Assembly: GCA_002254545.1 (NCBI GenBank)
Contig: NJEA01000003.1
Coordinates: 1 to 38,077 of the forward strand
Origin: Candidatus Aenigmarchaeota archaeon ex4484_224
GTDB lineage: Archaea; Aenigmatarchaeota; Aenigmatarchaeia; CG10238-14; EX4484-224
Length of the DNA stretch: 38,077 bases
Reading direction: 5' to 3'
The position numbers and the translations under genes were made by a program. Below are positions 1-38,077 of this stretch, piece by piece; position 1 is the stretch's first letter, and each line of letters starts with the position of its first letter. The notes beneath the pieces were generated by a model. The model saw nothing but the letters and a program-made list of their open reading frames with translations. It made no database searches and was not told the origin of the DNA.

Positions 1-1132
1 CCTCAATTTCCTCTCTAACTTCTTTTTCATTAATTTCTTTTTCTGAAATGTATTCAACCGAAACAATTGCTGGTTTATCAATTCTTTGACCAATTTTACT
101 AACTAACCAAACATAAACTTCATCTATTCCATTTATTCTTTTTTTAATTTCTCTTGCTAGTTCAAAAGAAAGCAAATTGTATATCTTTCCAACATGGCTT
201 ACAGGATTTTTACCTGCAGCTGCTTCGCTAGAGGACGGTCTATTCAAAGAAATTACTCCATTAGCTCTATTTCCTCTTCCAACTTGTCCACAATCTGCAC
301 CATCAGCACTAGTTCCTAAAACCGTCAAATAAATTCCATTTGTTCCTCTTCCTCTTCTATCTAAAACATTCAAAGAAACATTTATTTTATCACAACATTC
401 ATTTTCTTTTAACCATTCAACAATTTTATCATAAATTTCTTCCTTTTTTCTAAAGTAATCCTTTTCATTTTCTATAAATCTATCAACAAAAGCCATTGCA
501 ATGGTTAAATCCAAAGAATTTCCTTTCCTAATTCCCATTATTTTAATATCTTCTCCACTTTCAGGATGCTCTTTTTTAAACTTTTTAGAATTTAACCATT
601 TTTCTAATCTAATTAAAAGTTTTTCAAGTTTTGAATAAGGAGCATATCCAACGCAAGCAGAAGTATCATTAGCTCCCAAAATTTCTTTACTTCTTCTAAA
701 AATATCTTTTAAAGCTGCAGATCCTTCTTTCAATTCAATTTGGTATTTTACATGCTCATAAGGATCAACAAATCTTAAGTTTTTCTTAAACCAATTTTTA
801 GCTGTTCTCAAAGCAATTTCATCTACTGGAATATCAATGTCTCCAGCTTTATATGTTGCTCTATCTCCTATTACCAAAAGCATGGGATGTTTTACAATCC
901 CCCCTTTAAATTTAACTTCAGTTTCTCCAGCAACTAACAAAGCTTTATCAATATTATGATGCAAAATTACTCCAACCTTTTTCAAATATTCTTTTGATAA
1001 TTCAATTGAAATTTGATTTACTATTAAATCGGTAATTGTGTCTGGATGTCCTAAACCTTTCCTTTCAACAATTTCAATTGGTTGTTCTGAAATTGGCAAT
1101 TGCTTTAATCTTGAAACTGATAAAAATTTCAT
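1..1132 (-). CDS. mat: Archaeal-type S-adenosylmethionine synthetase (methionine adenosyltransferase), 3' end truncated by window edge
   Basis: Manual reverse-strand translation from ATG at 1132: MKFLSVSRLKQLPISEQPIEIVERKGLGHPDTITDLI...GTSADGADCGQVGRGNRANGVISLNRPSSSEAAAGKNPVSHVGKIYN; characteristic of archaeal MAT. Missing from ORF track because it runs off the edge. Confidence 0.95.
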   Translation of the reverse strand, partial: MKFLSVSRLKQLPISEQPIEIVERKGLGHPDTITDLIVNQISIELSKEYLKKVGVILHHNIDKALLVAGETEVKFKGGIVKHPMLLVIGDRATYKAGDIDIPVDEIALRTAKNWFKKNLRFVDPYEHVKYQIELKEGSAALKDIFRRSKEILGANDTSACVGYAPYSKLEKLLIRLEKWLNSKKFKKEHPESGEDIKIMGIRKGNSLDLTIAMAFVDRFIENEKDYFRKKEEIYDKIVEWLKENECCDKINVSLNVLDRRGRGTNGIYLTVLGTSADGADCGQVGRGNRANGVISLNRPSSSEAAAGKNPVSHVGKIYNLLSFELAREIKKRINGIDEVYVWLVSKIGQRIDKPAIVSVEYISEKEINEKEVREEIE

Positions 1133-1208
1133 AAAAATTGTTTTTGTAGTTCAATTTAAAAAAATATAGGGAAAGAATTTTTAACTAAAAGAAAAATATC
1201 AATTAGAA

Positions 1209-1279
1209 GCGCCAGTAGTCTAATGGTAGGACACCAGCTTCCCAAGCTGGGAATCCGGGTTCGAATCCCGGCTGGCGCA
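1209..1279 (+). tRNA. tRNA-Gly, anticodon CCC, no encoded CCA
   Basis: GC-rich island in AT-rich DNA; acceptor GCGCCAG/CTGGCGC, anticodon stem CCAGC/GCTGG with loop TTCCCAA, T arm CGGGTTCGAATCCCG, discriminator A. Confidence 0.95.
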
Positions 1280-3394
1280 TTAATTAAAATAAAATCTTCC
1301 AGCATCTTCTTCTTTAATTCTATAAAGTTTTACAAAATATGGAACAAGTTCAGCAATTGCTTCTATATATCTTAATTTTTTATTCCAATCTAATGTTTTA
1401 TCTAAATTTTCTGCCCAATTTTCTAATTGATCATAAAATTTTTCATTCGAGCTATCGAAATAAATTTCCAAAATTTCTCCAATCTCATTAAACAAATTAA
1501 TAACATTTCTGTAAACATCTTCTTCAAATCTTAACGAAGGATATCTTTGAGTTGGTCGAGTTTTTGTTCTTGTAGAGGCAAATATTCCGTAATCCAAAAT
1601 TCCATTTTCAGCAACAGGATATCCTAAATTTTCTAAGATTATTTTTTCATGAATTAATTGATTTCTATCTTTAAGCTTATACAATTCTGGATAAACAAAA
1701 CTATACTTTGCATCTCCTACAACTAACAATTCTTCATTTTCATACTTCAATAAAAAATCAACACGAGCGCTAAAGTAAACTTCTTTTCCTTTCACATTCA
1801 CATAACTTGCTATTTCTCTTTCTGTGAATGCTTTTCTAGGAATTGGATTTCTCGAAATTCCCATTTCTTTCCATATAAAGTGATTTACATAAATTTCATT
1901 AGGATAATAGTTTGGTTCGTGAATAGTTAAATCATGAAATAAGTTTCCGGATTGAATGTATATTCTTTCTTTTTCTGTTGTAATTTTTCTCCAAATCATT
2001 TCTCTATTAAATTCTTTATCTGCAATTGATATCATATCAAGAAGATAGCTAACAATCCTTGCTATTTTAAATGGATTTGAATGATAGCTTGCTCTAAATC
2101 TTAAAAGTTCATTTTCTTTTGGATATTGAATTTGAATGAGAGAGGTAAAGGGCATCAACAACCCAATTTTATCCCATTGAACAATACATAGAGATTCTAT
2201 ATCTATAGTAGGATGGATATTGAAATCTTCTATTGCCTTTTCTAAAATTTCTTTTATTTCATTTTCATTTAATTCTTCAAAATTTTTTCCATATTCTTTT
2301 TTGTAATAAATATTGTAAACAAATGGAAGATATTCTTTCCAAAACCTTTCTCTATCAGTTACCAATTTTCCAAAATAAACATCGAGAGAATTTTTGCTTG
2401 AAACTTTTCTTATAAGCTCGTCATAGTCAACAATTTTATAAGAAAATGATTCTTCATCAAAATATAAACGAGAATTAAATGGTATATCTATTTTTGGAAA
2501 ATAGTTTATAATGTCATCTCTTGTAATTTTTTTCTCAACTCCTAAATTAGAAAGAATGTAAGTAAGAGATTGAGAACAATATGAATACAAATCAACTGGA
2601 CCTGTAATTGGCTTTGAATAAATTCTAATATTTGGCAATTCTACTATTTCCTTTCTCTTTAAAACTTGACCAATCATTTTTGCTATTTGGGAAATCTTTC
2701 TAAGAAGTAGGAAAACTTTAATTTCTCTATTTCGATATAACTCTGAAATTAAAGATAGCAAAGAAGCAAAATTACTTTTAAATTTTTTCCTATTTTCTTT
2801 TCCAATTTTTCTTTCATCTTCCAAAATTTCTTCTTTTGGCCTATTTACCTTCTGAATTTTTTCAAAAAATTTAATCAAATCTTCTATCGCTTCTTCCGAA
2901 TATCCTTTCTTTTCAAGAAGTTTGTAAATAATTCCTAGCTTATATTTTCTATCATCGTATAATTTTGAAAATAAATCTTCTGAAAATCCTCCGTACTTTA
3001 TTTCATTTTTCTTTTTAATTCCTACATGATCATACTCAGACTTTTCCAATAATGATTCTACCTTTCCATTTAAAGGTAAAACTCCTCCATAGCCTGGATA
3101 TCCAGGAACTAAAATTAAAATTCTGGCTTCATTGGGTAAATTATCTCTTAGAATTTTGGTTAAAAGCTGAGAGGGATGATGAGGATCAGAAATTGAATAA
3201 GATGGAAATCTATTTTTTGGATGGGATCGTAGAACAGTCAAGAATGGTTCATATATGATGATTGAATTAATTTCATATGTTGAGAGTAAATCATACAATT
3301 TTTCAAGTTTTGAAGAACGTAAATAGTTAGAATATTTTGATGGAGCTACAATTATCCTTGGAGATGATGAAAACCAATAACTTTTTCTTGACAT
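1280..3394 (-). CDS. Predicted PD-(D/E)XK (RecB/McrC-like) nuclease, ~704 aa
   Basis: C-terminal motif ARVDFLL-(x9)-VVGDAKYS (D...DxK core) followed by helix NQLIHEKIILENLG resembling the Q-containing helix of RecB-type nucleases; N-terminal ~500 aa not recognised. Track start is TTG 3397; ATG at 3394 is more likely. Confidence 0.6.
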   Translation of the reverse strand: MSRKSYWFSSSPRIIVAPSKYSNYLRSSKLEKLYDLLSTYEINSIIIYEPFLTVLRSHPKNRFPSYSISDPHHPSQLLTKILRDNLPNEARILILVPGYPGYGGVLPLNGKVESLLEKSEYDHVGIKKKNEIKYGGFSEDLFSKLYDDRKYKLGIIYKLLEKKGYSEEAIEDLIKFFEKIQKVNRPKEEILEDERKIGKENRKKFKSNFASLLSLISELYRNREIKVFLLLRKISQIAKMIGQVLKRKEIVELPNIRIYSKPITGPVDLYSYCSQSLTYILSNLGVEKKITRDDIINYFPKIDIPFNSRLYFDEESFSYKIVDYDELIRKVSSKNSLDVYFGKLVTDRERFWKEYLPFVYNIYYKKEYGKNFEELNENEIKEILEKAIEDFNIHPTIDIESLCIVQWDKIGLLMPFTSLIQIQYPKENELLRFRASYHSNPFKIARIVSYLLDMISIADKEFNREMIWRKITTEKERIYIQSGNLFHDLTIHEPNYYPNEIYVNHFIWKEMGISRNPIPRKAFTEREIASYVNVKGKEVYFSARVDFLLKYENEELLVVGDAKYSFVYPELYKLKDRNQLIHEKIILENLGYPVAENGILDYGIFASTRTKTRPTQRYPSLRFEEDVYRNVINLFNEIGEILEIYFDSSNEKFYDQLENWAENLDKTLDWNKKLRYIEAIAELVPYFVKLYRIKEEDAGRFYFN

Positions 3395-3446
3395 CAATTT
3401 AAACCTAAAAAATTAAACTTAAATAAATTTTTACAAATCATTAATC

Positions 3447-5486
3447 ATGGAAAATCTTTATTTTCCACTTTTCATTCAAAGAGTTCCTAACAATGAAATT
3501 CATCTTCTTCTTTCTTCATTTAACAACAAACTAGTTGTGGGAAAGAGCTCATTGTCTAGAAAAGCCAAAAACTTAAGTTTAGTTCAACAACTTTTTATAA
3601 CTAATAAAATTCTTCCTTACACTTTTTTTATTCTAAAAGACAACAAATTAATTCCAATTACGGATCCTTATTTCCTACAAATTTTTAGGAATAAAGTTCT
3701 TAACAATTTTATTACATATGATATAGAAGTTTTAAATCCTAATAGACTTCCAGATCCAAATCTTGGTGATAAAATACTTTCTATTTCTTTAGTATCTAAT
3801 GAACCAATTTTATTAAGCTCTTCTCGTGAAAATTTTGAAATCAAATCTTATAAAATAGCTATTACACAAAAAGGAATTTATTATTTAGAAAATGAAGTTT
3901 TGAAATTAGTTCCTATTAGCTTAGATGAAAAAAGAATGGTAGATTTATCTTTTGAAGCACTTTCCCAATTTTTTGTAAATGTTGGATTTAATAATTTATT
4001 TTTCGATAACTATTACATTAAAGAAAGAACTAATGTAGAAATTATCCGAACAATAGATATTGTTCATCCATATCCTTCATCAAAACCTCAATTTTCAAAA
4101 ATGAAAAAAGAAGAAAGAGAAAGATTTAATCAAATTAGATCGAGAAGAAGAGGAAGAAAATTTCTACCTACAATAAATATAGATTTATTTCCTATTTCTC
4201 AAAATATAGATTTTTCATCGAGAAAGCTAAAAAGTATAGCAGACTCTCTTTATATGGAATACTATCCATTAGAAATCAAAGATTTGGCAAAAATTTCTAA
4301 AGAAGATATGGAGAAAATTGCAAAATATAACATTAGTGATAGCGAAATAACTTTGAAAATTTACCATGAATTTTTTCCAATTTTTGACTATATTCTAGAA
4401 AATGGAATTGGAAACTTTGAATACATAGTTAATAGAAAAAGGGTTGAAGAAAATTTTTTGCTTAGATATATAGCAGAAAAAAGTAAATGGAATTTGGGAA
4501 AAATTGATAAAATTTTGGGAAAAATTAATAGACTGAAAATAAATCCTAAAAAAATAGAATTTTCACCAACTTCTACTTCTCCTGGAAAATATTTAAATGG
4601 ATATCTTGCCTATCTTCCAACCTTAATTTTTGAGCTTTATAAAAATGAATTTGAAAAATCTTATCCTAAAGAAATTTTTGAAATTAGTAATAAAATTTTG
4701 GATGATTTAAAGAGAATTCGATATTCAAGTAGAGGAGATTATTTGCTAAACTCATTTTTACAAAACATTTTAAATCGATATGTCAAGCTTATGTTTTCTT
4801 CTAATGAAAAATTATTTAAAAAAATTGAAAGAAGAATAAAAAGTTTGATTAAAAAATATTTTAGATATCTTCATTATTCCTCACCAAAACTCTTAGTCTT
4901 TAACGAAATTCCAAAAGAACTAAAAAACCTAAGTTCAACTTTCATTCCATTGGAAAAATATTACATTTTTAAAAACGGTAAAAAGAGTCCATTAGTTCTT
5001 GGAAAAGTTAAAGGTTATGAATTAATTTTAGGATCTCAAATTTCCCCTCATTTAAGAAGAAATTACGGTAGATATCCTTATCAATTCATGAATTATTTTT
5101 ACCATGATATATTTTCTATTGTTAAAGAAGATAAAGATCCTAAACTTTTAGAAAAAATGCTTGAAAAAATTGAAAGGTATGAAAGAAATGAGAAAGAGAT
5201 TAATCTTAATGAAATAGCAATCATTTTAACAAAAACAAAAGATTTAGAGGAATATACAAGAATGGATCCTTTCTTGAGAAATTTAGATTTAAATAAATAT
5301 GAATATGGAGAGGAGATAAGAGTTTTAATCGTTAGAGATAATCTTGAAGAGGAACCTTATTTTGCTCCTTTGGACAAGCAAATTATCAATTCTATAGATT
5401 GGGATTGTTATAAGGAATTAGCTAAAGATTTAATTAAATTCAAAAATTCTTATAGAACGATAACCTTGGATTCTTTTATTCAATAA
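3447..5486 (+). CDS. Inactivated family-B DNA polymerase homologue with apparently intact 3'-5' exonuclease domain
   Basis: ExoI-like ITYDIEV, ExoII-like FNNLFFDNYYIKER, ExoIII-like YNISDSEITLKIY; thumb-like GKVKGYELILGS and C-terminal EINLNEIAIILTKTKDLEEYTRMDPF...YGEEIRVLIVRD match archaeal PolB architecture; motif A (DFxSLYPS) and motif C (DTD) positions lack catalytic Asp (YLPTLIFELY; HYSSPKLLVFN). Confidence 0.75.
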   Translation: MENLYFPLFIQRVPNNEIHLLLSSFNNKLVVGKSSLSRKAKNLSLVQQLFITNKILPYTFFILKDNKLIPITDPYFLQIFRNKVLNNFITYDIEVLNPNRLPDPNLGDKILSISLVSNEPILLSSSRENFEIKSYKIAITQKGIYYLENEVLKLVPISLDEKRMVDLSFEALSQFFVNVGFNNLFFDNYYIKERTNVEIIRTIDIVHPYPSSKPQFSKMKKEERERFNQIRSRRRGRKFLPTINIDLFPISQNIDFSSRKLKSIADSLYMEYYPLEIKDLAKISKEDMEKIAKYNISDSEITLKIYHEFFPIFDYILENGIGNFEYIVNRKRVEENFLLRYIAEKSKWNLGKIDKILGKINRLKINPKKIEFSPTSTSPGKYLNGYLAYLPTLIFELYKNEFEKSYPKEIFEISNKILDDLKRIRYSSRGDYLLNSFLQNILNRYVKLMFSSNEKLFKKIERRIKSLIKKYFRYLHYSSPKLLVFNEIPKELKNLSSTFIPLEKYYIFKNGKKSPLVLGKVKGYELILGSQISPHLRRNYGRYPYQFMNYFYHDIFSIVKEDKDPKLLEKMLEKIERYERNEKEINLNEIAIILTKTKDLEEYTRMDPFLRNLDLNKYEYGEEIRVLIVRDNLEEEPYFAPLDKQIINSIDWDCYKELAKDLIKFKNSYRTITLDSFIQ

Positions 5487-5536
5487 CAAAACCTTTAAAT
5501 TTTATCTAGCTTTTAATTTTTGTATAAGGTGCTAGA

Positions 5537-5902
5537 ATGGCTAAAAGAACTGGACCAACGAATCCAAGATTAAAAGAATTGATTGAAATGCTTAGAATGC
5601 AATATAAAAAAACAAGAAAACCAATTTGGAGAGATTTGGCTGAAAGATTGGAAAAGCCAACTAGACAAAGAATTGAAGTTAATTTGAAAAGAATTGAAAG
5701 ATATGCAAAAGAAGGAGAAACAATTGTTGTTCCTGGAGTTGTTCTTGGAGATGGAAATTTAACAAAAAAATTAACAATCTTTGCTTGGAGATTTTCTAGC
5801 CAAGCAAGAAAAAAAATTGAAAAAGCCAATGGAAAAGCTTTAAGTTTAAAAGATTTAATTAAATTAAACCCTGAAGGAAAAAATTTGAGATTAATGGGAT
5901 AA
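5537..5902 (+). CDS. rpl18e: 50S ribosomal protein L18e
   Basis: MAKRTGPTNPRLKELIEMLR...VPGVVLGDGNLTKKLTIFAWRFSSQARKKI; AAGGTG Shine-Dalgarno upstream; operon with L13 and S9. Confidence 0.96.
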   Translation: MAKRTGPTNPRLKELIEMLRMQYKKTRKPIWRDLAERLEKPTRQRIEVNLKRIERYAKEGETIVVPGVVLGDGNLTKKLTIFAWRFSSQARKKIEKANGKALSLKDLIKLNPEGKNLRLMG

Positions 5903-5903
5903 C

Positions 5904-6320
5904 ATGTTAATTTATGATGCAGAAAATCAAATTGCTGGAAGGCTTGCAACCATAATTGCTAAAAAATTGCTAGAAGGGGAAAGAATTATTGTTGTTAATG
6001 CGGAAAAGGCAATAATTTCTGGAGACCCAAAAATGGTAATTAGAAAGTTTAGAGAAAAGAGAGAAAGAGGAGATCCTCATAAAGGTCCTTTCTATCCTAG
6101 AAAGCCAGATAGAATTTTTAGAAGAATTGTAAGAGGTATGCTTCCTTGGAAGAAGAAAAAAGGAAGAGATGCTTATAAAAGATTGAAAGTTTATGTTGGA
6201 ATTCCTGAAGAATTGAAAGATAAAAAAGATAAATTTATTAAAACAAAAGAAGCTGATGCAAATAAATTGAGAACTAAATATATAAGTTTAGGAGAAATTT
6301 CAAAGGCTTTGGGTGGATAA
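5904..6320 (+). CDS. rpl13: 50S ribosomal protein L13 (uL13)
   Basis: IYDAENQIAGRLATIIAKKLLEGERIIVVNAEKAIISG...RIFRRIVRGMLPWKKKKGRDAYKRLKVYVGIP. Confidence 0.96.
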   Translation: MLIYDAENQIAGRLATIIAKKLLEGERIIVVNAEKAIISGDPKMVIRKFREKRERGDPHKGPFYPRKPDRIFRRIVRGMLPWKKKKGRDAYKRLKVYVGIPEELKDKKDKFIKTKEADANKLRTKYISLGEISKALGG

Positions 6321-6321
6321 A

Positions 6322-6783
6322 ATGCCAAGAAAGAAAAAGAAGAAAGAAGAAAGTAAGAAAAAGGTTAAGCTAGACTATATAATAGTTACTGGAAAAAGAA
6401 AAACTGCAATAGCCAGAGCTAAAGTTGAGAAAGGAAGTGGAAGAGTAATAATTAATTCCAAACCTTTAGAAGTTTGGGGAACTGAAGTTGCGAGAATGTT
6501 CGTTGCTGAGCCTTTATATTTAGCTGGAGATGCTGCAAAAAAGTTAGATTTTTATGTTAATGTAAGGGGTGGAGGAGTTTTTGGCCAAGCAGAAGCTATT
6601 AGAATGGCTATTGCAAAGGGAATTGTTGAATTTACTAGAGATGAAAAGTTAAAACAAAAATTTTTGGAATATGATAGAAATTTGCTTGTTTTTGATCCTA
6701 GAAGAAATGAACCTCATCATGCAAGTGGAAGGGGAGCAAGTAAAAGAGGATCACGAAGACACCGACAGAGATCAAAGAGATAA
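6322..6783 (+). CDS. rps9: 30S ribosomal protein S9 (uS9)
   Basis: VTGKRKTAIARAKVEKGSGRVIIN...GGGVFGQAEAIRMAIAKGIV...GRGASKRGSRRHRQRSKR; ATG at 6322 preferred over track GTG 6313. Confidence 0.96.
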   Translation: MPRKKKKKEESKKKVKLDYIIVTGKRKTAIARAKVEKGSGRVIINSKPLEVWGTEVARMFVAEPLYLAGDAAKKLDFYVNVRGGGVFGQAEAIRMAIAKGIVEFTRDEKLKQKFLEYDRNLLVFDPRRNEPHHASGRGASKRGSRRHRQRSKR

Positions 6784-6828
6784 AATTTTTTGAAATATTC
6801 CTTCTCTTGGAAAAATTCTTGAAACTAA

Positions 6829-6945
6829 AAGTTAAGAAAAGAAAGAGGTTTAAGTCAAAAAGAATTAGCTAGAAGAATTGGGATATCTAGAGAAGCAATA
6901 AGGGATTTTGAGAATGGAAAAAGAAATTTAAGACTTGAAAATTAA
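6829..6945 (+). pseudogene. Remnant of an XRE/Cro-family helix-turn-helix regulator
   Basis: Open stretch KLRKERGLSQKELARRIGISREAIRDFENGKRNLRLEN* with no start codon, preceded by an in-frame TAA; the matching upstream segment SLGKILETK lies in another frame just before it, implying a frameshift. Confidence 0.7.
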
Positions 6946-6955
6946 AAAAAGATTT

Positions 6956-7537
6956 TCAAATTTCTTTTATCAAATTTTCAAGTAAATCAATTGCTTCATT
7001 AAGATTTTTAACTCTCTTTACATTTTCTTTTTCTTCTATACATTTATTCCAAGGTCTATCATAAACTAAAACTAAAAGATTAGAATCTCTTAGTTCTTGT
7101 ATCAAATTTGGATTATCATCAATAACAATTTCAAAATTTTCAGAATCTTTCAAATAAACCTTAGATTTGCTTTCAGAAAGTGATATAAAGTTATCATAAG
7201 GAATTTCATGATAACTCAACCATGCTTGCATCTCATTTTTGTAACCATTTCTATTTGTTACTATCGAAACTTCATACCCAAGCTTTTTAATTCTTGAAAT
7301 TTTTTTAGAAAGATTATTTTCTGTTGGAAAAATTTCCATCCATCTTTCTTTCCAATATTTGCTAGTATCTTCTAAAAACTTCCTCCAATTTAACCACTCA
7401 TATTCTTTGCTTTCAAAATACCATTGATCGATATTTTCTAAAGAAGCGTTTGTATTAAATTCTTTATTCATTTGTTCGATCCAATATCTATGTATATCTA
7501 CTAAAACACCCTCCATATCCAATCCAAACTTTTTCAT
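6956..7537 (-). CDS. HAD-superfamily phosphatase, 5'(3')-deoxyribonucleotidase-like
   Basis: MKKFGLDMEGVLVDIHRYW motif I; VSIVTNRNGY motif II; IVIDDNPNLI motif III/IV region. Confidence 0.75.
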   Translation of the reverse strand: MKKFGLDMEGVLVDIHRYWIEQMNKEFNTNASLENIDQWYFESKEYEWLNWRKFLEDTSKYWKERWMEIFPTENNLSKKISRIKKLGYEVSIVTNRNGYKNEMQAWLSYHEIPYDNFISLSESKSKVYLKDSENFEIVIDDNPNLIQELRDSNLLVLVYDRPWNKCIEEKENVKRVKNLNEAIDLLENLIKEI

Positions 7538-7559
7538 TAAAATTTCTATGAAAAGTAAA

Positions 7560-7570
7560 CTTTAAATAAG
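7560..7570 (+). promoter_or_regulatory. Putative TATA box for rpoN-rpoK
   Basis: CTTTAAATAAG located 43-53 nt before ATG 7613, with AAGGTG ribosome-binding site between. Confidence 0.45.
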
Positions 7571-7612
7571 ATAAATAGAACATAAATTTTATCAGCTTAA
7601 GGTGAAGAAAAA

Positions 7613-7807
7613 ATGATATTTCCAGTAAGATGTTTTAGTTGTGGAAAAGTTATTGGACATTTATGGGAAGAATATCAAAAGAGAGTTGAAAATGGAGAAG
7701 ATCCTAAGAAAGTTTTGGATGATTTAGGAGTTACAAGATATTGTTGTAGACAAATCTTTCTAACTCATCAAGATCTTATAAAAGATGTAATTAAGTTTAA
7801 GGTCTAA
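7613..7807 (+). CDS. rpoN: DNA-directed RNA polymerase subunit N (Rpo10)
   Basis: [21 protein letters not shown]...[25 protein letters not shown] and YCCR zinc ligands. Confidence 0.97.
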
Positions 7808-7809
7808 GT

Positions 7810-8064
7810 ATGTGGCCATTAGATAGATTAACAAGATTTGAAGTAGCAAGACTTATATCTGCTAGAGCTTTACAAATTTCTTTAGGTGCTCCAGTTTTAA
7901 TAAAAACTGATAAAAAAGATCCTACAGAAATTGCAAAAGAAGAATTTAAAGCTTTAATGGTTCCTATGACTGTAAGAAGAACTTTACCAAATGGAGAAAA
8001 AGTTGTAATTGACATTAAAAGAGCGATTAAAAATTGGTTGGAAGATCATTCAGGAAACATTTAA
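7810..8064 (+). CDS. rpoK: DNA-directed RNA polymerase subunit K (Rpo6)
   Basis: [25 protein letters not shown]...[11 protein letters not shown]; directly downstream of rpoN. Confidence 0.95.
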
Positions 8065-8065
8065 T

Positions 8066-9916
8066 TTACATTCTTTCAACTTTTTCTAAACCCAAAACAT
8101 AAAAACCTTTTTCCAAAATTTTTAAGAAAGAATAAACTAAGTATATCCTAAATTTTTTAATTTCCTCATCTTTTTCATTCAAAACACTACAAAACTCATA
8201 AAATTTATTGAAAATTTTTGAAAGATCGAAAAGATATAAAGCAATTAAATGGGGTTTAAGCTCTTTTGCTGCTCTCATAAAAACAGAAGGAAATTCAACA
8301 ACTTTCTTAATTAACATTCTTTCATGGTCACAAATTTCTTTAATTTCAAACTCTTTTTCAATTTTTTCAGCCTTTTTTAAAATTGAATTTGCTCTTACAT
8401 AAGAATAAAGCAAATAAGCGGCTGTATTTTCTTCTAAGCTTAAAGCTTTTTCTAAATCAAAAACTATCATTTTATCTTTACTAACTTTTACCATTTCATA
8501 TCTTAAGCAAGAAACTGCAATTTTTTCAGCAATTTCTTCAATTTCTTTTTCCTCTAAATTTTCATTTCTTTTTCTAATTTCTTTTTTTGCTTTTTCTTTC
8601 AATTTCTCTAAAACATCATCAACATTGAAGAAAATCCCTTTTCTTCCACTCATATGCACAATTTCTTTTTCGCTTTCAATTCCAAATTGTTTTGCTGATT
8701 CTTTTGATAAAGCAACAACTTCATAATCATAATGGATATAATCAATTTTCTTACCAGAAATTAATTCTAAAGCAGCTTTAACCGAATTTTGTTCATAGCT
8801 TTGTCTTTTATCAATAACATTTATCGAAATATCAACTTTATTGAAAATTGGATGATCTTTTACTCCTTTTTCACTTGTCATCCACAAATTTTTTCCATTT
8901 GGTTGTTTTACAAAAATTTCATAATTAAAATCTTTTTCTATTAAGCCATGCTTCCACATTGCATAAGCGATATCTTTTGCAACATATAGAGTTGTTCCAT
9001 CACTTCTAACTAAAGTTATATCTGGATTTTCTAAATTCTTGAATTCTTCAAGCAATGAAAGTTTAAGTTTTAATCTATTTTGTTCATCATAGTATACTAA
9101 ATTTTTTGATTTTAACATCTCCACAGCAATTTGCCAAAATTTTTGCTTAATTATATCTGATTCTTTGTTTAATACATCGTAAAAAATTTTTAATCTCCAA
9201 AGAGTTTCCAATTGAGATAACAAAATTTTTGTCACAATTTCTTTTGCAAATTCAGCAATTTCATTGTTTCCTTCTTCTATTAACTTAAGAACTTCCTTTC
9301 TTTTTTCTAAAAGAGAAGGATTTTCTTGGTATAATTTATTAACCTTAACATAAACATCATTTCCACAGTATGCATCAAATTTTTTATTTGTTTTTAAAGG
9401 AAATCCCAAATATTCGAATCCAACAATAATATCTGCTACTTGAGCTCCCGTATCATCTATGTAATTAGCAATAACCAAACTATCATTCGTAAATTGAAAG
9501 ATTCTTGCTAAAGAATCTCCTAAACAAGCATTTCTTATATGACCTATATGCAAAGCTTTGTTTGGATTAACGCTTGTATGCTCAATCATTATTTTCTTAT
9601 TTTTAAAAACTTGAGAAATTCCAAAATTTTCTTCAACTATTTTTGGAAGAAATTTTTTTGCAATTTTTATCCAATCAAAAAAAATATTTAGATATCCAGA
9701 AACTACTTCAGTTTTTTTAATCGATTCAATTTCTTCAATTTCTTTAGAAATTTCTTTAGCAATTTTATTTGGATTTTTTTTAAGAAGCTTTGAGAATTGG
9801 AAACAAGGTAAAGCTAAATCTCCAAACTCTTCTTTAGGAATTTCAAACTTAATTAAATCTTTTTTTATTCCAAATTTTTCAACTTTGCTAGCTATTTCTT
9901 TTTTAAGAAATTCCAT
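8066..9916 (-). CDS. argS: Arginyl-tRNA synthetase
   Basis: HIGH motif ALHIGHIRNACLGDSLAR; IDDTGAQVADIIVG; HMSGRKG; anticodon-binding C-terminus. ATG at 9916. Confidence 0.95.
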   Translation of the reverse strand: MEFLKKEIASKVEKFGIKKDLIKFEIPKEEFGDLALPCFQFSKLLKKNPNKIAKEISKEIEEIESIKKTEVVSGYLNIFFDWIKIAKKFLPKIVEENFGISQVFKNKKIMIEHTSVNPNKALHIGHIRNACLGDSLARIFQFTNDSLVIANYIDDTGAQVADIIVGFEYLGFPLKTNKKFDAYCGNDVYVKVNKLYQENPSLLEKRKEVLKLIEEGNNEIAEFAKEIVTKILLSQLETLWRLKIFYDVLNKESDIIKQKFWQIAVEMLKSKNLVYYDEQNRLKLKLSLLEEFKNLENPDITLVRSDGTTLYVAKDIAYAMWKHGLIEKDFNYEIFVKQPNGKNLWMTSEKGVKDHPIFNKVDISINVIDKRQSYEQNSVKAALELISGKKIDYIHYDYEVVALSKESAKQFGIESEKEIVHMSGRKGIFFNVDDVLEKLKEKAKKEIRKRNENLEEKEIEEIAEKIAVSCLRYEMVKVSKDKMIVFDLEKALSLEENTAAYLLYSYVRANSILKKAEKIEKEFEIKEICDHERMLIKKVVEFPSVFMRAAKELKPHLIALYLFDLSKIFNKFYEFCSVLNEKDEEIKKFRIYLVYSFLKILEKGFYVLGLEKVERM

Positions 9917-9977
9917 CAAATAATTTTCAATTTTTCAAACTTATAACTTTAAATTTTATGCCTAAAAACAAATTGTT

Positions 9978-10910
9978 ATGAGAAAGGTTGACGATTTTAA
10001 AATTGAAAGAGGGATATCCTTTTCAGAATTAATTAACCAATATGAAGCTTCTGGTGGTTTTTCAGCAAAAGATTTAGCAAAAGCTGCAAAAATAGTTGAA
10101 GAAATGATTAGAGATAAAGAATCAATAAATTTTATTTCTTTTCCTGCAGATATAATTGCTACCGGAACTAGAGGAATTATAAGAGAAATGGTTAGAAAAA
10201 AATGGTTTGATGTAATAATTACAACTTGTGGAACTTTAGATCATGATCTAGCAAGAAGTTTTAGAGATTATTATCATGGAAGTTTTTTGGCAGATGATTG
10301 GGAACTAAGAAAAAAAGGAATTCATAGGCTTGGAAATATTTTTGTTCCAAAGGAAAGTTATGGAGAAATAATTGAAGAAAAAATGCAAGCTTGGTTAAAA
10401 GAAATTTATGATGAAGAGAAAAAAGAGCTAGCAAGCTATGAATTGATTTGGGAATTGGGAAAAAGAATAAACAATGAAAATTCAATTTTGTTTTGGGCTT
10501 ATAAAAACAAAATTCCAGTAATAGTTCCTGGAATTACAGATGGTGCTGTGGGATATCAAATTTGGTTTTTCTGGCAAAATGAACATAAAGATTTTTCTAT
10601 TAATTTGCTTAAAGATGAGCAATTGCTAAATGACATAATTTGGGAAGCTAAAAAAAGTGGCGCATTAATTTTGGGTGGGGGTATATCTAAACATCATACA
10701 ATTTGGTGGAATCAATTTAAGGAAGGATTGGATTATGTTGTTTATATTTCTACAGCAGTTGAATGGGATGGAAGTTTAAGCGGAGCTAGGCCTAGAGAAG
10801 CAGTAAGTTGGAATAAAGTTAAAGAAGAATCTAAAATGGTTTTTCTAAATTCAGATATAACAATTGCTTTACCTTTAATTTATGCTTATTTGGTTGAGGT
10901 TTTAGAATGA
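9978..10910 (+). CDS. dys: Deoxyhypusine synthase
   Basis: TTCGTLDHDLAR, ITDGAVGYQ, LGGGISKHH (active-site Lys region), STAVEWDGSLSGARPREAVSWNK. Confidence 0.96.
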   Translation: MRKVDDFKIERGISFSELINQYEASGGFSAKDLAKAAKIVEEMIRDKESINFISFPADIIATGTRGIIREMVRKKWFDVIITTCGTLDHDLARSFRDYYHGSFLADDWELRKKGIHRLGNIFVPKESYGEIIEEKMQAWLKEIYDEEKKELASYELIWELGKRINNENSILFWAYKNKIPVIVPGITDGAVGYQIWFFWQNEHKDFSINLLKDEQLLNDIIWEAKKSGALILGGGISKHHTIWWNQFKEGLDYVVYISTAVEWDGSLSGARPREAVSWNKVKEESKMVFLNSDITIALPLIYAYLVEVLE

Positions 10911-12259
10911 GTGAAATGAAGGTTTTTGAAAAAGCAATTAAAGAAAGAAATGTTAAGTTTATTAGAAAAATTTTTGGAAGTTCGATTAAAGATAAAAATT
11001 GGTTAGATGGTTGGATTTACTTCCCTAGAAAAAAAGATTTTGAGAAAAAAATTGAAAAAATTTATGAAGAAATAAAAGATTTTGATAATTTTGTTTTTGT
11101 TGGGTTTGGTGGATCTATAAATGGAATTAAAATTTTTGAAAAAATTTCTAAAAAAATTCAAATAATCGATAGCTTGGATCCAGAAATTTTGAAGAAGTTA
11201 GTTAAGTTAAACAAAGAAAGAACAAAAATAATTGTAATTTCAAAATCTATGAAAACATTTGAAACATTAAGGTTAATTAAAACTTTAGAAAATTTCTTTC
11301 CAAAAGAAAACTTTATCTTTTTAACCTATAAACAAAATGTAAAAAAAGTTGAAAATCTTGGATATCCTTCAAAAAAAGTTTTTGATTATAGATTCGATGA
11401 AAGTCTAGATTTTGCTGGAAGATTTTCATATCCTTTTTCTTTACTATTTTTCTTACCACTACTAATTCATTTATGGAAAAAAGAAAGAGTTTTTAAGATT
11501 TATGAAAATTTTTTGAAATTTATGAATTCAAATTTATTGAAAGTTTTGGAAATTGCAAATCAAATTTCTTTAGCAATTTATCAAAATCCAAAATTTAATT
11601 TGTTGATAAAAAATGAATTTAATGGAATGGAAGAATGGATATATCAGATTTTTTTAGAAAGTTTAGGCTCAAAGAGAAAAAATTATGAGCCAAAAATTTA
11701 TATTAATAAAAAAGTTTTTAAGAAAACAATCGATTTTAGAAAATTTTCATTTTCAAAAAAATTTTGGACTGATTTAATTGTTTTTATTTATTTGATTGAA
11801 TGGATTATAGCTTTAGTTGGATTATATAAGAAAATTAATTTTGTGAATCAAAAAGAAGTTGAAAGATATAAGAAAATAGTTAGAAAAGTTGAAGAAAAAA
11901 GAAAAATTGAAAAATTGAATATCCAAAAATTGAAAAAAAGAATTAAAAACAAAAAATTCTTGGATGTAATTTTTTATGGATATACTTCTTCTAAAAAACT
12001 TTCAAAGTTGGAAAAACAATTTGAGAAAAAGTTAAGAATTCCAACAAAAGTTTTTATTGGAAACAATTGGAATCATTTTGGTTTTCAAGCAGCTTCAAAA
12101 TCAAAAGAAACTTTTTACTTGCTTTTAGTCAAAGAAAAATACAATTTAGAAATTCCTAGATTTAAAAGAGAAGAATTAGCAAAAAATGTTAAATTAATGA
12201 AAAAAATTGCCTTAGCTACAAGAAAAGCTTTGAAAAATTCTTTATTGTTTAAAATTTAA
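10907..12259 (+). CDS. Divergent phosphoglucose isomerase-like (SIS-fold) protein
   Basis: GFGGSINGIKIF, IDSLDPE, ISKSMKTFET (cf. SKSGTTxET), AGRFSYPFS, QIFLESLGS, KINFVNQKEVERYKK match PGI landmarks; several residues diverged. ATG overlaps the end of dys. Confidence 0.65.
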   Translation: MSEMKVFEKAIKERNVKFIRKIFGSSIKDKNWLDGWIYFPRKKDFEKKIEKIYEEIKDFDNFVFVGFGGSINGIKIFEKISKKIQIIDSLDPEILKKLVKLNKERTKIIVISKSMKTFETLRLIKTLENFFPKENFIFLTYKQNVKKVENLGYPSKKVFDYRFDESLDFAGRFSYPFSLLFFLPLLIHLWKKERVFKIYENFLKFMNSNLLKVLEIANQISLAIYQNPKFNLLIKNEFNGMEEWIYQIFLESLGSKRKNYEPKIYINKKVFKKTIDFRKFSFSKKFWTDLIVFIYLIEWIIALVGLYKKINFVNQKEVERYKKIVRKVEEKRKIEKLNIQKLKKRIKNKKFLDVIFYGYTSSKKLSKLEKQFEKKLRIPTKVFIGNNWNHFGFQAASKSKETFYLLLVKEKYNLEIPRFKREELAKNVKLMKKIALATRKALKNSLLFKI

Positions 12260-13366
12260 TTATTCAATTCCTTCCTTCTTCAAAGCTTTTGCTAAATCTC
12301 TTATCAATCTTCTAACATCTTCTCTTAAAGAATAAACTTCATCTTCTGGAATTTCCAAAATTTTTCCTTGTTTTAGCAAATCCATTAATTTTTCAACTCT
12401 ATTCCAAACAGTCCAATAGTAAGGATCAATTCTTTCTTTATCAATGAATTCTTCTTTGAACTTTGATTTAATTTCATCTTTTGAAGAAACTTCTATTTTT
12501 AAACTTTTCAAAGCTGTAGAAGCAGCTTTATACATTACTTCATAAGTTCTTTTTAGAACTTCTTCCTTTTTTCTTAGCTCTAAAGCTCCTAAAATTGCAA
12601 ACATTTTCTTAACAAACTTTTCAGCTTTTTCTAACCATTCATCAACAAATGCTCCTTTTACATCAGTAAGCTCTTTATGTTCAATTTTCTTCCTAATTTC
12701 AATTATTTCTTTAAGCCATTCAGCATATTCTGGCTCTAAAATTCCAGGATCAACCAAATGTTTTTTAATTTCTTCATAAGCTTTACTAGGAACTGGAGGT
12801 TCTTTTCCCATAAACATTAAAACTGCTTGAGCGGTATTTAGCATTGCATAATAACAATCTTCAGCAAGCATCAAAAGCTTAACAGTCTTTGCTCTCATTA
12901 ATTTTTTAGGAGCACTTTCCATATAATTTTCAACAGCTTCTCTAGTAGTTGGAATTTTTCCCATTTTCAAAAGCTTTTGTAGAGGAGCAAAAAATCCAGT
13001 ATCGTATAAAGCAATTCCTTCTTTTATAAAATTGTAGATTATTGGATGTGCAACTCTTGCATAATCCCAAAATTCTGTCAAAGTATAATTTGGTTGAACA
13101 GAAATTCTTTCATCAATTTTCTTAGCAATTTTTTCTATTTCATCATCAATTTTTTCTCTTTGATCTTGATTTAGCTCAAATTGAGTATCATCTAAAATAA
13201 CAAAAACATCTATATCGCTTTTTGGTTTAATTTCCCCTCTTACTGCACTTCCCATCATAACTACTGACTTTATTAAATCTTTATACTTAGAAACAACTTC
13301 ATTAGCAAATTTTTTCATTTTTTCCATTATTTCTTTTTGATCTTTGGTTAATTTTTCTTCAGCCAT
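12260..13366 (-). CDS. MNT-type nucleotidyltransferase fused to a HEPN-like domain (paralogue A)
   Basis: VVMMGSAVRGEIKPKSDIDVFVILDD (GSx(n)DxD); C-terminal helices with IRKKIEHKE (Rx4H HEPN motif). Confidence 0.7.
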   Translation of the reverse strand: MAEEKLTKDQKEIMEKMKKFANEVVSKYKDLIKSVVMMGSAVRGEIKPKSDIDVFVILDDTQFELNQDQREKIDDEIEKIAKKIDERISVQPNYTLTEFWDYARVAHPIIYNFIKEGIALYDTGFFAPLQKLLKMGKIPTTREAVENYMESAPKKLMRAKTVKLLMLAEDCYYAMLNTAQAVLMFMGKEPPVPSKAYEEIKKHLVDPGILEPEYAEWLKEIIEIRKKIEHKELTDVKGAFVDEWLEKAEKFVKKMFAILGALELRKKEEVLKRTYEVMYKAASTALKSLKIEVSSKDEIKSKFKEEFIDKERIDPYYWTVWNRVEKLMDLLKQGKILEIPEDEVYSLREDVRRLIRDLAKALKKEGIE

Positions 13367-14200
13367 TCAAAAAACCTCTAAAATATCTTTTGGAATTAAT
13401 TCCTTAAATTTATCAACTATTTTATTTGCAATTTCATAAGCTCTTTTTAAATCATCTACACTTGCTTCTTTTATTTTGTGATCAATATCTTTCCAAATTT
13501 TATCGATTTCTTTAAACAAATCTAAATATTCTTTTTCAATTTTTCCTTCTTCAACCATTTTTTCTAAAAATTTAATGCTTCCTTTAGCATCTGTTTGCTC
13601 TTTATAAAAATGCATTATAACTGCTTGTACTATATCTAAAACAGCATATCTTAAATCAAAAATCATTGAAGCGATTTCTCCTTTAATTTTTTTCAACCTA
13701 GTTTCTGCTACTTTTGCTTTTAAGCTAATTGTCTCTTCGCTAGGCGGCAATAATCCTTTTTCCAACATTCTTTGAATAGGCTTAACAAAACCAGTATCGT
13801 AAATTACTAAACCATACCTTAAAAAACTTACTAATTCAGGACTTCCTTTTTTAATCCAATCCCAAAATTCTGTTAAGCCTGTTGTTTGAACATGCAAATC
13901 TCCAATTTCTCTAGCAATTAAATGTAATCTAGCTACAATTTTTTCTAAATCTTCACTTGATTTTGTAGCAGTATCGTCTAAAATTACCCAAACATCTACA
14001 TCGCTAGTTGGTTTTATATCCCCTCTAACAAAAGAACCAAAAATTAAAACAGATTTAACTAAATCACCAAACCTTTTTCTAATTTCAGATGTAAATTTAA
14101 CAACTTTTGAATAAAGTTCTTTTTTTCTATCTTCGGATATAACCTTTTTTTCTTCTTTTTCAGAACTTCCAAGCTCTTTTTCCAAATCCTCTAAGCTCAT
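13367..14200 (-). CDS. MNT-type nucleotidyltransferase with degenerate HEPN-like domain (paralogue B)
   Basis: VLIFGSFVRGDIKPTSDVDVWVILDD; LTEFWDW, LVIYDTGF shared with the adjacent paralogue; KDIDHK at the HEPN position lacks the Arg. Confidence 0.68.
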   Translation of the reverse strand: MSLEDLEKELGSSEKEEKKVISEDRKKELYSKVVKFTSEIRKRFGDLVKSVLIFGSFVRGDIKPTSDVDVWVILDDTATKSSEDLEKIVARLHLIAREIGDLHVQTTGLTEFWDWIKKGSPELVSFLRYGLVIYDTGFVKPIQRMLEKGLLPPSEETISLKAKVAETRLKKIKGEIASMIFDLRYAVLDIVQAVIMHFYKEQTDAKGSIKFLEKMVEEGKIEKEYLDLFKEIDKIWKDIDHKIKEASVDDLKRAYEIANKIVDKFKELIPKDILEVF

Positions 14201-14235
14201 GATATCTAAAATTTGGATTTTTTTCCAATAAATTA

Positions 14236-16149
14236 TTATCTAAGTTCTTCTTTCTTCCAAACTTCAGCTTTTCCTTTCTCAACAGCTGCTTTTCCCAAAA
14301 ATGTATGCTTTTCTTCAGGAACAACAAGCATACCTTGCAATGGATCAAAAGCATGCTCTTTAATTATTGCCATTTGTCTTTCAATTGCTCCAATTTCTCT
14401 ACTAGATAATCCAAAAAATTCTGGTGGCAATTTTTCTGGTGGTATATCTTTTTCTAACATCCTTGCAACAGTTTTTAAAACCATTATGCTTTTTTTGAAA
14501 GGATCTTGTCCTCCTCCTCTTTCAAAAATCAAATAAACTTTATGATATTTTCCCAAACCTGCTTGCCTCAAAATCCAAAACAATTTATAATAATTGATAT
14601 CCCCAAATTCTAATGGTAAGTGTGGATGTAAAGGATTTGGATAATTAGAGTGGATAGAAAGAATATATTTCCCAGCATCTGGATGATCTTTTACAAACAT
14701 GTTTAATTCTTCCCAAGGATCAACTCCATGTGTAGCTATATGCTCAAAATCAATTGTCATAAAGATTTTGTTCGCATGGGTATAACCTTTTTCTTCTAAA
14801 TATTTTCTTGCGGCTTTTACTACTGCTAAAATTTGAGAAGGTCTCCATAAATTATATCTTCCAGCATACTCAGGACTTCTTGAATCTGGAACTTCTACTG
14901 TGATCATCACATTTTCAGCATTCTTTTTAAGTTCTTCAATTTCTTTTCTTGCAATTTCTTCATCTTTTTCAACACTTCTAACTTCCTCTTCTATTATTTT
15001 CTGAATACTTTCCTTTTCTTTTCCTTCTAGCCATTTAACCAAATTTTCTAAATGACCTAAAAGCATTTGTCCAGCAACTAAAGCATAGAAAAATTCTTTA
15101 AAAACTTCAGCTTCTGCCTTACCAGCCTCCACATAATTTTCCCAAACATATTCCAAAAAGCTTTGTTCTTTTTTTCCATTTTGCTCATATTCATTCAAAA
15201 GTTTTTTAATTAAAGAATTATATCTTGAGAGTTTGGTAAGTTCTTGCCAAATATAATTTCTTTCTCTATTAAACCAAACATAATGAGCAATTATATTGAA
15301 AGTATCCCAAAGCCTTGCCAATCTTTCTTTCATTCTCCATTTAAAATGTTCATTGCTAGACAAAAATTCTTCTAAAGTTTCTTTTATAGCCTCTTTGTTA
15401 GCATTCTCAATTTTTTTAATCTCCTCTTTATATTCTTGCTCGGTTAACACTCCTCTAGCAACCAATTCAGCCAAGAGAGTTGTTCCTAATTCAGCAGGGT
15501 TAGGAGAATGTCTAATTCTCTCAAGATTTCCTAAATCTATATTCTTTCTTCTTCCTAATTCTTCCAAAATTCTAATAATCTTTGCTCTTTGTTTTTCATC
15601 ATAAATTAAAATTCTTTCTCTTGGCAAAATATATCCAGCCCAATTTTCTTTATACCCATATCTTTCAATAAACCACTTTCTAAGCTTTTCATCTTTATTT
15701 AACAAAAAAGAAATGAATAAACCATCTGGAGAGCAAGGAATTATTTCAAGCTTATGACTAGTATAAGTAATTAATTCCGGCCAAAAGTGCAAACAAGAAT
15801 GAAAAAGAACATATTTAGCTCCTATAAAAATTCCTGATTTTAGAGATAATCTTGCATGATTTTGAGCTTGAGCGTAATCACTAATTTCAGGAATTTCAAA
15901 AGGAATCGTTAAGCTACCATGCAAAAGCAAAGTAATTCCTTGCTTGTTTGCTAAATATCTAATTTCTTTGCTTTCTGTATATTGAATTTCATGAGCAACA
16001 TCCAAAGCAATTTCTGTTGCATTAACTCCTCTTGTCAAAATATATCCAACTTTTCTTAAAGTCGTTGCTAAACTTTCATCTCTAGCTGCGTAATAAATTC
16101 CTGTTGAGCTTGCAACTTGAAATTGCTTTAATTGAAATTCTTCTTCCAT
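14236..16149 (-). CDS. EndoIV/xylose-isomerase-like TIM-barrel protein with large helical insertion
   Basis: Ordered putative metal ligands LLLHGSL, VLFHSCLHF, MTIDFEHIATHG, LSIHSNY, HPHLPLEFGDINYY, VYLIFERGGG. Confidence 0.5.
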   Translation of the reverse strand: MEEEFQLKQFQVASSTGIYYAARDESLATTLRKVGYILTRGVNATEIALDVAHEIQYTESKEIRYLANKQGITLLLHGSLTIPFEIPEISDYAQAQNHARLSLKSGIFIGAKYVLFHSCLHFWPELITYTSHKLEIIPCSPDGLFISFLLNKDEKLRKWFIERYGYKENWAGYILPRERILIYDEKQRAKIIRILEELGRRKNIDLGNLERIRHSPNPAELGTTLLAELVARGVLTEQEYKEEIKKIENANKEAIKETLEEFLSSNEHFKWRMKERLARLWDTFNIIAHYVWFNRERNYIWQELTKLSRYNSLIKKLLNEYEQNGKKEQSFLEYVWENYVEAGKAEAEVFKEFFYALVAGQMLLGHLENLVKWLEGKEKESIQKIIEEEVRSVEKDEEIARKEIEELKKNAENVMITVEVPDSRSPEYAGRYNLWRPSQILAVVKAARKYLEEKGYTHANKIFMTIDFEHIATHGVDPWEELNMFVKDHPDAGKYILSIHSNYPNPLHPHLPLEFGDINYYKLFWILRQAGLGKYHKVYLIFERGGGQDPFKKSIMVLKTVARMLEKDIPPEKLPPEFFGLSSREIGAIERQMAIIKEHAFDPLQGMLVVPEEKHTFLGKAAVEKGKAEVWKKEELR

Positions 16150-16159
16150 TTTTATCTAC

Positions 16160-17917
16160 CTACAAAGGAACTTTAAAATGACTATTCAATAATCCAATTA
16201 TTTCTAACCAATATATAGCTGTAACATTAAAGTAAAACTTTGTAAATCTATCTTTGAATGCATGTTCATAAGGAGTTTTTGCTGCGAAAAAAGCAATCTG
16301 CCATCCAAGATTATTTAAAATAGAAGAAAATTTTTGAATTGTTTTTTCAACTTTATATGTTTTTTTAATTTTTCCAACCTCTTCACTACTTTCTAAAGAC
16401 ATTTGTTCAAAACCACCATTTTGGAAAATTAATGGATATTCGCTAGATAAAACCTTTGAAATTTCTACTTCTTTTCCTTCAAGCAAACCAAATTCTCCCA
16501 AAAGCAAACCAATTTCTTTTTCAAGTTTTTTATCTATTGCTTTTAATTCAAGCATATGACCCAAAATTATATTTTGAGTTTTAAGATAAGCTTTAAAAGT
16601 ATTTATTTCAAAATCTTCTAACTCTGCACCATTTGGCAGTTTAATCATCGTTCTCATGATTGGTATATCTAGAAAAACAAAGTAAGGAGAAAATGGCCAA
16701 ATTTCATGTGTTTGAGTTTCTTCAATTTTGTAAGTATAATAAGAGCTCAATTCCTTAATTGCTTCATAAACGTCATAAGGAGTAATTATAACCTGATATT
16801 TCTTTTCAATTCTTTTAACAATATCTCTTAAAACAGAATCTACTGCTTTAGGAATTGGCAAAGCATTAATTTCATTCTTAAAGGTTTCTCCTTTTGCTTC
16901 AACGATTTTTTTAATATATTCAATTTCTTTTTTTGTAAATCCTGCTTTTTCTAAAGAAATTGTTGTAGAAGGAGATTCTGTTGGAGGTCTGTATTTTTCA
17001 TAGGGCAAAATTGGCCTCCATGCCCAAATTCTCATAAAATCTATGCTGAAAGCTTGGGCATCTGGTCTAAAAAATAACTTTTTTGTAGTAGCTCTCAAAT
17101 TTGGGCTTTCTAAAGCATCAGAAATCATTTTATACCTTGCAATTAATGGTTTAACCATTTTCTTATATTCCTCAACAGAAGCTCTCCTAGCATTAACTAA
17201 ACTTAAAAGCCTTTGATATCTATTTTTAACAGTTTCAAAAAACATTTTTTTCCATTCAACGAAAAGTTTATTTTTTGTCGCTAAAATAACTCCTTCAGCT
17301 TCAGTAACTTGCAATTTCTCAGCAATTTTTTTAGGATCGATATCTTCATCATTTAACTTCATAAAATCTGAAATTATAGTTGGCCATCTAATTGCTATAG
17401 ATCTCATAGAAATTCCTTCTCCAGTATGAACATCTACCATATCTATAAAAATCGATCTTAAAGTTTGATTTCCTTCTAAAATTAATTTCTTTCCTTCTTC
17501 TTCTTTTCCTTCTTTTATTAACTTTTTTCCTTCCTCTATTTTATTGAAATAATCCATATATTCTTTGTATTTTCTTAAATCATGTTCACCTAATTCCAAA
17601 TCAGAAATTGCATTTGCAATGCTTGCTAAATGCGCTTTAATTTTATTTTGAAGTTCTTCTCTTTGAGAAATTGTTAAATCAAAATAAGGTTTATTTACTG
17701 GAGAAACGTATATCCATTCATCAAGCTTATATCTAACAAATCCTCTTTTTGGCAAATAAGTTGAAATTTTGTAGTAAGCTGCTGTTCCAGAACCAGGTGG
17801 TCCAGTATAATTTAATAAAATGTTTTGGTTTAAAGGAACGACATTAATGCCAGTACCTGGCTTTAAATCACCACTCCAATCAGGAAATGGACCTTCTGGA
17901 TATATATCTCTTTCCAT
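16160..17917 (-). CDS. Uncharacterised 585-aa protein
   Basis: Long ORF in a tight operon, coding-like composition; no family recognised. Confidence 0.75.
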   Translation of the reverse strand: MERDIYPEGPFPDWSGDLKPGTGINVVPLNQNILLNYTGPPGSGTAAYYKISTYLPKRGFVRYKLDEWIYVSPVNKPYFDLTISQREELQNKIKAHLASIANAISDLELGEHDLRKYKEYMDYFNKIEEGKKLIKEGKEEEGKKLILEGNQTLRSIFIDMVDVHTGEGISMRSIAIRWPTIISDFMKLNDEDIDPKKIAEKLQVTEAEGVILATKNKLFVEWKKMFFETVKNRYQRLLSLVNARRASVEEYKKMVKPLIARYKMISDALESPNLRATTKKLFFRPDAQAFSIDFMRIWAWRPILPYEKYRPPTESPSTTISLEKAGFTKKEIEYIKKIVEAKGETFKNEINALPIPKAVDSVLRDIVKRIEKKYQVIITPYDVYEAIKELSSYYTYKIEETQTHEIWPFSPYFVFLDIPIMRTMIKLPNGAELEDFEINTFKAYLKTQNIILGHMLELKAIDKKLEKEIGLLLGEFGLLEGKEVEISKVLSSEYPLIFQNGGFEQMSLESSEEVGKIKKTYKVEKTIQKFSSILNNLGWQIAFFAAKTPYEHAFKDRFTKFYFNVTAIYWLEIIGLLNSHFKVPL

Positions 17918-17948
17918 AATTTAATTTTGATTTTTCTGTTAATTATGT

Positions 17949-18110
17949 TTAAAGTACAAAAAGAATTGCTCCTATAAGAACTAATAAAATTCCAAAGAAA
18001 ACTCCGGTTTTTGAAAAGGCTTCTAGTTGATAATCAAGAGTTCCTGGCATACCTATTATCATTCCTATTCCAGCTATTATCAAAATTATTCCAGCTATCT
18101 TATTCATCAT
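17949..18110 (-). CDS. Small two-TM membrane protein, 53 aa (absent from ORF track)
   Basis: Manual translation MMNKIAGIILIIAGIGMIIGMPGTLDYQLEAFSKTGVFFGILLVLIGAILFVL*; start overlaps upstream gene stop. Confidence 0.7.
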   Translation of the reverse strand: MMNKIAGIILIIAGIGMIIGMPGTLDYQLEAFSKTGVFFGILLVLIGAILFVL

Positions 18111-18247
18111 ATTCCTACCATTGCTAAATAAACTAAAAGTGATGCCAATAAAAATTGAAGTGAAAATGCTCTAAAAGATTTTGAATTAAAAGAAGCGAAA
18201 AAGAGAAAAATTGAAAAAAATAGAAGCAAAATATTTAGCAAATCCAT
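18107..18247 (-). CDS. Small two-TM membrane protein, 46 aa (absent from ORF track)
   Basis: Manual translation MDLLNILLLFFSIFLFFASFNSKSFRAFSLQFLLASLLVYLAMVGI*; stop/start overlap ATGATGA with next gene. Confidence 0.65.
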   Translation of the reverse strand: MDLLNILLLFFSIFLFFASFNSKSFRAFSLQFLLASLLVYLAMVGI

Positions 18248-18278
18248 AAATTTAATTACAAAAATTAAAAATTAATTT
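18248..18278. promoter_or_regulatory. 31-bp divergent intergenic promoter region
   Basis: AAATTTAATTACAAAAATTAAAAATTAATTT separates ATG starts at 18247(-) and 18279(+); only A/T except one C. Confidence 0.5.
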
Positions 18279-18827
18279 ATGCCTATTTTTGCTAGAACTA
18301 AGCTTGTAATACAAGATGATTGTTTTAGTTATACTCCAGGAAGTCCATATCCTGGAATTTCTTATGCAACAATTAATTACGAAGGTCCAAATCCCCATAA
18401 AATTTATCCAATAATTAAAAAAATTGTTGCACAGCAATTGCAAGTTGATGAAAGAGATATACAAGAGAAAGAAGTTAATTGGGATAGGAGTTCTGAAGTT
18501 GAAAGATTTAGTTTTAGCATAGAAGCTGTAAAGGAATTTGATAGTTTTACTTATATGTATATCAAAGTTGATGTAAAGGGAGAGGCTAAACCTAGTAAAA
18601 ACTTTGAAAGAGAAGGAAAGCTAAATATTAAAATTGAACCAATTTTAAGAACAGAATATCCTCAAGATACCATGTGGCAAAGATCAATTTTTTATGAATT
18701 TTTTAGGATGCTTTTCCATAAGCTTATTTATAAAGATACTAGATTAAGATATCTTGAAAAATGTAGAGATTTGGGAATTAGATTGCAATTAGAAATTAAG
18801 AAATTTTTGAATACATTAAGTGAGTAA
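18279..18827 (+). CDS. Uncharacterised 182-aa protein, paralogue of the next gene
   Basis: DDCFS...INYEGPNPHKIYPIIKKIVAQQLQV...WDRSSEVERFSFSI...TEY...RYLEKCRDLGIRLQLEIKKFL. Confidence 0.75.
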   Translation: MPIFARTKLVIQDDCFSYTPGSPYPGISYATINYEGPNPHKIYPIIKKIVAQQLQVDERDIQEKEVNWDRSSEVERFSFSIEAVKEFDSFTYMYIKVDVKGEAKPSKNFEREGKLNIKIEPILRTEYPQDTMWQRSIFYEFFRMLFHKLIYKDTRLRYLEKCRDLGIRLQLEIKKFLNTLSE

Positions 18828-18828
18828 A

Positions 18829-19326
18829 ATGGCCTCTTGGGTTTTAATAGACGAATGTTTAGCTCCTCAAAGGTTTATAGTTATAAATTTTAAGGGAAAA
18901 GATCCTTTCAATGCTTATAGAGTTACTCAACAAATTTTAAGAGAAACTTTACAAATCGGAAGTTCAAAATATTATGAACTAGAATTTAGGTGGGATATAA
19001 CTACAGATCCAAGAGAATTTTTTATAAGAGTAAGTGCTGAAAAGCCATTTGCATGGAGAACAAAAGGAGTATTTGAAGTAATGATGCATGGATATCAACC
19101 TAGCGATAAAAACAATCCAAATGGCAGACTTACTCTAAAAATTTCTTCTAAGCTAGTAACTGAATACAAATTAAATACTGCATTTCAAAAGACAAAATTT
19201 TACAAAGCTTTATTGCATATGTATAACTTTTTATTTTTGTATAGAGTTAGAAGAAAACATTTGGATGCTTGTAGAAAATTAACTTTTGAAATTGAAAGAA
19301 AATTTAGAGAGGTTCTAGGAATTTAA
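18829..19326 (+). CDS. Uncharacterised ~165-aa protein, paralogue of preceding gene
   Basis: DECLA...INFKGKDPFNAYRVTQQILRETLQI...WDITTDPREFFIRV...TEY...KHLDACRKLTFEIERKFREVL; ATG 18829 immediately after upstream TAA preferred over GTG 18820. Confidence 0.75.
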   Translation: MASWVLIDECLAPQRFIVINFKGKDPFNAYRVTQQILRETLQIGSSKYYELEFRWDITTDPREFFIRVSAEKPFAWRTKGVFEVMMHGYQPSDKNNPNGRLTLKISSKLVTEYKLNTAFQKTKFYKALLHMYNFLFLYRVRRKHLDACRKLTFEIERKFREVLGI

Positions 19327-19349
19327 ATTTTAAAATTTAAATTTAAATC

Positions 19350-19922
19350 ATGTGCAAACTTTTTCTAGATATCTTAAAAAATCCTACCAAAACAATAAAG
19401 AAAGAAAAGAATAGAAAAAATGAAAAGGAAATTGCTAGCATGCTAATAGTTGAAGCTATTTTACTAGCAATTTCTTTTGTACCATTAGTAAGAACTTCTT
19501 TAACAAGCTATACAGAAATTTCAGCTTTTGTTATAACATTAGCAGTAATTTTGATAGTAGGAATTTTAATAGAAAGCTACATTCTAAATTTGGTTTTTAA
19601 AGTGTTTTCTGACAAAGGAAAATTCTTCCTTTCTCTTAAATCAATTGTATTAGCTTTATATCCAATTTCAGTAGGAACTTTAATTTCAGTTTATCTAATA
19701 AACTTTTTAACTTCACTATATCTAATTTCAGCAATAATAGAAACTATACTTGTAGCTTTTGGTCTTTCACTATTTTTCAGAAGCTTAAAAGAATTTTACA
19801 ATGAAAGCTATATAGTAATCTACATAATAACAATCTTAATTTCGATGGCAATACTTGCAGGAATGTACACAATTATCTTCACAAGAATTTCATCAATTCC
19901 TTCTACTCCTTTTCTTTTTTAA
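19350..19922 (+). CDS. Polytopic membrane protein, Yip1-like
   Basis: Short basic N-terminus then several hydrophobic segments, with LALYPISVGTLIS resembling Yip1-domain proteins. Confidence 0.55.
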   Translation: MCKLFLDILKNPTKTIKKEKNRKNEKEIASMLIVEAILLAISFVPLVRTSLTSYTEISAFVITLAVILIVGILIESYILNLVFKVFSDKGKFFLSLKSIVLALYPISVGTLISVYLINFLTSLYLISAIIETILVAFGLSLFFRSLKEFYNESYIVIYIITILISMAILAGMYTIIFTRISSIPSTPFLF

Positions 19923-19945
19923 TTTTTTGAAAGAAAGTTTAATTT

Positions 19946-21091
19946 ATGATAATTGGATTAGTTGGAAAACCTTCAGCTGGAAAAAGTAGTTTTTTCAAAG
20001 CTGCAACTATGATAGAAGTTGCAATTAGCTCAATTCCTTTTACAACCATTAAGCCAAATGTTGGAATTGCTTATGTAAGCATAGATTGTGTTTGTAAAGA
20101 GTTTGGAGTTAAATGTAATCCTAGGCAAGGATTTTGTTTAAATGGAAAAAGATTTATTCCTATTAAATTGATCGATGTTGGAGGTCTAATTCCTGGAAGT
20201 CATTTGGGAAGAGGAATTGGAAATAAATTTTTAGATGAGCTAAGACAAGCAGATGGTTTAATTCAAATTGTTGATTTATCTGGATTGACAGATGAAGAAG
20301 GAAAGCCAACAAGCAATTTTGATCCAGAAATTGAGATAAAATTTTTGGAGGATGAAATTAATAAATGGTTTTATGAAGTGATTGAAAGAAATTTGAAAAA
20401 AATTAGGAATTGGAAAAGGATGGATAAAAATGAATTGAAAAATAAACTTTTTGAATTACTTTCTGGATTGCAAGTTAAAAAAGAGCATATTGAAATCGCT
20501 TTGGAAGAAGTTGGAATCGAAAATTTGGAAGAATTTTCTAAAAGATTGAGAGAATTAGCAAAGCCAATCTTGATTTGTGGAAATAAAATTGATTTGAAAG
20601 AAGCTCAAAAAAATTATGAAAGATTGAAAGAAAAATATAAGAATTTGATTCCTGTAAGTGCTGAAGCTGAAATTGCTTTAAAGAAAGCTGCAAAGCTTGG
20701 ATTAATCAATTATTTGCCTGGAAATGGATTTGAAATAAAAGGAATTTTGAATGAAGCTCAAAGAAAAGGATTGGAAAAAATAAAAGAAATAATTAAAAAA
20801 TTTGGATCAACTGGAGTGCAAGAATGTTTAAATAAAATTGTTTTTGAAATTTTGAATTTTATTGCTGTATATCCTGTTGCTGATGTCAATAAATTAACTG
20901 ATAAAAAAGGAAATGTTTTGCCAGATGTTTTTTTGGTTGAAAAAGGAACTAAATTAAAAGAATTTGCTTTTAAAATTCATTCTGAAATTGGAGAAAAATT
21001 TATAGCTGGAATTGATGCTAGAACAAAAAGAAAATTAAGTGGTGATTATGAGCTTAAGCATAGAGATGTAATTGAAATTAAACATAGATGA
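19946..21091 (+). CDS. Archaeal OBG/YchF-family GTPase with C-terminal TGS domain
   Basis: GLVGKPSAGKSSFFKA (G1), IKLIDVGGLIPGSHLGRGIGNKFLD (G3 region), CGNKIDL (G4), C-terminal TGS-like region. Confidence 0.93.
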   Translation: MIIGLVGKPSAGKSSFFKAATMIEVAISSIPFTTIKPNVGIAYVSIDCVCKEFGVKCNPRQGFCLNGKRFIPIKLIDVGGLIPGSHLGRGIGNKFLDELRQADGLIQIVDLSGLTDEEGKPTSNFDPEIEIKFLEDEINKWFYEVIERNLKKIRNWKRMDKNELKNKLFELLSGLQVKKEHIEIALEEVGIENLEEFSKRLRELAKPILICGNKIDLKEAQKNYERLKEKYKNLIPVSAEAEIALKKAAKLGLINYLPGNGFEIKGILNEAQRKGLEKIKEIIKKFGSTGVQECLNKIVFEILNFIAVYPVADVNKLTDKKGNVLPDVFLVEKGTKLKEFAFKIHSEIGEKFIAGIDARTKRKLSGDYELKHRDVIEIKHR

Positions 21092-21124
21092 TTAATTTAT
21101 TTTTCAATTCATAGATATCCAATT

Positions 21125-22468
21125 ATGGAATATCCTAAAGAAATTGAAAATTTTTTGAAAAAGAAAAAAATTGAAGTTGGAGATTTAATTGAAATTAGAA
21201 AGAAAGATGGGAAAATACTAAAAGGAATTTTAATGCCAAGAATTGAGCTCGGAAATAAAAATTCTTTGATAATTAAGCTTGAAAATGGATATAATTTGGG
21301 AATTGATTGGGAAGAAATTTTGGAAATTGAAAAAATTGAAAAAATTTGGAAATTGAAAAAAGAAAAAGAAGTTAAAGAAGATAAAATTGAGTTTAGGAAA
21401 GATTTTAAATGGATATCAATTTTATCGACTGGAGGTACAATAGCGAGCAAAATTGATTATAGAAGTGGTGGAGTTTATGCTTCCTTTTCTGCAAAAGAAA
21501 TAGTTCAACAAATTCCAGATTTAAAAGAAATTGCAAACTTGAAAGTTAAACAAATAATGCAAAAAATGAGCGAAGATATGCTTCCAGAAGATTGGAAAAT
21601 TATTGCTAAAGAAGTTGCAAAAGAAATTAATGATGGAAAAGAAGGAGTAATTGTTACTCATGGAACAGATACTTTGCATTTTACTAGTGCTGCTTTAAGC
21701 TTTATGCTTCAAAATTTAACTAAGCCAGTTGCATTAGTTGGTTCTCAAAGAAGTTCTGATAGAGGAAGTAGTGATGCTGTTATGAATGTAAGCTGTGCTG
21801 CAAATTTTTTGGTTAATAGCGATGTTGCTGAAGTTTTAGTTATAATGCATGGTTCTATAAATGATGATTACTGTTTTGCTATAAGAGGAACTAAAGTTAG
21901 AAAAATGCATACTTCAAGAAGAGATGCATTTAGACCTATAAATGATTTACCAATAGCAAAAATTTATTGGAAAACTAAAAAGATTGAAATTTTGAATGAA
22001 AATTATAGAAAAAAAAGAGAAGGAAAAGTTAAAGTTGATGATAAGCTGGAAGAAAAAGTTGCTTTAATAAAAGTATATCCAGGTTTTGAGCCAAAAATTT
22101 TCGATTTTTACATAAAAGAGGGATATAAGGGATTTGTAATTGAAGGAACTGGTTTAGGGCATGTACCAACATTTAGCAAAAAATCTATAATTCCAAAAAT
22201 TGAAAATGCGATAAATTCTGGAATTCCTATAGTAATAACTTCTCAATGCTTATATGGAAAAACACATCCAACAATTTATCATAACTTAAGAGAATTGTAT
22301 AAGAGAGGAGTAATTTTTGTTGAAGATATGCTTCCAGAAGTTGCTTATGTAAAGCTTATGTGGGTTCTTGGGCATACCAAAAAAATGGAAAAAATTAAAG
22401 AGTTAATGCAAAAGAATATTGCTGGAGAAATTAGTGAAAAATTAAAATTAGAAACTTTTCTTTATTGA
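21125..22468 (+). CDS. gatD: Glutamyl-tRNA(Gln) amidotransferase subunit D
   Basis: ILSTGGTIASKIDYRSGGVYASFSA...VTHGTDTLHFTSAALSFML; asparaginase-like core with archaeal GatD N-terminal domain. Confidence 0.95.
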   Translation: MEYPKEIENFLKKKKIEVGDLIEIRKKDGKILKGILMPRIELGNKNSLIIKLENGYNLGIDWEEILEIEKIEKIWKLKKEKEVKEDKIEFRKDFKWISILSTGGTIASKIDYRSGGVYASFSAKEIVQQIPDLKEIANLKVKQIMQKMSEDMLPEDWKIIAKEVAKEINDGKEGVIVTHGTDTLHFTSAALSFMLQNLTKPVALVGSQRSSDRGSSDAVMNVSCAANFLVNSDVAEVLVIMHGSINDDYCFAIRGTKVRKMHTSRRDAFRPINDLPIAKIYWKTKKIEILNENYRKKREGKVKVDDKLEEKVALIKVYPGFEPKIFDFYIKEGYKGFVIEGTGLGHVPTFSKKSIIPKIENAINSGIPIVITSQCLYGKTHPTIYHNLRELYKRGVIFVEDMLPEVAYVKLMWVLGHTKKMEKIKELMQKNIAGEISEKLKLETFLY

Positions 22469-22469
22469 T

Positions 22470-23396
22470 TTATTCAACAAAAATTGCATCATCTATTATC
22501 ATATCCGAATCTCTATCTAATGGCAAAACAAGTTTTGCAATTATTTTGCTATTATATTTATTTCCTTTAGCAACTTCGTCATAATGTTTCATTACTGCTA
22601 AAGTTGCAGCTCTTGTACCTTTAAATCTTTTTCCTGCTAAAACTAAAATCCATGATTTTTTATTAAAAGGATTTTTCATTTTAACAACAATTCCGATATC
22701 ATCTTCAAAGTAATATTTTTTAGATAAACTAGAATAAACAGCCCATTCTTTTTCTTTTACAAATTTAATTGGCAGTTTTTCATTTATTTTATCAATCCAT
22801 ATGTTAACTTTAGGACCACCAACCAAAATTAAATTTTTTTTCAAATCATCTTTTGTAATTTGGGTATCAAGTTTGTAATTTATGATTGGACTTTGGTTAG
22901 AAATTCTTCCTAAAAAAAGTGCTAAATCAATAGCTGCATATCCATCACTAGCTCTTGCCCCATATTTGCCATGAGGATCTGGCGAACCCACAACTATAAG
23001 AGAATTAAATTTTCCATTTCTAACAAAAGGTTCAAAAAAATCAATTCTAACCAAAGATTTTTTTGGAGCAATTAATTTTGGTTCATCTATTAATTTAAAA
23101 GAAAAAACTGGATATTTTAAAGAATAAATTTTAGCAACAGCGCCAACTCTTTCCTCTTTCTTCACTAATTTTATTATTCCAAGCTTCTCTAACTTTCTAA
23201 TGTAATAGTATATCTTTTGTTCATGAACTTTCAATTCCCTAGCTATATCCATTGCACAACTTGGCTTTTTATAAATAAGCTTTAAAATTTTAATCGCTAA
23301 AGGGTTTGAAAGAATTTCTAAAGCTTTTGAATTTTTAATTTCTAGACTTTCGTAAATTTTTTCCTTCGAATCAGTTTCTTCGACAAAATATTCCAT
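22470..23396 (-). CDS. Winged-HTH (ArsR-like) transcriptional regulator with C-terminal S-layer-like ligand domain
   Basis: KALEILSNPLAIKILKLIYKKPSCAMDIARELKVHEQKIYYYIRKLEKLGIIKLV; C-term VVGSPDPHGKYGARASDGYAAIDLALFLG...LVGGPKVN. Confidence 0.75.
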   Translation of the reverse strand: MEYFVEETDSKEKIYESLEIKNSKALEILSNPLAIKILKLIYKKPSCAMDIARELKVHEQKIYYYIRKLEKLGIIKLVKKEERVGAVAKIYSLKYPVFSFKLIDEPKLIAPKKSLVRIDFFEPFVRNGKFNSLIVVGSPDPHGKYGARASDGYAAIDLALFLGRISNQSPIINYKLDTQITKDDLKKNLILVGGPKVNIWIDKINEKLPIKFVKEKEWAVYSSLSKKYYFEDDIGIVVKMKNPFNKKSWILVLAGKRFKGTRAATLAVMKHYDEVAKGNKYNSKIIAKLVLPLDRDSDMIIDDAIFVE

Positions 23397-23533
23397 AAAA
23401 ACTAGATTATAGTATTTTAAATAAATTTTTAATGGTCTAAAGAAAATTTTTCTTTTTTACCAAATCAAAAGCTAAATAGTTAGTTTCAATTTTTAAGATT
23501 GTTTTATAAATTCTTAAGTAAATTGAGAAAATT

Positions 23534-23659
23534 ATGAGATGTCCAAAATGTGGTTCAGAAAACATTTTAATAACAAATGGAAGTTATCCAAACTCTTATG
23601 AATGTTTAGATTGTGGGTTTACTTTTGTTAAAATGGTAAATGCTCTAATAGATGAATAA
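23534..23659 (+). CDS. 41-aa zinc-ribbon miniprotein (absent from ORF track)
   Basis: MRCPKCGSENILITNGSYPNSYECLDCGFTFVKMVNALIDE*: CPxC...CxDC spacing. Confidence 0.75.
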   Translation: MRCPKCGSENILITNGSYPNSYECLDCGFTFVKMVNALIDE

Positions 23660-23661
23660 AC

Positions 23662-25428
23662 ATGTGTGGAATCTTTGGATATATTGGATTTAGAAAAGCT
23701 TCTCCAATTTTACTTAAAGGAATTAAAAGGCTTGAATATAGAGGATATGATTCTTGTGGAATAGCTACTTTAAGCAAGAAAATTTTTGTTAAAAAAGGAA
23801 AAGGAAAAATTGATGAAGTTAATAAAATTTTGAATTTTTTAAGTTTGCCGGGAAATTTGGGAATTGCTCATACTAGATGGGCAACTCATGGAAAAGTTAA
23901 CGATATAAATGCACATCCTCATTTAGATTGTTCTAAAAAAATTGCAATTGTTCATAATGGAATAATTGAAAATTTTTTGGAAATTAGGAAAATGCTTGAA
24001 AGGAAAGGACATAAATTTGAAAGTGAAACTGATAGTGAAGTAATTGCTCATTATGTAGAAGAATTAATGAAAGAAGGATATAGCTTTGAAGAAGCTTCTA
24101 GATTTGTTTTTTTGAATTTAAAAGGAAGTTTTGCAATTCTAGCTATAAATGAAAATGAAGAAAAAATAATTGCCATAAGAAAAGATTCTCCTTTAGTTTT
24201 GGGAATTGGTGAAAATGAGTTTTTTATTTCTAGCGATATACCTGCTTTACTTGAATTTACAAACAAAGTTGTTTATTTATCAAATTACGATTTTGTTGTT
24301 TTAACAAAGAATTCTTTTAAAATTGAAAATTTAGTTGGAAAGAAAAGGAAAATTGAAATTGAAGAAATTTCTTTTGGAATAGAAGATGTTGAAAAGGGAA
24401 ATTATGAGCACTATATGATTAAAGAAATTTTGGAACAAAGTCAAACAATTAAAAGAGCAATCTTGCAAAATAAAGAAAAAATTGAAAATTTTGCAAAAGA
24501 AATTAAAAAAGCAAAAAAGATCTTTTTAGTTGCTGCTGGAACCTCTTATCATGCAAGCTTAGCTGCTTCTTACATTTTTTCAAAGTATAACAAAATTTTT
24601 GCCTCAGCAATTTTAGCTAGCGAATTTAAACATTTTGTAAATTCTTTAAACAAAAATGATTTGATAATAGCAATTTCTCAAAGTGGAGAAACTGCAGATG
24701 TTTTAGAAGCTGTTAGAATTGCAAAGAAAAAAGGAATTAAAGTTTTAGCTATAACAAATGTAAATGGTTCTTCGCTAACAAAAGAAGCTGATGATTATTT
24801 GTTGATGAATGCTGGAATTGAAATTGGAGTAGCTGCAACAAAAACTTATGTTTCACAACTTTCTTTAATAATTTTACTTTCTTATGCATTGAATGGAAAA
24901 TTGGAAGATGGAATTAACAAATTAAAAGCGATTTCTGATATTTCTTTAGAATTAACAGCAAAAAGTTTTAGAGAATATGTTAAAAAAATTGCTGAAAAAT
25001 TGAAGGAAAAAGAACATATATTTTTGATTGGAAGAGGTTTAGAATTTGTAACTGCTTTAGAAGCTGCTTTAAAAATAAAAGAAATTTCTTACATTCATGC
25101 TGAAGCTTTTGCTGGTGGTGAAATAAAACATGGAACAATTGCTTTGATAGAAAATGAAACTCCAGTAATTGTTTTTGATTCTAAAGAAAATCATGATGAA
25201 ATAATTTCTAATGCAATTGAATTAAAAGCAAGAGGAGCTTTTATAATTGGAGTTAGTTCAAAAAGAAATGAAGTTTTTGATATTTGGTTAAAAGTTCCTG
25301 AAAATGGAATTGCAAATTGTATTTTGCAAATAATTCCTATGCAATTACTTGCTTATTATTTAGCTAAGATAAGAGGTTATGATCCTGATAAACCAAGAAA
25401 TTTAGCTAAAAGTGTAACGGTGAAATGA
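23662..25428 (+). CDS. glmS: Glutamine-fructose-6-phosphate aminotransferase (isomerizing)
   Basis: MCGIFGYIG N-terminal nucleophile Cys, HTRWATHGKVNDINAHPH, two SIS domains, C-terminal KPRNLAKSVTVK. Confidence 0.97.
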   Translation: MCGIFGYIGFRKASPILLKGIKRLEYRGYDSCGIATLSKKIFVKKGKGKIDEVNKILNFLSLPGNLGIAHTRWATHGKVNDINAHPHLDCSKKIAIVHNGIIENFLEIRKMLERKGHKFESETDSEVIAHYVEELMKEGYSFEEASRFVFLNLKGSFAILAINENEEKIIAIRKDSPLVLGIGENEFFISSDIPALLEFTNKVVYLSNYDFVVLTKNSFKIENLVGKKRKIEIEEISFGIEDVEKGNYEHYMIKEILEQSQTIKRAILQNKEKIENFAKEIKKAKKIFLVAAGTSYHASLAASYIFSKYNKIFASAILASEFKHFVNSLNKNDLIIAISQSGETADVLEAVRIAKKKGIKVLAITNVNGSSLTKEADDYLLMNAGIEIGVAATKTYVSQLSLIILLSYALNGKLEDGINKLKAISDISLELTAKSFREYVKKIAEKLKEKEHIFLIGRGLEFVTALEAALKIKEISYIHAEAFAGGEIKHGTIALIENETPVIVFDSKENHDEIISNAIELKARGAFIIGVSSKRNEVFDIWLKVPENGIANCILQIIPMQLLAYYLAKIRGYDPDKPRNLAKSVTVK

Positions 25429-25757
25429 TGAAATTTGTTGAAGTTGAGTTTATAACAAAAGGAATTAAAATTTCTTTTGTTAAAAGAAAAAAGGAAATTG
25501 GAAGAGCAAGATTATATTTAATTTGGAATGATTTGCATGACAAGCCTTATGCTTTGCTAGAAGATGTTTTTGTTGATGAAAAATTTAGAAGAAAGGGAAT
25601 TGGAACAAAAATTGTCAAAAAAGCAATTGAAATCGCTAAGAAAATGAATTGTTACAAAATTATAGCAACTTCTAGATATAAAAGAAAAGAAGTTCATAAA
25701 TTTTATTTAAAGAATGGATTCAAAGATTGGGGAAAGGAATTTAGGTTAGATTTATGA
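25425..25757 (+). CDS. GNAT-family N-acetyltransferase
   Basis: LEDVFVDEKFRRKGIGTKIVKKAIEIAKKMNCYKIIATSRYKRKEVHKFYLKNGFK: RRKGIGT acetyl-CoA binding motif; overlaps glmS stop. Confidence 0.9.
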   Translation: MMKFVEVEFITKGIKISFVKRKKEIGRARLYLIWNDLHDKPYALLEDVFVDEKFRRKGIGTKIVKKAIEIAKKMNCYKIIATSRYKRKEVHKFYLKNGFKDWGKEFRLDL

Positions 25758-26428
25758 AAGGAATTATTTTAGCTGCTGGTTTTGGTTCTAGAATGAAAGC
25801 AAATATCCCAAAACCTTTAATTGAACATGAAGGAAAACCAATAATTTCTTTTATAATTGAAAAATTGAAAGAAATTGGGATCGATGAAATTGGGATCGTG
25901 ATTAATCCAAAATGGGAAGATTTATTTGAAGAAAAGTTAAAAGAATTTGGAAATTTAACTTTTCTTTATCAAGATAAACCTTTAGGAACTTATGATGCAA
26001 TTTATAGAGCAAAAGAATTTGTGGGGAATGAATTTTTCATTGCTTTAAATGGAGATATAAAATTCAATTCTTTGAAAAATTTTAAAGGATTAAAAGAGTT
26101 TGCAATTGGTGTTTTTGAAGTTGAAGATGTTAGTAGATATGGAAGTGTAAAAGTTGATGAAAATGGATATTTGATTGGGATTGCTGAGAAAAAAGAAAAA
26201 GGAAAAGGATTAGCAAATGCTGGAATTTATTTGCTTAGAAAAGAAATTTTTGAAGTAAAGGAAAAAATTCCTAAGAGATTTGTTAAACATGCTAATAGAT
26301 TTGAATATTATATAACTGATGGAATAGAAGAATTAATTAAAAGAGGAATTAAATTTAAAGTAATTAAAGTTGAAAAGTGGATGTCATTTGAAACAAAAGA
26401 AGATTTGGAAAAGAGGTTTGAAAAATGA
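25754..26428 (+). CDS. Sugar-phosphate nucleotidyltransferase (GlmU N-domain-like, no left-handed beta-helix domain)
   Basis: MKGIILAAGFGSRMKANIPKPLIEHEGKPII; LNGDIKF; only 224 aa. Confidence 0.9.
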   Translation: MKGIILAAGFGSRMKANIPKPLIEHEGKPIISFIIEKLKEIGIDEIGIVINPKWEDLFEEKLKEFGNLTFLYQDKPLGTYDAIYRAKEFVGNEFFIALNGDIKFNSLKNFKGLKEFAIGVFEVEDVSRYGSVKVDENGYLIGIAEKKEKGKGLANAGIYLLRKEIFEVKEKIPKRFVKHANRFEYYITDGIEELIKRGIKFKVIKVEKWMSFETKEDLEKRFEK

Positions 26429-27762
26429 TAAAAGAAAGTATTTTTGGAGGATATGATATAAGGGGTATATATCCAAATGAAATTAATGAAAAAATTGCTG
26501 AAAAAATTGCAAAGGCTTATGCAAAATTTTTAAAACCAAAGAAAGTAGGAATTGGTAGAGATATAAGGAATGGAAGTGAAGAAATTAAAAATTCTTTGAT
26601 AAAAGGATTGAATGAATGTGGAGTTGATGTAATTGATTTTGGAATTTTACCAACTCCCTTGCTATATTATGCAATTATTAAGTTTAAATTAGATGGGGGA
26701 TTAATGGTAACTGCTAGTCATAATCCCCCAGAATATAATGGAATTAAATTGCTTGGAAAAAATGCTTTGATGATCGGAAGAGGATATGGCCTAGAAAAAA
26801 TTAAAGAAATTGCTTTAAAAGAAAATTTTGAATGCAAAGGAAATGGAAAGTTAGAAGTTTATCAAAGAATAATAGAAGATTATATTGAGGATGTGTTAAG
26901 GAAAATTTCTTTGGGAAATAGAAAAATAAAAGTTGTTGTTGATAATTGCAATAGTGTAGCTAATTTGGTTGTTCCTAAGTTGTTGGAAAAATTAAATGTT
27001 GAATTTTATGTTTTGAATGAAAAAATAGATCCTTCTTTTCCTGGTCATTTACCAGAACCTACTGAAGAAAATTTGAAAGAATTGCAAAAAAAGGTAATTG
27101 AATTAAATGCTGATTTGGGAATTGCTTATGATGGGGATTGTGATAGAGCTGTTTTTGTGGATAATAAAGGAAATGTTTTAAATGGCTCTCAAGTTTTAGC
27201 TTTATTTTGTGAGTTTTATGATATAGCTAATGAAAAAATCATTTATGATGTAACTTCTTCTTCATTTTTAGAAAAATGGATTAAAGAAAGGAATGGAATT
27301 CCAATAGAAGAGAAAGTTGGAACAGTTAATATTAAAAGAAGAATGATTAAAGAAAATGCTTTGCTAGCTGGGGAAATTTCAAGTCATTTTTATTTTAGAG
27401 AAATTGGATTTATAGATGATGGAATTTATGCTTCTTCAAAAATGATTGAATTGCTTAGTAAATTAAAAGAAAGTTTGAATGAAATTGTTAAAAAATTGCC
27501 AAAAACTTATGTTAAAAAAATGAATGTTGAAGTAGAAAATGAAAGAAAGTATGAAATTATTGAAAAAATTAAAAAAGAAGTTGAAAGAAAATATAGGATT
27601 TCAACACTAGATGGAGTTAAAATTTATTTTGAAAATGGTTGGATTGTAATTAGACCTTCTAACACTCAGCCATTAATTAGAATTGTGATTGATTCAAATA
27701 AGAAAGAAGAAATTGAAAAAATGAAAAAATTGGTAAATGATTTAATTGGAAAATACATTTAA
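26425..27762 (+). CDS. glmM: Phosphoglucosamine mutase / phosphohexomutase
   Basis: GGYDIRGIYPNEI; active-site LMVTASHNPPEYNGIKLLG; GIAYDGDCDRAVFVD; C-terminal RPSNTQPLIRI. Confidence 0.9.
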   Translation: MIKESIFGGYDIRGIYPNEINEKIAEKIAKAYAKFLKPKKVGIGRDIRNGSEEIKNSLIKGLNECGVDVIDFGILPTPLLYYAIIKFKLDGGLMVTASHNPPEYNGIKLLGKNALMIGRGYGLEKIKEIALKENFECKGNGKLEVYQRIIEDYIEDVLRKISLGNRKIKVVVDNCNSVANLVVPKLLEKLNVEFYVLNEKIDPSFPGHLPEPTEENLKELQKKVIELNADLGIAYDGDCDRAVFVDNKGNVLNGSQVLALFCEFYDIANEKIIYDVTSSSFLEKWIKERNGIPIEEKVGTVNIKRRMIKENALLAGEISSHFYFREIGFIDDGIYASSKMIELLSKLKESLNEIVKKLPKTYVKKMNVEVENERKYEIIEKIKKEVERKYRISTLDGVKIYFENGWIVIRPSNTQPLIRIVIDSNKKEEIEKMKKLVNDLIGKYI

Positions 27763-27786
27763 TTTTAGATTCTCAAATTCTATTTG

Positions 27787-29646
27787 ATGGAAATTGATTG
27801 GAAAAAAGTTGGTTTGAAAGCTGGGATTGAAATTCATCAAAGATTAGCTACTAAGCAAAAACTTTTTTGTAGATGTGAAGCCAAAATTTGGGAAGGAAAT
27901 CCTACAGGACAAATTGTTAGAAAACAACATCCTGTTGCTAGTGAGCTTGGAGAAGAAGATATTGCTGCAAAATATGAAGAATTAAGAGATAGAGAGTTTA
28001 TTTATTTGATATATCCTAATGTTTGTGAAATTGATATAGACGAAGCTCCTCCTTTACCTTTAAACAAAGAAGCTTTAGAAATTTCTTTAATTATTGCAAG
28101 AATGTTCAATTGTTCAATTCCTAATGAAATTCATGTTATGAGAAAAATTATAACAGATGGTTCAACTCCAATGTCTTTCCAAAGAACTGCCGTAATTGGA
28201 TTGAATGGATATATGGAATTTAATGGTAAAAAAATTGAAATTAGTCAAATAAGCTTGGAAGAAGAATCTGCAGGTTTGGTAAAACAAGAAGGAAATAAAG
28301 TTTATTTTAGGTTAGATAGAATTGGAATTCCCTTGATTGAAATTAGCACTGGATTGCTTGAAGGTTTTACTCCAAAAGAAATTCAAGAAATTGCTTTTAA
28401 GATTGGTCTAATGTTAAGATTAACTAGAAAAGTTCAAAGGGGAATTGGAAGCATTAGACAAGATTTGAATGTTTCTATAAAAAATGGAGCAAGAGTCGAA
28501 ATTAAGGGAGTTCAGAAGTTAGAGGATATAGCAAAAATTATTGAATTGGAAGTTGAAAGACAATTGAAGTTAAATGAAATTAGAGAAAAGGTGAGAAAAA
28601 AAGGAATTGAAAAAATTAATGAAAAAGTTTTTGAAGTAACAGAAATTTTTGAAAAAAGTGAATCGAAATTAATTCAAAAAATTTTAGAACAAAAATTTAG
28701 AATTTTTGCTTTTAAATTGCCAAAATTTTCTGGCCCGCTAAAAGAAAAAATAAGTGGAGAAAAAACTTTTGGAAAAGAGCTAGCTGATTATGCAAAAGCA
28801 TTTGGAATTAAAGGAATTATTCATTCAGATGAAAACTTGGAAAAATATAAATTGGAAAAAGAATTTGAAGAACTAAGAAAAATTTTGAAAGCAAGTAAAG
28901 AAGATGCTATTGTAATAATTGGAGAAAATAAAAATGGAAAAGTTGCTGAATTCATTTTGAATAAAGTTAAAAGATTGATTGAAAATGGATTAGAAAAAGA
29001 GACAAGAGCTGCTAATAAAGATTGTACTACTAGATTTTTAAGACCATTACCAGGAGCAGCTAGGTTATATCCTGAAACAGATATACCTCCAATTCCAATC
29101 GATAAAAAATATTTGAAAGAAATTGAAAAGAAATTACCAAAAAGTTTTGAAGAAACTTTGAAAGAAATTGAAAAAATGGGAATTTCAAAAGAAATTGCAA
29201 TTTTATTAATTAAATCAGAATTTTTTGGATTGTTTGAAAAAATTGTTCAAAAAGTTAAAATTGAGCCAAAAATTGTTGCAAATTTCTTTGTTATAAAGGC
29301 TAAAGATTTAAGAAGAAAAGGAATTGATTTGGAAAAAATTAGCGATGAAAAGTTTATGAAAATTTTTGAATTAATTGGAAAAAAAGAAATTGCAAAAGAG
29401 GCTATTGAAGAGATTGTTGAATTTTTAGCTAAAAATGAAAATGCTAAAGTTGAAGATGCTATAGAAAAATTGGGATTAAAAATAAGTGAAAAAGAAATTG
29501 AAGAAATTGTAAGAAGAATTGTAAGTCAAAATAGGGGATATCTAAAAGAAAAAGTTTTTGGATTGGTAATGAAAGAATTAAGAGGAAAAGCTGATGTTCA
29601 AAAAATTAGGAAAATATTCGAGAAAGTTTGGCACTCAAAAAGTTAG
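27787..29646 (+). CDS. gatE: Glutamyl-tRNA(Gln) amidotransferase subunit E
   Basis: VGLKAGIEIHQRLATKQKLFCRC...EIDIDEAPPLPLNKEALE...GIGSIRQDLNVSIKNGARVEIKGVQ; RFLRPLPGAARLYPETDIPPI. Confidence 0.96.
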   Translation: MEIDWKKVGLKAGIEIHQRLATKQKLFCRCEAKIWEGNPTGQIVRKQHPVASELGEEDIAAKYEELRDREFIYLIYPNVCEIDIDEAPPLPLNKEALEISLIIARMFNCSIPNEIHVMRKIITDGSTPMSFQRTAVIGLNGYMEFNGKKIEISQISLEEESAGLVKQEGNKVYFRLDRIGIPLIEISTGLLEGFTPKEIQEIAFKIGLMLRLTRKVQRGIGSIRQDLNVSIKNGARVEIKGVQKLEDIAKIIELEVERQLKLNEIREKVRKKGIEKINEKVFEVTEIFEKSESKLIQKILEQKFRIFAFKLPKFSGPLKEKISGEKTFGKELADYAKAFGIKGIIHSDENLEKYKLEKEFEELRKILKASKEDAIVIIGENKNGKVAEFILNKVKRLIENGLEKETRAANKDCTTRFLRPLPGAARLYPETDIPPIPIDKKYLKEIEKKLPKSFEETLKEIEKMGISKEIAILLIKSEFFGLFEKIVQKVKIEPKIVANFFVIKAKDLRRKGIDLEKISDEKFMKIFELIGKKEIAKEAIEEIVEFLAKNENAKVEDAIEKLGLKISEKEIEEIVRRIVSQNRGYLKEKVFGLVMKELRGKADVQKIRKIFEKVWHSKS

Positions 29647-30913
29647 AAAATACTTTTTCAACTTTAACTTCAACAAATTTTCCAAATATTTTCTCTTTGC
29701 TTTCTAGAAAAATTGATTTATATGCAAAATTTCTAGCAACAAACTTATTTTCTTCTTTTATTTCATCAACCAAAGCTTTTCCTTTCCATCCTAACCATTT
29801 TTGATTGTTTTCAAAAGAAATCTTTCTTACTAAATTATACAAAACTTTACTTCTTTCGTTAATAATTCTTGGATCTAATTGCTTAAGCTTTGAAGCTTCT
29901 GTTAATGGTCTAGCTCCAAATTTAGAAATGTTTACAATATCAGGCTTAATTTTTTCAATTAATTCTATTGTTTGTTCAAAATCTTCTTCTTTCTCAGTAG
30001 GATATCCAACAATTATATCTGTAGCAATTGTAATATCTTTAATTTCTTTTCTAAATTTTTCAACAATTTCAATAAATTTTTCAACTGTATATCCTCTTTT
30101 CATATCTCTTAAAACTTTATTGCTTCCTGATTGCACTGGTAAATGAACAAATTTGAAAATTTTTTCATTCTTATAAACTTCTATTAATTCATCTAAAAAA
30201 TTTGAAAGAAAAGCTGGATTCATCATTCCAATTCTTATCCAAAAATTTCCATTAATTTCAACAATTTTTTCTAAAAGTTTAGCTAAATTTAATCCTATAT
30301 CAAAACCATAAACAGCATTATCTTGACTAGTTATCCAAATTTCTTTTTTTCCGTTTTTTACCAAATTTTCAACTTCTTTAACTATTAGATCTAAAGGATA
30401 ACTTTTCAATCTTCCTCTTGAAAATTTTACAATACAATAGGAGCAATTTCCTAAACATCCTTGGGAAATTTGAGCAATTCCAATTATTGGATTCCTTGAA
30501 ATTCTAGGATATCCAAGTTTTGGTATATCCAAATCTTCAACAAAAACAACTTTTTTTCCTTTTAAAGTTTCTTTTGCAACATCAACAATTTTCAAAACTG
30601 AATTTGGACCAATAAAACTAGCTTTTGGCGCAATTTTTTCCAATCTCTCTCTTTCAGTTTTTGCCATACATCCAGCAATTATCAAAGGCTTACCAAAAGA
30701 ATAAAGTTTTTTAACTCTTTCAATCATCCTATTTGCTGTAGGAACTTTTACATTGCAAGTGTTTATTATCAACAAATCTGCATTTTCAATTTTATCAGTA
30801 ATTTCAAATCCTTCTTTCACTAACAATCCTTTCATTATTTCTGTATCGTTAAAATTTGCTGCACATCCATAAGTCTCAAAGTAAACTTTCATGAAATAAA
30901 GAAGATAAATCAA
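29606..30913 (-). CDS. MiaB-family radical-SAM methylthiotransferase, archaeal e-MtaB type
   Basis: MKVYFETYGCAANFNDTEIM; GCMAKTERERL; QGCLGNCSYCIVKFSRGRLKSYP (CxxxCxxC). Stop overlaps the 3' end of gatE convergently. Confidence 0.92.
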   Translation of the reverse strand: MIYLLYFMKVYFETYGCAANFNDTEIMKGLLVKEGFEITDKIENADLLIINTCNVKVPTANRMIERVKKLYSFGKPLIIAGCMAKTERERLEKIAPKASFIGPNSVLKIVDVAKETLKGKKVVFVEDLDIPKLGYPRISRNPIIGIAQISQGCLGNCSYCIVKFSRGRLKSYPLDLIVKEVENLVKNGKKEIWITSQDNAVYGFDIGLNLAKLLEKIVEINGNFWIRIGMMNPAFLSNFLDELIEVYKNEKIFKFVHLPVQSGSNKVLRDMKRGYTVEKFIEIVEKFRKEIKDITIATDIIVGYPTEKEEDFEQTIELIEKIKPDIVNISKFGARPLTEASKLKQLDPRIINERSKVLYNLVRKISFENNQKWLGWKGKALVDEIKEENKFVARNFAYKSIFLESKEKIFGKFVEVKVEKVFSNFLSAKLSRIFS

Positions 30914-31465
30914 TTAAAAAAACTTTACTTCTTCTTTTTCTTTAGTTGATTTAGAAGGTGTTGGTTCGAAAGATGTAAATTCAACATCTTCTTTCAAAGT
31001 TTTTTCAACTTTTTCTCTAATCCTTATTGGTTTAATCCTTCCTTTAATCCTATCATAAATGATATCTGGATTTCTTACTTTTTCTATTACAATTTTATCG
31101 TTAAAACCATGAACAATAATGTCTCCAAAATTAAAAATTCTTCCTAAAACTCCCTTTTTTAACTCAACATTAGAAATATTCGAATACGGAATTGAATTTT
31201 TTCTTTTCCTAATTATTCCTTCTATTTTTGTAATTCCAAGATTATCCACCAAATAATATCGATATATTCTTTGCCATTCTGGATATTCTATTAAACCAAC
31301 TCCAATCAACAAAATTGCAAAGAAAGAAACATAGTAAAATAAGTCTGAAGTAATTCTTTCCCAAGAAAAGTAAGGTAAAAGCAATGCCAATGAAACTAAA
31401 GCCAAAATTCCAAGAAAATAGTTTGAAATAAATCCAATTCTAGAAGATTTAATCTTTTTTTCCAT
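30914..31465 (-). CDS. Membrane protein with bacterial-PH-like (bPH2/DUF304-type) domain
   Basis: Two hydrophobic segments then YYLVDNLGITKIEGIIRKRKNSIPYSNISNVELKKGVLGRIFNFGDIIVHG. Confidence 0.7.
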   Translation of the reverse strand: MEKKIKSSRIGFISNYFLGILALVSLALLLPYFSWERITSDLFYYVSFFAILLIGVGLIEYPEWQRIYRYYLVDNLGITKIEGIIRKRKNSIPYSNISNVELKKGVLGRIFNFGDIIVHGFNDKIVIEKVRNPDIIYDRIKGRIKPIRIREKVEKTLKEDVEFTSFEPTPSKSTKEKEEVKFF

Positions 31466-31471
31466 AATTAT

Positions 31472-32215
31472 TTATTCAATTTCAACTTTTATTTTTCTAA
31501 TTTCTGGAAATTTTAAAGCTCCAACTTCTTTATCAAACCCTATTGCTTTAAAATTATCTAAATTTGCTTCTTTTAAAATTGGACTTAAAAGCTCTTCTTT
31601 TTCAATAGCATTAATTGCAACTCCAGAAGCTAGAGGAGAAAAACTTGGCAGGCAAATTAAATTAATTCTTTCCCATTTTCCATAGATTAAAGCTGGAATT
31701 TTAATTCTATCTAAACCACTTCTTAGCAAAATTGCTGGTTGTTCATGGCCAATTATCAAAAATTTACATTCTTTTGGGATATCCACTTTTTTATGACCAT
31801 GAGTAAAACAAAATTCTTTTTGACAATAAATTGGGTCATAAACTTTCAAACCCAAATGAGATGCAATCGTTAACAAATAATTATCATGATTTCCTCTTAC
31901 CAAAATTATTTCTTTAACTTCTTTTTCAAGAAAAGAAGTTAATTTCCTAACTTCTTTCCATTCTTGTTCGCTTGCCTTTCCAAATTCATGTTTTAAATCT
32001 CCATTTATGATTAGCTTTTTCGGTTTTGTAATTTTAATCAATTCTTTCAAATCTTTTAAAATTTCTTTCAATTGTGTTTGAGGTACAAAAATTCCTTTTG
32101 AAGCTAAATATTGTTCATAACCTAATTGTAAATCAGAAATTACTAAAGAAGAAATTTTTGGAATAAAAATTGCTGGATATCCGTTAAAAATTTCAATTTC
32201 ATTCAGAATTTTCAT
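31472..32215 (-). CDS. Calcineurin-like metallophosphoesterase (COG1407-like)
   Basis: LVISDLQLGYE, LIINGDLKHEFGK, VRGNHD, FTHGHK, LIIGHEQPAI motifs. Confidence 0.85.
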   Translation of the reverse strand: MKILNEIEIFNGYPAIFIPKISSLVISDLQLGYEQYLASKGIFVPQTQLKEILKDLKELIKITKPKKLIINGDLKHEFGKASEQEWKEVRKLTSFLEKEVKEIILVRGNHDNYLLTIASHLGLKVYDPIYCQKEFCFTHGHKKVDIPKECKFLIIGHEQPAILLRSGLDRIKIPALIYGKWERINLICLPSFSPLASGVAINAIEKEELLSPILKEANLDNFKAIGFDKEVGALKFPEIRKIKVEIE

Positions 32216-32679
32216 TCTCTAAAAAGATATTCTTCATATTTTTTAATTGCCCTTAAAAATTCTTCCACTAAATCTTCTAGTTTTACATCAAAAATCATAA
32301 AAGTTATGTCATTTCTTTTAGAATAGTAATATCCAAACTCAAAACTTTTTTCTCCACTAGAAATTCTATACCATTTTTCATTTTCTCTAGCAAATTCTTT
32401 TTTAATCTTTTTTATTTTAAAATTTTTATTCTTAAACAATCTCAAATTCTTATTAACTTTTCCTTTAGCATCATAGTAAATAGAAAGAATGCCATCTTTA
32501 TTATATTCAATAAACCTATTTACCTCATATCCAGCAAGCCTTCCCCAACCTTCTTTTATTAAAACATCCTCGTTTTTGTTATTTCTAAATTTCTGAACTA
32601 CTTTATCTATTTCAGAATATATTGGTTTATTTGATTCAATAAAAAATGATAAAAGTCTTCTGTACCAGTCATTCATCAA
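32212..32679 (-). CDS. Uncharacterised 155-aa protein
   Basis: ORF overlapping the metallophosphoesterase start; no family recognised. Confidence 0.6.
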   Translation of the reverse strand: MMNDWYRRLLSFFIESNKPIYSEIDKVVQKFRNNKNEDVLIKEGWGRLAGYEVNRFIEYNKDGILSIYYDAKGKVNKNLRLFKNKNFKIKKIKKEFARENEKWYRISSGEKSFEFGYYYSKRNDITFMIFDVKLEDLVEEFLRAIKKYEEYLFRE

Positions 32680-32713
32680 AATTTATTACTTCAGAAAATT
32701 TTAAATTATTAAT

Positions 32714-35700
32714 TTACTTTCCAACAATTTTCCTAATCTTTTCTATGCTTTCAGGATTTGCCAAAGTGGATATATCTCCAAGCTCTTGTCCAATAAGCAT
32801 TCTTTTCAAAATCCTTCTCATTATTTTTCCACTTCTTGTTTTTGGTAAATCTTCAACAAAATAAACTTTATATGGTTTTGCAATAGGACCAATTTCTTTA
32901 ACAACTTGCTGAATTATTTCTTCTTTCATTTTTTCATTTGGCCTTCCGAATCTTAAAACCACAAAAGCAATTGGAACTTCTCCTTTAATTTCATGTGGAG
33001 CTCCAACAATTGCACATTCATTTACAGCATAATGCTTAGTAATTGCATTTTCTAGCTCAGCAGTTGAAAGTCTATGACCAGCAACTTTTAAAACATCATC
33101 AAGCCTTCCTGTAATCTTTATCAAACCATTCTTATCTTTAAAAGCTCCATCGCTTGTATAATAAATTTCTTCTCCAAACCGAGACCAATAAGTTTTGAAA
33201 TATCTTTCTGGATTTCTATAAACTCCTCTTAGCATTCCAGGAGCAAAAGGCTTTAAAATAACTAAGCTTCCTTCTTTCTTAGCTTTTTTAATTGGCTTTC
33301 CTTTTTCGTCCAAAATTTCAAATTTAACTGGAGGAAATGGTAAGCCAGCATAAGTTGGTTTGAATGGACCAATTCCTGGCAAAGAAGTTAGTAAAACTCC
33401 CCCGGTTTCTGTTTGCCACCAAGTATCAACGATTGGACATCTTTCTTTTCCAACTTCTTTGAAAAACCAATACCAAGCTTCTTCATTTATCGGTTCTCCA
33501 ACAGAACCAAGTAACCTTAAAGTTTTAAAGGAGAATTTTCTAACAACTTGTCCATCATACTTTTCAAACATTCTTACAGCAGTTGGAGCAGTATAGAAAA
33601 TTGTTACTCCATATTTTTCCATTATTTGAGCCCATCTTTCGGGAGTTGGCCAATCTAAAGCTCCTTCATAAATTATAAAAGTTGCACCATTTAGCAAAGG
33701 ACCATAACAAGAATAAGTATGACCAGTAATCCAGCCTATATCTGCTGTTGACCAAAAAATATCATTATCATGCAAATCAAAAATCCATTTTGCAGTAATA
33801 TAGGCTTGAACCATATAGCCACCAACTGCATGTACTATGCCCTTAGGCTTACCTGTTGTATTATGAACAAAGAAACCATTAGCAATGTATGAGCTGTTTG
33901 AAAATGAAGTTATATCATAAATAAACCTTTCTTCAAATTTTCCTACCTCAACTTTCTTTACTCTAACAAAAAATGCCTCTGCATTTATTATCTTCAAAAT
34001 TTTTTCTTTCCATTCTTTTATCTTTCTTAAAACCTCTCTTTCCCTTTCTTCTAATAATTTCTCTATTTTCTTCTTAAATTTTGAAGAAGGTTCATACAAA
34101 AATTTATGAACTGAATTTTTTGAATATCCAGTCTTTTTTGCAATTTCCTCTAAACTTAATCTTAAAAGTAAAACCTTTTTATTAATTCTTTTTTCTCCCA
34201 AAATTCTTTTTTCGATCAAATCTAGAAAATCTAAAATTTTAACTAAATTCTTTCTTTTGATTTTCCTATATCCAAGTTTATATCCATCCATTCCTAAACT
34301 ATGAATTAATTTTTTCGGAAGTTTTACTTCTTTCAAAACTTCTTTTAAAAGTTTATCAATCTTTAAAATTTCTATATTAGTAGATCCTTTTCTTTCAATT
34401 TCCAACAATTTTTCAAGTTTTAATTTCTTCTTCTTATCGTTAAACCCAATTTTTTCATAAAATCTTTTGAGATTTTCCTTGTCAGAAATTCTTAAGGAAA
34501 ATACTTTTATACGGTAAATTTTATCTTTAAATTTTGTTTTAGCATTTCTTTCATAATAACTTGAAAGAATTCCAAGCCTTAAAAGTAATAGCTTAATCTG
34601 TTCTATCAAAACCTTGCTAGTGCTAACAATTTTAACACTACTCTTACTTACAGTACCTTCAGCATCGAAGAATCCTCTTATAAATCCTCTTATTATTTCA
34701 TTCTTACTAACTTGAATCTTTTGAGGGACTTCTCTTTCCTTACTTTTCTTACAAATTTCTGGAAAGTTTACCTTAATAAATTCTTTTACTAACTTAGAAC
34801 AAAACAAAAGTCTTTGTCTATCTTCTTTTTTTATTTTTCCTTCGGTACCAAATACCTTCCTTATAATTTTATTGTAATGCTTTAGATTTTCTACATCCTT
34901 ATCAGTTAAAACTAAACAATTTTCTGAAAAGTTTCCATCTCCAGCAAAATACCCAATTAATTCCGCCAAATTTTCGTCCAATCTTCTAGGAAGCTTTACT
35001 TTTTTAATTATCTTTTTAACTTTAGGAATTTCAAGAAAAACTTCTTTTCCTTCTATCTTTGGAATTGGTAAAATTAGAACATCTCCCCCTTCAATTTGAG
35101 ATGCCTCTTTTTCTTCTATTTCTAAATTTTCATTCAAAACAAACAAAGGATGAGAAGGAGTTAATTCTATCATTCCAAATGATGTATAAATTTTGTAAAG
35201 GGGTAATGGCCAAAAATAGGAATGTAAATCTTTTATTCCATCAACTTTCGAAGTTAGCTTATTCAAATCAAAACTTAAAATTCCTTCTTTTTTATTAAGT
35301 TCTTTTATTGGTAAAATCTTACCAGAAGATGTTTGAACTAAAGTATCTCCCTTTACACATCCACTGGTATAGAGAATAAAAGCAATGTCTTCAGCATCAA
35401 GTTTTTTTGGTTCACAATAATCTTCTTCATTTTCAATCAATTCATGGTACCAATAATCCCTTCCTTTTTTCATTTTAACTTTATTGTTTGCCCTTTTTAC
35501 AACAATTACTTTCTTAACTTTTGTTCCCTTAATTCCTTCATCAGCTTTTTCTTTCAAGTTAATCAATTTTCCTCTCCTATAATAACCATCTGCAGTAATC
35601 AAAAACTTTGCTTGAGTATCATTTAATCTAATTTGCAATGCTTTTGAACTAAAAGCTGAAAAAACTACTGTATGAATAGCTCCTATTCTTGCACAAGCAA

Positions 35701-36145
35701 GCATAGAAATTATAACTTCTGGGATCATTGGTAAATAAATTCCAACAACATCTCCTTTTTTAACTCCTAGCTTCTTTAAAGCATTAGCAAGTTTATTAAC
35801 TTCTTTATATAGTTGATAGTAAGTATAAATCCTTGGTCTTTCATTTGTTGGCTCTGGCTCCCAAATAAAAGCAACTTTATTTTTTCTTCCAAGTTCAAAA
35901 TTTCTTTCAAAAATGTTATAAGTAATATTCGTTTTGCCTCCAACAAACCAATGAAAGTAAGGAGGTTTATGAACAAATATTTTATTCCATTTTTTAAACC
36001 AAACCAATTCCTTTGCAACTTTTTCCCAAAATTTAATTGGATTTTTTTGAGCTTCTTTGTAAATTCTAGGAGAAGATATCCAAGCTTTTTTTCTTAAAGA
36101 TTTAGAAGGATAAAACAAATTCCCCTTTTTAATCATTTTTTCCAT
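32714..36145 (-). CDS. acs: Acetyl-CoA synthetase (AMP-forming) interrupted in frame by an intein
   Basis: N-extein WFVGGKTNITYN...DAEDIAFILYTSG; C-extein TTGKPKGIVHAVGGYMVQAY...DTWWQTETGG...SDGAFKDKNGLIKITGRLDDVLKVAGHRLSTAELE...PKTRSGKIMRRILKR. Confidence 0.95.
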   Translation of the reverse strand: MEKMIKKGNLFYPSKSLRKKAWISSPRIYKEAQKNPIKFWEKVAKELVWFKKWNKIFVHKPPYFHWFVGGKTNITYNIFERNFELGRKNKVAFIWEPEPTNERPRIYTYYQLYKEVNKLANALKKLGVKKGDVVGIYLPMIPEVIISMLACARIGAIHTVVFSAFSSKALQIRLNDTQAKFLITADGYYRRGKLINLKEKADEGIKGTKVKKVIVVKRANNKVKMKKGRDYWYHELIENEEDYCEPKKLDAEDIAFILYTSGCVKGDTLVQTSSGKILPIKELNKKEGILSFDLNKLTSKVDGIKDLHSYFWPLPLYKIYTSFGMIELTPSHPLFVLNENLEIEEKEASQIEGGDVLILPIPKIEGKEVFLEIPKVKKIIKKVKLPRRLDENLAELIGYFAGDGNFSENCLVLTDKDVENLKHYNKIIRKVFGTEGKIKKEDRQRLLFCSKLVKEFIKVNFPEICKKSKEREVPQKIQVSKNEIIRGFIRGFFDAEGTVSKSSVKIVSTSKVLIEQIKLLLLRLGILSSYYERNAKTKFKDKIYRIKVFSLRISDKENLKRFYEKIGFNDKKKKLKLEKLLEIERKGSTNIEILKIDKLLKEVLKEVKLPKKLIHSLGMDGYKLGYRKIKRKNLVKILDFLDLIEKRILGEKRINKKVLLLRLSLEEIAKKTGYSKNSVHKFLYEPSSKFKKKIEKLLEEREREVLRKIKEWKEKILKIINAEAFFVRVKKVEVGKFEERFIYDITSFSNSSYIANGFFVHNTTGKPKGIVHAVGGYMVQAYITAKWIFDLHDNDIFWSTADIGWITGHTYSCYGPLLNGATFIIYEGALDWPTPERWAQIMEKYGVTIFYTAPTAVRMFEKYDGQVVRKFSFKTLRLLGSVGEPINEEAWYWFFKEVGKERCPIVDTWWQTETGGVLLTSLPGIGPFKPTYAGLPFPPVKFEILDEKGKPIKKAKKEGSLVILKPFAPGMLRGVYRNPERYFKTYWSRFGEEIYYTSDGAFKDKNGLIKITGRLDDVLKVAGHRLSTAELENAITKHYAVNECAIVGAPHEIKGEVPIAFVVLRFGRPNEKMKEEIIQQVVKEIGPIAKPYKVYFVEDLPKTRSGKIMRRILKRMLIGQELGDISTLANPESIEKIRKIVGK
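33860..35359 (-). mobile_element. 500-aa intein with LAGLIDADG homing endonuclease in acetyl-CoA synthetase
   Basis: Begins CVKGDTLVQTSSGKILPIKEL; block B-like ELTPSHPLFV; LIGYFAGDGNF and IRGFFDAEGTVS endonuclease motifs; ends FIYDITSFSNSSYIANGFFVHN before Thr(+1). Codon arithmetic 262+500+381 = 1143 aa matches the ORF length. Confidence 0.95.
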
Positions 36146-36180
36146 GATAAAGTAATTTGAAATTTCTATTTAATAAAGAT

Positions 36181-37041
36181 TCAATAGTTTAAATTCTCTT
36201 TTATAACCCTAGGAATTTCTTGAATTAAATCACTAGCTAAAAAAGATTCTTTCAATTTTTCAGAAGCATATTCTCCAGCTTTTCCATTTAACCAAGCTCC
36301 TGCACAAGCTGAAATTAATGGACTAATTTTTCTAGCTAAAAAAGTTCCTACAATTCCAGCTAATGTATCTCCAGTTCCACCAACAGTCATGTAAGGATTT
36401 CCAGTTTTGTTTATAAAAACTTCATTTCCATCAGAAATTACATCGATATATCCTTTTAGTAAAATTGTTGTTTGATATTTCAAAGCAAATTCTTTAACTA
36501 AAGAAATTCTTTCTTCTAAATTTTCAGTAACTTTTTGCTTTGTTAAAACAAAAAATTCGTAAGAATGAGAAGTAATCACAAAAGGTTTTCTTTTAATTAA
36601 ATCTAAATTTTCAGAAATTGCATAGATAGCATCAGCATCTATAACAGATGGAACTTTAATTCTTTTAAGAAATTCTTGAATAAATTCGATTACCTCTTTT
36701 CTTCTTGTCATTCCTCCTCCTATAACCAAAGCATCAAAATTTGGAAAGGTTTCAAAAATTTCATCTATATGAGAAATAGAGAAATAATCTCCTTTTAAAG
36801 GATATACTATTAAATCTGGACTAAAACTTGCTATTAAATTTGCTGCTCTTTCTACAGAAGCAACAAAAACTAAATCGACTCCAGCTCTATAAGCAGCTAA
36901 AGCATTAAATGTTGGAGAACCATGATATAGTTTGCTTCCTCCAATTACCAAAACTTTTCCATAATTTCCCTTTCTATCCCAAGCTTTTCTTTTTGGATAT
37001 ACTTGTTTTAAAAATGAAGAAGTAATTTCTTTTGCTTTCAT
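36181..37041 (-). CDS. nnrD: ADP-dependent NAD(P)H-hydrate dehydratase (YjeF C-terminal domain)
   Basis: GNYGKVLVIGGSKLYHGSPTFNALAAYRAGVDLVFVAS; GNPYMTVGGTGDTLAGIVG. Confidence 0.92.
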   Translation of the reverse strand: MKAKEITSSFLKQVYPKRKAWDRKGNYGKVLVIGGSKLYHGSPTFNALAAYRAGVDLVFVASVERAANLIASFSPDLIVYPLKGDYFSISHIDEIFETFPNFDALVIGGGMTRRKEVIEFIQEFLKRIKVPSVIDADAIYAISENLDLIKRKPFVITSHSYEFFVLTKQKVTENLEERISLVKEFALKYQTTILLKGYIDVISDGNEVFINKTGNPYMTVGGTGDTLAGIVGTFLARKISPLISACAGAWLNGKAGEYASEKLKESFLASDLIQEIPRVIKENLNY

Positions 37042-37142
37042 AAAAACAAATTTAAAATTTTCAAATAAATTTTTTTAAACTTTTGTCAAAAAACTTTTAA
37101 AATTTAAGTAGAAGTTTTTTCAAAAATAAAATAAGTGAGAAA

Positions 37143-38077
37143 ATGAAAACAAAAGTAAAAGTTGCTGTAAACGGAGTAGGAACAATAGGAAAAAGAGTTG
37201 CTTATGCAGTAAAATTGCAAAAAGATATGGAATTAAAAGCACTAATAGGATATTCACCAAATCCAATTCTAAGAAATCAATTAGAACCAAATGGTCCTTT
37301 GTATGGAACTGAATTATGGGCTACTGATAAAGAAGCATTAAAAAGATTACAAGAAGGTGGAATGTTTGTTCATGGAACTTTAGAAGAATTGCTAAGAAAT
37401 GGAGCAGTAGATATAATAGTAGATGCAACTCCTGCAGGAGTTGGAAGATGGTACAGAGATAATGTTTATTCAAAGTTTGGAGTAAAAGCAATTTTTCAAG
37501 GAGGAGAAAAATCAGATGTTGGTGAAATGAGTTTTAATGCAATAGTAAACTATGAAGAAGCTTTAGGAAAGCAGTTTGTAAGAGTTCCAAGCTGCAATAC
37601 AACTGGATTAATAAGAACTTTGCATGCAATAGATTCAAAAATTGGAATAGAATATGCTTTTGTCGCTTTAGCTAGAAGAGCTGCAGATCCTTGGGAATAT
37701 AGAAAGGGGCCAATAAATGCTGTTGAATTTACAAAAGTCCCTTCTCACCATGCTCCAGATGTAAAAACAGTTTTAAAACATTTAAACATTTTTTCAATGG
37801 CAATAAAAATACCAACAACTTTGGCTCATACTCATATAGTTGAAGTAACAACAAAAAAAGAAACTAGTAAAGAAGAAGTTATAGAAGCTTTTGAGAAACA
37901 AACAAGAGTGATTTTGTTAGATATAGAAGATTATCCATCTACTTCATTAATAATAGAAAAGTTTAGAGATTACTTAAGACCAAGATATGATATGTATGAA
38001 ATTGTTGTTTTAAGAGATTCAATAAATGTTGAAGGAAGAAAAGTAAGATGGTTCCATGTTGTTCACCAAGAAGCTGA
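37143..38077 (+). CDS. gap: Type II (archaeal) glyceraldehyde-3-phosphate dehydrogenase, 3' end truncated by window edge
   Basis: MKTKVKVAVNGVGTIGKRVAYAV...DATPAGVG...RVPSCNTTGLIRTLHAID...RRAADPWEYRKGPINA; absent from ORF track because no stop in window. Confidence 0.95.
   Translation, partial: MKTKVKVAVNGVGTIGKRVAYAVKLQKDMELKALIGYSPNPILRNQLEPNGPLYGTELWATDKEALKRLQEGGMFVHGTLEELLRNGAVDIIVDATPAGVGRWYRDNVYSKFGVKAIFQGGEKSDVGEMSFNAIVNYEEALGKQFVRVPSCNTTGLIRTLHAIDSKIGIEYAFVALARRAADPWEYRKGPINAVEFTKVPSHHAPDVKTVLKHLNIFSMAIKIPTTLAHTHIVEVTTKKETSKEEVIEAFEKQTRVILLDIEDYPSTSLIIEKFRDYLRPRYDMYEIVVLRDSINVEGRKVRWFHVVHQEA

What the first reader, a model, noticed from the sequence alone, without database searches (positions are those of the whole stretch)
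1280..5486. Divergent two-gene module: PD-(D/E)XK nuclease plus inactivated PolB
Seen: a ~704-aa protein with a RecB/McrC-like C-terminal nuclease motif (ARVDFLL...VVGDAKYS) and the PolB-like gene start about 52 bp apart in opposite directions, wedged between a tRNA-Gly and the ribosomal L18e operon. Inference: a nuclease paired with a catalytically dead, exonuclease-retaining polymerase could be a repair or anti-invader module acting on DNA ends. Co-function is not proven by adjacency.
Basis: inference. Interest (0 to 1): 0.72.

Follow-up and report, generated by a model that had tools for sequence, protein, structure and literature searches.

The report
Orphan nuclease–dead polymerase gene pair
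A tiny archaeon carries two back-to-back genes, one for a DNA-cutting enzyme and one for a DNA polymerase relative that has lost its copying site but kept its 3'-end-chewing site; the pair looks inserted at one spot, but no relatives were found that would show the two work together.

Summary
NUC (1280-3394, -, 704 aa) and POLX (3447-5486, +, 679 aa) are real genes, start 52 bp apart, and lie between tRNA-Gly(CCC) and L18e. POLX is a family-B polymerase derivative: all five 3'-5' exonuclease residues are kept and its thumb matches a PolB profile above shuffled controls. The palm is unrecognisable, with no YxDTD, SLYPS or KxxxNSxYG. NUC's C-terminus matches a Cas4/RecB-type PD-(D/E)XK nuclease profile (score 36 against a shuffled maximum of 15.5) and lacks Cas4's cysteine cluster. 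McrC kinship could not be tested. The phylum is probably Aenigmarchaeota. In 9 of 20 relatives fetched, tRNA-Gly(CCC) lies within about 1.4 kb of L18e without either gene, so the pair looks inserted in this lineage. No homologue of either protein was found in about 154 phylum genomes, phages or plasmids, nor in seed-limited viral and GTDB scans. The "module" therefore rests on one genome. My best guess is an acquired DNA-end-processing pair, defence or repair. Co-function is unproven. POLX is the interesting part: polymerase site gone, exonuclease site intact, the reverse of Pol alpha/zeta and unlike PolB2, where both are disrupted.

The parts
1209..1279 (+). tRNA-Gly (CCC), left border of the insertion
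   Evidence: ARAGORN; lies just upstream of L18e in nine of 20 relatives without the two genes
1280..3394 (-). NUC, 704-aa protein, N-terminal ~495 residues of unknown function
   Evidence: ORF; no Pfam/NCBIfam/PADLOC/PHROG match above noise
1460..1786 (-). Cas4/RecB-type PD-(D/E)XK nuclease core of NUC (residues ~537-645; D546, D561-A-K563, Q579)
   Evidence: hhalign against 19 Cas4/RecB-like proteins of the phylum: score 36.5, E 4e-5; 20 shuffles at most 15.5
3395..3446 (.). 52-bp divergent intergenic region; A/T-rich TATA-like stretch 3418-3432 lies about 24 bp from the NUC start and 15-29 bp from the POLX start
   Evidence: sequence; promoter function is inference
3447..5486 (+). POLX, 679-aa family-B DNA polymerase derivative
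   Evidence: ORF; phmmer to archaeal PolB structures E 0.003; alignment A5
3717..3728 (+). Exo I motif YDIE (D92, E94)
   Evidence: invariant in alignment with 14 PolBs
3984..4007 (+). Exo II motif GFNNLFFD (D187)
   Evidence: invariant in alignment with 14 PolBs
4326..4340 (+). Exo III motif YNISD (Y294, D298)
   Evidence: invariant in alignment with 14 PolBs
4482..5048 (+). Region where the polymerase palm should be (residues ~346-534): no motif A, B or C
   Evidence: no significant profile match; motif scan empty
5049..5411 (+). PolB-type thumb (residues 535-655)
   Evidence: hhalign score 46.9, E 7e-5 with full POLX; 31.2 against shuffled maximum 22.3 with the thumb alone
5457..5480 (+). 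C-terminal PCNA-binding-like motif TITLDSFI, at the place of SLESFF in the native PolB; weak
   Evidence: the loose pattern also occurs at 3 of 29 other protein ends in the window
5537..6783 (+). L18e-L13-S9 operon, right border of the insertion

Best explanation
An acquired two-gene DNA-end-processing pair. NUC carries a Cas4/RecB-type PD-(D/E)XK nuclease domain behind a long N-terminal part of unknown function (probably a DNA- or partner-binding arm). POLX is a PolB that keeps an intact 3'-5' exonuclease and the DNA-gripping thumb but can no longer polymerise, so it would bind a 3' end and trim it without refilling. The two genes entered together between tRNA-Gly and L18e and are read from one divergent promoter region. 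Together they would most likely nick and resect foreign or damaged DNA. Shown: gene structure, retained exonuclease residues, lost palm motifs, nuclease-domain match, single insertion site. Inferred: enzymatic activity, joint entry, co-function and the choice between defence and repair.
For: All exonuclease residues retained; exonuclease fold in the model, pLDDT about 70-89 in residues 90-175 and Foldseek matches to PolB structures at E about 4e-7 (the input alignment contained PolBs, so this is not independent). Thumb match significant, palm not. Nuclease domain match. In nine relatives tRNA-Gly(CCC) lies within about 1.4 kb of L18e with neither gene between. Both genes have the lowest codon fit of the window's ORFs over 200 codons, 0.335 and 0.331, and agree with each other. 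The genome has an ordinary PolB elsewhere, so POLX is an extra copy.
Against: No second example of the pair, or of either gene, anywhere searched. No defence gene, Cas1, integrase or repeat beside them: no Cas1 in the genome, no PADLOC match, no att-like repeat. Codon fit is low but not an outlier; a 190-aa gene scores lower and low expression would give the same. The NUC model is unusable (mean pLDDT 35).
Confidence: 0.37

Rival explanations
1. Leftover or domesticated replication genes of a mobile element that integrated beside tRNA-Gly: the element's PolB lost its palm and its nuclease was kept.
For: tRNA-adjacent position is a common integration site; PolB genes are carried by archaeal mobile elements (PMC4104785); very long POLX branch (8.24 changes per site); unusual codon use.
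Against: No integrase, att-like repeat or other element gene; both ORFs intact; all exonuclease residues kept, which decay would not preserve; no match in phage, plasmid or viral collections.
Confidence: 0.25
2. POLX is a housekeeping editing factor: a PCNA-bound 3'-5' exonuclease that proofreads in trans or clears stalled 3' ends, and NUC is a neighbour of separate function.
For: Intact exonuclease plus thumb; PCNA-box-like C-terminus at the position of the native PolB's; the order lacks PolD DP2 and this assembly shows no zinc-tailed B6 PolB, so replication proteins here are already unusual.
Against: Housekeeping factors are rarely restricted to one family of an order; POLX is absent from about 154 phylum genomes. 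The PCNA-box pattern is loose. The missing B6 gene may lie in the missing fifth of the assembly.
Confidence: 0.18
3. Two unrelated orphan genes that happen to lie side by side in a variable gap.
For: Other relatives carry different small ORFs in the same tRNA-Gly to L18e gap (G018 181 aa, G026 348 aa, G011 two ORFs), so the gap takes up unrelated genes; no repeat of the pairing elsewhere.
Against: Head-to-head starts 52 bp apart, both predicted nucleases acting on DNA, similar codon fit.
Confidence: 0.2

Closest known systems
Archaeal/bacterial PolB2 (Dpo2), 'inactivated' family B polymerases (PMC2527604, PMC4104785)
   Same: A PolB paralogue with disrupted polymerase motifs, present beside an active PolB
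   Different: [quoted passage not shown] POLX keeps the whole exonuclease site, lacks motif C altogether and has a nuclease neighbour
C-terminal half of eukaryotic Pol epsilon (PMC2669801) and the inactive exonuclease domains of Pol alpha/zeta (PMC7544198)
   Same: Part of a PolB retained for a non-polymerase role, or one of the two active sites lost
   Different: Pol epsilon's C-terminal module is inactivated and fused to an active polymerase; in alpha/zeta it is the exonuclease that is dead, the reverse of POLX
Cas4 / solo-Cas4 and RecB-type PD-(D/E)XK nucleases (PMC5704561)
   Same: Core D...D-x-K...Q arrangement and following helix and strand
   Different: NUC has no C-terminal cysteine cluster (only C273 and C403), a ~500-residue N-terminal part, and no Cas1 in the genome
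RecB-like nuclease fused to a DEDD exonuclease (TM0106-type proteins, from my own knowledge)
   Same: A RecB-type nuclease combined with a DnaQ/RNase-H-like exonuclease; POLX's exonuclease also grazes PF13482 RNase_H_2 (E 0.011, below cut-off)
   Different: There the exonuclease is a small stand-alone domain in the same chain, not a PolB derivative on a separate gene

Membership tests
Family B DNA polymerase (derivative) | 3'-5' exonuclease motifs Exo I-III | tested here: met
   D92, E94, D187, Y294, D298 invariant with 14 PolBs
Family B DNA polymerase (derivative) | Palm motifs A (DxxSLYPS), B (KxxxNSxYG), C (YxDTD) | tested here: not met
   No palm profile match; motif scan empty; so POLX is a derivative, not a polymerase
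Family B DNA polymerase (derivative) | C-terminal thumb | tested here: met
   hhalign 31.2 against shuffled maximum 22.3 (thumb alone), 46.9 (full)
PolB2 (inactivated PolB) | Exo I/III disrupted, one Asp kept in motif C | tested here: not met
   Exo motifs intact, motif C absent; compared with PMC7544198
PolB2 (inactivated PolB) | Neighbourhood with arCOG07300 and inactivated RadA | tested here: not met
   Neighbours are tRNA-Gly, NUC, L18e
PD-(D/E)XK nuclease, Cas4/RecB type | D ... D/E-x-K core with following Q helix | tested here: met
   D546, D561-A-K563, Q579; profile score 36.5 against shuffled maximum 15.5
Cas4 proper (PF01930) | C-terminal four-cysteine Fe-S cluster and link to Cas1/Cas2 | tested here: not met
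   Two scattered cysteines only; no Cas1 in the assembly; no PF01930 match
McrC / DUF2357-PDDEXK_7 | Match to PF10117 or PF04411; McrB GTPase partner | tested here: inconclusive
   No match by hmmscan; no family members in the phylum to build a profile comparison; PF04411 rang in no control; no GTPase neighbour next to the pair
Known anti-phage defence system | Match to a described defence protein family | tested here: not met
   PADLOC best E 0.029, a partial match
Two-gene module | Recurrent adjacency in unrelated contexts | tested here: inconclusive
   No homologue of either gene in the collections searched; other phyla could not be searched at full sensitivity

The most novel reading that the evidence does not exclude
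An undescribed DPANN defence or DNA-repair system in which a PolB stripped of synthesis but with live 3'-5' exonuclease works as an end-recognition and resection subunit with a Cas4/RecB-type nuclease, from one divergent promoter.
Probability: 0.2. Interest if true: 0.75.

Novelty: new variant of a known kind. Interest (0 to 1): 0.45.

Why it matters
Among the PolB derivatives described in the papers read here, both active sites are disrupted (PolB2, Pol epsilon C-terminus) or the exonuclease is dead (Pol alpha/zeta). An editing-only PolB would show the opposite route and give a simple biochemical test: does a PolB without a palm active site still bind and trim 3' ends? If the nuclease is its partner, it would be a new kind of two-enzyme DNA-end system in DPANN archaea, a group in which CRISPR-Cas and restriction-modification are underrepresented (PMC12988326).

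Tried and rejected
Homologue searches for both proteins: BLAST in 58 and about 154-158 phylum genomes; tblastn in phages and plasmids; five viral-contig scans; two genome-contig scans. All were negative. POLX hits in relatives that I read (L005-L008, L097) are ordinary PolBs with YxDTD. That POLX is a recently decayed copy of the phylum's zinc-tailed B6 PolB was rejected: it matches the ~820-aa PolB group better (E 7e-5 against 0.012), though its tree position is unresolved. Att-like repeats at the insertion: none. Cas1 link: none. The NUC structure model (pLDDT 35) and its Foldseek hits are meaningless.

Full report
OBSERVATION. Both ORFs are present as described. NUC runs 1280-3394 on the minus strand from an ATG (a TTG codon precedes it), 704 aa; POLX runs 3447-5486 on the plus strand, 679 aa; the starts are 52 bp apart. 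Such lengths do not arise by chance at this composition (about 1e-26 for 679 codons) and both genes have the codon-position G+C gradient of coding DNA. tRNA-Gly(CCC) at 1209-1279 abuts the NUC stop codon, and L18e-L13-S9 follow POLX. An A/T-rich TATA-like stretch at 3418-3432 sits about 24 bp from the NUC start and 15-29 bp from the POLX start; that it serves as a shared promoter is inference.

POLX. It has no Pfam, NCBIfam or PADLOC match, but phmmer finds archaeal PolB structures at E 0.003 over the Exo III end of the exonuclease and PHROGs gives a phage 'DNA polymerase exonuclease subunit' at E 0.004. Aligned with 14 PolBs of the same phylum, residues D92, E94 (Exo I), D187 (Exo II), Y294 and D298 (Exo III) are invariant. 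Profile comparison with the phylum's ~820-aa PolBs is significant for the thumb (score 31.2 alone, 46.9 for full POLX; shuffled sequences at most about 24), while the palm region is indistinguishable from shuffled sequence. No YxDTD, SLYPS or KxxxNSxYG motif occurs. An AlphaFold model from that alignment is good only in the exonuclease (block means about 70-89 in residues 90-175) and matches PolB exonucleases in the PDB at E about 4e-7. This is not independent evidence, since the alignment contained PolBs. The genome also has an ordinary 819-aa PolB with YGDTD on another contig, so POLX is an extra, very divergent copy (branch 8.24 changes per site, position unresolved). Its last residues, TITLDSFI, resemble the PCNA box at the same place in the native PolB (SLESFF), but the loose pattern also occurs at 3 of 29 other protein ends in the window, so this is weak.

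NUC. No family library recognises it. Its C-terminal region (residues ~537-645) aligns by hhalign with 19 Cas4/RecB-like nucleases of the phylum at score 36.5 (E 4e-5); 20 shuffled versions reach at most 15.5. The catalytic pattern is D546, D561-A-K563, Q579. It lacks the C-terminal cysteine cluster of Cas4 (only C273 and C403), and the assembly has no Cas1. McrC kinship could not be tested: almost no McrC or PDDEXK_7 members exist in the phylum, and PF04411 rang in no control genome either. The N-terminal ~495 residues are unassigned; the single-sequence model is unusable (mean pLDDT 35).

LINEAGE AND CONTEXT. The phylum carries two PolBs, one of ~900 aa with a C-terminal CxxC...CxxC zinc motif, and the order lacks PolD DP2 (0 of 34, while controls ring). 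This is the pattern published for Aenigmarchaeota, whose B6 PolB has replaced DP2 (PMC7544198). The assignment is therefore likely but inferred. In this genome (80% complete) the B6 PolB was not found.

INSERTION. Among 20 order relatives whose L18e region was read, tRNA-Gly(CCC) lies in the same orientation upstream of L18e at about 60 to 1,400 bp in nine (G003, G004, G009, G012, G013, G015, G018, G025, G026), with neither gene between them. In this genome the gap is 4,257 bp and holds exactly NUC and POLX. Several relatives hold other small genes in the same gap, so it tolerates insertions. No att-like repeat flanks the pair. NUC and POLX have the lowest codon fit of the window's ORFs over 200 codons (0.335 and 0.331; the rest 0.356-0.497), which suits, but does not prove, a shared foreign origin.

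CO-OCCURRENCE. BLAST in 58 relatives and about 154-158 phylum genomes found no homologue of NUC (one stray 50-residue match at E 0.004) and, for POLX, matches to ordinary PolBs. tblastn in 50,697 phage and 72,556 plasmid records found nothing. Scans of IMG/VR and of the GTDB genome set found nothing. Those scans depend on short seeds, two of them per scan for alignment queries, and in three I steered the seeds with invented variant rows; they would miss most distant relatives. Other archaeal phyla could not be searched at full sensitivity.

INTERPRETATION. Best reading: an acquired pair of DNA-end nucleases, in which POLX binds and trims 3' ends without being able to refill them and NUC cuts. 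Defence and repair remain open. Rivals are a domesticated mobile-element remnant, a PCNA-linked editing factor beside an unrelated nuclease, and chance neighbours. No evidence here shows that the two proteins act together.

COMPARISON. POLX fails the definition of PolB2: PolB2 has lost Exo I and Exo III and keeps one aspartate of motif C (PMC2527604, PMC7544198), whereas POLX keeps all exonuclease residues and lacks motif C. It is also the reverse of Pol alpha and zeta, whose exonuclease is dead. NUC works like a Cas4/RecB-type nuclease by its core but is not Cas4 by its missing cysteines. The library searches returned no description of such a pair; that library lacks most subscription papers.

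Noticed in passing
window 32714-36145 (-): Acetate-CoA ligase gene interrupted by a large intein with splicing and LAGLIDADG domains (residues ~278-762).
   Followed up: partly
G000 assembly (this genome): The zinc-tailed ~900-aa B6 PolB found in most relatives was not found here, nor PolD DP2; only one intact PolB (819 aa). It may lie in the missing fifth of the assembly.
   Followed up: partly
tRNA-Gly to L18e gap in L040, L044, L050, L051, L059: The same gap holds other, unrelated small ORFs in several relatives, so it may be a favoured insertion spot.
   Followed up: no
window 14236-17917 (-): Two long adjacent ORFs (637 and 585 aa) with no good family match; the first has a sub-threshold AP_endonuc_2 (TIM barrel) hit.
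   Followed up: no
window 6956-7537 (-): An NT5C-type 5'-nucleotidase lies between S9 and RpoK in the ribosomal/RNA polymerase cluster.
   Followed up: no
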